Assembly: GCA_000310025.1 (NCBI GenBank)
Contig: FN649751.1
Location: forward strand, 837,145-901,144
Reading direction: 5' to 3'
From: Ectocarpus siliculosus
Lineage: Eukaryota; Sar; Phaeophyceae; Ectocarpales; Ectocarpaceae
Length of the DNA: 64,000 bases
Part shown: positions 1 to 64,000 of the stretch, piece after piece
How positions within the stretch are numbered: the first letter of the stretch is position 1
Layout of the letters: every line of letters begins with the position of its first letter
Notes under the pieces: model-generated
The model's database searches: none
Told to the model about the DNA's origin: nothing
Seen by the model: only the letters and a program-made list of their open reading frames with translations
Made by a program: the position numbers and the translations under genes

Positions 1-196
1 AACCCTCCGACCCCTAAGCAAACGCCATTATTCCTTTGTTGGAGAATTCACCATTCGGGGTGTACACCAACGGACCAGGAACAAGAAACATACCCATATT
101 TTTGCGTTTGTCGTTGGATCCCTTGGAACCGAAAAACCGGCAAAAAACCCTGACGTTGCCATCCCTCTTTGCGGGGGGTTCCTTGTGTGTCAACAG

Positions 197-3100
197 GCCT
201 TGCAGTCCGCGTCCGGCAAGCACAAGGCGGTGCTGTCGCCCGAGCGCGCGTACTGCCTCTTCCGCCTTGGCCGGCTCGAGGAGGCTCTGGAGGTGTCCAG
301 GGCGGGGGAGAGCGGCGTCAGCGGCGGCGGTGACAGCAAGAGGGCGCGAGCTCTCCGGCATCTGGAGGCCCAGGTGCGGCGCGCAGATGGGGTTGGGTTA
401 CGTGCATGGTAGCTGTTCAACCTAAAGTACACGGTCGTTGAGCTGCGCGACTGAGGGTGGAAGAGAAAAGGCGGAGGAACCTCTCTCTTTGAGTGGGTTC
501 AGTTAAAAGTCAAGACGTGGTCGTATTGTACGGGACGGCTACCAGACCCCAACGACCGCCATCCTCGTCCCCCCCCGTCTTTGCCTCACCACCGCGTGAG
601 CATCGCCCTCTCCGCCCCTCACCTACCACACGCTTGGTCCTGTACGAACCTTCATCAGCCTCGACGCTGCTGCGCATCTCCCTTGCGCATGCCTGCTTTG
701 ATCACCCCACGTCGCCCCGTGCTGGTTGACCCTTGTGCAACGTAGCCTGGGCCGACGAAGGCGCGGAAGGCGTATCGGTCCTTCCCGGCATTGTATGATA
801 GGGATGCGAGGTATCACGACTACGACATGCGTTTACCTGAGTATACGAACCTCCCTGCTGTATACGACGCTTTTCTTCTCCCAACATTGTGGGCCCTTCC
901 TTATGCTAAATAGGCTTTGTACCGCCTGGGCCGGCACGGCGAAGCCGCTGAAGTGTATTGCTCCATCGCCGAGGACGAAGAGAGGAGGACCGGGGGCGGG
1001 GGGTTTCCCCCCGTATCGGTTAACGTGGCGGCGGCGTACGCGGGGGCGGGATGCGGGGAGAAGGCGCTGGGGGCGTTGTCTGTGGAGGAGGTACGTAAGC
1101 GGGGATGGGGGGGGGGGGTGTACTGTTATGTTTTGCATGCGTTAGCGGTTAGGCCATTGACCACGCGTCTTCGAGAGGACAGAGCATTGTTCCCAAACGG
1201 CCGATCACGGATGGCCAGCCGTTCCTTCCTGCTTTGCCAAAGGTGGCTCAATAGTGTCTTCCTTAGCCCATCTATCCTATCGATATCGCTTCCCGCCTTT
1301 TCAACCTGGTTCAGGGGGGATAGGGGGGGTGGGGGGGGGGGGTGTACTCATAGTCGTGCATGCCGTAGTCGTTTGACCATTGACCTCGCATCCCTACAAA
1401 GCCGGGACGGAGCACGCCGGGTTCTCACCGGACCAGGCTCTCACATCACCAAGCGCGAAGCGCCGTGAGGTATTTGGCGAGTCGCATGAAGGGTGAGCTG
1501 CATCCTGCTAAGGGTGTTCGGCATCTTGTGCTTACTTCCTTGCGTATGGATGACAGCTACGTATGACTTAATTTATTTTCTGGTGCTTTCACTTCCAGAG
1601 ACAGTAGTAAGCACTGTGTAACTGCCTCGAGGAAGCTTGACCATTTTAACACAACGTGGTGCGATCATCCCCCGTTGCGCGGAGTGAGGTTTCTCGACCC
1701 CGCACAACATGATCTACTCGACCACCATTATGGTTACCGCCAAAAAAAAAAACGAGGTAAAAAAAAAAAAACGGTAACCTGGTTGCCGAGTTCACGAAGT
1801 GAATTGGCTTGTTTTACAACGTCGTTGCCAAGCGACGAAAACCCAGAACCCCGATGGCAACCACCGGGGGGGGGCGGCTTGTTTTACAACGTCGTTGCCA
1901 AGCGACGAAAACCCAACCCCGATGGCAAACACCGGGGGGGGGGAAAGGGGGGGCGTATAGACCCCCCACCGCTTTCACTGATGGTGTTGGTCTCTTCCGT
2001 ACCACGTTGTTTTCGGTTCAGAGCGGGGAGTTGTTGATGGAAACCACCTGGTGATTTGATGGTTGTATCCATAAGCACGAGTTATGCCTCGGAGTGACAA
2101 CGCTCAAGTATGTTTTTTCAAGTATGTTTTTGGGGCGGGCGCATCGCGCGCAGTACTTATAGTTTCAATATCTGCAACTAGGCTGTCACTCTGCAACCTC
2201 TCTGTAGGGTGTTTCGCACGGCCGCATCGTGGTGGTTGAAAAGCTTGCCACTTCTTGTCGTCTGCGCTCTCGTGTGGTTTGACCGGGCAGGCGATGGAGG
2301 AGGAAGGCGCCCCGTGGGAGCTCTTGTACAACCTCGGGACCGCGCTGGTGCAGCGACGGGGGGGTGCAGGGGACGATACGGCGGCTGCGGAGAGCTGTCT
2401 CCAACAGGCGGAGGAGGCTTGCCGAGAGGTATATTCGGACACGCCATTGTGAAAATTGATGCCGTGAAGGTTTATCCGGTTTGGCTTCTCGGGGTGCACC
2501 CGGTGGGCGTAGATCGTGGGCGGGATCAAGCCTTGGGTTTTGACGTGAGTTGTTACCGTCGAAGAGGAGAGCGTTGGTCGCGAGGATCAACCGAGCCCGG
2601 GTCGACAAGGGCGAAGCGAGTCGAGCACCGTATGAGGGCTACGGCAGCCAACAATACAATACACGTTGCTCCCGTGTAGCTCTGCTGAATTACAAAAAGT
2701 ATCTCGATATATATTTTTGGTTTAGTGTTCTTGGAATGACTCTTTGAAGACAGCATTATGACCGAACGCTTTTTGTGTGTGTGTGTATTTTTGTGTGCGT
2801 TTCAACTCTATTGCACGTGCGCATGTTGGCGCTTGGTGATTGGCGGCGCGACAGTCTTTGGTAGCCTTGGGACACAGCGACGCCGAGGCTGCTGACGAGG
2901 CATCGATGGTGAGGTCTCAGCTAGCCTACGCCGCCAGCAGGGCGGGGAAGACGGCGGCCGCTGCCGAACAGCTCAATCAGGTCGTGCGATCCAGGTGCGA
3001 CCGCTGCTCTGCGGTGTGTGTAGTGGTGCTGCTTGTTGTCGCAGCGGGTTTGTTGCTCGTTGTCGACAGGTCCGCTGCTCGTCGTCTTTTATCCGGTGTT

Positions 3101-6100
3101 GTTGTTTGTTGGTCGATGACAGCAGCGTTGTCGTTTGTTTCAAGTGGACCATTGAGAGTGAGGCAATTCGTCCTCTAAGGAATCGGTATTGCACCTTCCC
3201 GTGCTTCACGGACTATCTTCCTCGAAGGTGCATGACCCCTGCACCTCTTGACCCTGGGCATGCTGCTAAGCTGCGGTGTGCACGGCTGTGTCGCTACTCT
3301 GTCTTAGAAAATAGGAGCATATTATTTACAAAGAAAGACTTTCTGTTCTCTTTTTTTTGTTTTTCTTACTGTGCCGTTTGGTTTCGCCTCTGTCGTTTTG
3401 GTAGGCCGAGCGATCCCGCCGTTTCGCTGGTGTCGACCGCTAATCTCGCCGCATTGGGTGGCTACAAGGACCAGCAAGAGGCGCTCAAGAGGTATTTATC
3501 TCTCCGCTTTTTGTTGCTGTATTCGCCACCCTGTTTCGTTGACGGTGGATTTTCTGTGTCAGCATTAACGATCTTTTGAAGAGTCAAAGCTTAACGTCGG
3601 GGCATTCCGAGTTCCTACCTACTTCCCTTGTCCGCCCCGTGAGACGCAAAGCACCCCCCAATGGGTGTTAGCCTTGATCGTTGTCGGCCACCGTTTTGTT
3701 GTCCCAGTCTGCTTGTTGTTTGTTGTTGTTGTTGTTCCTGTCGCTACTGTTGCTTTTTCACCCTGTTGTTGGCCATTAATCCAGCACATCGCCATCGAAC
3801 GGGCCGGCCTCTGCACGAGACCTTTACCAGGGGACCTGCGGATGGACCTCGTGACCCCCCCCCCCTCCCCTCTCTCCGACTCTTTGTGCTGCTGATTGTG
3901 TCCGGTTCAGGTTGAAGGCTGCGATGTCGGAAAAGTCCGAAAAGGGTCTCCTAAGCAAACAGCTGGAGGCGTGCAGGTTCAACAAGTGTCTGCTGCTGCT
4001 GCAGTGCGGCAAGGTGCGTCGAGAGTTCTCACCCCGCTCGTGGCCGTTTCGTGCCCCGGATGTTGTTGTCCACGCTTGTCTCGGACCGAAAAACGAGCTA
4101 CGTGTTGGTGTGTGGCCGCACGTTTATTACTTGGCGCTGAAGTGCTGGAGCTCGGCCGTACTTTTGTGTTTCCTTCCTCCCTGTGTTGGTAGGTATTTTG
4201 TAGATACGATGATGCGTGGTTCGGAGGTGGAGCCCCCTGCTTGTAGGTGGTAGGTGATGATGCAGCTACAGCGGTGGTGGGGAGGACGGGGGACCTTTTT
4301 GATTGCGTCTGGATGTTTGGTTTTGGCACCCGGGGCTGGAGTTGCTCGGTTCTCTCTCTACAGGGTAATACTCAAATACTGAAATATTCAAAAGAGAAAG
4401 AGGGGGCGGGGGAGAGAGAGAGGGGGGGGAACGCGCTCTCTCTTCGAGAACAGCAACAGCAGCAGCAACAACAGCAACAGCTCTAGTCTTCAGGGAAGTG
4501 AAGCGTACCTGACAGCAGTGGGAGGACGCCACCGGCTCTCTCTGATGCAGTACCTACGACATCCCCCGTTGCCGCGAAACCTCTCCGCGGGAAGCAAGAT
4601 TGCACTTGAACCACTTCATATCTGCACATGTTGTGTTTTTTTGTGCTTCGTCTCGTCCCTGTGGGTGTTGGTTCAGACGGAGGAATGCCGCGATGAGCTG
4701 GAGGCTGTCAGGTCCGCTTACCCCAACAGCGACCTGGGGCCTCGCATCGAGGCTGCGCTTCTGAGCAAGCGAGGTATGAGCAAGTCTGTCGTGTGTGTGC
4801 AAATGATGTGGCTACCTGTTGTGTAGGCCGATGTTGCCTGTGATTATGGTTTCGCGGCGAGCCCGCCCGCAGCACTGATTTCAGAAGCCATGCATGCAAT
4901 CAAGGAAGACTACCCGTCCCCAATACTATCACCGTTGTAATCTAAAGGGGATGTGTTGAAATGTTTGCAGTGTGTTCCCGTCATGTGTCCCTTTGTGTTA
5001 CTGCGATTCAAGAACATGGCGTTTCAGGTTGCACGCTTTCGGTCGGTAAGCCACCCTGCTCGTTGTTCATTTCGTTTCGACGGACGTCATCCTTGCCCGT
5101 GTTCGGTTGAGGTGTTTGTGCGAACTCTTGCGCTGAGTACTTGTATCGACCTTAGCTTACGCAGGTTGTCGCTGTCCGTTTCGCTCCCTCCGCTCTTGTT
5201 GGTTTCAGGAAAAGGAGGCGAAGCCTCGAGCGTGTTGAAAGCCCACCTCGCAAAAGCGAAGCCCGGGTCGAAAGAGGAGGTGTCTCTCAAGCTCTGCGTT
5301 GCCCAGGTACACTACCCTCCACAAGCGTCCAACAACTTTACTTGATTAGCCCGCCTTTTTTTTTGTGTACCGTTGTCTGTATGCCCTTTCATTGTACCTT
5401 GTTTTTTGTTTGCCCTTCGATGTACCCTCTTTTTTTCTTGTCCTTCGGTATACCTTCTTTCGGTAGGTTTTTGTTGCTCCTTTTACATGTGCTCCTCGTC
5501 ACTAGGCCCGCTCTGTACGAGCGTTGGTACCTACGAATAGATCGCGCCGGGCAAGGGTGACTCTGAACGCTTGACGTGGCTTGATTCCATGTGGACGAGG
5601 GATGCGTGCACTGTCCGGGGGGGGTGTTTTTCTTGTGTTCGTTTGAGCTAAGCTATATAAAGATGGAGAAATGCGATGACCGCAGCAGCTGCCCCATTCT
5701 GAGCAGTAGGCCAAACCCCACCGCCCTCTGTCTCCGCCCGTTTAGCCTGTACGAGGTTGCCGTATATTTATTGCTTCGAAGTGTCCTTGACAATGTATGA
5801 ACGACGCGAGGTCAAAGGTCTCACACCTGTGGCATGCGTTTACATGTATTGTACCCCTCGTCACGTACTCGCGGTGCCCCCATGTTTCCCTTCGCCCTGC
5901 GGGCAGCTGTACGCCACGGAGAACGACTTGACCCTTGCTGCAGAGACCCTGGAAGGAGTGGGGGGAGCCGTGAGTGGAACTCCAGCGGCGGCGTCGGCGC
6001 TCGCCGGGCTGTACTTGGGGATGGGGGACACGGAGAAGGCGGCCGCTGTAGTAGTGCGGGCTGCCGAGGCGGCTAGCCGAGGGGACCATGTGAGTTCGTG

Positions 6101-8782
6101 GAACAGGGTAGTAGTGGTATCGGGGTTTCGTGTGTGATTGTGCGCGTTGTGTGTAACAGGAGGTGTTGGGTGTGATGTAGGCGAGGACGCGTTTTGAGAG
6201 CGAGCACAGGAAGACCCCTGGAACCGAAACACTAGGTTGATGCATACCACAATGCTCCCTCATGTTTTTTTTTTTTTCCGCCGCGGCTCCGTGGTTGGGG
6301 GATGTCATGGAGATGTCCCCTCAGTTCCTTGCTTCAGGGATGCATTCCTCTCGAATCAGCAGCACAGTTCATGTCGTCTACACTGTGTTGTTGTTTTCCA
6401 TCCGCCGCGCTGCTGCTTCGAGCGCGCGCGTGTGTATAGTGTCAGTTATTCTGGCGGCAGTCTACAAGTGTCTCAGTGAAAACGTAGGAAGTTTACAGAG
6501 GAACCTTTTTTTGCTTTTGGTCTTACTTAAACTGTCATTGCCTTGCATCCACCGCGCTGATGCTATTTTTTCTCGCGTACTCTTCATTACTTGCCGTTTT
6601 GTGCATCGACAGGACCTCGAGGGGGACGAGCAGGCGAGGGCCTTGCTTGGCATGGCGGACTGGCTGCACGACCAGGGGTTCCACCGCCAAGCCGCAGACA
6701 CGTACCAGAAGGTGACGAACTGCGGAGCCCCCGCGCTGCCTCCCCTCTCCCCGCCGATGTTGTGGATGGGTAGAATGATGCCCAAGTTTTCTCGATTTTT
6801 TTTTTTTTCTCGCTTGTTTCGACGTCGTGACCCTTCGACCGGTGAGCCGGCGCAACGCTGCTGTTTTGCCATAGCACACCCCTGGAGTGTTTTTCAAAGC
6901 TCGATTTCTCTATACAAACATGTGTACAGCGGAAGGAGCGGCGGTGCCGAAAGCTTCTAGAGCTTTCCGAAAACGCGTCGTTTGGCTTGAGGTGGGCGTA
7001 GGGCTTTTCCTCTTTGTCGATTCTCGGTGGTCCATTGGTGGCCCTTTCGGCGTTAACGGTGATTGGAAGAACCAACATATCGCGAGGGTTGGGGATATCG
7101 GGTAGGGACATGAGGGCTGGTGGCGTTCTAGAGCCAGCGGGGAAGTTCCCGGATCCGTACGCCTTTTGCTGGGCCCCCACCTCCGGCACCGCGTCGCTGC
7201 GTGGCCCCCCTTGTCCGGCTGGGCATGTTCGAGCGGGGCACGTGCGCGCAGCAGAAATACACACGGGTCACCACCCAAACATTCTGATCGTGTTCTGTTT
7301 TCTCTGCTTTTCCTTGCACCGGAAATTTTAGTTATTGCCTGCAACTTGATGGACGACCCCGATAAGTTGATGCTCCTGTGTTTCGCTTTAACACGTCTTC
7401 TCTTGTCGTTCTCTCCGTTATGATTACCTCTGTGTTGATTTAGCTGCTGCGGCTGGGAGCAGAGCTTGACGGAGATCTAAGGATACAAGCTCAGGCCTCC
7501 TTGGTGATCGCATAGTGAGTCGACTTGCCGGTTTCAGCTGTCGGTTAGCCTCCTCGTCTCCGCGCTACTATAAGTTTGTGCGGCTGCTGCAGGCACGCGG
7601 AAACCAGATGCTTTGTATCTGGCCACTGCTGTTGTTGCTTTCAACCAAGGCTGTCTCACTGCTTTTGATTTCGTCTGTAGTTTTTGTGTTCTTGTCTTGG
7701 CTTCAAATCAGCGCTCGCAATAGGGTGCAGGTCTTATTTTGGTGGTCTGGCTTGTGCTTTTGCACTGGTTGCCGCACAGCCTTGCTCTGGTCACATTCCC
7801 CAAGTCTGTGGCTTGTGCCTTGCAGTGCGAGTGAACTTTTGTACAGCCTGTTGCACCGCGTTGCGCTGGTCACAACACAAACCCCGTACCTGGTAGTCAG
7901 GTTCTCCAACTAAGTTCTGCATACGGCTGTGCGTTTGTCGCTGCTTCTTGCTCCTGTTGCCTGTATCCGACCGAACGTAGATAACAGTATATTATAGTTT
8001 TTTTAGTCAATCGTACCGTTTCTGGCTTGCACTTATAACGACTACACGGCCTCCATCTCGACGAAAAATTTGCAGTTCGTACTTCGACAGCGGCAAGTCG
8101 GAGGAGGAGGCCAGCAAGCTGCCCTACAACGCTGACTTTGGTTCGATAGAGGGCTTAGACCCGCTTGCATTGGAGATGACCGAGCTGCCCCGCTCCAGCA
8201 AGGTGAGGCATCGCTTTTTTTTTTTTTTAGCCCACCCCTATTTTTTTTGGGTAGGTGGGTTTCCTCGTTGGGAGACGGAGGGGGGCGGACGCGTGTGCTT
8301 GATCGGCGTTGAAAGGGGGCTCGACATGTAGTAAAGGTTTGGTAAGTACTGCTCTGCCGGGCACGCATTATGTGGCGAGTCGCTGGGACGGCGAGGGGTG
8401 TCGAGGGGGGAAGAGACTTTCTCGTTTCTGTGAAGCTTTCTTGTCCTCGAGAGTGTTTTTTTTTTTCCCTTGTCGCCACTGTTTGCACACGGAGGCTCTG
8501 TACCCAAGGGCGATATCTCTGTATTGAGTAACCCCTACACCTGTGGCAAACCCTTTTGATGCCCTCCTTGCTTTTGGTTGATATCCGGCGCCCCCACTTG
8601 CATTGCAGGCCCGGAAGCTTGTGCTTGTGGACAAGGCGTCGCAGAAGGCCGAGCGGCGACAGAACAAGCGGGACCCGGAGGCTATCCTCAAAAAGAGGGC
8701 CAAGAAGCGTGCCAAGTACATCGCCAAGCTCGTGGAGGACGGTCAGTTGTGGTTGTGGTGGTGATGGTGGAGGTGGTGGTGA

Positions 8783-8813
<31 letters not shown>

Positions 8814-10313
8814 GCTGGTGTTGCTGGTGTTGTTCGTAATGTTGTTTTTGCTATTGATGGTGGTGGTGGTTTTGGTGATGATGGTGGTGTTGCTGCTGCT
8901 GTTGTTGTTGTTGTTGTTGTTGTTGCTGGTGTTGCTGGTGTTGTTCGTAATGTGTTTGCTATTGATGGTGGTGGTGGTTTTGGTGATGATGGTGGTGTTG
9001 CTGTTGTTGCTGGTGGTGGTGTTGTTGGTATCTGCATAGTGACTATGACGCCCCCCCGTCGGTGACCGCCAGTTCCGGGGATCTGTTACAATGCCATCGC
9101 TCCCTCCCTTGTCCGCTTCTCCACCAACAGGAACGATTCCCCGCGTGCTCTCTGGTTTTCATCAGCGTACACCCTCCCCAAGAGAAACGATCACAAACTG
9201 CTGCTTTCGGTCCAAAGAACATGATTGGAGGCATTGTTGGTATTGGATTGGTTGCATGACGTTTTCGTGGCCACAGACCGCGTCTTTGCTAGATTTTGAG
9301 ACTATCAACTGACACGAGTTTAATGTGAAGACAACAACAATGACAACAATGACGTTGTTGGTGTTGCTTTTTTTCTTGCAAAGGCAAAAAAAATCCATCT
9401 CTCCCACAGACAAGAGCCCGTCAAAGATTATCAATGAACTCACGGTGTTGTATGATAGAGGTCTATTTACACTCTGTTAGGGACTCTTTAGGTCTAACCG
9501 ATGTTGCACTTTGCAAGGTTAGGTTCCTCACGCGAGCAAGGCTAGGTTCCTTACCCTAACCCTGACCCCCCTCACCTTCGCCCGAGGCCAAAGCACGGCC
9601 TAGCGGCCGCGAACTGGCCGAGAACGCGGCTGCGCCGCGTTCTCGGAATGCGGAACGGCGAGAGGGCGCTGGAAAGGGTCAAGACTAGGAACCAACGCCG
9701 GACCAATCAGAGGGCGTGAAACCGATAGGAAGAGTCACTAACAGGGTGCAAAAATTACTGGTATGATGACCAACCTGAATTTTATTTTATTTTTTTTGCG
9801 CGACAGGCAAGATCGATCCCACCAAGCCGGTTCCCAAGCCCGATCCCGAGAGATGGATTCCGCGATCACACCGGGCCTACGGCAAGCGAGGACGAAAGCG
9901 CAATAAGTTTGTCGGAGCACAGGTATCTACGAGATCTACTACGGCTATGCTTCCTTCCCCCCAATGACTGTGCCGTTTTATTGTCGTTGGGACCCGAGCG
10001 ACTCCTCCAATATTATTAAGATCGTTGTTGGTTCGCACGACTATGCTTTCCCCCTGTGGCTGTGCTGCTCTTTTCGTTTTTATTGTCGCCGAAACCCAAC
10101 TGCTTCCTGCAGCAAGATGGGGATCGTTTTTGGTCGGCCGTCCCCTTACCATGCTTTCTCGAATATGATTTTCGCGTCAGGGGTCCGGGGATGGCGCCGC
10201 GAAGGACACCGCGAAGCTCGACGCTCTCGCCAGAGCTCAGGCGAAGCAAGCGGCGAGTGAAAAGGTACGCAAGGGCGATCTACGGTATATCGGAACTGGA
10301 TGTCGGCCATGCA

Positions 10314-10346
<33 letters not shown>

Positions 10347-10785
10347 TTTTTCGTACTGATCTTGTCGGACGTGACGGGCGATTCTGTTTTGTGTCTTGTC
10401 TCCGGCTCGTGCGCTCTCCGGCGAGAGAGGGGAATTTTGTTTCTGTTACATGAAGCTCCAATCCCCATCCTTGTTGCTTCGGTTTGCCTGGCTGGTGACG
10501 AAGAAGTACCGCGGTGTGAAGCAAGTCCAGGCTGCAGGTCTAGCACAGCTCTAGGTCCCACGACCCCGGTGCTTGGTATCCTACAATGTTGCGCTACATT
10601 TTAGGTCCTACCCGCTCCTGCGACATGACGCCTCGTAAGCCTTACATCCTATTTGTTTTGTTTTGTTCATTGATTATTTTTGTCCTGACGCGTGCATGCA
10701 CCGTGATTGTGTATTCCTCGGCTAGCAGGCGGCCGTTCTTCCACCTGGAGTCGCGATCGGAAAGAGGGGAGGCAAGAGGCGTTGA
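197..10785 (+). CDS. SRP72: Signal recognition particle 72 kDa subunit (SRP72), 5' partial
   Basis: SRP72 with SRP68 binds 7SL RNA and supports co-translational targeting to the ER. Exons read here: 197-373, 914-1090, 2291-2428, 2855-2994, 3405-3491, 3911-4013, 4677-4773, 5209-5306, 5907-6089, 6613-6711, 7444-7514, 8076-8202, 8609-8741, 9807-9922, 10181-10264 and 10729-10785. All junctions are GT-AG and in phase, giving 628 codons plus a stop. The N-terminal two-thirds are TPR-like helices (AYCLFRLGRLEEALE, ALYRLGRHGEAAEVY, WELLYNLGTALVQ). The segment SRPSDPAVSLVSTANLAAL and the FNKCLLLL helix follow the animal SRP72 order. The basic RNA-binding motif with PDPERWIPRSHRAYGKRGRK is in exons 13-14, and the tail ends GKRGGKRR. 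Animal SRP72 is about 670 residues, so only the first few dozen residues should lie upstream. The window-edge exon could start at 197 or 206. Introns carry repeats listed separately. Confidence 0.93.
740..850 (-). repeat. Dispersed G-leader repeat, copy 1 (reverse)
   Basis: This lies in SRP72 intron 1, 60-170 bp before the 3' splice site at 913. Read on the minus strand it matches copies at 1319-1492 and 24258-24404 through the blocks GCATGC-GTAGTCG, GACC(T)CGCATCCCTA and CCGGGA-GGA. Confidence 0.7.
1106..1240 (+). repeat. Dispersed G-leader repeat, copy 2 (forward, divergent)
   Basis: It starts with a poly-G run about 15 bp after the 5' splice site of SRP72 intron 2. It then reads GTGTACT, TTTTGCATGCGTTAGCGGTT, CCATTGACCACGC and GGACAGAGCATTG. 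It is a divergent relative of the copy 200 bp downstream and resembles most closely the copy at 51420-51545. Confidence 0.6.
1319..1492 (+). repeat. Dispersed G-leader repeat, copy 3 (forward)
   Basis: A poly-G leader is followed by about 145 bp that is nearly identical to 24258-24404. Shared blocks are GTACTCATAGTCGTGCATGC, CCATTGACCTCGCATCCCTA and GCGAAGCGCCGTGAGGTATT. It lies in SRP72 intron 2. Confidence 0.85.
1806..1945 (+). repeat. Two-copy 70-bp tandem repeat
   Basis: The unit beginning GGCTTGTTTTACAACGTCGT and ending in CACCGGGGGGGG occurs at about 1806-1875 and 1876-1945. The copies differ by a 3-base indel and a few substitutions. It lies in SRP72 intron 2 and gives no protein feature. 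Confidence 0.85.
4449..4482 (+). repeat. Short CAG/CAA microsatellite
   Basis: A run of CAG and CAA triplets in the SRP72 intron 4014-4676. It is not part of an exon in this model. Confidence 0.8.
5790..5862 (-). repeat. Dispersed G-leader repeat, fragment (reverse)
   Basis: This shares GCGAGGTCAAAGGTCT, GGCATGCGTTTAC and a short C-tract with the reverse copies at 740-850 and 39165-39290. It lies 45-115 bp before the SRP72 3' splice site at 5906. It is the weakest member and appears truncated. Confidence 0.5.
8752..9025 (+). repeat. GTT/GGT triplet repeat with internal duplication
   Basis: A long run of GTT, GGT and GAT triplets begins about 10 bp after the exon that ends at 8741. A block of roughly 115 bp containing GTTCGTAATG and GCTATTGATGGTGG occurs twice (near 8810-8890 and 8930-8995), so the satellite has a higher-order duplication. 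The long open frames on both strands here come from the triplet period. Confidence 0.85.
9470..9748. mobile_element. Non-autonomous TIR element (MITE-like) with internal hairpin
   Basis: The 279-bp unit begins CACTCTGTTAGGGACTCTT and ends in the inverted counterpart of CACCCTGTTAGTGACTCTT. That is 19-bp terminal inverted repeats with two mismatches. A perfect 13-bp stem with a 3-base loop (TGC) sits at 9618-9646. There is no coding capacity. It lies in the SRP72 intron 8742-9806. A target-site duplication is not clear, so the superfamily is unassigned; the CACT start recalls CACTA-type ends only superficially. Confidence 0.7.
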
Positions 10786-13305
10786 TGCGGGGGGCGGGGG
10801 GGGAGGGGGGCGCCGGTTTTGGACTCGTGGCTTGCCGCATGCCTCCTGCTTTGCGCAACGCGGTGCAGTCGCGTTCCTGCTGTGCGTCGAAACGTTCCGA
10901 CGCCTTTCGAAAGCTTTCTCGACAGTGCTGGACATTTGCTAAATGCTGCAGCGCTCACCTTCACGACCCTTTTGACACGGTTGACCGCTGCTGCGGCGGG
11001 ACGGTACGCCTACTAAGATGGTGGTCAAGGTCGATGGTTGCCTTGCGCTGAGACGCAGCAGGAGGAGATGGGAGTAACCGTCCTGGTTGGATCTGGTATC
11101 CAGGGAGAATTCTAGTAAGACTGTGGTGAAACCATTCGCGAAACTATTTCTTTTGTCGTGGTGTGGTTGGTGTGCACGGGGTGCATCGGGGCCAACAGCG
11201 CTATATTCCGAAACGTTTCGGGAGGTTTTGGGGTCACTTGTTGTGTTCTGCTGTTGGTGGCACTATGGAGAAGGGTGTAAGCCATGCCCTCTACAGTCCT
11301 TTTTTCGTCGAAGGAATCCGTTTTTTGTCAATCACGACACCGAACCAACACCCAGATAGACTAAATACAGTGGCGGGTTAGCCCCAAAGAGGAGCAAACA
11401 AGAACCAAGCCAGGGGCACAATTTGGCTATGCAAGGCACACCGCGGCCAGCCTCCAATGAGCGTGGTCGTGGCGCGACGTTGAGGGTAATGTAGGCGACC
11501 TAGCTAGGCGCTTCATACCTAGGAGTACTCACGCAAGGATACCAGCACCAAACATTCGGATTTTCTTTGAACGATCAAGCCCGTACGTCATTTTCCTGCT
11601 TCCTTGTTCTCAACGAAAGTCCTTGGAATCCCGTGGAATAGCAACCGTCCCCAACCGGAATCACTGCCTTCCATGAAATGGTGCAGACTCAGCCTTGGAA
11701 AGCATGGGCGCAATAAGTGATAATGAGACCAGGTTGTCACGGCCGAAGCCTCTGCCACGACGGAGCCCATGTTGTGTTTCCCGATTGGTGAGGTAGGTGT
11801 AGGTCTTGTTGAAACCTTGTCATAGCAATGAACTTTCGCCATTGCCTAACGAAGTCCACTGACAGAAAGCGTACGGCCAGGAAACCTTCAGTATCGTCGA
11901 CGGACGGCTTCATTTGGAATGAACGTGGCTTCACTTGGTTCACGGTCACAATTGGCGTTCCCACGATGAAAAGCCAACAACAGCGGCATCGTGTGTCTAC
12001 AATTGATCAAGGATCCATGTTGACGGATTCAACGTGCTCGACGATCTGTAAGAATCATCCTGCATTTCATTTGGATGCCATCATGATAGTTAAAGAGCGT
12101 TCTGTGTTTGTGTCGATGGTGGCACTTCGTATCTCGACGTAAACCCCGGAGTTTCACAGTGTAGCCCTCCGGACCATAGCTGCGTAATAGTGGTACGACA
12201 TCCAGCTGTTTTCCGCGCTGGCCGTTTCCCTTCCTCATAGTCTATTCCTTCATGTGGCACAGAAGTGAGTCGTTCACATTTCGCACCACGGATTAGACTC
12301 CGTCGGCCACCTCATGTCGACCCCATTCGGGTCGAGACAGACAGCCGTGCCAAACAGCACCACCAGGACCTGCAAAAGTAGCACGCAATTGAAATTGTCA
12401 TATTGACTGCCGTGGCGGTGCCCTTCACTTTCGCCTGTCCGGGGCAAACAGCCTCCGCCTCCGTGTTGATCGGACGAGTTTTCTTGGAAGGTAAACATAT
12501 CCTAACAGAAAGACTACCCGTTCGAGATATAAACCCAGTCGAAAGGGATGTGTTGAAGTCTTTTCGTTCACTCTACAAAAGGGGGAAACGATGGTAGACG
12601 AAGGCCAACAATGAAGGGATACAGATGTCTTGCTTTGCCATGGTCGTGAGGCGAGACGGGACGCATGTGGTCCTATCCTACGGTTGCGTGACTGTCAACT
12701 ACCACAGCGAGACTATTTGCACCTGCTCGCGAACAAATCTAGAATACCGTGTCAACAGAGAGAGGACGCAATATAAAGCACTACCTGGTACTGCAATAAT
12801 CGCAACAAAGACGGACACCCGGCTGCTTGGCAGTGTACGGGCCAGACACCGTCAAGAAAGTTAGGCTCGAATTTTCACGAACACAACATAAATTATTACT
12901 GTACGTTAAAGGATAGACCTAAATGCTTTCCCATGGGTACGAAACTACTTCCAAGTATATAGCAGAATACATTGGAGGCGCGTCCTTCACTACATGATAC
13001 CATGTACATTACAGTACCTAACCTGTTCTCAGCAGCGGCGAGGTATAAGAGACTAAGCCTTGACCACACCTTGACATTTCTTTGCTGCGGGTCCGTACCA
13101 CCGTAGCGGTGCGTACGTGCGTACGCCCGCAGACAAGAGACGGCGAGAAACACTTCAGACCGCGGGCCCCCCTCCCGTACGCCAAACCTCAATAGCCTAG
13201 AAAACGAAATAAAAACTGGTTACACATATATCTCGAACGCGTCTTTTTCTCTGTATTTTCTCTGCATTTTCTTACAAAAAAAAATGAACTCAGAGCGCGA
13301 GAATC
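10786..13305. other. Convergent intergenic region, no gene recognised
   Basis: This lies between the stop codons of SRP72 (+) and the F-box/MATH gene (-), so it must hold both 3' UTRs. A G-rich run follows SRP72 at 10788-10813. Open frames on both strands are at most about 120 codons, overlap each other and match no family I recognise. The 11.5-12.9 kb stretch could be an eroded transposon, but I see no terminal repeats. Confidence 0.5.
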
Positions 13306-16300
13306 TCAGTCGTGCGACCACGATGTTCTTCGCCAGTTACAGCGTTCGGCCGGCACCGTGAAAATTTCCTCCAGCTCGTGGTCGTCGGTGTGCCCCTGGA
13401 AGCCGGCTTCTCTCTTCCAATGGCCGTTGGCGAAGAGGTAGCGATGGCGCGGAGCCGGCTCCTTCTTAGCGTTGCACTGATGGCAGAGGTCGTAGTCCGG
13501 GCACGCCAGGCAGTGGTACCGGGGACCCGTGAAGTCTTGCGTGCCGCTGGAATAGAAGAGGATCCGCGACATATTGTGGGCACGGATAGGGTTGGGATGG
13601 ATCACGTGCAGAAGCGGCCTCTTGGTTGGTTCCCTATTGGCCCGTTCGAGACTGGTCGGGTAGGATTGAATCGACAACTCCAGGTGCGGCGAGATTAATA
13701 CCAACGCAGATTCGACGTCCTGAGTCAACTACTTCTGCGCCCACACAATGTGGATTGGCCTTGAATTGGGCAACATACATGGGTGGTGGAAGAGGGACGG
13801 ACTAAGGTTGTCGTCTAACGAAAAGCGCAAGCGCTAAATTACGCGGGGCGGATAAGGAGAGCTTCCACATCTATATTCGCACGAGGAAAAAAAAGTAGCG
13901 ACGCTCACCAAGAGTCGCAAATGAAGGCGAGCTGTCTTCCTTGAGCGATGTACTCCAACGTTTCCCTTGGGTTCACGTGCCGCTGTTGGTCGTATGCGAT
14001 ACGAGTCCGGAACCCCTGGTACCCTAGAGATTCGCAAATCTCTACCACTTCCGCCATCTACGTTTGGTTCGGTTTCGGCGGCAATAGAGGGGGGAAGAGT
14101 GTGCGAACGGTTTATCTCTCTTGCATGCATCAACGTCCCCCATTGAAGGAGAACCTTCTTCATGGACCACACTCCGATGCAAAAGAACGTGCGAATGGAT
14201 GCAGTCCGCCCGCCGAACGTGGTTGGGTTTGAGTCACACGGCCAAAACATCTCCATCACGTGCAAAAGCAGTAGCCTCCTCCTCCCGGCGCTTGCACGGC
14301 GGCGGCACCCGGTACCCGTGAGCGGCGCACACAAAAACGCCGCAGAATCCGACGACGCGACGCCGGCAGCAGCACCACTCCCACGTACAAAAACCACAAA
14401 CTGCCGCGGCCATTAAGAACAGCCAGGAGCACGGAGTTGTGGAGCATACCCACAAACATTACCAGCCAAACAAATCAGAGATGATATAACTACAATACTC
14501 ACCTTTATGAGATGCACGCGCCCTAGCGGCCCCTCCCCCCTCAGCAGCATGTTCATCTCCTCCACCAGCCCCTCGACGGCCGCGTTGTACGTCCGCCTCA
14601 CGGCGGGACGGTCCCCGGCGCGGAAGAAGCAGATCGACGTGCCGGAGGATAGCCCGGCCCGCTCCAGGGTCACCCCGACGTCGCCGCCGCCTTGCTCTCG
14701 TTGCCCGGCCGCCGCCGCCGCCGCCGCTGCCGCTGCCGCTGCCGCTGCCGCCACGGCGGCGACACCTCCTCCCGGACTCGGGTTCAGTCCTCCTGGCGAG
14801 GTTGACGGGGGAGGGCACGCGAAGAAGCGCTCGTTCTGGGAGGCACCACCCCTGACGGCGGCGGTGCTTCCTCCCGACGGCTCCGCCGTCTCCGCGTTGT
14901 ATATCTCCGGGTCGGTAGCCACTACCGCGCTCTGCCAGACCCAGGGCAGATCCTCGACGTACGCCTCGAGGTCTTGTGGTGCCAGGGCCGTGTCGTGCTC
15001 GGCCGCCGCCAGCTCGAAGAGGCTTCGCAAGGGGCTGGATGCCCGGAGGGCAGCGTGCGTGAGATACTTGGGGGTGGGCGGCGAGGCCGCCACCCCGCCG
15101 CCGCAGCCGTTGGAGTCACCGCCCCTCCATGTCCCCGCCGCTGATTGTGATTCTTCGTTGCCCAGCCCTAGAGTCTTGACGAAAACTAGGATGCGCTCTT
15201 CTGGCGGAATTCTTTGTCCGTCCCCGCTTGCGCCATCGGCTGCTGCGCCATCCTCGTCACCGGCATCATCACCCTCGGAAGCCGGTGAGCCGGCGGTAGG
15301 CGGCGCGCTTTCGTCGCTAGCCGACTCCCAGGCCAACGTCGACTGCTGATGAAACGGGTAAACGTCCGCCGTTCGGGAAAGCCTCACGCCGGCGTAGTTG
15401 TCCTCGGGGTCCGGTTGCGTCGAGGGCGACGACGACACCCAAGATCCATCGGTATCTCCTGCGCCGCTGCCGCCATCACCGCTCCATCTACTGCCGTCGG
15501 ACGATGGCTCGAGGGGCGCCCCCGTCTTCTCCTTTTGCCGCTGCTGCTGCCGTCGTCGCAGCCAGACGCGCGAGAGACGGGTCGCGTCCCTCCCCCCCTC
15601 CGTCTCCCAGAACCCCCCGTCGCCCCGCTGCTCTACCCAGAGACGCACCCTGCACGTCTCGTCCACGGCGTCACCGCTAAGAAGCCGGAACAGGCTTGGC
15701 GAGTTCTGGCCGTCGTCTAAGAATCGCGCCGGCAAGCCTTTCCCGCTGAGCACCGACGAGAATTAGGCCAGGAGGGGGAATCAGGCAGGGAGGGGGCACC
15801 GCGGAGAATCAGGGAGGGAGGGGTATCCGTGAGCGAGTTGGGTGAGGTCCTCGTTCGATACTCGTCTCGCCCTTCCTCTGCGTGCCGGGACGACGTCAAA
15901 GCACCGCTTACAATTCGCCCGTACCATACAAACAAGCTTCAAGAGTTTGGTTCTGTGCTGGGCCGTGCCTGCTGCATGACCCGCCGGTTTTGGGTGAGGG
16001 CGGGGGATTCACCGGCACGATTCATACGTCGCACTTCCCGAGAGAGAGGGAGGGGCAGAGCGACCGTGCCGGGCGACCGTGCGGGGGGGGGGGGGCTTAC
16101 ACCGCTAACCGGTGACGCTGCTTCGTGAGGAAAGAGCCCCGCGCGTGCCTTGAAAACCATCGGCGCTACTGCCGATCATCGACCCCGTGGCATCGGCCAA
16201 AGAAAGCTGCAAGCGTGTGTGCGAAACTTCCCGCGCGATACCTAACACTTTTAAAGTTTCACAGTAGAAAACCATATATATTCCTTTGCGCAAGGCGTTA

Positions 16301-19300
16301 ACCGAAAGGTCCCCAATGCCCACCCCAACTGAAAATGACGCATGCATAACCGCATATCGCACCTGAGCAGCTGTCGCGGCGCCAGCGGGCCGTCCGTGAA
16401 CGGCTGCGAGATCACCCAGAGCCGGATCCCCTCCCGCTCCACTCCGAGCGTCCGCGCGATTAACCCCTCCACCTCCTCGAGGGTGGTGCACCGGAGAACC
16501 TCGAACGTGATGCACGGCAAGGGACCGCCGCCCTTTGCGGGCGTGCTGGTGTTGCGTTTCTTCCCTCCAGGAGAAGAACGCCCGTCAGAACCGGTGGCCG
16601 CGGCGGGGGGGGTGTCCCGAGGATGGTTTCGGGAAGTTTCTGATAGGGAGACAGGGGTTGGGGCAGAGGCAGAATGCCACAACGGAGAGTTTGTGAGTTC
16701 ACTGATAATGATGTATGCAGCGGAACGATGAGCTGTCTCAAGAGAGGGGTCAGCCAAACCCCTTGGCACTACCACGCCGCCTTTAAACAGGGACCACCCA
16801 TCTACGGTAACGCAACACGTTCGAAGAGCCGAACCACCGGCGGTAAAGACCAACCCCACAAAAAAAAACAAGGCATGCCCAAACATATTATGCACGTAAG
16901 AGCGTGCGACGCACCTTGCTCTTCCTCCTGCTCGGTCCCATCGTTGCCGTAGAAGTGAAACCGTCGGTCCCTACCGCGAACCGGAACAACCCCGAACCCG
17001 CGGTGGGAAGCGAGGTCGGCCGTGGTGTAGACGTGCAGGAAGAGGAAAAGAAGCCGGGCGCGAAGCCGCACCGTGAGCCTGCCGTCCTTCACGAACCCTT
17101 GCTCCGGGTCCTGAGACATGTCGCGAGAGAATCGCGGGCTGAGGGTTGAGACCGAGTCTACGGGGTGGGGGGGGGTAGGCGTTGTACGATGCTGAGCTCC
17201 TACAATGCTGCTTGTTGGTGAAGAAGCGCACCCAGGCATGCAACGAAGATTGCGAGCGCTTGCATACGACCCCGGCCTTGCCGCGCCGACAATCTCAAAG
17301 CAGGACCCAGTGGTACTGCATGGGACACCAGCTACAGTGACAGAGCCCGTCCGACAACGGTACCAAGTCGCCACCTTACCGCCCACGCACCTGCACCTTG
17401 CCCATCGGGATCAGGCAGTGCACCCCCCAGCTGCGCCTGCCCAGCCAGAACCTGTCCCCCTCCATCGACGACACCCACACCACGCCCTTGTCCCCCGCGG
17501 TTTTCACCGCCGCCAGGGAGAAAGCGGTGCAGCACTCGCGCGCGATGGCCGCGGGGTCCCCCGCGTGCGAAACGATGGCCGCCCTGCCCTCGCGGGTCCG
17601 CGCGCGCCGCCTCCTGCGACGCAACCCGTGCGGATCGCTCTTGGCCTCCGCTCGCGCCCCCCCTGCCTCCTCGGCTCCCCACGGTTGGCCGACCAACAGG
17701 TGCTGCGGAGGGGGCGGAAATCCCTCGAAGGACGCCCCGCCGGCCACTCCCCCTACCCCCCAGGGAGGAGTGCCCGGGGCGTCGTCGTGGAAGGCCACAG
17801 TGAGGTAGACGGACAGGCCCTTCTCGACGGGAGGCGCGCCGGCCGCCTCCGCCTGGCTGGCAGCGCGGGGGTTGCCGGTCGGGTCGGCGAGGAGCATGAA
17901 GAGGTAGCCGCACAGGGAGAACGGGGGGAAGTACCTCCGCTCCGACTGTAAAAGCAAGAGCCGCCGCGCGCCGCCGGTGTGCGAGAAACATGGAAGGCGA
18001 GGAAGGGGGGGAGGGGGGGGGGGTAGCAGGGGTTTGTGGTGGCAGCACCTATGTGCGTACCTCGTGTGTGTTTCGAGTGTACGCCAGAGTACATACAAGA
18101 CAAACACTTGCAACAACGGGCGGGGGCAGGGGGTTGTGCAAGGGACGACGTAGGCTTTCGCCGGGCCAAAGTCGGAGGGAGAGAGTCAACGACCGAAACG
18201 TGTGGTCACCACGGGAGACGAAAGGTCAGAGGTCCGCGGACTTCACGGCGCAAGTACAACACAACGACGAGCCGCTCTACAGCGGCGGCCGGCACCACCG
18301 CGTGAATCCACCACCACAACACGGCGCAGCAGAGCAAAACACGCAGCACCACAGCACAGCGACACACACCACCGCCCATCCCTCACTCGCCTGTTCTGGG
18401 TCCCCCCCCTCCATTCCGTCAGCCCCGTCCGCGGCGCCCCCCGTTACCGCCTCCATGTTCCAGTCCAAGACCGTGGAGCGGTTACCTCGGTTGCCGTCAA
18501 GGAAGGTTTCTCGGTAGTCCCCCTCGTAGGCGCTGCAGCACGTGTACGGCGACCGGCTAAAGTAGTAGTCCCGCAGGTGGGGGAAAGCAGACATGCACGC
18601 CCGCTGGGAGGGGGGAGGGAGGCAGACCAGGTCGGACAATATAGCGGACACGTGGGTTTATTGTCTTGCATCACGGCACACAAAAAAAATCCCAGCGGGG
18701 TGGGGAGATATCGTGACTTCTCTCCATGAAGGGGTTTCTTGCTGCAGTGGAGGGGGTGGAATGTGGGAGACTCTTGTGGAAAGAACATCATTCACTCCCG
18801 GGGTCGTCGCGCATCATCCCGTCTACGATAACGCACGAGTCACGCTTATCCCCCAAACGCACGTACGGGAAAAAATAAGTCCCTGCGGCCTTGAGTCGTG
18901 GAACCCCCCGCACCAACATCAAGCCCTCGGACTCTATTGACGAGCAAAAATTCACATGTAGTTTCCGCCCCACCCTGATCGTATGCTTACGGCCGGGGTG
19001 TGATGACGCCAAGGACGCCATGTCTCCCGCTGATTTCGCTTCCGAGGAGTGGGATCGCTCCCGTGTAACACTTCCCCCCCAATTTGTAGAAAATGTACAT
19101 ACAACCAAAGAGATGCTGGCCTTTCGAGAAAACACCACAGTCACTCCAAGGGGAACTTTCTCAGCAGGGAGTGGGAAGAAGAGAAACCCCCCTCTTGGGG
19201 GGAAAAAAAAAAATGAATCTCGGATTACTTGGTGCGCCCCGCCCCCGGCTCACCTGCCACAAGTGTGCCCGATCGGTGGCACGCCGCCAGCAGTACGAGA

Positions 19301-21325
19301 CGGCCTCGCAAGACAGCAGCCCGTTCCCGTCCAGAAACTGAGACCGCACCGTCGAGGTTGAAACGAAACACCGGCAAAGAAAGAAAGGTGGAGAGATGAG
19401 CCAAACAGAAGAAAAGGTCCAACACATACCCAGCAGGATACCACTACATGGGGACCTAACGGACTCGGGATATTGCGGAACGGCCAAGGGAGCAAGCTCC
19501 AGGTTCGCTGCGGCCGCTTCGCGATCGAGCTCGAGTTCGAGCGCCGAAGGGTGCCGCTTGGACCAAGAGCACCACGTCGTCCTGGTTTGGCCCCGTGAGC
19601 TGCCTAACAACCCAGGCTGCACGTGCCTCGTGACTCAAAAGGGATACAAATATGTATTTCTTGTTTTCCAACATATACTCCACACACACGAGTCGGGGAT
19701 AAATCACACCAGCAACTAATTCGCTTGGCGTTTTTTAGAGGCCGCCACGTCACCCCTCAGCAGCTGTTCCGTCGCGCGTCGACTTTGCATGCAGTCTCAA
19801 CGGCCTACCTACATGTTTGGCCGGTGTTGCCCTCGGTTTGGTGTTTCGGCCGTTCTGCCTGATTTGCCTAGCAAGGGTTCATCAATTGTTTCCTTCGTGT
19901 GTACTCACGGAACAAGCGCGTTCTGCGAAGCGAAGTTACTTCGACATGCGGGGGGATATCTCACCGACATTTGTTTTTCCTACAGCAGTACGACAACAGC
20001 TGCTAGGAGATGCTTGCCCGCGCCAAAAATCAACCTCATGGCCGGAACGACCCGTGTACGGAAATGACTGCCATGCGGCTGTATAGATCCAACATCGCCC
20101 CGCCGGTACATACTTCGAACGACGGTGTATTTGCCAACGGATACATACTTGTAGAGAGTGCGAGGTTAAGATTCCCTGTGAGAAGATACGCATATCTACT
20201 ATTATATTATACTGTAACTATCCTGTGGTCTCCATCTGCAAATGCCGCCGGCGATGGCTGTGCATCGATTTGGGGCACGTTTTTTTTTTGCAGCCGACCC
20301 TATTTTTACTTGGGCAGGTCGATGGCCAGAGTCGTAACGTGTCTTGGGGTGGCCTGGCTTAACCGGGCCCGCGCGAGACTAGCATATCGAGGAGTGCCGG
20401 GACTGCCGGGGAGCGGGAACAAAGTTCCAAAATTGCAACTAAATCAATCACTTCGGCGGGGGCTTTGGGCAGTCGACGACGACGGCAGCTCTACTTTTTT
20501 AGTCACTCGGAACACGCACGAAGACGTTCAGCTACTCTGATCCGCTCTCTCTCTCTCTGTGTCTCTTTCAACTGCTGTCCTTCAGGGGAGAACGCGCATG
20601 AGCACACGGCCCTGCTGCGTTCAAGTAACAAGTTGTTGCCAAGAGTTGCAAACATCCCGCCGTCGCTCTTGCGGTGTACAAGATGTACAGCAGTACTGCT
20701 GTAGAATGCTCTCCGTTTGGTCGTGGTTCTATTTCTACCTCTCTCTCTGCCCGCCACATGCACACACGTGCTGCGTCTATCGTGTCCCGCTATGTAGCAA
20801 AAGCGATCCTACGCCAGGATGTGTGATCTGCCATGGTACGAAGTAGGTATATATTTTCCGCCTCTGCACACAAGTACAAACGAAGGAGGTGCACACAATC
20901 CGTAACTTGATTGTAGTTGTATCTGCAAGGCCAAACAAAATGGCCCACCAACACACCGCCGTCAAAATCTCCCGCCTTAGAAAGGAATCAGCGTCAGCCG
21001 ACAGACAGATGGGAGACAAAGCCTCCGCCAACAACGCACGCACGCCCGACCATACCAGTGTTAGAGAACACGGGAGTGACATTGGACGCTGCCAAGGCGC
21101 TGCCCGCAGGGTCCACATTTTTGGTACGGTACATCGGCGGTGGAATTCCGGCACATTGTTTTCAAGAGAGAACGGCAGTAGAGTCGTTGTCATCAGGCCC
21201 ACCTCAAACACCGTGTCGAGCACCTCCACAGGAACCGTCGGGGCCGGTGCTTCGGCGAAGGCCTCGCCTCCTCCGGCTCCAGGCGGCTCGCTCCTCCCGC
21301 TCGGAGCCCTCTTCCTTTGATCCAT
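13306..21325 (-). CDS. F-box / MATH / USP7-type UBL-like / ZZ zinc-finger protein
   Basis: Nine exons: 21325-21203, 19337-19254, 18603-18448, 17945-17391, 17110-16915, 16639-16363, 15745-14503, 14057-13909 and 13546-13306. All are GT-AG and in phase, giving 1007 residues. An F-box at about 30-68 (VPVEVLDTVFEFLDG to ATDRAHLW) spans intron 1 and should bind Skp1. A MATH domain at about 105-330 includes VLDWNMEA, RYFPPFSLCGYLFMLL and WGVHCLIPM, and closes with DPEQGFVKDGRLTV as in USP7/UBP12. Residues 330-730 resemble the USP7 post-catalytic region: LLFLFLHVYTTADL, then ITFEVLRCTTLEEVEGL to GIRLW, then ILVFVKTLG to LRSLFELAAAEH. A poly-Ala run lies near 810. A ZZ finger at about 921-970 has C925, C928, C940, C943, C949, C952, H962 and H970. 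No USP Cys or His box was found. The likely role is a substrate receptor of an SCF ligase (inference). The USP7-like match is by eye and is the least certain part. Confidence 0.85.
14690..14760 (-). repeat. GCC/GCT triplet run coding for poly-alanine
   Basis: On the minus strand this encodes an uninterrupted Ala tract, about 17 residues after a VAAVAA lead, inside exon 7 of the F-box/MATH gene. It sits in a disordered linker between the UBL-like segment and the C-terminal ZZ part. Confidence 0.8.
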
Positions 21326-21731
21326 CTCTAGCCAGCGGTTGTGACCTCTCCCTGGCTCTCTCAAACCCGTTCACAAAGGACAAAGATGCGGTGTATATCT
21401 CAAAAACCGGCAAAGGGTTATCGGTTCTACGCTCTTGCTTACCGCGGCTGCTAGCGCCAGTACTCGCGCTCAGCGCGACCTACCGCCTACCGCCTACCCA
21501 CGGTGCAAGGTGTTGGCAGCAGTCGGTTGTTGGTGTGCCACCCCAGTGCCCAAGAGAGCACTGAAGAGCACGCTGCGAGTAAAAAAACACCAAAATACGC
21601 ACGAACGGCACAAAAGGAGAACTAGCCGCATGTGGATCGGAGTTTTCGCCTCGAGAACCAACATGAACTCCCCATCCAAGACGAAACAAGAGGGAGCGGC
21701 GGCCGTGTATTACTCCAGCTGTGTCATCACC
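21326..21731. promoter_or_regulatory. Shared divergent promoter region of two F-box genes
   Basis: These 406 bp separate the start codons of the F-box/MATH gene (-, ATG at 21325) and the F-box/ankyrin gene (+, ATG at 21732). Both 5' UTRs and promoters must lie here unless untranslated exons exist farther away. There is no convincing TATA box for either direction; a GTATATC near 21393 is poorly placed. Regulation is inferred from layout only. Confidence 0.45.
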
Positions 21732-24700
21732 ATGGCGGAGAAAGGGACGTGTCACCTACCCCTGGCGTTCATACCTGACGGAGCCCTGGCGATTGTCTTT
21801 TCCTTTGTAGCTGTCAACGATTTGCTCTCTGCGAACAAGGTACGCATGAAATACACCAGACGCGGAGAGTCTACAATATATCGCAGTATGTTGCGTGCGC
21901 GTGTCCAGCATAGTTCTAGAGCAGTAGACGCTGCTTGCATGGCGTCAAGTATACCCCTGCAGGCGTCAGGCAGCAGCACCAGAGTCAAAAAGGCAAAGGG
22001 CCCGGGCAATGTCGTTGTTATCTTGAGTTCGGTTAGATCTTATACCAACCTTGTTGAAGTTTACGTCGCTGTTTTGGTGTTGGTGGGACTTCCCACAAGA
22101 ACAACAGCTCTCAACATCCGCTCGCGCTACTTGTAGAAGCCTTAGCCTGTTGTACAAATGAATGTAAAAGGAGCATTTCCCCCCCTTTGCATGGTTCTGG
22201 GCCAATGGGCGCAAACGCCAATCGACAACCACGGGAAATGGACCGGTGGCTGCTCCATTTTCAGGAGCGTTTCGACCAATAGTCCTCCTACCTTTCCCAA
22301 CCCAAACAACCATTGCACCCAAGGTGTGCCGAGATTGGGTATTGGATGGAACAAGGGTGGACCTGTGGGCTTCGCTCGGCAAGATCTTTGAAGTGGCGAT
22401 GCCCGTCTCCCTAGGGCCTCAGACTAGCCAACGAGCGGCCGGTTCGACCGGAGCGACCGCAGGTGGAGGTAGAGGGAAACGCGTTTTAAGGTGCGATTTT
22501 GTGGTGCTGCAATCATGTTCACGTGTGGCTCGTGGCAGTTTGCGTTTCTAATTGAGAGCTTGTTCTGATTGCGTGACGTTGCCGTAGCCGGGTTCGGTCA
22601 AACTGGCTTGGCGATGAGTGTTTTTGTCTCTTCCGGTCCGGACACAACGCCTTGTTTTTACCCACATCCGTCGGACTTCTCTGTTTTTTTTTGCCGCTGT
22701 TCTCTGAAGATCCGGCGCTAACGCGAAGCGGACGTTCTTGAAGTCTTATGCCGCGGCGGTCAAGAGCGACAGGTGACAGAAACCAAACGCGTGCGTCGAT
22801 CTGTAGATGCCACACGTCCTGCTGACCATGACCTCCTGCTGGTTATTTTACTACCACTTTTCAAAGCTCACGAGAGGTTGCCGTTGGCACTGAAACACTG
22901 CGGTCAGCGCTGCCGTTCTTTGGTATGTCCCATGGAATTCATTTAGCGCTAAGAATTTTTCCGTAGAGAGAACGGAGTCTTGCCCTGTGTTTTTTAGACC
23001 GTTCGCGGTGGCGTGCAGGGAGTGCACCTGTGCGTAATTTTCATTCGGCGTGTGTCGCCCACGCCAACTGACAAGCTGCCTGCAAAGTGACACATTCCCG
23101 AATGCCTTCGACCTTGCACTGCCGACCGTGCGCTTCTTCTGTGGGACTACCTTTGTTGAAGGCTAAAGCACGACTCGACGCTGTCGGAGGCCTACACCCT
23201 CTTCCGCATGAAAGACTCCGTGATGAGGCTGCGCACTCTGCTGCGTCGCAGGTGGGGGCTAACGTTCCACCCCTCCTCGAAGCCCGACCAAAACAAGAGG
23301 ATCGAGAACTACGAAAGCAGCAGCAACAGCAGCAGCGGCGGCAGCAGCAGCAGTAGCGGGGAACTTGGCCTTTTTTTCCCCACGGCAACTGCAACGAGCA
23401 ACTGCCTTTCTGGAACAGCGGCAACTCTCAAAGCCCGCACCAATGCCGGGGCTGACAAAGACAGAGCGAGGGGCACGTGGAGCGGAAAGGCGAGGTGGTC
23501 GTTCAACGTGGACCACAGGCACGGAATATTTGAGGGAAACACTCTCCTTAATTTCGCTGGTGAGTAGTATCCGAGAGGCTTGTACTACAGCATGCAGCCT
23601 GATATTGTGGCATCAAAACCTCTTGTCACAATGTCAACATGCCCATGAACCCGATATATCGAATAGTGGCACTGCACTTATTGGTGGCATGTTCTCCTGT
23701 TGCCCCTACATGCCACCATATCGGGCTGCTTGCTGTACTCGAAACTTCCGCCGCTATAGTCGGTATTTCCAAAATGATGCGAGGGACTACTGTCTAGGCG
23801 CTCTGTTGGGTGGGTTTGTAGGGCATTGGTGTCCAAGCATTTCCAGCACCGGCTATCGAGCACTGACAAGGAAAAGCGTACATATGAAGCGTTTATTTTT
23901 TAATTTATCGGTATCAAAATATAATGCTGTTGGATGGCTGAACGCACGAACGAACGCAGCTTGAGTCTTTATGAGCAAGAGCCCATACTCCTGGTTTCCG
24001 ACACGCCCGATGCTTCCCATGATGATAGTACCAACGGTACCGCCTTCCTCCGGCGTTCCGTGCCCTATCTCACCGCGAGCAGTCCGCTGCGGCAGAAGGA
24101 AGTGCGTGGAGTTCATCCTGTGGCAAATGGGCGCCGACACCGAGATCGCCGACTACGGCGGTTTCACTCCCTTGCTCAACACAGGTAAGCCACGACGCCC
24201 GCCAGGCCATTTTGCAGCACTCGGTGGAGGGTATACCAGGCGCTTTGCCGCACACACGGGTTTGTACTCATAGTCGTGCATGCCGTAGTCGTTTGACCAT
24301 TGACCTCGCATCCCTACAAAGCTGGGACGGAGCACGTCGGGTTCTCACCGGACCAGACGCTCACATCTGCAAGCGCGAAGCGCCGTGAGGTATTCGGCGA
24401 GTCATATGGGAGAGGATGAAAACCTCGTGTTGGGCGTGAGGCCGACCGCCTTACATGCTGCGATATTTTGTCGAGGCACTAGCGGTATGAGATCTCAGAG
24501 GACCACCTCTGCAGCGTAGTATGGCTGCAGACCACGCCATGCGTCCGGTTGCGCGTAACCCCTCTGTATCAATGCGGCCCATTGTGGACGAATTACCAAC
24601 ATGTTTTCAGACCGCCTACTCACCACCGCCCCCTTCTCCGTCCTTACAAGGATGCGTGGTCAATGGTCTAACAACTAGGGACATGCAAAACTTGATCTCC

Positions 24701-25297
24701 CCCCCCGCCCTTTCACCTGCCTTCCCGCTACAGCATGGAGAGGCGATGCCCCTCTCCTCAAGACCCTCCTCGCAGCGGGCGCTCGACTTGACGTGAAAGG
24801 CGTGTCTCGCGGGGTGGGGCCTTTCAGTCCCCTCGAATGGGCTGAACGCAAGGTTAGTAAGGACAACTTTGTGCTGCTGAGCTCTTTCAGTCTCGCTTTA
24901 ACTCTTTCCCGTCACTTCCGCCGTGGTTTACGCGCGCGTGCGCTAGAGTACTGCCGGGTCACGCCCCAGCTTGAACCCCAAGGAATGCAAAACGCCATAG
25001 GAATAATGATGCATTCGAGTATTCAGGGACTGGGAGGGACGCGCCGTGGAGGTTCAGTTGGTGGTGGTCAACAGTGGTGCCATCTGTACCTTCCCAAAAC
25101 CCACCAATGCACCGTCTGCGATACGTTCCCTGCAGAACCGCCCGGTGACAGCGGCTTTTCTACGGAGCCTTGAGGCACGAGAAGAAGAGGGGGGGAGTGC
25201 TGAAGGAGCAGGACCAGGGCGAGGCAACAACGGTAAATCCAAGGTGAAGGCGCCGAAGGAACCGACGCACTCGGACGTCCGTGTGGGGGCACCATAG
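21732..25297 (+). CDS. F-box and ankyrin-repeat protein
   Basis: Six exons: 21732-21839, 22324-22490, 23162-23251, 24096-24184, 24734-24852 and 25136-25297. They are GT-AG and in phase, giving 244 residues. Start ATG 21732 is followed by an F-box split by intron 1 exactly within the motif: LPLAFIPDGALAIVFSF and VNDLLSANK, then VCRDWVLDGTRVDLWASL. A short basic Gly-rich linker follows, then ankyrin repeats at about 124-205: CVEFILWQMGADTEIADYG, GFTPLLNTAWRGDAPLLKTL, LAAGARLDVKG and FSPLEWAERKNRPVTAAFLR. The tail is charged and ends SDVRVGAP. F-box/ankyrin proteins usually act as SCF substrate receptors, with ankyrins binding the target; this is family knowledge, not shown here. A dispersed repeat copy lies in the intron after 24184. 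An extra small in-phase exon between 23252 and 24095 cannot be excluded. Confidence 0.85.
24258..24404 (+). repeat. Dispersed G-leader repeat, copy 4 (forward)
   Basis: About 145 bp matches 1340-1490 with only a handful of differences over blocks from GTACTCATAGTCGTGCATGC to CGCCGTGAGGTATTCGGCGA. It has lost most of the poly-G leader. It lies about 75 bp after a 5' splice site in the F-box/ankyrin gene. Confidence 0.85.
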
Positions 25298-28200
25298 CCC
25301 AACCCTCCAAGAAAAAGTGAACAAACGCGTTTCCCCTTCGATGACGTTAATTTTGATCAACGCCGTCACGCCGCGTTGTGCGTGCCGCTGTCTGGACCGC
25401 GAATGGGCACGGAAACGACGCTGGCGGTCGGCTCGTGTCGTAAGGGAGTCACTCTCTCGTATGATTAGCGAGTTTTGCGGGGAATTCCGTCCTTTGATTT
25501 CATGTGAATGCATATGAACGGACGAGATAGTGTGCAAGAATTGTTTTTCAGTTTGTATGGTGCAAGTTTATCAATATTTTATCAACAAGCCAACATTGGC
25601 GAATAGGCGCACCTGCACCCAGTGAATACATCACCTATGGTTAACGATGCGAGGACCAATATTTCATATTTCCCCCGTATTTGACTGCGGTCACCCGCGG
25701 CCATGCAAGAGTGCAGTGCTGTCGCCGGGCCTGCAAGAGGCATCAGCGGAGTCGGTGCAGTGTTTCCTTGCTTGTTCCTGTCGTTACGTCGAGGAATGAC
25801 AGGTTGAGGCCGATCTATACTGTTTTGTTTTAGGCAGCCCGTTCGGTTCGATGCGATGGCCGCCGTAGCAGTACGTTGTTTCTTTCATGCTGCCTGGCAT
25901 AATGAGCTAGCGTTGGCGCTGTTGTTGCCGTGAGTCCAGCTTGTTGGAAGTTCGAAATGTTTGCTTCCGGGGGATATCGCCGATGGTAGTCTCCCTTGGC
26001 AGTACATACGATTGATGGGTCCTAGTTCCGTTTCCGTTTACTGCTGAATGAATACCACCGTACTTTCGCGTCGCTAGTTTATGAACCCAGTCGGCATACA
26101 AAATCATCGGTGTCGCTTGCTACGTTGGCGTAGGTGAAAAACGGCGCACAGGACGCATGTTGATTCATCCTTTGAACACGAGTCTACCATTCCCAGCGTT
26201 CCGCATTTGCATTTACCAGCACACCAGCTTCTGTACATCATGTTGGCCTCTACCCGGAATTCCAGACACATTGGCTCGTGCATCGGACGGAACTCAAAGT
26301 GGTCGCATGAAAATGCTAGGAGGCACACATGTGAAGACAGTATGTTTCCGTGTCTATACTGCTTTTGCACAAGAAATTCGTTTCATCGAGGAATATCTAG
26401 CTTAGGGAGAACCGTCGATTCTGTCAGAGGATACACCCCCAACCGTGGCAGTGCCACTGCAGTCCCCTGGCGCACATTGTTGCATATTAAATCAGTGGGC
26501 CCGTCGCAGCAACTTGAACCTCTGTGCCAACGGGTTCAAGATCTCCTTCCGCAGTTCCTCGGTGATCACGAGCCCTCGATGGAGGGCAACATTCTGGCTG
26601 CCCTGGCCCACCCCCCCGGCGCTATCCTCCTCCTCCCCACCAATCTTCCCTCTTCCAGACACACCGCTGCGACCGACGTAAAACATGGTATCGGGTGTCC
26701 ACTCCCCCGCCCTCGCGTCACCAGCATCTTCGGCAACTGCTCGGCTGTGGGAAATGCCATTGAAGAGGTCCTTTCTGATCTTTTCTTGGGGCCTGGATGC
26801 ATTTGGGGATACCCTGCCTCTCAGCGGTGATCGGGATGACGGGCAGGGCCTTGACGATTTCGCTTTGCCCCTGTCAGGGGACTGTTCGAAAGGAGGGGGA
26901 GAGTCCACGCGGACGGAAATTGTGTCACACGAGTCCAGGTTCTGAGCCCTTCCTTGTTTTAGGGCCGCGTGGCTTGGTCACTTGGTTTTCACACCCCCGT
27001 GATCGGATCAGGGAAATGTCAACCGGTCAAAACAATCGATATGACTTCGGGCAAAACCTGTTGGGCAAACCCGCCAGAAAACCAAGACTACGGTAGTGCT
27101 GTATCTCGGCAGAGCCTCACCTGGCGCAACCGCGTCGTTGCTCCCGCCTCCCGGCCTTTGTACCCTTTATATCCCGATCCTGACACACTGCCATGCGCGG
27201 AAACGCCCTCCTCGTCGAAACGCTCACCCAAAGTTTCGGTGGTACAAATTGCCTCATCGTTGGGCTCATGAGGAGGAGCCCGGTTGGTCGAGCACCCGCC
27301 TTCGTTGTTGGCCTTGGGTCGTCTGGAGTCAGGTCGTGAGGCAAGGAAAGGGAGCACGTGCTGCCAATGTTTGAGTTAGGTTCCGTGGATCGCGCCGCCT
27401 GATTTGGTGGCCTCTTTGCCGCTGTGAAATTGCTGCTGCGGTACTGCTGCTGCTTCCCCATCAAGTAGCAAGCCCCCCGACCTGCACCTAGAACCCGCTC
27501 GTGTAAGGTACAAATCAGTTGGTTGGGAGAGTCCAACTCACCATTCACTCCATTCCCGGAAAATATGAACTCCCCCAGCAACACTTATCGAGCTTTTATA
27601 CTCTTCGCAACGGGCAGGGTCCAAACGTTCTGTGAATCTTTGCGCTGCCTCACCACCCTTGCATGTCCCAGAGTTGCAACCTCTACCCAGATTACAACAC
27701 ATACAATACGATCTTCTCCACAACTACTTGAAGAAGCTACATATGTGTATGACTCTGGAAAAGTATCGGGGGGCATGTCATCTCCCAACCAGTCCTTTCA
27801 CTTTGATGTGCACTGCGGGCAACGGTGTTTGTAATAGCTGGAGGAGGAGGGGGCGGTGGACAAACCTGTCATACACTTTGTCGTGCACCGCGTTGAAATT
27901 CTGGCCACCACTAGATTGCGATCTACCCGTACGACCTCACCTATATCTTCGGTCGCCCCCCGGATCAGCCGTGGATGTTCTTGGCGGGTTTTCTGCCCGG
28001 CACTCTGCCGCGGCCAACCGATAGTATGACTCTAACAACGCGAGCTCCCGATTCCCGATCAATCCCGACTCAGCTTTAGCCTGGGCCTGGGTTTGTGTCA
28101 AATGTTGAGCTTGGAAACAAACCCCATGAGTTCACAGATGACTATGCTTGCGGTGCAAAGGGCGACACCATCGCTCTGACGAGAATGAAATCAGCGCTCA

Positions 28201-31200
28201 GTCATGTTGCACACTGTGCATACGCCCCTGCGGTGCCGACTTTGCAGTCCAAGTGTCCCCACAGAATCAAATCTTCCGAACACAGGTATGTAGTATCATT
28301 TGCATGTCTTCGTTCCTGGTTATCCGGTTGGGGAGAGAGCGGTGTGAGTTTGACATTGTACCTTCCAGCGTCGAAGGCTGTTTTCTGCACATTCATGGAG
28401 TGGCCAAGTGCACGAGTGTACCTGTTGGGAGCCCTCCCGCCGAGCGCCCTTTGCTGGAGTGATTGCCTTTGCCGTTCCGTCTCCTCGTATTAGCGGGTGC
28501 TTCAATCGTCATGTGCAGGTGAACGAAGCATATGTAGTGATGCCCACGTCAATATGTCACATGGCGAGCGGCCTTTATAGTATACGTATGTCAGCTCTTT
28601 TGAATACCTTCAGGAGAGACTGTACCTGCTTCTAAAATTCCACGTTGGAGGGAAATGGACGTTTTCTTCATTATTATTAGTCAAAGAATGATTTTTCCTG
28701 GAGAAACCATCTACCACACACAGAGCCTCGGAGTAGAGGCGAATATTTAAATGTCATACGGCGAACATGTACCGACACATGACAAATGGAATGACATGGC
28801 TTCCTCGGCGAGCGCCCGACCCGGTGTACATGTACTTTGAAGTAGTGTTCCGCACATACCTTGAAACATTTGTTGTTGGCAGGAAACTCCTTCGTGGCGG
28901 CCGCAAATGAGAGAGGTGCCGTATCCGTAGTGACCCAATGGTCGTCCCTTCGGGGGCGATTGACGATGGCCTTGCCGATCGCTATTCGATCTCGGCGGGG
29001 CATGCCTTGGCTGCTGCAACACTGTACAGGAGGTAGTGAACGAGCGCACGGATGCGCATGTTTTGCATTAGCCCTTCGCACTGCAGGCGCCACCGTGCAT
29101 TTGTTCAAGGTCAGTGAAAAAATGCTCACATCGGGGCTGCGCCCCTTCGCTAAAAAAATGGGGAATTCGCACGAATCATGCCCCTCCTATGAAAGCGGTA
29201 TATATTGTATAACAATAGAGCCGGAGCGCGTCCCATATATCTCCGCTGACCCAACTGACCTTGGTTGGCGTCTGAAGCAATGATTCAGTGTCACGTGTCT
29301 TCTGGTGCCTCCCCGTCGATGTCGAAAGCAAGAGCCGAATGTCGTGGTCATTGCTCTTGCCGGCACGAAGATGGCGTACAGTTCGAAGGCCGTACAGTGG
29401 CAGGTCAGGCCTCCTTTCCAGGACGATGCTTCGCGTGCTCGCAACCATGCTTTGTGTGAAGGATCAGTTGGGGGGTCGAAGCGGCGTGGGAATGTGTGTG
29501 TCCACCACGCGCGCTTGTTGACCAATGAAAAGGCTTGTCAAATGTGGTCGGATTGTTAGTTTTGTTGCTCTTCGGCATATATTTTGACGTTTCGTGCGTG
29601 TTCACCTTCGTCGTGACTATTCGTATACATATCTCGAATGGGTAGTCTCTCTGTGTGCGTATTTATTATTCCTTTATTCACTGCGACCACCTTCTTCAGC
29701 ACATTTCCATGAGTCGGGGCCCTTATTTGTGCGATGTGTTTTCCTCAAAGACCACGCAAGAAGAACCACCAAAGAACGCTATCGTAGCAACATCACTACA
29801 TGCATGTTGTGTACACATGCACCAGGCTACGGCACTGTGTGCGACCAGGCCTTTGGAGTCGAGGAGGCGTTCCCACATGATTCATGCGTTGTTCAACCCC
29901 TCTCCCAGCACAACAAAATAGTAGTCCAACACACAAGATGGCCATCGAGCAGTCTTGGTGAGCCTGCGACCTATAGAGGAGACATCATCACCACTCTTTG
30001 CATGTTTAATCATATGAAGTTCCTGGGTAGAGAGATCGTAACGGTAAGATAACAACACCACTTCAAGTATATGCAATACATCTTCCTTGAGGATCAGTTG
30101 AAACACATGTCAATGACCATCCGCAACTAACTGTGAATTGATCGCTACAATTGTATCATTATTTATCCTGGACACTCTCACCAATCAACGTTTGTTCTAT
30201 GAAAAGAAAGATAAAATGAGGCTTGCGAGGATCACAACATGCGCACACATGCCCTAATCCGAGCAGCTGTATCGCAAGCAACGAATTGACGGTGTACGTT
30301 TTTGTCCCGAGAACCGCTGGTACTCTTGACTGGAATCGTTTGAAGCAATCCTTCAGACAATTGGCGGAAATTTCAACTCCACTCTTCTTGGGATTGCATG
30401 AGAATGAGCGAAAACATCATTCATTCGTCGTGACGGGGCGCCCTTCCCGTTGCTCGTGCTTCTGCGCCGTGAATTTTTCACAACTCCCGAGCTTCTTGCA
30501 CAACTCTATTAATCGACATGCCGTTGGCTATCTTCTTCCCCGTTACCTTGAAGTCTCATGCACCCATGGCCAATTCCAATTGCACTGCGGGCCCGCCGCA
30601 AGATGATTCTCGACTAGGGTTGGCACTTGTTCATTTCGAATTTCAACCTCTCGACAACCCGTTCATGGTAAGAGCCATGCTACGAAAGTTGGTACAAACC
30701 GCGTTCGACTTCCAGCTAGCTGTCGACCGAGTTGTCCCACATCAACAACTATATTTCCAACACCCAGAAATCTATGGCCTCCAGGTGGGAGGAGGCATCG
30801 CTGTGCACGGCAAGTCGAGCAAACAAAAATCACTGTACTCTTCCGAGAAAACTGAATGAAACACGGACAGTCTACTTTGGCTCGCGTCGCGGCGGCAAGC
30901 GGTGCGCCAACTATCGCCCCGCGACAAGCAGTGATGTGCGAGCGTGTTCGATGAGCTATTGTACCTCACATGAGGTCTCTCCATGGTGCTCTTGTTCGCA
31001 TGTCCGCACACCAGCACCTCTATTCGTGGCATATGAGATATCATCGCCTCTATGTCACCCTAACCCGAATCTACCCTCGGGGAACCGTCTGCTGCTCTGC
31101 AAAACGCCATCACATCCAAGCGTGTTACACGAAACAAGTGTCACAACCTGACAAAATGGCAGGCATGGTGCATTGAATTCGGCGTCAGTCCACACTGTTT

Positions 31201-31549
31201 TACGAATGGCCGAACTGGACAACAAATCTAGTCATCAACGAGAATAGCGGGCCAAATATCCCAGCTACCGTCGTGCTTCATTCGCAAGGAACCTCACACG
31301 CTAGAACGTCACGATAATCACAGCGCGGAACCCTTCCACACAAGCGGGAATACTCAAGAGACAAGCGCGAAAAACAAAAATCTTGCTGCTATTGCCCCGA
31401 GTGATCTTCCCCAGGCGGCCGGGATCCTATTGCAGAGGCTGCTCATTACACAGCACTTTTACGGATATGAAAACAAAGGCGGAACCTGATAGCGCGTGTG
31501 TACAGGGACCGCGCTAAACTGATGTAGAGCTCGATGGCACTTGCAGTGC
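25298..31549. other. Gene-poor 6.2-kb convergent region
   Basis: This lies between the 3' ends of the F-box/ankyrin gene (+) and the pentapeptide gene (-). Open frames are short and unconvincing. The most coding-like patch is on the minus strand at 26492-26640, with a high-GC frame containing GLVITEELRKEILNPLAQRF. It has no clear splice context and I do not recognise it; it may be a transposon relic or pseudogene. No terminal repeats, RNA genes or long simple repeats were noticed. Confidence 0.4.
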
Positions 31550-34500
31550 TCATAGACTTCGGCATCCAGCGCTGGCCCTCGTATCCGCATTGGTGACGGG
31601 ATTGGTGCCCTTGAGGGTAGGGTTCTTGCACAAGTTCTTCTGGTCGAAGTCACCCATGTACGCCTGCGGCGAAAATTGGAGGAAATTTTCAAGTTGATGT
31701 GAGGAAGAAAGGGTGGGTCAAGCCATGAGGCTGGTTTCCCCCCACCGATCTAAAGTGCGCGACAATTCACATGCAGCAAGAACTCAAGCGTGCAAGCCGT
31801 GGGAGCAAAACAAAATTCGAGTAAACAACCCAAAACTTGCGAACATGTCCAATGGAAAGAGGTGATTGTTTCGTGCACGAAACGTCTTTGCTTGGTCACA
31901 CAACAGTGGGCTGTGCGTGGTTCACTGGGAATCTTCAGGATATCATTTTTTCTCCCCGGAGTGAAAAACAAATCTCAACAAATAAGTGAAATTCTTATTA
32001 GTACACCATATAAGGAGGGGATAATCTGCGAAAACTACTAATTAATAAGCCAGAGGGAAAAGTTGGAGAGCGTCTCCAGGATGACCCAGCTGATTTGTCA
32101 GGTACGCACCGAACGGTGTAGCGTGTCCCCCAGATGGGACGTCACACTTGCAAGGATCGCACGTCAGCACTCCCCAGATTTTGAAAGCTAACTGGGGTAG
32201 CCACGGGAACCAGAATGTTCTTCTCTAATTCATACTCTGTGGTTCGGGCAGACACAAAGCCGGTACGCCGGTCTATATCACGTCAAAGGTGGCCTGCCTC
32301 TACACACCTAGCGCCATCAAAGAATAGCCCACAGCCATATACCCAGCACCGAACCCCTTAATCATACCCGAGTCACGAGTCCGCAGAAAAACACCAACTC
32401 ACCAACGCAACATTGGAGCGCTATCGTTCTCGCATCGGGTTTACTTCCACCGAGACACGTTGAACCCTACACACGACTCGTCCCGAAAAGGCTCACAGAC
32501 CACGACCCTTTGCTCCAGCACATCTCCCAGACGCCTAGAAGGTTACATGTCGCCCGTCACAGACACAAGTACCAGTGAATACCATCCATCCCCACAATAA
32601 CGCATGCGCTGATTGGATAGATGGAACACAACGGGTTGTGACTATTGCGCCGCATTCGTACCTCCGTGAAGTCGGCATTTTCCACGTCCGCTCCCGTGAA
32701 GCTCGTGCTCGTAAGAACCGCGTTCTGGAAAATAGCCCCCTGTGCAACAAGAAAACGACGTAAACGACTGAAATAGTAAGCGCCAAAGAACAAGAAAACT
32801 TTCACGACGAGGAGGGCAACTCCCCTTGCCAATACTGCTATCCATACAGTGGTAATTTCGTTTAATTTTCTCGAGCTCGTCTAGGGTCTCAGATGACGTT
32901 TTCCGTCATCCAACTCCGTCACCAATACTCTGGCTAAGAGCTGGCTAAGAGTATCCAGGGTCTCAGGGACAAAAAGCATCGCAAGTGTTCAGCCTGGGTT
33001 TCGAACTCACGACTCGAACATTAGTAGAAGCCGCACTCAAATTATTAAGACGGTCAGCAGGGCTTTCTAACGGGTGATCCTCCTCGCGCTCCGCTTATGA
33101 ATGCTCCGCGAATCACAAGCCAAGCGACCGTAGTACCGTCGGACTCCGGCGGCACCGCATGCCGGCGGGAAAAGGGTCACGGGACGGTCCTACCGTGGGT
33201 TTGTTGGCGTGCCTGGCGTGTGCACAAGCCCTATCCTTGACCGTTTTGAAACGCATGTTGTTGCCAACGCAATCGATCACTTGCGAATCCGCCCTGGAGA
33301 AATCAGCAAAAAACACGCACACGAGGGCGTAACGTTGCAAACCGCGACACTTGTGTGGAACGACTTTCGGTCCAACCGGTTCGTACCTTCATGGAAGAGC
33401 CGTCGAAAGAAACCCGATCTACGACCGCGTTAGTGAAGTCAGCTTCTTCCCAGTTGGAGCTCTGGGCCCATCGTCCCGAATAAGGAGCATGATCCGCGCA
33501 GAAAGAACGGAACGAGACAGAGGTTCCCGGTCAGATAGGTAGGTAATCGTGAGTTGACCCGAGTCAGCTATCAAGGAGTGTCCTGACCTTATCTCCTGAT
33601 TCACTGCTGTGTCGGCACCATAAATGAGTAGTGTCGACTTTGGTCAATGGTAGTCATAGGTCTACGGGAACTCGGGGCTCCGTGGTATCAATTGCTAATG
33701 TTGGTGGTGTTCTTTGCACACAACCTTCTCTATCTTGGCTACCAAAATCTTGTGCATGTGTTCACGCTTTTGTTGGACACTTCGAAACGGCCGGCGCGTA
33801 TTTTGAAGCCAACAACATGATCGCCACAAATCCTGAAATATGGCCAGACAAAGCTGATTCAATACACTCGATTGGAGAATGGAAATGTTAGAGTACCGCC
33901 CATCGTGCATCATTCGGTTGTCTCGTGTGGCATGTACATGTGATGGAACCTCTGAACACAGCGGATGCCTGGCCACTAACAGGGTGCTGCCTTATCCGCT
34001 ACCTAACTCACCCGTGCGTAGGCCTTGGACATGACGACCTCCTTGAAGTCTCCCTTGGAGAAGTTTGCTTCAGAAGCGATGACGCCGCTCAGGTCGAAAC
34101 CGGCCGCCGATTTCCCGCTAGAAAAAATGACAGCAAACGCGTGGAAACAAAGGCACAGGCAAAGCCATCGTTACATGCGTGCGGGCAAGCGGTACAGAGA
34201 GTCGGTTGCCGAGGTATCAGTGTCGATCTCGACGTCTGCCGATCTATCTACAGTCAGACTCTGTCTCGATAACCTCCTCCAACCCACAACGCCCGGAAAG
34301 TTGCGAGAGAATCAGAGCCCCTCCAGCAGGACAACCCACGATGAGCGTTGACAGCAATCTTTCCCACGCTTCCACAAGCCACGCAAACGATTCCTTGGTG
34401 GAGAGAAACGATCCAACATGAGAAATCCTCTCGTTTTTTTTTCACGGGAAAACCCGCCGCATCAGCCTGCCGAACGAGTACGTAGGAGTGGCGTTTGGTC

Positions 34501-35276
34501 TGCTCTGACAGACCGCGCCCAAGGAAATAGTCGTATCCAAACGAATACATCACTGATAGTTTTGCGAGAAGCGCCACGATAGGCTACGTGCAAGACTGCT
34601 TGCATGCTGCGCAGCTTGGTGAACACGCACATACCAACCCAGCACGTGTGACGGTCTCAACTACTTGAAGTGTACTGGCACTGCTGCTGTACAGGACAGG
34701 AGCTGATGCGTTACCGTATTCCGAACTGCGGCAATAGCCAGCGTGGTTCCACGAACCTCATGTCGCACTCTCGTAGGTCGTACAGCTTATCCCTTGCGGC
34801 ATTCGCCTGTCCCATAGCACTGCTCTTGAACAGGCACCTGCGGCAAAGAGCAATAGCCAACACCAGGGGCAGGCTGTGTTATTGACCTACCTCCCTCTCA
34901 TGAGCGAACACACACGACCGGCGCAATCGACCCAAAACATGAACAACAAAGCTTTGCATCCAGCAGGATGTATGATGCACCTGTCCTTGCCCTGACCGAC
35001 CGGCGGGAGGCTGAACTTCGTCGTCGATCCGTCAGCCAGAGCGGCCTCCCCTCCCGAGAAGAGCACCGCGGCGCCCGCTAGAAACGTCCCCAGCGCTACC
35101 CGAGCGGAGTTGTTGTCGAGCGACATGGTCGCTGCTGCTGTTGGTGCTGTCGAGCATTGGCGAGTAGAAACACCTTTTCGAAGGAACCCGCCGCTGCAGG
35201 GGGCTACGAAAGCAGCGGATTGTTCTAGGTGCACTGCCAGCGCAAGCAGTGCCGTGGGTGCTGATGTTGCCTTCAT
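31550..35276 (-). CDS. Thylakoid-lumen pentapeptide-repeat protein
   Basis: Six exons: 35276-34981, 34837-34757, 34117-34012, 33461-33387, 32739-32662 and 31663-31550. All are GT-AG and in phase, giving 249 residues. The leader is three-part. A signal peptide ends in SAAF followed by VAP (the Phe-type plastid motif of red-lineage secondary plastids). A Ser/Thr/Arg transit region follows, then a hydrophobic thylakoid-transfer segment, RVALGTFLAGAAVLF, ending AALA before DGS. The mature part has SSAMGQANAARDKLYDLREC and pentapeptide-type repeats with A(D/N)F or A(D/N)L steps (GFDLSGVIASEANFSKGDF, WEEADFTNAVV, GAIFQNAVL, TSFTGADVENADF). The C-terminus is KNPTLKGTNPVTNADTRASA with four Cys overall. 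This matches the lumenal TL15/TL17-like pentapeptide family, whose biochemical role is poorly known. The N-terminal transit boundary is an estimate. Confidence 0.88.
32960..33110 (-). repeat. Possible tRNA-like (SINE-type) sequence in an intron
   Basis: On the minus strand GTGAGTTCGAAACCCAG resembles a T-arm or Pol III B box. It stands 50-60 bases after a weaker A-box-like stretch. I could not fold a full cloverleaf, so it is not called a tRNA gene. It lies in the intron 32740-33386 of the pentapeptide gene. Confidence 0.25.
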
Positions 35277-37863
35277 ATTGTGTATCCTAGTTGCAACAGC
35301 AGGGAACCGGGTGGTTATGTGTTGTGCGACACTGACTGCACGAGGCCAGAGGAGGGCGAGGCTCGCGGGGAGGGGTCATATTTATAAGACAATCTGCCGA
35401 GCCCCTCACCGTCTTTCTCTCTCCTTCAACTTGTTGTTGCACCTCGGTCTCTAGACATCAAATTAACGGCAGCAACTAGCGACCAGGACATCGGACGAGC
35501 AGCGGAAAGGCAAGGAAACCCTAGCTTGTGAGCCGGCGTGGACCTCACCGTGGATCTTCGGCCGCACTTCGCGTGACTGAAAGCTTTCTCGGGCGACAGA
35601 AGAAGGGTACCAGCGGTGCCGCGCTGGAAAGTCTTGTCGTGAGTCGTGAGTGTGACGCGCGTTGTCTTGCAGAGAGTCGAGACATACATGTACGCTATAC
35701 ACTTCACCTCTGCTCTATGCTCGCACTCTCTGTTTGACTGGCTCCGGTATCTGATGGCGTCTCCTCGGTGCTGCTGTGCATCAGCTTTCGGTCGGATCTG
35801 TCTTGTGTCGACGCCGGGACAGGGAGTTCAACATAGACTAGACACGTCCCACGACGATCTTTCAAAGTTTTCAAAACAGAGAGATGAGGCGCACATCGGT
35901 AACCCCGCGCACGCCAGTACCTCAAGGCACCAGGAGAAGCTTCTCTATGTATACCTTCGCGTGTTGTCGAGTATTGCCAAGAAACCTCGTCGGTTTCGGG
36001 CTTTATGAGTTTCATCGCGCACCGCGCTGCTGAACCAAGCCGCCCTTTCCGCAGCACGCTCTCTTTGAATGTTGTGGATACCCCGATTAACCACTCCGTC
36101 TCGCAGACCTTCTATTTTCGGCTATTTATTGTACTTATTTACAGGAGTGTTGTGTGCGTGGTCCTTCATCGTATATCTCCACATAGCGCTGCTCTACCGT
36201 CGCGCTGTATTCTCACCGCGCATACACACACAGGAGGTTGATGTTTCCTGGAGCATGGGGTTTCTCTCTGGCGTCTCACCCTCACACACAAGCCCAGCCC
36301 GCGCAACAATAGGCCCGTTGTGGACGTTTTCAGCACACGATTGTGTGAAAGTCTGCTACAAATGCACACGGCAATCAATTTTCAATTTTCAACGTCCCCC
36401 TGCTGTGATCGCGGATGAACACGCACGTTGACGTTTCCCCGCCTTCCGAGCCCGACGCCTCTCTCTACATTATCGACACACCCACACAAGCGCAACCGCC
36501 ACATGCACCATATGGATAGCAGTCCGGCTTTAATTTTTCTTTTGTCTCGGGGTTACCGGCCTGACCCAGTCTCTTCAACTTTTTTTTTCTCGAACCCACA
36601 AGTAGAGGTTTTGTATGCAATGAGGAGGTGACGAGAAAAAAATGTTTCAAAGGATGAGGCTCTCTCTCTCCCTTGACCGTTTTCGGATCAGTTTGTGTTT
36701 AATGATGGTGTATCGACTACTTACTACTATACAGCAGTGTTGTCAATTGCAAAGATATTATGTAAGAACTTGTTTTTTCGTGGGCTTTTTCGCTGTGAGC
36801 GCATGTCGCGCATACCCGCGCGAAAGCAGCAGAAGAAATACTTTTATCACACGCACCCGTGCAATCCAGGGATATTAAAGTATGTTCGACCACAGGTCGT
36901 CATTGTGTGCGTGTGTGCATGCGCCTCCTCGCCGAAGGCATTGGTTGTCTAGGCGATGCACCACCGCCGGCACCATGTGTTCTCTACAGCAACTACACCC
37001 GTTGGACGAGTGCGGTTGCTCTGAAAGACATGCTTCGTTTTTTTTTTTTCAGTTTTGCGGACGCATAGCATACATATTTTGTCAACATAATCCGACTAGA
37101 TACTCCAAATCTAGTCACGACGAACAGGTTCGCAGGCGCAGTTTCCCTTGATTTCCATCCTGAACAGAAAGAACAGAAGGCGGGCTCAGACCTTCGGAGG
37201 GTTTAAGCCCCGGCATGTTGAGTTACGTAAACATGTTCCGATGGATTTCTCGCGACATCAGAAGTGACGACCTCGGGAACTGGAGGAAACGAAGGACTCA
37301 AAACAAGACGTGGCTGGAGCCAACATGTTGAAGCACTTTCAAAGAGGTTTAGGTGGTTACCACTTGTACAATTGTAACAGCAATGCTGTATTTTGTTCAA
37401 CACGTGAGCTCATCCGTCCCTTCGAATGGGGTACTCCAGTGTTGGTCTCGAGCGGGTGCAGTATTGGTCCGTTATCATGCGGGTGCGATCCCGCCGATTT
37501 CACCGGCATTCTAGCGGGCAACCGGCGCTATTCCGAGTGTATGAAACAACTTGAATATTCCATCTGTGTGACGAGATTTCACCCGCATTACACAGCCAGG
37601 GCAACCGGAACCACTACTGTATTTGTTTCATGTCACGTAGACATGCTTGGAAATGCTACAACTCCAACAGCAGTAGCAACCGTTGGCGTCGAAACTCGCA
37701 GAAGCTCAAGGTCCCTCTGCACGACTCGTGGGTTGACGAGCCGTTTGCGGGTCTGCGCACACCTCAGGGCACCACCACCGCCCCCCCCTGACCCTTGCTT
37801 ATGTATCTCCGTGAAACGTCTTCCAGGCGCGTCCCGTGGTAGGACCAAAGAATCCTCACCGTC
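35277..37863. other. Divergent intergenic region, no gene recognised
   Basis: This lies between the 5' ends of the pentapeptide gene (-) and the Yippee gene (+). It holds the TATA box noted above and, at the far end, the unseen Yippee promoter. Open frames are short. AT-richer stretches near 36.6-37.1 kb look non-coding. Confidence 0.45.
35379..35386 (-). promoter_or_regulatory. TATA box of the pentapeptide-repeat gene
   Basis: On the minus strand TATAAATA lies about 105 bp upstream of the start codon at 35276. That would give a 5' UTR of roughly 70-80 bases. The placement agrees with a core promoter; the transcription start itself is not visible. Confidence 0.55.
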
Positions 37864-39729
37864 ATGGCGGGCGCTGTTTCCTCCGCGGAAAACGGCGGCA
37901 GCCTGAGCGGCTCCCGCCCGATCCAGCCGCCGCCCCAGCAGCAGCAGCAGCAGCAACAGCAACAGCAACACCGACGGCGGCCGATCCACGGAGCCCCCGG
38001 GCTCCGCCATGCACCGGCAGGCCGCCCCCTTCGCCCCCGCCTCTCCTCTTCCTCAAGGGCATCGTCATCGTCGTCTTCTGCGGCTGCCAGAGCAGCATCC
38101 AGAGCCTCGCCGCCCTTCGGTGGCGGCAGCGGCAGCGGTGGCGGCTTCCTCCCTTCGAACGCGGCAAGGGCAGGGGGAAGGGGCTCCCATTCTTCCATCA
38201 GCACGCGGACCAACAGCAGCAGCAGCAGCAGCGGACTCTGGGCCTCCATCATGTCGTTTGGAGCGTCGGCGTTCCCGGCGTCCCTGTCGGGCACCGCGGC
38301 CGTGGTGGGGGTGCCCCCGGCGTCGACACCGACGCCTCGGCGCGTAGCCCGTCGAAACGCCGCCTCTTCCTCCTCGGCTATCGTGGCGAGGGCGGCGGCG
38401 GCNNNNNNNNNNNNNNNNNNNNNNNNNNNNNNNNNNNNNNNNNNNNNNNNNNNNNNNNNNNNNNNNNNNNNNNNNNNNNNNNNNNNNNNNNNNNNNNNNN
38501 NNGGGGTGGGGGGGCGGCGGCTTCCCCGCCACCGCCGCCGCCACCGCCGCCGCCGGGCGGGGTGGGCACCAGGCCGAGAAACGCGTCCTCGTTGTCGGCG
38601 CCGTCGTCCTCGGCTCTTCTTCCCGTGGCGGTGTCGGGGGTGGGCGACCGTTCACGAGGTGCGGTGGCTCGCCGGGCGGGTGAGGGTGTTCGAGTGCTTC
38701 CGCCGCCACCGCCGCCGGCGGTGGTGGCGCCGAGCGTAGAGGTTGCGGCAGGCGACAGGCAAGAGGGAGCGGGGGCGGCGGCGGCGGCAGCGGTTGTGCC
38801 GGTTTCGGGGTCCGTTGCCGGCAAAGCGAGCTCGGCGAAGAAAGTGAGAGGGCCCTTGGGTGCGGTGCGTCGCAGCTACCTGCCGACGCACCGCCGTCTT
38901 GATCTTGCGGATATCTTGCCTTGCTTTTTGAGGAAGAGTTGCGGGCATACCCGATGCTCGCTATTCGCTATTCCTTCCGTCATTGAAAAATCCCACCGCT
39001 GACCGCGTTCGATGTGGCATTGGGTTTCCGTTTTCCATCAACGCTCTCGCCCTCCCCGCCCCCGAAGCATTTGGTTAGCCGGGATGCTTGATCGCCCGTG
39101 GCATATCTGGTTTGTCGCCGCACACGCAAGGATGACGATGACCGGCTTCTGGGTCGTCCTTGTGACTGACACGTAGCCTGGACCGCCGAAAACCCGGCAC
39201 ATCGTTCCGTCCCGGCATTGTAGGGATACGAGGTCATTGGTCTAGCGACTACCGCATGCGTTTACGTGAGCAAACCCCCCCCCCCCGCCCCAACCTATTT
39301 TTTTCAGCTGGTGTACCTGGAAGGAGGACACTCGGTGTACACGTGCTCCATGTGCCGCGCCCACCTTGCAACCCGCGATCACGTAGTCTCGGAGGTGAGT
39401 CGGTGCTCCAAGCGCCTGCGTTGTTCGCTGCCGGGCAAACCTGGTACATGGTGTTGTGTCTTCTGGGGGGGTGTCGAGTAGTGTATGGACCCGAAAAATC
39501 GAAAAAAATATTCCTTCCGGTGATATGGGTGTTTCCACGGTGTAACCCATAAGCAAGTACTTGTTCTGGTCCTCGTTTCCATGCCCGGTGTTCTCTGTCT
39601 CCCCCCCGCCCCCTCTCCCCATCTCTCTGTCTCTCTCTGTCTCTCTCTCTCTCTCCCCCCCCCCCTCTCTCTCTGTCCATCTCTCCTTAACTCACTCATT
39701 CTTGTCTCTTTCTCCTTTTTCTCTGCCTT

Positions 39730-39813
<84 letters not shown>

Positions 39814-40522
39814 TGTCTCTGTCTCTCTCTCTGTGTCTCTATATATATGTATATATCTCGTGCGTACTTATCGATTTTCGTGCAGTGTTTCCACGGGCAC
39901 GGTGGGCGAGCGTTTCTGTTCGAGCGCTGCGTGAACGTCTCCACTGGGCGGCCGGAGGACCGTCTCCTCCTCACCGGAATGCACGTTGTTGCCGACATCT
40001 CTTGCAAGGCGTGTGGCGCGGAGCTAGGGTGGAAATACGTGAGTGCTGGCCGCGTTTGGCAGAGCCACATACTTGGCGCTTAGGCCGGGCTCTGCTGGAT
40101 GACTTGCGAGCTGACAGGCTTGCCGCAGCTAGACTTTTGTGGGTGATGAAATCCCCCCCCGCCCCCCCGGTCACGTCCTTTCAAGTCACGTTGGAGCAAT
40201 TGACAGAACTCGGCAAGATAGCAGTAGGTGGTGGTCCGTGGATCGCCTTCCCACGCCAACTATATCGCCTGCGCGGTGAGCTTACTCTCCTCGCCTCTGC
40301 GTGCTGCAGGAGGAAGCCGCCGACAAAAGCCAGAAGTACAAGGAGGGCAAGTTTATCCTGGAGAGGTGCGCAGTGACCCTGGAAGGCCGTAGCGGCGACG
40401 GCTACTACGGGTCGTCGTCGTCCGGGCGGTTCGGCGGGGCGGAGCAGCGCTGCGGGTCGAGCAGCATCATCGGGTGGGGTGCCGACAACGCCCCGTTCGC
40501 TGGCGGTGGTAGCCGCTGGTAA
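37864..40522 (+). CDS. Yippee zinc-binding protein with long low-complexity N-terminus
   Basis: Exons: 37864-38864 (contains the N gap), 39308-39394, 39886-40038 and 40310-40522. The Yippee fold is complete: LVYLEGGHSVYTCSMCRAHL, HGGRAFLFERCVNVSTGRPE, DRLLLTGMHVVADISCKACG and KSQKYKEGKFILERC. The zinc signature C-x2-C-x52-C-x2-C has exactly the family spacing. A Gly/Ser-rich tail ends GGGSRW. The proposed first exon starts MAGAVSSAENGG. It runs through poly-Gln, Ser-rich and Gly/Pro/Ala-rich sequence and ends RGPLGA at a GTGCGT donor in phase with exon 2. Frames before and after the gap differ by one base, as expected for an unsized gap. Yippee proteins are about 110-130 residues, so a roughly 300-residue extension is unusual. 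A short separate first exon of the usual MGRLF type was not found but cannot be excluded. Cellular function of the family is unclear. Confidence 0.8.
38403..38502. other. Assembly gap of exactly 100 N
   Basis: Flanked on both sides by GGC/GGT-rich sequence inside the proposed first exon of the Yippee gene. The round length suggests a gap of unknown size. Confidence 0.98.
39165..39290 (-). repeat. Dispersed G-leader repeat, copy 5 (reverse)
   Basis: Read on the minus strand, a G-run is followed by ACGTAAACGCATGCGGTAGT, CCAATGACCTCGTATCCCTA and GCCGGGACGGAAC. It matches 1319-1492 in the same order. On the plus strand its C-run ends about 20 bp before the 3' splice site of Yippee exon 2. Confidence 0.8.
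39597..39850 (+). repeat. Long TC microsatellite
   Basis: About 250 bp of TCTC with TGTC variants and short C-runs, ending in ATATATATGTATATAT. It lies in the Yippee intron 39395-39885. Long Ser/Leu open frames across it are artefacts of the period. Confidence 0.95.
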
Positions 40523-43500
40523 AAAGCGGACCACGGGCGCCAAGCTCGCGGGAGAAAACAGAGGGAAGCAAAAATCACCACCGGCCACGGCTCTGCCCTC
40601 CGATGGCGGGACGAGCGGGTGGCTGTCCCGTGGGGTGACTGTTCGCACACACACACACACCCTGTGGATATTTGCGTGCCTCCTTGTACGTAAAACACCC
40701 GTTCCACCGCGGCTGCAAAGCGGCATGTCTTGCTCGACCGGAGAACGCTCCCGCAGCTGAAACTACCGATTTACCCCCCACGGGTGGTTGTCGTGCCTGG
40801 TTACGATATGCCTGTCTGCAGGCCTGCAATGTTGTTTGTCCGAAGCTTTTTTTTGTCCATTTTTTGTTGTGCAGATTCTTGTCGGGACGACTACGTAGGC
40901 TCGGGACCCCCCCCCCCCTCTCCAGTGCTCATTGGCGGAACCCCCCCTTCCCCCGAGATACAGATCACATTATGCAGCCCTTCGCGCTGTTAGCTGTTCT
41001 CGGGACCCAAGAGACTGTAGCTGCTCTCCACCGTCGTCATCGTATGCGCTTGTTGTGCCGAGGCGACATCGAACTCGTATCGCTGTGCTCGGGGATATGC
41101 CCCCAACACTTTGATGGTGGAAACAAGTACACGTTTCGTTTTGTCCTTCATTCGAGGAGAGGTGGGGGGAAAATCTCGGGGGAAACCGATGAAGGCGATA
41201 TCGGAGCCGGCGTTTGTGTTAGTTTTCAGAGTCCCACGTCCATGTACCATGCGTTGTTCGAAGTCCATGGTCGATTCGAGCGAAGCAGCAGTCACGTTTG
41301 ATTGCCCCGCGTTTTTCTTTCCCCCGCCCATTAGGCACACGCGTTCGTTGAGGTGTGTGTTTGCCGTGGTCGCTGCCGAGTGCATGACATTTCGACGGAC
41401 TGGACTGGATGGCCGACCACCAAGAGCAGCGGGAAAAAAAAACAAACGACGAGCCCCTCTTTTTTACCGGCCCAAGAGCATGTTTTTACGCCGGGTATAT
41501 GTATTTTTTTCGTTTGTTTGTGTGCCGTAAGGATGGCTTGGCTGGTCGTGCGTACCTCGCCACATGGGGAAGAGAAGGGAAGCCGTCACGCTCCACAGGT
41601 GTTGTGCAGATGAGAGAGGCGTTGAAGAGAGGGGGGGGGGGAGGAAGCTGGGGGTATGCCCGCTTCAGAGTGTGAATGGATGGATAGGCGGGCCGCAAGG
41701 GGAATACAGATGGTTGGATGGATCAGCCCCCACCTAAAGAGGGAGGGAGGTCTAAGGGGCGTCCATGTCTTGCCGAGGAGGAGCAATGCCGGCGCTTCCA
41801 AGAGACTGTCCGCTCCCTGGGTGGTTGGTACCTTCCTTGCGCGGCGTTTCTTGTGGCGGCGGAACATTGTCCACCCCGCGCGCTGACCCCCGGGCCAATG
41901 AGAAGTCTAGTTAGACGAGTGCGTTGTTACGGAACGCGCTTCCGGGACTTGTGAATAGTATGTGTCCCCGCTGCCTCTGTTGTGTATTATTTTTCTCGGT
42001 AGTGATTCATGCCGTTTTACCTTGTTTTCATCAGGCCGAGCCATCTGAACAATTGGTTGGAGCGCAACACTCGGGAGGAGCGCTGCCACCTTTTTCGACG
42101 TTTTTTTTTGTTCTTTCTTCTTTTGGCCGTTGGGGAACCGTTCCCAGCTTCTTAAACGAAGCATATTTTGTCGAGAAGTGTGGCGAACCGGCCTGCCTGT
42201 ATTTTCCGCGTCATGGATTGAATTTCCATGCTTGCGTGTGGTTGGAAGACGTGCTTTTTATTGTTCCTCGTCCTTCTTCGTCGGCATGTGGGCTAGGTTT
42301 CGCGCAAACAAGCGTGGTATGCTACGCAGCCGGGTGTATCTATACTCTCTTGAGTCGTGGGAGAGAGAGAGAAAAAAAAAGAGGGGATTCGGCACCGGCA
42401 TCAGGGCCTTGCACAAGGTCTGCCGCATCGACAGTTGACAAAGCGGCATGTGGAGGTAGTACGCCGAGTTCGGGAGTGCTCTGTTTTTCGAGGGCACTCG
42501 CTCCTCTCTCCTTCCGCCATGCGCGAAAGCAGCAGTAAGCGCGTCGAGAGCCGGCGTCCACAGTCGGTCTGCATGATGGGTGGGTGGGGAGTAAAAAAGT
42601 GTGCATATTTCGTCGTGGTGAGAGTAAAGATGTACGATAGCGAAGCTCATGTGATGATCACGACGTGTACATATGCAAGATCGGTGTACCTACGGCATTA
42701 TTGAGGTTGGAGAGTTTGTGGGGGGATGTGATTTGCATACGTGCGTGTTCAAGGCTTCGTGTCCAGCTTCCCGAAGCCTCCAAGCGGGGGCCCCCATCCA
42801 GTGATTACGACGTAGAATCAGTTCTTTGTGTCGTCGTGTCGGTCAATTTATTATTTCGTAGTCTGTCGCCGTCTCTGAGCGCGACCATTCCCCGAAAAAG
42901 TACATACATACATGAAAAACCAACGAACGCCGCAACATTCCAGTGCCGCCTTGCTATGTATTATGAAACGCTAATTTCGGGTCAAAGTCACCCAGTTTCT
43001 TGTTTAGTCGCTACCGTCCAGCGTGTCTCTGCCGTATAGGATGTCGTGTAGGATCCACCTCAATTATTTCTTTGTATTTTTCAGGGAAAAAGGGTAGAGG
43101 CTCGCTTTGGATGTTTTTTTTGGTACTTTGATGAATATTTTTTCAAGAATTGAGCCTCTTGTTCTCTATGCAGATTTTTCTTAGTTACAGGCGGGTACCG
43201 TATCGTGTGGGCTTGAGTCATTTCTTTCGTCGCTGGGGGTATGGACGGGGGGGCGTAATGGTTGTCGAGGGTATCAGAGTGTAGGTTACTGGTCAATGAA
43301 CCACTTTGTCTTGATGCATAAAGGTATGGAGCGTTTCAATACTGCTTTTAGCTATTGGTGAACACCTCCCTTGCCGTAACGGCTTGTACACTTCACCAAC
43401 GTCCGTTTGCTAGGAACAAATAGGGCACACACATTTCAACGTGTAGCTCCGGTGCTGTCGGAAGAGACGCGAGAGGCAACATGCGAAAATTTCATCCAGG

Positions 43501-44697
43501 CATTATCTGCACTAGCAGATGGCTTGGCGGCGATGGTGTCGTTCATGGCACGTAGTCTAGTGGTCATTTTTCACCGCATGCAAAAGAGGCCTTGCCTACA
43601 ACAGGCAGACCAAGAGAGTATGACTCCGCGGTTGCCGCGCAACAAGTCTATGATTAAGATACATGTGCATATGTTGCCTTGGCATCTGGTCCTGCTGAAG
43701 GTCAAAGGGGCGGCCACCTCCCATACTCGTAGCCGTGGTGAAACAAAGTCCAAGTCCAGCACTGCCAATCCTCATGTTTTTTTCCATCTTCAAGTTTTCG
43801 TGTCCTGACATCACAGCAGCAGCGAATAGCGTCGCTGTGTTCTTTTACTCAACCCCAGTTTTGCTAGTTTCGGGAAAACGCCGCGGTATTCTCGAAAATT
43901 ACGGTTTTTCCTATTGTGTTTCGGAATATTCTTCGGGAGGCCCGTGGTTCATCCACGGAACACTGGTCACCCGTGACCATCTCGTCTCTGATACCGCTGT
44001 TAGTGGTGTGAGGTTAACAAGCCGCTGAATGCATGGGACGGATTTTTTTTGTCTTCTCAAGAAAAACACGCAACAAGACTCTGCCGGCATGCAACACCAG
44101 CGAGGGCAGAAGCATTGGCAGCAGCACGAGCTTTGGCAACTAGCGGCACTGGTGGGCACCGCGCACATGACCTTTGTTTTGCTTGTTTTTCCTCTGCAAG
44201 CCAAGATCTCACCACAACCGCACACTAAACAGTCACGCCGGACCATCACCTCCATGTCCAAGAGACAACCACCCACCACCTTTCTCCCAAACAATGGGCA
44301 CGGAAGTCAAGCGCCGACAACATCTAACTAACTGGAGTGGGAGGGACCTCGGGTCATGTTCTGCTCCCACGCTCCCGAAAACAACGCCTCCAAAAAAAAG
44401 ACACAGAATTTGATTTGCTACGAACTTGAGCCTGAGCGACCCCACCGGTGATGATTCGCCGGTGCCCCCCGCGCCCGTCCCCTCCGCCGCCCGTGCTTAT
44501 TTCGCATAGTTTTGTGAACAGTTGCTTGAACAGAATAAACGTGGTAGGGAGGTATGCATAAGATGCATGCGCCGCGGCGATAAACACCTAGGACGACGAT
44601 AAATACGCACAACCCGCCGCCACCGCCGCCCCGGGGGCTCCGCAGACTTGTTGCCGTTCGTGCTGTCAAGTCTCCAACTCGAAACTATTCGGAATCT
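40523..44697. other. Convergent intergenic region, no gene recognised
   Basis: This lies between the 3' ends of the Yippee gene (+) and the NTF2-like gene (-). It holds short homopolymer runs (poly-C near 40906, poly-G near 41630). Open frames are at most about 200 codons with poor composition. The frame at 43407-43808 (+) was examined and matches nothing known to me. Confidence 0.45.
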
Positions 44698-47600
44698 TTA
44701 CTCGCCCAGAATTTCCACCATTGCGGCTTCGCCCAGAACCTCCATCGCCCCGGCCGGTTGCTGCGGGGGAGAAATAAAGGGCGGTACCGGCACAGCAGTC
44801 AGAGTACGCAGACCGGCCTCGGGGTGTCTCTCGTTGTTACGCATGTCTTCAGAGGCGAGGGGAAGGGGGATAGTATCTAACGTAGTTGTGAAAACCAATC
44901 TTGACTACATGGGTTGTAAATAACGTAGTTGTGTAACCCAATGTTGACTACATAGATAGGTTGTCGTGGGGCATTCTTGACTGGTTATGTACCTCCCAAC
45001 TTTTCATCCTTCAAATTTTGATTATATTTTGCTCGCCTTCGAAACTGCCAACTTGTCAAGCAAGTGGTTCGCGTACAGCTGAAATTGCGTCGTGAGCAAC
45101 ATACACAAGCTTTACTACACTTAACATACTCCCGAGGGGAGACATGGCGGGGGAGCATCGTGGCAACCTCCCAAGAACGCGCACCTGTTGCTTTGTTCCA
45201 GAAGCTGCCCGGCTATGGCCTTGCACTCATGTGCGAACTCTTCGGCCTTGTCCGTGTACTCCATCCCCTCCGGCGTCACTTCCCCGTCAAGCAGCACCGA
45301 GTACGCAATTTCCACCTTGCTAGCACCACCTGAGGGAACGTTTCTGATTGGACGGCAACGGAGAACGGTAATGGACAGTTCAGAACAGGGAGGGACCATG
45401 GTTGAGCAGTTCACTTCATGGAGAAAAACTTTGGCGGTTCACTTCACCGAGATGACGGTTGACAGCACACGTGAAGGAGATGATGGGTCGGGGAGGGGGG
45501 GGGTACTCAAAGCGCTGCTTGGATTTTTCTCGGTCCTGGGAACCGACTCCTCTGTTGAGACGCCGGCTCCCCTGGAGAGTTCCTAGAACGTTCCCGGAAC
45601 TAGAGGCGAATACGAAAATCACGTCGTTCGTCACTGTTTACACGCCAACTGGGAGAGGGTTCACACACTCGCTGCTGCTCTAGCCTCTTCGGCCTTACAA
45701 CAGCACCGACCATGCACGCCCCCCTCGAGCACTAGAGCACCGTACTTGGCAACTCTTGCTCTGTCTCTCTGGCCCCATATAAACCAATGATAAGTCCTAC
45801 AAATCAAGAGTCAAAATACATGTGTATAATTTCTCCATACAAGCAAAGGAGTTTGTTTTCATCGAGACTCTTTGTTGTTTGTTTTTTGGGAGAGTACACA
45901 ACATGTGTAAAATAAACACGCCGCTCGACAGTCCCGTGACCTACCGTATAACGTCCGCAAGCAGCAAGCTCTTTTCCCCCTCGCCTATCCGCCCCATTTC
46001 CGCCAGCACCCTAACGGCGTCGACAGTCTTTCTCGTCAGGTCCCGCGAGCCCCTCAACGCGGCCTCCCCCTCCCCATCACCCCCGGTCTTGCCCTCGTCG
46101 CCACCGAAGCTCGACCAGCCCTTGTCGCCATCGTCGCTGTCGCTGGTGGCGGCGTCTTGCCACTCGTGCCACTCCTTGGCGGTCTCGGAGCCTCCTCCTC
46201 CTCCTCCTCCTCCTCCTCCTCCCTCCGCCACGACCTCCTTAAGCCCCTCGCTCACGTTGTAGATGTTCTCGTACCTCTGCCGGCTTGCGTCGCTGCGCTT
46301 CTTCTTCATTGTCGACTCCATCTGTTTGCCGCGGCGGCGGTGTGCGGCGGCGGCGGCGGTTCGTGGCGTACCAAACAAAAACCATTGTGTACAAAGAAAT
46401 TTGTTTCTTACTGAAATACCGCTCATTTCGGCCTTCTCGAGGTACTCATGGGCCCTCCGGTGGTCATGCAACAAGAACGAAGCCTTCCAATGACGACAAT
46501 CGTGTAGCCCATTTCGCATGTATATCGGCGAGCGTCGTATCGCGCCGTGTTCGCGTGCGCGAGCACCAACCCCCCGCGGCGAGGGTGGCTCGTGAGAGCG
46601 CCGACCAGAGACCAGCCGCGCCGCTGGAATGCTAAACCGCTACAACTGCTGTTGCAGTACGCCACACTGCAGCCATCGGGCCTCATGGTTTCGGCGTCAA
46701 GCATTAGCGAGGAACGACAACGTTGTGCAGGGTTGGAGTTCCAAAAGCATCGGCGTTCTTTACGCTTGCTCCACGCACTACGGCCGGGAACGACCGCGGA
46801 CAGATGCGGTGTTTTCTTCTTCGAACGAATAATCGGTGGTTCTGGCGTCTCAAGCTATAATAAATAGTGACTGCAGCGCATCCATCCGTCCTATGAGCTA
46901 TTGTAGCACGTCTTCGGATGGATATGTTGAACAACCGGCTGCGGGGACCGGGCGCTCCATCTACGGGATGAAACCACGATATTCATATCCAATTTCAAGT
47001 GAAATTGAAATCTTGTCGAAGTTCAGGGGAAATTACACACACACCGGCAAAGCAAGGCAAAAAGGTTCCAACAACCTATGGATAGAGATTCATGTATTGT
47101 GTTATATTACGGAAAAAAAGGGAGGAGGGGGTCACGACTCTCCAACGTCTGTCAAGCAAGATTTCCTCCTTCCTCCTCAAAGCCCGGCAGCTCACCGCTT
47201 CCTCGATGCGCTTCCGCATAGCCGGCGGAATGGTCTCGTCGATCGAGTCGCCGCCCATCGGCCCGGAGGCAGAGAAGCTTATCTCCCCCAGCGACGCCCC
47301 GTCTCCGCCGTCGAATAGGTCTCCGTAGTTCAGGAAGATCTGGCTGGCTATCTCTCTCCCGATGTCGTCTGTGATGTCCTCCTCCTCCTCCTCATCATCA
47401 TCATCATCATCATCGTCATCAGACCCGTCCAAGTCGATGTCGATAGGTCTGCAGTGGAGCAACAACAAGGACGTCGGAGTAAAAATAGTGTTGTGCATCG
47501 AAGCATGGTCTATCCGCCAAGAGGATACGAAACCAAACACGCGCGGAAGAAACGCCAAACAAGTGCTAGATCACACGCCGAAAGTTTGAGTACAAAAGTG

Positions 47601-50600
47601 GGAATTCGCACTAACTTAGAGTAGGCAGAAATCTGACCGCACGGAGCACGAAAAGGTGCTGCCTTCGTCTCAACAGGCGATGTGCCGTCACCACCCAAGG
47701 ATTACCGACCCAACACACCTACTCTGTCCTGCCCCGAGTCCCCCAAACGCAATTGTTTCCCTGATCAAACCCGGAGTAAACCATGACAGAGAGAGAGAAA
47801 TGTGGATCAACGCGTTTCTCTCTACCGGTTACGCAAAACTGTTGCATCCCTCCCGACAACAACGCCCGCTTCTCTGGAAACCTGGCGAGAAACCCTGCCA
47901 GCCAAGCTCACCAAGAAACAACTCCAAGAACCAACCCACATATATCCCTCAGAATGATCTCGCCGAACCAGGCACCAACTCCCTCCACGCCCAACGGATC
48001 GCTAACTCCTTCCATCTCCCCGAACAAGAACGCATCCCAACAACCAAATCCGTTCATCTCTCCGCCCAACCAAGACCTAAACTCATTTAAAATTCTCCGT
48101 CTCCCACGCCAAAAACCACCGCGACCCAAGACTCCTCCCGTGTCTCCACGAGACCAAACCAAACTCACTTCATCTCCCCGTTAACCACGCTGAAGAGCTT
48201 CGCCGACACCTCCGTCACTCCCCCGGTCTTGTCCACGAAGTTCTGCAGGATCCCCCCGCCGCCCGGGAGCTCGCGAGCGCCCTTGAGAGCCTGCTTGGCG
48301 CTGCGGCCGCCCTTGCCGGCGATGATGTCACGGTCTGACGAGTGGTGTCGGGTGAGCCGCCACCCGTTGCTGGTCTTGCGGAACACGTTGGTGACCAGCT
48401 GCACCTGTTGCGTTAATGGGTAGGACGGTATTTTTTAGAGTTACTCTGCTGGTCTTGTGGAACACGATGGTCACCAGCTGTACCTGTTCCGCGTGTGTAT
48501 TTCCAAGGTGTACGCGGGTGACTACAAGTTAAAATAATAGTATATTTTAGAAATTACTCTGGTGGTCTTGCGGAATACCTTGGTCACCAGCTGCACCTGT
48601 TGCGTGTGTGTATGTTAAAGGGTGTGGCTAGCAGGGAATACTCATATACTCTTGACTAATGGATTATAAATACTCGCCCCTCGGTGAGGCCTTTTGAGTT
48701 ACAATAATACAAGCGGGACAATGCACCCTGTATCCGCTGTCACTCAATAAAAACCGGTTTGTATTATCGTCCCGCCGCGTGAGGAAAACGAGTTCGCTTT
48801 CCACTCACCGTCTTGGGGTAGGACTTGTATGGGCTCCTCATGTCCTCGATGCAGGTCACCCACGCAAGCGTGCCGCACGTCTGAACCTGAATATCCGACA
48901 CGGAACATGAACATCCATCCGAAACGGAACACACATAAAAAACGGCGGAATAAAAAAAAAAAAAAACAGCTAAAAAGATAACCCCCACAAACTGTACATG
49001 CATGCATAAACTACAACTTCCCTTGTTGTCTGATCGACTTGCCCCTATCCGCCAACATACGCGAGGCACACACAATAGGTGCTACGTGGATTGGATTGGT
49101 CAGACAGGTGAAGCACGCCAACGACCCACTAAGGCGCCCCCCGGAACTGCTTCTCGACAGGATCAGGACTTTTGTCCCAGACCAGCGATTTGCGGAAATT
49201 GTGCAACATGGTTGCTTCTTGAAAAAAGAAAATTGCCGAGAGGTCGGTACACGCGCATTAGTTGCCATTTTGGTTTGGAGACATGAGACTGGGGTCTATT
49301 CTTGCACCATCCTGTCTGTCGGCCAAGTCTCCTGCTGCATCAATAATGGGAAATGGCAGCAGCAGGGTTCAGCGAGACGCTGGCTCAGACCGCACCACTT
49401 TCGGGTCTTGTCTTGAGGTCGACAGCACAGGCGCCTATCTGACACTGCTTCAACTAATGACTTCCGGGTTGTCAACTACCGAGCAGCAGCAGGGTTTAGC
49501 GAGACGCTGGCTCAGACCGCACCACTTTTCGGGCTTGTCTTGAGATCGATAGCACGAGCGCCTTTCTCACGCTGCATGAAAACTACGACCGAGCGATGTA
49601 GCAACGTCAAGACAAGGCATGTCTAGAAGACAAGGCATGTCCAGGAGACATGTACATACCTTCACGTTCTTGACCTTGAAGGGTCGTAGACCAGGCTTCT
49701 CCTGCTTCTGGGCCAGGACGAACTCTGTCTTGTACTCCTGCTCGAAAAATGCAGTACCGTTCGACACGAACGCGAGGGAAAGGCTTTGGAAATACTCCGC
49801 TCATGTGAAACGTTCGAAGCGACGTACGTAAATAGGACATCTCGCTCATGATCATAAGCAGGAACACGTGACATATAGGCTCTTGCATGCACTCACTGAA
49901 ATCAAATACGCATCCAGCATGACCCGCGTAAGCGTGCGTCGTTAGATGACGGCAGCAAAAAACAAAAACAAAAAAACGCATAAATATACACATGCCAAGA
50001 ATCACAAAGAACCAAGGCACAAGCAGAACTCACGACTCCATTTGAAGGCGAGAGTGGAGCGAAGTCAGTCGACAACAGAACAAGGCTGTTTACAACGTCT
50101 ACGGCTAGGGCACCACACACGTACGGACACACATACATACCTCGATGATCTTGTCGTACCCCTTGAGGGGACTCCCTGCACTTCGAACACACTCCGAGAG
50201 GTCGCTCTTGTCCCACACTCTCTTCAGGTCCTCAATCTCCTGCGGTTACAACATTGAGTAAACGCACAAAGCCGTTTAGCCTAGTAGCGGGTATCGGGAA
50301 TGCGACCGGGTGGCACTGTTTCCTGACGTCACGTCATAGATCTCGTGGCGTCGTGGGTTGCGAGCGATTCGTTCCAACGACAAATTTGGTGACGTCACTA
50401 TTATTAATAGCACCCAACGACGATTACAACACCCAAAGACGATGGTTGATGATGTCGCGAAACATGAAAATTGGCGGAAAAGCTCAACATCGTACAACTT
50501 CCCTACGACAATCAGTGTCTGATGAGTCGTGCCCCCCCCCCCACTCCAAGCTAGCAACGGGGCAGCCTCAATGCTACCGCGACCCCCCGCACCAACAGCG

Positions 50601-51450
50601 CCCCCCTTGCAGGCAACCGTTCCACTTCCGTCAAAGCCAGCCCCATGGGCTCATCGCACTCTCTGCACGGGACGCCGGCGCCTTCTGTAGGAACGACCCT
50701 CAACATAAATCTAGTACCAAACCCTCGTGTGCAACAAGCGATTGTTGACATCCGCTGTCGGTGCTAAGAGCACATAACGATGACACGCGGCTGTGACACA
50801 GCAGTAAAGATGAAGACGACAACAACACCGGGCACAGCAACAATGTCAGCCATCAACGAACCAAAGCATCACTGATCATCATCAGGTTGACTACAAATAT
50901 CTGTGGGTAGGTTTCCTGTAGGTTTCCTGCGACCATGGAAGGCGTCCACGCCAGTTGGACCGGTGCGGACGTTAAAGGGATTTCCAAGCAGAGACCGGAA
51001 CGGTTTTCTAATGTGGAGACAACACCCGCGCCAGCAAGCAAACGTACCGTTTGGTGCACCATCGACGCAAAACTCGCCCCGCACGAGCCCACACACATCA
51101 ATACATTCCATTACCACCTCTACCACGACTACAGACACGTGTCTACAACGCTGGACACAAAAAAATTCCATGATAAACGCTTACCACCGCAAAAGACGCA
51201 TGTCTACTACGCTGCTTACATTGTACGCCCGTGACCGGTAAACCAGTGTGTTCATGGCAAGCACCCTCTCCTCCTCCCGTTTCTCCCTGGGCATGAGCTC
51301 GTCCCGCAGGGCATCCCCCCGAAGCCGCGGAGCCCCCGTTTTGGAGGATTTTCCGCCGTTTTTTTTTTTCTTTTTTTTTTTCCCTTTTTCGCCGGTTTTC
51401 TTTTCGGGAGACGCTTTTGGGGGGGGGGGGGGGGGGGGAGGGGTGCTCAT
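44698..51450 (-). CDS. NTF2/SnoaL-like domain protein with acidic helical C-terminus
   Basis: Nine exons: 51450-51220, 50239-50141, 49737-49660, 48886-48809, 48404-48169, 47448-47196, 46321-45945, 45319-45185 and 44827-44698. They are in phase and give 538 residues. After a Pro- and Lys-rich N-terminus, a SnoaL/NTF2-like domain covers about 62-195: EERVLAMNTLVYR, IEDLKRVWDKSDLSECV, GYDKIIEEYKTEFVL, TCGTLAWVTCIEDM and LVTNVFRKTSNGWRLTRHHS. This is the cone fold of NTF2-like proteins; the ligand cannot be told. Next are a Gly-rich linker, an Asp/Glu run at about 249-265, and helical segments (DITDDIGREIASQIFLNYGD, MRKRIEEAMESTMKKK, TPEGMEYTDKAEEFAHECKA), then a tail with EVLGEAAMVEILGE. The first and last exons are the least certain; the last acceptor is weak. 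The start codon falls inside a dispersed repeat copy. Confidence 0.75.
48430..48618 (-). repeat. Two tandem partial copies of an exon 5' boundary
   Basis: On the minus strand, AACAG followed by GTGCAGCTGGTCACC marks the true acceptor at 48405/48404. The same 45-50 bp, including the AG and the coding start (reading VQLVTxVFxKT), recurs with boundaries at 48484/48483 and 48597/48596. The two intronic copies share flanks with a period of about 113 bp. Use of the upstream copy runs into an in-frame stop; the nearer one shifts frame. Confidence 0.85.
49357..49600 (+). repeat. Two-copy tandem repeat of about 125 bp
   Basis: The block GCAGCAGGGTTCAGCGAGAC with GCTGGCTCAGACCGCACCAC and CTTGTCTTGAG recurs as GCAGCAGGGTTTAGCGAGAC and so on. 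Copies start near 49359 and 49488. It lies in the intron 48887-49659 of the NTF2-like gene. Confidence 0.85.
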
Positions 51451-51545
51451 GTTTTGAATGCCTCATTTGTTAGACCGTTGACCAGAGGACGGAGCATTGC
51501 TCCCACAGGACCGACCACCCATGGCCGATCGTTCATTTATACGTT
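51420..51545 (+). repeat. Dispersed G-leader repeat, copy 6 (forward)
   Basis: A run of about 22 G (with one A) is followed by GGTGCTCATGTTTTGAATGC, TAGACCGTTGACC, GGACGGAGCATTGCTCCCAC and CATGGCCGATCG. It most resembles the copy at 1106-1240. Relative to the minus-strand NTF2-like gene it is reversed. It overlaps the predicted first codons of that gene. Confidence 0.7.
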
Positions 51546-54020
51546 GCCAAATGGCTCACAAACATCATCACTATTTTATCTACCGATCAGAGGGGGGGGG
51601 GGGATCAGAAGCAAGTCGGTGGTGTCGGCGTTACTCGTTCGACCAAACAAAACAAGGGCGAGAGAGGGCGAGGGGCAACACGAAACACGAGCGCCGCGTG
51701 ACGTCATGTTTTCGGTCTGCCCCCTACATTGACATCCCGTACACTCTCCTTCCCGCCACCGGAAAGTGTACCCATCCTATCTCGTTGGAAATAGTACCTA
51801 TCCCATATTGTTGAAACGTGGGTGATGCTATTTTTGGCTCTGGGATAGGCATTTTGACGGCGCAAAGAAGCGCCATCCCTCTCACAAGATATATTATCCC
51901 GAGAAAATAAGCCGCACCTTAAAAAACAAAGGACCCTAGTGACACGGGTCTATCGTGTTTAACCAACATTCTTTGCATATACTATGGACTCCGTACGTGT
52001 GGCAAGCCGTGGGCAACACCCGTCTCGCACGAAAAAATACAAAAGTCGGCCTGAATCGGACATCAGATTTTGCATCAGACGACCGGAAATCTACCAGAAA
52101 AATGTATACGCAGGCTTGATGGGTGTCATCCAATATCAATTAGTGGTGGGGGGCAGGGATGACCAAAACCAGGAGCGGCGGGGATGCGTGAGCGCTTCGC
52201 GCACACCACGGTGCCCCCTCTCTCTTGTTGTCATACAAGAAAACATCCTCCCGTTCTTGTGATGTACAAGTACAATACTGTATCCCCCCTTTCGCGCGAT
52301 AAAATCACGACTTCTTCGTGTGCTACAGTGTACGAGATCATCCATCCTGTACTGCGGCAGTGTGGCTTCTTGGGTGTTGGGCGTGGGAGGTGCTGCAATA
52401 TATAAACACAATGAAAGCGATGGCGCCGCCGTTGCGTGAGAACGGGTGCATTAATTGCCTGACGTAACGTCAGACCCATTTTCTTAGTGTCCCTCAGGGT
52501 CCACTCGTTCGGTTCGCGGGAAGAGTTGCCCCGATGCTTGTCTAAGTTTGGGGGACGGGACGTCTGCTTGTTGCGTGTGTTTGACATTTATAGTGGCTGC
52601 CGGCTGCTATATTTTGAGAGAAACGAGCGCGAGAACATTCGATCAGCAGCCGACACGGGGCGTACGCAGCACGGGGGCAGAATCGGCAGCGTGTATCTTC
52701 TTGGCGTGACTACATTACTGAACATTACCTAAAAATAACCAGGTCCGTTTGACGTGCTTCTTTCGAATGCAAACAGAGATTCAGAGACAGAACAGCAAAT
52801 TGGGCACCGTTTAAGAAAACAAGACCGTGCGCCATCTCTCAGCGTCCACGCATGGGCTGCCAGCGAGGATAAATGATGTAGGGTGTGGGAGTGAACAATA
52901 ACGAAAAGTGCTGCTTCCGCGCGACAAGGTCTTCTCGGTGAACAGCAGTAGACAGCAGCTGGAAAACAGCAAACTGTTTCTTCAAACAGCTTGCACAGCC
53001 AACTACCAGCCAGATTGTAGCTGCTCGAAGGTTGTATCAAGTAGTGGGGATGATATGCCGCGAGGTCGCGACGTTGAACTGTCAAAATCTCTCGGCAGGA
53101 CTTTGGTCTGTCGATAACGCGGCCGGATGCTTGGGCTGAAAGTAGAGAGGTAGGCAACGTAGTTGCAGCGACTGAGCACAGCAGCTGTGCGTGGACACAG
53201 CAGCCGCGGTGAGTGGGCACAGCAGCTGTAGTGAGTGCACGAGTTCGTGATCGGTTTCGTGTTGGACCTCCTCCATCTCCATCTTTACTCCTACCGAAAT
53301 GCATGTACTTCGCAAGAATTATCACTAAGGCAAGACACGGTGGGAACCTCAACATCAGATGTAGAATGACGGCATAAGCCAATGCGGCCGCTTCACACAA
53401 CCCACGTGGTCCATGTCCGACCTCTTGGCCTTCAGAGGGAGGGAGTCCCAAAACATGCCAGACGTACCAAGCGCGGGCACCCTTTGTCTCAACAGACAAA
53501 GAACATGGACACTTCGCTTGACGTTTTACGTCAGTAACCCCGGCTGGTTTCTCAACACCTTCTATCCGACAGGTGTGCAGACTGCCGCCCAGAATAGGTG
53601 GGACGAAGACACAAAAACAAGCAGCAGTTCCCGGTGGCGTGTGTACCAGTGTAGCAGTACCGACAACGCATCATGAAGGCGTCTGCTCTTGTTTTGTTGT
53701 TTGTTGTTTCGCACGCAAAATAAAAAAACTCAGTTCAAGCCTACTCTGTGGACAGTACTCTGCACAACCCCGCGAGCAGGGAGGAGTGTTTCGAATGGAC
53801 CTGCCCTCTCAGCGAAATATAGCAAATGCAAACGTACACCGCTTCCCTCAACTGAGATGCATGTACCCTCTCAGTTGCAGTAAATTCGACGCACATGTAG
53901 ACGACGGCGGTGCCAGGTGTGTCGTGAACATGTTCTTGAGAAAAACCATCATTCGTCGACGCTTGAGTGCTGCCGCCAAAACTGCAACTCAAACGCAGGA
54001 GCGGCGCGCTAGCCACCTAC
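51451..54020. other. Region without a supported gene
   Basis: This lies between the start of the NTF2-like gene and the plastid-leader exon, both on the minus strand. It may hold remaining exons of the latter. The 256-codon minus frame at 52729-53499 contains a hydrophobic stretch but also many Cys/Ser codons and no splice or homology support. A small minisatellite with CACAGCAGCTGT units lies at 53168-53240. Confidence 0.4.
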
Positions 54021-54580
54021 ACACGGCACGGCAAACCCAAATCTTCGCACCTTTTCGCCACGGCAGCACCGTGGTCTTGCTCTCCTCCCTCGCGACCCTC
54101 CTCGCCCGAAGCTGCCGCTGCTGCAGGTGGAGACACAGGGGACCGACTAATCACTCCTTCAACAACCCCTTCCCCCTCGGCCAGAGCTCCGCCTTCCCCC
54201 CCGTCGTCGCCCTCAGCCCCCGCCATTACCAGCGCGCTTCCCCTCCCGCTCCTACTGCCGCGGCGGCTGGACAGCGCCGCCGGCGCCGGCGCTGCTGCAC
54301 ACCGGCGTGATGACAGTCGCGTGCTGCACGCGAACGCTGCTGCCGACGTCGCGACACCCCCGCCGCCGCCGCCGTGTTGTCGATCATGCCCGCCGCCGCC
54401 GCCGCCGCCGCCGCGCGCAGCAGCGGCGAGCGCTGCTGGTGGCAACGCCAGGAATGCATCGGAGCGAGGCGCGGAGGCCAGGAGCGCGCTGGTGAACGCC
54501 GAGAGGATGGTCACGCCTCGAGGCACTGGTCGTGGCCGCCGCTGGTGCTGCTGTTGCCTCGACGACGAGGAGGGCGTCAT
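54021..54580 (-). CDS. First exon of a probable plastid-targeted protein, function unknown
   Basis: From ATG 54580 the frame reads MTPSSSSRQQQ and a basic stretch. A hydrophobic core follows, VTILSAFTSALLASAPRSDA, ending SDAF before LALPP. This is the Phe-type signal and transit junction of secondary red plastids. A Gly/Ala-rich, Ser/Arg-rich transit-like segment follows, then an acidic stretch starting MAGAEGDDGG. Donors at GTAGGT (exon end 54021) or GTGCGA (exon end 54051) give the same phase. No downstream exon could be assigned, so the mature protein is unknown. The Gly and Ala runs come from GCC/CCG triplets and could inflate the apparent coding quality. Confidence 0.5.
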
Positions 54581-54969
54581 ATTATTTGCTTTGCGGGGCC
54601 AGCAGCCGTAAAGGTGGCGCTTTGTTGACGTCACCACCACCCTACAGGCTTTCCCTTTCCTCCACAACGATCTAAGGTTACACAAGGCCCCGGAGCTCTC
54701 CTATGCCCTTGCGCGCGTCACCGGACGTAGCTCTGTCTGTACAATGTCTGTGCCCGATGGATGTGGCTAGTGGCTAAAAGCAATGGACTGGGGCCACGCA
54801 ACTGGGATACACCGAAACTGTACTAGTTAGGGGGGCTCCGTGATTGCGTGTGGAATCAAAGCGGAAGAGAGGCGGATCATCACCAGGAGCGAGAGCGTCA
54901 CTAATCATCCTACACACAAGCTGGCTGGTTTGTACGTGTACCGTTCCTCACGGCCACCTCTACTGCGTC

Positions 54970-55446
54970 ATGGCATCGCTGGGGGGGCGTCCATGGGGCA
55001 AGGGCGTGAAGGGTCCGGTGGCGGTGGCTGTGGTGGTCTTAGCGGTTGCTGTATGGAAGGTGAGTGCACGCGGGAATTCTCGTCAAGGCAGAGAGACAGA
55101 CACAAACGATCTATAGTCGGGTGATTTGTTGTCCCCGTCTGTGTTTGCGAATGCGTAGGCGTCGTGCCACCGCGGGCAGAGAGCCCTGCCGTCGATGTAT
55201 CTCACGGAAGACATCCCTGTGATGGCAAGGGGTCGTTCTATCTGTGCGCTGCCCGCGTTGATGGGGGTGGTCAGGACCCATGCTACTACTGTAGTCTATG
55301 TATCGACGTTGGTTGGTGCCCTTTCGGACTCTTGTGAATTGTCGGCAAATGTGTCTCAGCTACCAGACAAAGAGGGGCTCGGGTCGCCTCTGGTGCCCAC
55401 TCCTGAGGTCTTGAGGAGGAGGGAGGAGGGAAGTGTCTGTATATGA
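54970..55446 (+). CDS. Tentative small single-pass membrane protein
   Basis: The proposed exon 54970-55059 encodes MASLGGRPWGKGVKGPVAVA followed by a Val/Ala-rich membrane segment and WK, at a GTGAGT donor. An in-phase exon 55159-55446 starts ASCHRGQRALPSMYLTEDIP and ends at TGA, giving 125 residues. It is divergent from the plastid-leader exon, about 390 bp away. I recognise no family. The second half of exon 2 has poor composition, so the 3' end may be wrong. Confidence 0.35.
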
Positions 55447-58020
55447 CGTCGTCGCCGTACACGCGAATGTTCCGATTGTTTTTTGTGTCTGCCGAACGAG
55501 AGAGTGTTTTTACATGTCCCGGGAATCAGGCAGCGTTTTGTTATTAGGACGCTACAACACAGGACGGGCGAAGCACAGCAGAGGAAGACATTTCCATTTC
55601 CCTTCCACACCTACAAGTACAATCTCAATATCCAATATCAAAAGAGCAAATGTAAATGATTGGTAGTATTTAAGGCCGCAGCAAGATACAACGGCGGTGC
55701 GATCTGCCTTGCCACAGCCACATGTTCAACGCGATTCTTTTAATTCTTAGCCATGTATGCAGTATAATATTATAGTACCTTGCTGAGTGAGTATGCTTGT
55801 CTTTCATTACAGCAGTATTTGTAGGGGTCCCCGAAAAATGCGGCGTCAGCTGACAATGACCGCTTTAGGGACAGCCGCGTTGACATCAAATTGTCGAACT
55901 TGATTATTCAGTCAATGCCAGGCAATTGCACCCGCTTACAAAACACCGATTTTTAATGGAGCATAAGAGTTGCGAGAAAAATTCGAGTATTTTTTGGTCG
56001 GGAACTTGCGTCGAAAACACCCTCACTATTGTACGGGCGCAGAAACTGTTCTTCACGGGACTGGTGGAAGGCCGAGGCTTGATCATTTTTTATTTTTGGA
56101 GCAACCGGCAATGGCGAGAAGCAGGCACACCTCCTTCATACCACACCGCGAAGCCGCCACAGCGTGCAACACAAGCTTGGAAATGGAAACCGAGATGGTG
56201 GCACAAAACCTGGCGTTTGTTGTGCCTTCCAATCGAAAGCCAGGAAGACCTGAATTATGCTCAACCCAACACATCTTATTTGACGCAGACTCTACGAATA
56301 CTACACAGCTGCGGCCATCGCTGGAAATTCCAACTCGGCGTGCAAATATTCTGACTTGGCCCTTCAACTATGGTGTGGATAGTGCGCGCGTGTGTGGCGG
56401 GAGAGAGTCTACGTGCGTGGTAGGGGAAGGTGCTTGACGTGGATTGGCGGAAGTCTCGCCGCGCAACTTTTGTTCGACGCTTTCGTCGCTCGGGAAAAAA
56501 AAGTTTGCAAACTCTTGCTCCAGATGCGCGAGTATTTTCACGAGTAAAAATTTCCAATATCTTGGCGCAACTTTTTTGCTTCCACAGAGAGTACATGAGG
56601 CAAGTTCCGAGCAAAGTTTAACTGCATTTTCTCGCAACTTCAGACCGCCGTATTGGGGGACCCCCACTGCTGTGTTAGCATCGACGCGCTAACCAATGAA
56701 AATACATCAGCCTCAATGCGACTGACAACAGCATAGCCGCCACCTTCGCGGTTGGTTTGTGCTTTTCAAGCGGGGTAGACAGGCTGCCCATGTGGTTTGG
56801 CCACCTCCTAACAGCAATGTGGCAATTGGCAAACGGCGGACCTTTACAGTTGTTGAGCCGTGCATTGCAGAGTTTCGTTTCCGTTTTTGCAGATCTTCCG
56901 TTACGACACGGGTATTTGAGTTCGGATTCGGGCAGAGGACTCTTGTACTCTCCGCAGCACGACGAGCCACAGCCTTACGATATCCCCAACGACAATCTGA
57001 ATTGGGCTTGTCCTACTGGAAGGACTAGCTTCGCTGTCGGCATCCGCGCCGCGGCAATCCCAAGCCGTGCGTCAGTTTCCGCTGATGCCATCTTCTCCAG
57101 ACATATTGTGGTGTAGTGTCATCAAGGCTTGATGCAAGATGAAAGAATAGCATGTGTTCGGGTGAAGCATTCGCCAGCTGCCATCAGGGACGTTTCCCAA
57201 GCTCGAAATACAGCTGACGTGTTTTTAACTCGAACAGCCCAGCGAACCTCAACGAACTAACAAGAATAAACTACAAATTTGTGTGCGTACATGATCTCGC
57301 AATAGCTTACGAGTACGGCACCTCACGGTCGGGCTGGAACGCGAACACATTCGTACGCGACGAGCGCCGCTCGATCGATCACGATCGATCTTCACACCCC
57401 AACAAGCAAGGGTGATATGGTGTAGGTCTCACACAAAAGCCTGCCCGTTGCAGCAGACTCGCCGCACGCTCTGCTCGTTTGGGAAAGACCAGCACAAGGC
57501 GCCCTTCTGTCTCATCTCTGGTGCTCCTCGGCTGTGTTCTGATTGGCCAAGAGGGGTTTCTTCTTTCTCACCTCACAACACTCAGATTTTAACGTCTCTT
57601 CAATATTCTGCGAAGCATAGGGGCCCCACCGGCGGGGACCTGTTTTAGTCTGGGTACCCTATGCTTGGACCCTCGCTTGCGAACCCCCCGCCCAAGCCAT
57701 GATCATACCAAATCGGTAGTACGTATGCATAGCACATTGAGAGAGCACCTAGCTCAAGGTATACGTGACACGTCGCCCCCAAACTGTAGCACGCGATGTG
57801 ATGCGTATGATAAGGAAAATTATACATAGCCTGCCGAATTCGTACGTACAGGAGTGCCGAAAACGCTGTAGCTTTGTCAAGCCCCACAAAGTGCGATGCC
57901 AGCTGTTATGCTTTCGGAACAGGCGTCAACGTACATGACCCAACAAGGCTATGACCCCCCCCCCCGCCCCCGCCCCTGTGCACGCTCGATGTATCATCGA
58001 TTTCCGCGCGGACTTGCAAG
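55447..58020. other. Region without a recognised gene
   Basis: It contains the possible TIR element above. Frames are short. The 5' exon(s) and promoter of the LRR kinase should lie in the right part, but no start exon could be chosen with confidence. Confidence 0.4.
55824..56665. mobile_element. Possible TIR element, degenerate
   Basis: The left end AGGGGTCCCCGAAAAATGCG and the inverted right end GGGGGTCCCCCAATACGGCG are similar. A second inverted similarity lies inside: GTTGCGAGAAAA with GGAACTTGCG at 55970-56010, matched by the right arm at 56598-56640. No clear target duplication or coding sequence is seen. The call rests on imperfect inverted repeats only. Confidence 0.35.
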
Positions 58021-61000
58021 ACATCCAACCAGAAAGAGAAAGTCGACCTTGGGGATGACGGGGACCGCTCACTGCCGCCATCCGGCATTGGCAGCAGCAG
58101 CGGCGGCGCCAGCAGCAGCACCTGCGACTGCGATTGCCACAACAAGGGCTCCAGCCGTAAGCGACGAAGCAACAACAGCCACGCTGAGCAGACGCCGAAA
58201 TCGAACGGAGGGAACAGCGGGGGCGGCGGCGGGAGTGGAAGGGCCAGCGGCAGCAGCAACAACAGCAGCAGCAGCAATACCAACGGCAAGCGGCCGAGGC
58301 GATGCTGCAGCTGCCCGGCGGCCATCGCCCGCACCGCCGCCGCGACGGCTCTAGGGCGGCGGTCCGCCGGCGGCGGTGGCGGGATCAAGAGCGCCGCTCT
58401 TGCCGGCACCCCCGGGAGAGGCAGACACGATCGCCGCCTCGAGCCGAACAGCAACAGCAGCAACAAGAGGCGCTTGAAGCGTGAAGGGTCGAGCTCCAGC
58501 GACAAGGGGGCGACGGCGTATTCCTCCTCAGCGTCGGGGGGGGCAGGGGGGGTTGCGGCCAGGCAGAGCTCGGCTGGAGCGGGCGGGGCCAAGGCGGCCG
58601 CCGCGAAGGCGGCGGCCGAAGGCGCTACCATAGAGTCGCCGGTGGCGCTGCGGTACATGTGCCTGCTTCCCGGGATTGTGCTGAGGTCGGGCTTGGTTTT
58701 CCAGAGGGTGACGGCGTTGTCGATGCCCGGGCAGGGGATCGGAGACGGCGACGTCCCGGCTTCGGTGGTGAGGCTGGCCGGGGTGCTGAGGAAGGTGGAC
58801 CTGAGCGGCAACCGGCTGACCGCCGTGCCGCCCGGGCTGTTGGGGCTGGGAGCCGGGCTGGAGGACCTCAACCTCGGCAACAACGACATCGCGGAGATGC
58901 CGCCAGAGATCGCCAAGCTCGGCGGGCTTCTCTTCTTTAACATGGCCGGGAACCGCCTGACCAGGCTCCCCGCTGAGATCGGGCGTCTGTCGTCGCTGAA
59001 GCGGCTGGGCCTCAAGGGCAACGCGCTCGTGCGCCTCCCCTCCTCCATCGGCGACCTCACGCACCTTGTGGAGCTCTACCTGACGGGCAACATCCTCGAG
59101 GCCCTGCCGGACGAGATCGTCAAGCTGCGCCGGCTCAAGAAACTCCAGCTGTCGTTTAACAACCTCCGCTCCTTGCCGCAGGGGATGGAGGCCATGCGCA
59201 GCCTCGAGCTCTGCCGGCTCGCCGTTAACCCGGGGCTGACGGTGGTGCCGGAGGGGCTGACTTACGCCGAGAAGTTGGCGTGGGTTTCATTGGCGGGGTC
59301 TGCCTGGTGTGCCCGGGCCTCGGAAAAACGCCGCAGGTGTGAATGCCTCATGATCCAGGTACATACCACAAGCTTGCCCATGTCGGTAGGCTTAGACACT
59401 TACCTGTTCCTCGTCAGTAGGTTCGGACTCTTTTAGAAGAAAACCTCTCTGTTAACATCGCAGGGCTTCACTTTCGTACGGCAAGTCAGCTGTCGTTTTG
59501 TTTTGTTTTTTCAACTATGCTGAACTCGGCTGTTTTTTTTTTTTCAAGCATGCTATATTGTAAGAGAGGCTTGGCCTGCCCCATTTTGATTCGATAGTAC
59601 TCCGTTGGGAGGATTGTGTTCAAGTCTTGTACATACAGAGAGGAACCTGATGGGGTACTGGACTCAAATCATGTCTTGGCTACTGAGATGGTCTTTTTGG
59701 ATGCGGGATGAAGAGAATGAATGAGAGGCGGGGCGTCTCGCGCTACCCCAGACACGATGGCCGTACCGTAATGCTTTTTGGGTGGTACGTCAAGCCCGTC
59801 GTTTTCGAGGAGGTACGCGCCGCAGGAGCGCTGACTACAGCCACCTGCTGAAAGGAGATCGAAGGCTTCCTTGAAGCCCTGTGTACCGAATGCCGTGGTT
59901 CAGCGGTGCAGCCGGCATAACACTGACACGTGGCGGTAATATTTACCGAGGCGGCTGGCTTGCCGTTGTCACTATACATGTCTCGGTTTATCTCTTTTTG
60001 GGTGGCGAATTCACTGAGTTTTCCCGACATGTCAGCGAGACGGGCGGTTTTCCCGTGCATTGTCTCTCTCTCTCTATCAAAAGTATCGACTTGGTTGCCC
60101 TGTATGACGGGCTGTGGGTTCCAGTGTTCTCTCCCCTGAGAAGTGCAGTACAGCAGTGTTCCTTTTGCTGACAGTCGTCGTGGAGGCGCTCATTCTTACT
60201 CGAAGCAGCGTCTTGACCGCCACCACCGAATCTACGTAGAATCTATCCATATATCCCGGTTGAGTGGTGCCTCTTGATCGGAATCTATGTATCCCGGTTA
60301 AGTGGTGAAACCCCGTTCGAGGCGTTATGACTCTTCTCTCCCCTGGTGGTTGTGTGTCTCCCGTGTGATTTCAAATGAAAGAGATTGTGTTTAACCCGAA
60401 TGGCGTACCGTTCTAGAGGCTGAGGTTTGGTGTCCCCCGAGCCCGCCACAGTTCGGCGGTGCTCGAACACACTCCTCATACCAGTGGTCTTGCTTGTAGA
60501 GCAGTACAGCAGTGTTGCGCTTGCCGTCGAATTATGGTCGCTTCTCTCTCCTCTGCATTCTGGAATTGAAACGTGGCGACGGCTTGGTGGATGACACGAT
60601 GCCGCCAGATCAGAACCGTCTCTGTGACGAACAGGGAGGGAACCCGCCTTACCGCACGTACGTATACAACGCTGGGAATGAGTTCTGGCCAGTCTTGAAA
60701 TGCGGCAACTCATCCACAATCGTGATCGACTTCCCTTCCCCTCCCTTGCGCGATCTGTGCCTGGTCCCGAAAACAACGAAAAAAGAACTTCCTTCCCCGA
60801 GATTCCGCGAGAAGAAGTGGTTCTTGGAGAGCGGCTTGGGAGCGGTGCGTCAGGGGAGGTGTTTGCTGGAGTGTACAGAGGGAGGGACGTTGCAGTAAAG
60901 GTGAGGAGCAGCGGGGAACCCTTCCTGTTTGGGGTGGGGTAACCGTTATCACGATGTGGGTGGGTGTGCCGGTCCTTTCTCGCGAACTTCGGGCTCTACG

Positions 61001-61385
61001 AGAACCCACGATACGTAGGCCGACGAACGGCCGACTGTCCTCCACATAGAGAGCGCCCCCCAGCCACCCTGTAGAGGCTAGGACCAACTGTCTTGCTTCT
61101 CGAAGCAAACCTGGTCGACAAAGCGAGGACCTTTTCAAGGGCTTAAGCCAGTTGTTGAGCATGTTGGCCACAGACAATAACACCTCGTCGGTACTTTTTT
61201 ATTCGTTTATTTCTTTTTTGAAGGTTTTCAAGGCAGACATCGGTCCCGACGGCAACGCTCGCGACGAGCTGGACGTGGCCCTCACTGTCGACCACCCTAA
61301 CCTCACAAAGTCGCTGGGGGTAGTCCACGCCTCCAGCACCAAGCCCTCGGGTCGCAGCAGCAGCGGATCAGAATCGGAGGTTGCA

Positions 61386-61423
<38 letters not shown>

Positions 61424-62225
61424 TGGAGTTCCCGAAGGTGCAGTTGGCGGCGGCGGCGGCGGCGGGAGTGACGGGATTGAGAATCTGCGGTGGCTGGTGA
61501 TGGAGAGGGTGGTGGGAAGGCCGCTGGCGGAGAAGCCGGACTTCAGCAGCGTGCTTCGGTGTCGGTGGGGATCCGGCAGAAGGTTCGAGCCCGTCTTGGT
61601 GCTGGCGGTGCTCCTGCAGGTGTGTTTTTTTTCTGCGCATCGACCGCGCTAACCGGCGAACCACAGTGTGCGTGATTTTGTTCTCGTTAGCATCGACCGC
61701 GCTAACCGGCGGACCAATGAAAGGACGTCAGTCCCGGTGCGGTTGAAAGCCCAAAATGCTTCTAAAGGCTACCATGATCTGGGACCCCGTGGGTGGGGTG
61801 CGTGTGTTCATATTGCTTGTTATGATTTGCGCCGACCGCGCTCCCAGGCTGACCAATGTGTCTCCGACGATTTATCGCAACGATGTGCCATTGCTCTTCG
61901 CTCGTCTTGTTTTTTTTTTGGGGGGGGGGATATGCCGTCAGTAGTGTTGCTGTGCTGTTGTACCCTCTGCTGTTACGGAGAAGGAGGTGGTGCAATGCGG
62001 GTGCGTGATCGAAGCGCTTCCTGCCGTCCTTGGTGCTGTCGGTTGTTTTTGGCCCTTATACCGCTTGCTCACAAGTGCGGGGTGCGTGGACAGCAGCACA
62101 CGTTTTCACGCCCCGAACGGTCCGCTCCGCACCATCCGCGTTTGTCTCTCTGTCCCTCTGTCTCTCTTTGTGTTTTTGTCTGTCCCTCTCTGTCTCGCTC
62201 CCTCCCTCTCCTCTGTCTCTCTCTC

Positions 62226-62259
<34 letters not shown>

Positions 62260-63310
62260 CGGTCTGCGTTCTACACTACACGTGTGTGTGGGACATGAAA
62301 ACGAAAAAAGGTGGCGAGGGCCATGTCCTACCTCCACGAGAAGGCCATCTGCCACGGCGATCTCTACGCCCACAACGTCCTAGTGGACGGAGAGACCGGC
62401 GCTGCCGTCCTTTGCGACTTCGGCGCCAGCTTCTTCTACCCCACGGACCGACAGCACGACTGCTCCATGCTGGAAGGGACCGAGGTCCGCGCCTTCGGGC
62501 TCATGTCGAAGGACATGGCCTGCCGCAGCGCCGGGTGCGAGTGGATTCTTCAGGTATGCACAGGCGCGGGGCGGTCTGAATTCGGCGGTCGCCTTATATA
62601 TGGCGGGTGCAATTGGCGGGCATAGATGTACTAAAGTTGTTGCGCTACACATTGACTAGGGTGGCTCCCCCATATCAGGCGGTCACGATCAGCTTCCCCC
62701 ACCACTGCCTTGTCCGGGGACCCCCACTGCATGTGTGACTGCTACGTAGTTCACGTGAGGGAGGGAAGAAAAGTCAGACTTACCTTTTCACTCCTTTGTG
62801 GGTCTGTCTTGTATCTTGTGGTTGCTACATAGTTCGCTTGAGGGGAGAGGGTTTCGGTTGATCGTGTTTTCGTTTTCGTCCTTGTAGATAGTAGTGTGAA
62901 AAGAGGGAATCGTCCTCGACAGACTTTGGGGAGATAATAACCGTTTGTGAAGGGGATAGGCGAGGCAGCACCGAGAGGGGTGGGGCGAGGAAGCATAAGA
63001 AGACACTCCTGTAATGCGACTTTAGCGAAAAACACATAAGCTTGGGATCGGTCCGTTGGCAGGCTAGTGAACCTTTTCTTTTTCCGCTGGAGCTCGACAA
63101 CACCCAGCAAGCTTCGCCCGCGTCCAGCTCCAAGTACCTTTCTGCCGAGGAACTTAGCCCGTGCTTGGCTTCGGGGTTCCCCTCATCGCGGCGTCTGCCA
63201 CCTCCTGCCCTCCGCCCTCTCTGCTGATAATTTCTGCGTGGCCCCTTCTTCAGGACTTGGTCCCGTCCTGCCTTCAGTCGGACGCCAGCCACCGCCCGTC
63301 TTTCCACGAG
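58021..63310 (+). CDS. LRR protein kinase, both ends open
   Basis: Exons: about 58021-59358, 60802-60900, 61224-61619, 62311-62553 and 63254-63310. All are in phase, giving 711 residues visible. A Ser/Gly/Asn-rich N-terminus precedes about seven leucine-rich repeats of the intracellular LxxLPxxIGxL type (VDLSGNRLTAVPPGLLGLGA, LEDLNLGNNDIAEMPPEIAK, LKRLGLKGNALVRLPSSIGD). The kinase starts at IPREEVVLGERLGSGASGEV with Gly loop and DVAVK lysine. It continues with a candidate helix-C Glu in DELDVALTVDHPNL, MSYLHEKAICHGDLYAHNVL (catalytic Asp and Asn kept, HGD for HRD), DFG and a terminal HRPSF. The activation segment lacks an APE motif and runs straight into TEVRAFGLMSKD, so the C-lobe is short. 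An Ala/Gly insert of about 50 residues lies between helix C and the hinge. No in-frame ATG lies upstream in the first exon, so an upstream exon is needed. The last exon is unresolved. Confidence 0.82.
61637..61860 (+). repeat. Short direct repeats, GCATCGACCGCGCTAACC type
   Basis: GCATCGACCGCGCTAACCGG with ACCA follows at 61637 and 61690. A looser copy (CGACCGCGCTCCCAGGCTGA) is near 61833, and another (TTAGCATCGACGCGCTAACC with AATGAAA) is at 56674. The three near 61.7 kb lie in one intron of the LRR kinase gene. Confidence 0.65.
62134..62262 (+). repeat. TC/TG microsatellite
   Basis: TCTC with GTCT units, ending in five GTCT repeats, in the LRR kinase intron 61620-62310. It sits 50-175 bp before the 3' splice site at 62310. 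Confidence 0.9.
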
Positions 63311-64000
63311 GTATGATGAGACACCATGTTTGCGATAAAACAACAATATGTTTGGGATAGAAGACTCAGACAAAATGTTTGCAATAATCAACACGTTTGG
63401 GATGTGAGACAGCATGCATGGTAGATAAATTGTTGGCGGATGGTTCAACACGTTTGGGATATACGGGAACACTCGATTTTCCGCAACCCTCACCGCAAAG
63501 ACGTTGGACACATCCCTTCTTTCGAATGGGACGTTGTCTGGAACGGGACACATACACGTACTTGTTTGATGCCATTTGTATATGAACGCAAGGTTCCTCG
63601 TCTTGTGGCTGCTGCGGGTTTGGCCTCGAGACCCGTCGGCAGTGTTGTCTTTTCATTGCACGGCGGTGAGTAGAAGCCGTATGCCACGCGGCCCGTGATG
63701 GTGGTCGGGCGGGTGGCTGACTACCTCCCGCTTCCCACGGGTACTTCGAAGCCTTCTCGTTATCGCAGGACGGACGGCAAATGTCGGACGGCACCCTCCG
63801 CCCGGTGTACCCGTTGGGATGTGGCTGCCTGGTCGTGCCACTTACCAAACACCTCTCTCGGCTAGTCCACTCCACTTTGGTAGCTGTTATGCCGCCTTTC
63901 GTGTCCAAGCTTGAGCCCTGACTCAAGTTTATTGACGCGAAGGCCTAAAGCGGCGGGAAACCTTGAAGCGATAGAACCCCCCCCCCCCCCCCCCCCCTCC
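63311..64000. other. Right edge, no exon assigned
   Basis: This should hold an intron, and possibly the last exon, of the LRR kinase. Three short direct repeats with ACACGTTTGGGAT or ATATGTTTGGGAT lie at 63345-63460. The window ends in a poly-C run that may be a sequencing or assembly limit. Confidence 0.4.

Follow-up and report, generated by a model that had tools for sequence, protein, structure and literature searches.

Can the recognition half of a deubiquitinase be put to work by a ubiquitin ligase? This question is raised by a single gene in a stretch of 64,000 nucleotides of Ectocarpus siliculosus contig FN649751.1 (the window). USP7 is a well-known enzyme that removes ubiquitin tags, and the F-box in other proteins plugs into the machinery that tags proteins for destruction. 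Here, we found a gene encoding, in this order, an F-box, a MATH domain, a pair of UBL modules of the USP7 type, a conserved stretch without a recognised fold and a ZZ finger. We consider it plausible that the predicted protein is an unusual ubiquitin-ligase receptor.

The gene runs on the minus strand from 21325 to 13306, as do all exons given below. The nine in-phase exons of the initial annotation hold, with an intact reading frame from the ATG at 21325 to the stop at 13306, while its length of 1007 residues is corrected here to 1026. Exons 2-9 were recovered in order by tblastn with four relatives as queries; exon 1 (aa 1-41; 21203..21325), with the start codon, the N-terminus and the first part of the F-box, was matched only with P0001, whose start is identical. 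The residues flanking the splice junctions are conserved at six of the eight, and the remaining two (after aa 140 and after aa 390) sit in variable linkers. Intron 1 is about 1.9 kb long. The donor of intron 3 is GC in the present model; the P0001 model implies an alternative GT donor 21 bases further on, likewise in frame. Exon 9 (aa 947-1026; 13306..13546) was placed to start at 13546, directly 3' of CTTCTATTCCAG, because all five relatives read FICDS followed by CGTQDF across the exon 8/9 join. Rfam and tRNA scans of the 64-kb window gave no matches.

Both ends of the full-length protein are recognised by Pfam above its cut-offs. An F-box-like domain was found at aa 31-73 (E 6e-8; 1.2e-9 on the trimmed segment, i.e. 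with inserts removed before the search) and is present in four of the five relatives. Its core lies in exon 2 (aa 42-69; 19254..19337), for which each of the four tblastn queries gave a match, and it ends at aa 73 in exon 3 (aa 70-140; 18391..18603), which continues with a conserved stretch and a variable linker; judged by eye alone, this conserved stretch may contain the first MATH strand. The ZZ finger (E 2.4e-7) has its first Cys near 13919 in exon 8 (aa 898-946; 13909..14057) and its remainder in exon 9, to about 13378, ahead of the C-terminus and the stop. Its motifs CDSC, CPDYDLC and HxxxH are invariant across the family. The conserved part of exon 8 gave no informative match in Pfam or PDB, and a UBA-like identity guessed by eye for the stretch before the ZZ finger found no support in either.

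Is the middle of the protein truly related to USP7? Most of the MATH domain is encoded by exon 4 (aa 141-325; 17391..17945) together with a variable insert, and its end is joined straight to the start of UBL1 in exon 5 (aa 326-390; 16915..17110). UBL1 continues after a linker in exon 6 (aa 391-483; 16363..16639) and ends at about 15604 in exon 7 (aa 483-897; 14503..15745). The rest of exon 7 encodes an extended linker of variable sequence, UBL2 (about 15213-14614, including inserts and a run of poly-Ala) and the start of the conserved tail. Single-sequence Pfam searches with the Ectocarpus protein were of little help: the full-length form matched neither MATH nor USP7 families, and the trimmed form reached MATH_2 only below the cut-off (6e-4) and USP7_ICP0_bdg not at all. 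Across the family, MATH_2 was matched in three of five full-length relatives and in all four trimmed members, the best at 7.4e-8 and one, Scytosiphon, above the cut-off. USP7_ICP0_bdg was the sole Pfam family found for the UBL part, in four of five trimmed members (2.8e-5 to 0.029, all below the cut-off); P0002 and P0003 matched best at profile part 185-234, which we take to be UBL3. Against PDB, all 11 sequences listed for the MATH profile at E <=10 were USP7 (best E 0.027), and the UBL profile reached USP7 only at E 1.8, after two LLGL2 sequences at 0.42.

The likeness emerged clearly when profiles were compared with profiles. Using hhalign with pairwise E-values, we aligned the family to 18 USP7/UBP12 sequences and obtained E 3.8e-8 (score 63.8) for MATH, E 2e-7 (57.9) for UBL1 and E 1.2e-9 (82.8) for UBL1 and UBL2 in a joined core collinear with USP7, compared with controls of at most 22.3 for reversed profiles and at most 25.3 for 19 column shuffles. 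UBL2 alone scored 31.5 (E 0.0015; its own controls up to 22.3), and without trimming the E-values were 4.6e-6 for MATH and 2.3e-5 for UBL1. The F-box and tail segments did not score above their own controls against the USP7/UBP12 sequences. Thus, the likeness to USP7 proposed by the initial annotation is supported for residues about 141-860 by profile-profile comparison. A MAFFT alignment of the family mixed with USP7 set UBL1 opposite the peptidase and was therefore dropped. AlphaFold2, run from the five-sequence family alignment, returned a mean pLDDT of 29.4; none of the 10-residue blocks exceeded 55, not even in the certain F-box and ZZ finger, and the model therefore bears on the UBL fold in neither direction.

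Where USP7 has its peptidase, MATH passes directly into UBL1, as had been proposed, and does so within a single exon. No UCH peptidase was matched in the Ectocarpus protein at E <=10, and five USP7 proteins searched against the 64-kb window gave one match, at E 0.49, outside the peptidase part. The C-terminal UBLs of USP7, which switch its peptidase on, were likewise not detected (no USP7_C2 match at E <=10); this feature separates poorly, because the USP7 matches P0010-P0015, one of them from Chrysoparadoxa, have no precomputed USP7_C2 either.

Is this order of domains peculiar to one genome? We found it complete within one gene model in four of five annotated relatives (P0001-P0004), while P0005 is annotated without exons 2-4. 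The domain blocks are conserved among the members and the linkers are variable. In the Ectocarpus genome itself there is a single locus, to which all nine matches of P0002 map. The initial annotation knew of no described family of this kind and, indeed, we found no description of the F-box/MATH/UBL/ZZ order in the open-access literature among the matches listed.

The genome also contains a separate USP7 gene with its Cys box. A genome search with PF22486, PF12436 and PF14533 returned only two PF12436 matches, below the cut-off and both on contig C484 (E 0.10 and 0.95); as none of the three families was matched in the control genomes, this search does not speak for absence. How could the present gene have arisen beside a true USP7? 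We tentatively suggest that a brown-algal USP7-type gene may have lost its peptidase, acquired both F-box and ZZ finger and re-tuned both client pockets; a module for client rescue would thus have become a receptor for client destruction, which would now work alongside the cell's own USP7. That the MATH and UBL modules were not taken from a USP7 gene, having instead been acquired independently of each other or inherited from a more ancient protein also ancestral to USP7, seems to us rather doubtful, since MATH matches USP7 alone in PDB, the UBL part matches USP7_ICP0_bdg alone in Pfam and the two adjoin in the order of USP7. Such an origin would nevertheless agree with the retention of Trp165, which is missing from Ectocarpus P0008, P0015 and P0010-P0014, and with a tree of the shared part, in which the family stands beside the USP7 group of Chrysoparadoxa (P0015) and five other sequences at a support as low as 37; the family's branch in this tree is very long, and some of the columns stem by error from the peptidase.

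As to function, we favour as the probable reading an SCF substrate receptor in which USP7-type MATH, UBL1 and UBL2, plus the ZZ finger, form the client-binding part. The F-box would dock onto Skp1 of the SCF (Skp1-Cullin-F-box) ubiquitin ligase, MATH, UBL2 and the ZZ finger would bind clients, and the bound clients would become ubiquitinated. The parts with which USP7 holds its clients would thereby be retained, with altered pockets, and the parts that cut ubiquitin or activate the cutting would be absent. A conserved Arg-rich stretch within the MATH insert (about aa 244-262; 17580..17636; 16-19 of 19 identities with P0001-P0004) is a possible nuclear localisation signal, and the protein may thus be nuclear. 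F-box proteins that act outside SCF exist, and the protein could be a decoy or scaffold in which the USP7-like modules bind partners while the F-box does something else. According to PMC6704089, the MATH domains of UBP12/13 are necessary for binding GIGANTEA, with the protease and C-terminal parts dispensable, which speaks for a scaffold; but the F-box-like domain is conserved and above the cut-off, and the genome holds two Skp1 matches above the cut-off, so that we regard a decoy or scaffold as unlikely.

Would such a receptor act on the clients of USP7? PMC4624675, PMC6203733 and PMC4457826 place the client sites of human USP7 in MATH (Asp164/Trp165) and UBL2 (Glu759/Asp762/Asp764), i.e. in modules that the algal protein keeps. 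Together with the USP7 gene in the same genome, this lends some appeal to the earlier proposal that ligase and deubiquitinase act in opposition on common substrates. Both pockets are, however, altered in the family: position 164 is Ser in all seven family sequences having that part and Asp in all 18 USP7 rows with letters there, at position 764, six of six family sequences have Ala or Thr and 16 of 16 such USP7 rows have Asp, and position 759 is Gly in the family sequences examined. To judge from these residues, the protein probably does not simply share its clients with USP7, and we consider antagonism on shared clients quite improbable. With the USP7 gene in the same genome, it is directly measurable whether the clients of the two proteins overlap or are distinct.

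It is highly improbable that the model is an annotation chimera of two adjacent genes: the F-box-to-MATH link rests on the exon 3/4 splice, as the F-box is detected no further than exon 3 and MATH only from exon 4 onwards, and the length of intron 1 and the P0005 model could be read in this way, but P0001-P0004 are each annotated as a single gene with identical order and exon 5 holds both the MATH end and the UBL1 start.

If the SCF-receptor reading is correct, a ubiquitin ligase can take over the half of a deubiquitinase that recognises clients, and the algal protein represents a naturally occurring design with client-binding UBLs of the USP7 type that operate without a peptidase. With USP7/HAUSP and plant UBP12/UBP13, it has the order of MATH and UBL1-UBL2 in common, but it differs from them in having no detected peptidase or USP7_C2, in the added F-box and ZZ finger and in the changed pocket residues. 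The PDB sequences that the family profile matched best, in each case through its ZZ part, are the ZZ fingers of p62 (sequestosome-1) and KCMF1, which read N-degrons. No BTB domain was among the five Pfam families listed at E <=10, and UBLs and ZZ fingers are not known to be part of the MATH-BTB family. The MATH domain of SPOP and other MATH-BTB receptors is thought, according to PMC1257465, to be the substrate module of a Cul3 ligase; the algal protein would likewise use MATH as the presumed substrate module of a cullin ligase, but through a predicted F-box/Skp1 rather than a BTB/Cul3 contact. In the Arabidopsis ZTL-GIGANTEA-UBP12/13 complex, as described in PMC6704089, a MATH-bearing UBP works together with an F-box protein; there, separate proteins are bridged by GIGANTEA and the protease is present, whereas the alga carries F-box and MATH-UBL in one chain.

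The gene lies on the minus strand, and the nine exons of the initial annotation indeed keep a single frame across the introns, from the ATG at 21325 to the stop at 13306; the proposed length of 1007 residues is revised to 1026. Using tblastn with four relatives (P0001-P0004) as queries, exons 2-9 were recovered in order, with conserved flanks at six of the eight splice junctions, the remaining two falling within variable linkers. We set the start of exon 9 at 13546 because the relatives read on from FICDS into CGTQDF at that point. The donor of intron 3 is GC or, as implied by P0001, a GT 21 bases further on, either choice being in frame. Elsewhere in the window, a distinct gene is indicated by a plus-strand open frame of leucine-rich repeats (57955-59433; LRR_8, 2.2e-21), and a tandem repeat with a period of 108 spans 2.6 copies (8750-9027).

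Is this architecture found in other species? Among approximately 5.8 billion proteins, we scored the candidates sharing most words (7980 for the single-sequence and 7990 for the alignment query) and found five and seven relatives, respectively; since the search depends on common 5-residue words, distant relatives may go undetected. P0001 (Ectocarpus sp. CCAP 1310/34, 92% identical to the window protein), P0002 (Scytosiphon promiscuus), P0003 (EukProt) and P0004 (Undaria, as indicated by its identifier) each carry the full domain order within one gene model; P0006 and P0007 are short fragments resembling unspliced copies. The EukProt model P0005 (g5450.t1) fuses exon 1 straight to exon 5, which may reflect an annotation gap or a skipping of exons 2-4; introns 1-4 are all of phase 0, and such skipping would therefore preserve the frame. 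Conservation sits in the domain blocks, while the linkers diverge: P0004 shares 35/46 residues with the window protein in the F-box, 69/102 in one UBL1 block (UBL1b) and 41/50 in the ZZ finger, and 5/51 and 33/130 in two linkers. With P0002 as query against the alga's own genome (21 candidates scored), all nine matches mapped to this locus, and the gene is thus single-copy at that search sensitivity.

Both the F-box and the ZZ finger exceeded the Pfam cut-offs in the window protein, searched with the first gene model and its incomplete ZZ part. The ZZ motifs CDSC, CPDYDLC and a downstream HxxxH are invariant in the family, and p62 and KCMF1 were the top PDB matches. The finger is preceded by a strongly conserved stretch (14613-14503 and 14057-13909, residues about 861-946), for which Pfam and PDB searches gave no informative match.

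The MATH domain was not detected by Pfam in the full-length window protein at E up to 10, and was matched in three of five full-length relatives. After removal of variable inserts, MATH_2 was found in 4/4 members (best 7.4e-8 in Scytosiphon, over the cut-off); the window's own trimmed copy gave 6e-4, under the cut-off. All 11 PDB sequences matched by the four-member profile at E up to 10 were USP7 (best 0.027). An Arg-rich stretch within the MATH insert is a candidate nuclear signal. The UBL part matched a sole Pfam family, USP7_ICP0_bdg, in four of five members (2.8e-5 to 0.029, all under the cut-off); the window's own trimmed copy gave no such match. For P0004 and P0005 the match (profile 39-145) lies in the UBL2 part; the best-matching segment of P0002 and of P0003 aligns UBL1 with profile 185-234, which we took for UBL3. 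Against PDB, two LLGL2 sequences (0.42) ranked above USP7 (1.8), and this search is therefore uninformative about the UBL part.

The strongest test was hhalign of the family profile against 18 USP7/UBP12 proteins, with pairwise E-values. MATH reached 4.6e-6 untrimmed and a score of 63.8 trimmed, UBL1 2.3e-5 and 57.9, and trimmed UBL2 by itself 31.5. The joined UBL1-UBL2 core scored 82.8 over 212 columns collinear with USP7, versus at most 22.3 for reversed USP7 and 25.3 for 19 column shuffles, which bears out the proposed USP7/UBP12 likeness. The F-box (14.2; shuffles up to 17.7) and tail (21.7; up to 24.1) segments did not exceed their controls.

That MATH runs directly into the UBL part without a peptidase, as also proposed, agrees with exon 5 holding both the MATH end and the UBL1 start. 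Neither UCH nor USP7_C2 was matched in the protein by Pfam at E up to 10, and five USP7 queries found no peptidase remnant in the window. The genome also carries a separate USP7 gene (contig C484, 180001-201193), in whose open frames we read a Cys box, NQGATCYMNSL, and a His-box stretch, HSGDVHGGHYFAYIRP. Among the relatives of these frames are P0008, from Ectocarpus sp. 13 AM-2016, and numerous proteins bearing MATH, UCH and ICP0_bdg. The first recognised exon of this USP7 gene is preceded by 4,297 bases of N (a gap or withheld sequence), and the contig stops ~5 kb past its last recognised UBL exon.

Are the known client pockets retained? Published work on human USP7 describes contacts of Asp164/Trp165 in the TRAF (MATH) domain with P/A/ExxS motifs and of Glu759/Asp762/Asp764 in UBL2 with KxxxK motifs (PMC4624675, PMC6203733, PMC4457826). 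A family Ser-Trp aligns on Asp164-Trp165 (PDB alignment, query 117-156 on 154-193 of a 1102-residue chain), position 164 being Ser in 7/7 family sequences versus Asp in 18/18 USP7 rows. At position 165 the family has Trp, and the USP7 rows Trp (11/18), Tyr (5), Thr (P0015, Chrysoparadoxa) or Phe (P0008). In UBL2, LSSGT aligns gap-free with LEDGD of plant UBP12 by hhalign, the human UBL2 numbering on that alignment being a probable placement. Position 764 is Ala/Thr in 6/6 family sequences versus Asp in the 16 USP7 rows with letters; position 762 is Asp in just 6/16 of these rows. Judged from these alignments, the family retains USP7-type modules without the known client pockets, and the alga's own USP7 is likewise altered in one of them.

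The domain order and likeness suggest that the gene likely descended from USP7. In a tree of the part common to both, the family adjoins a Chrysoparadoxa-containing USP7 group, with support of 37, on a long branch and from partly mis-chosen columns. The C-terminal modules of USP7 activate its cutting part. The modules retained here correspond to the client-holding ones of USP7, and those undetected to its ubiquitin-cutting part and the part that activates it. In the simplest reading the protein, with its N-terminal F-box, is a predicted SCF receptor; Skp1 genes were found in the same genome. No description of this domain order was found among the open-access papers listed for F-box with MATH, USP7, ZZ or brown algae. 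The nearest idea found (PMC6704089) is the link of the Arabidopsis F-box protein ZTL to UBP12/13 via GIGANTEA.
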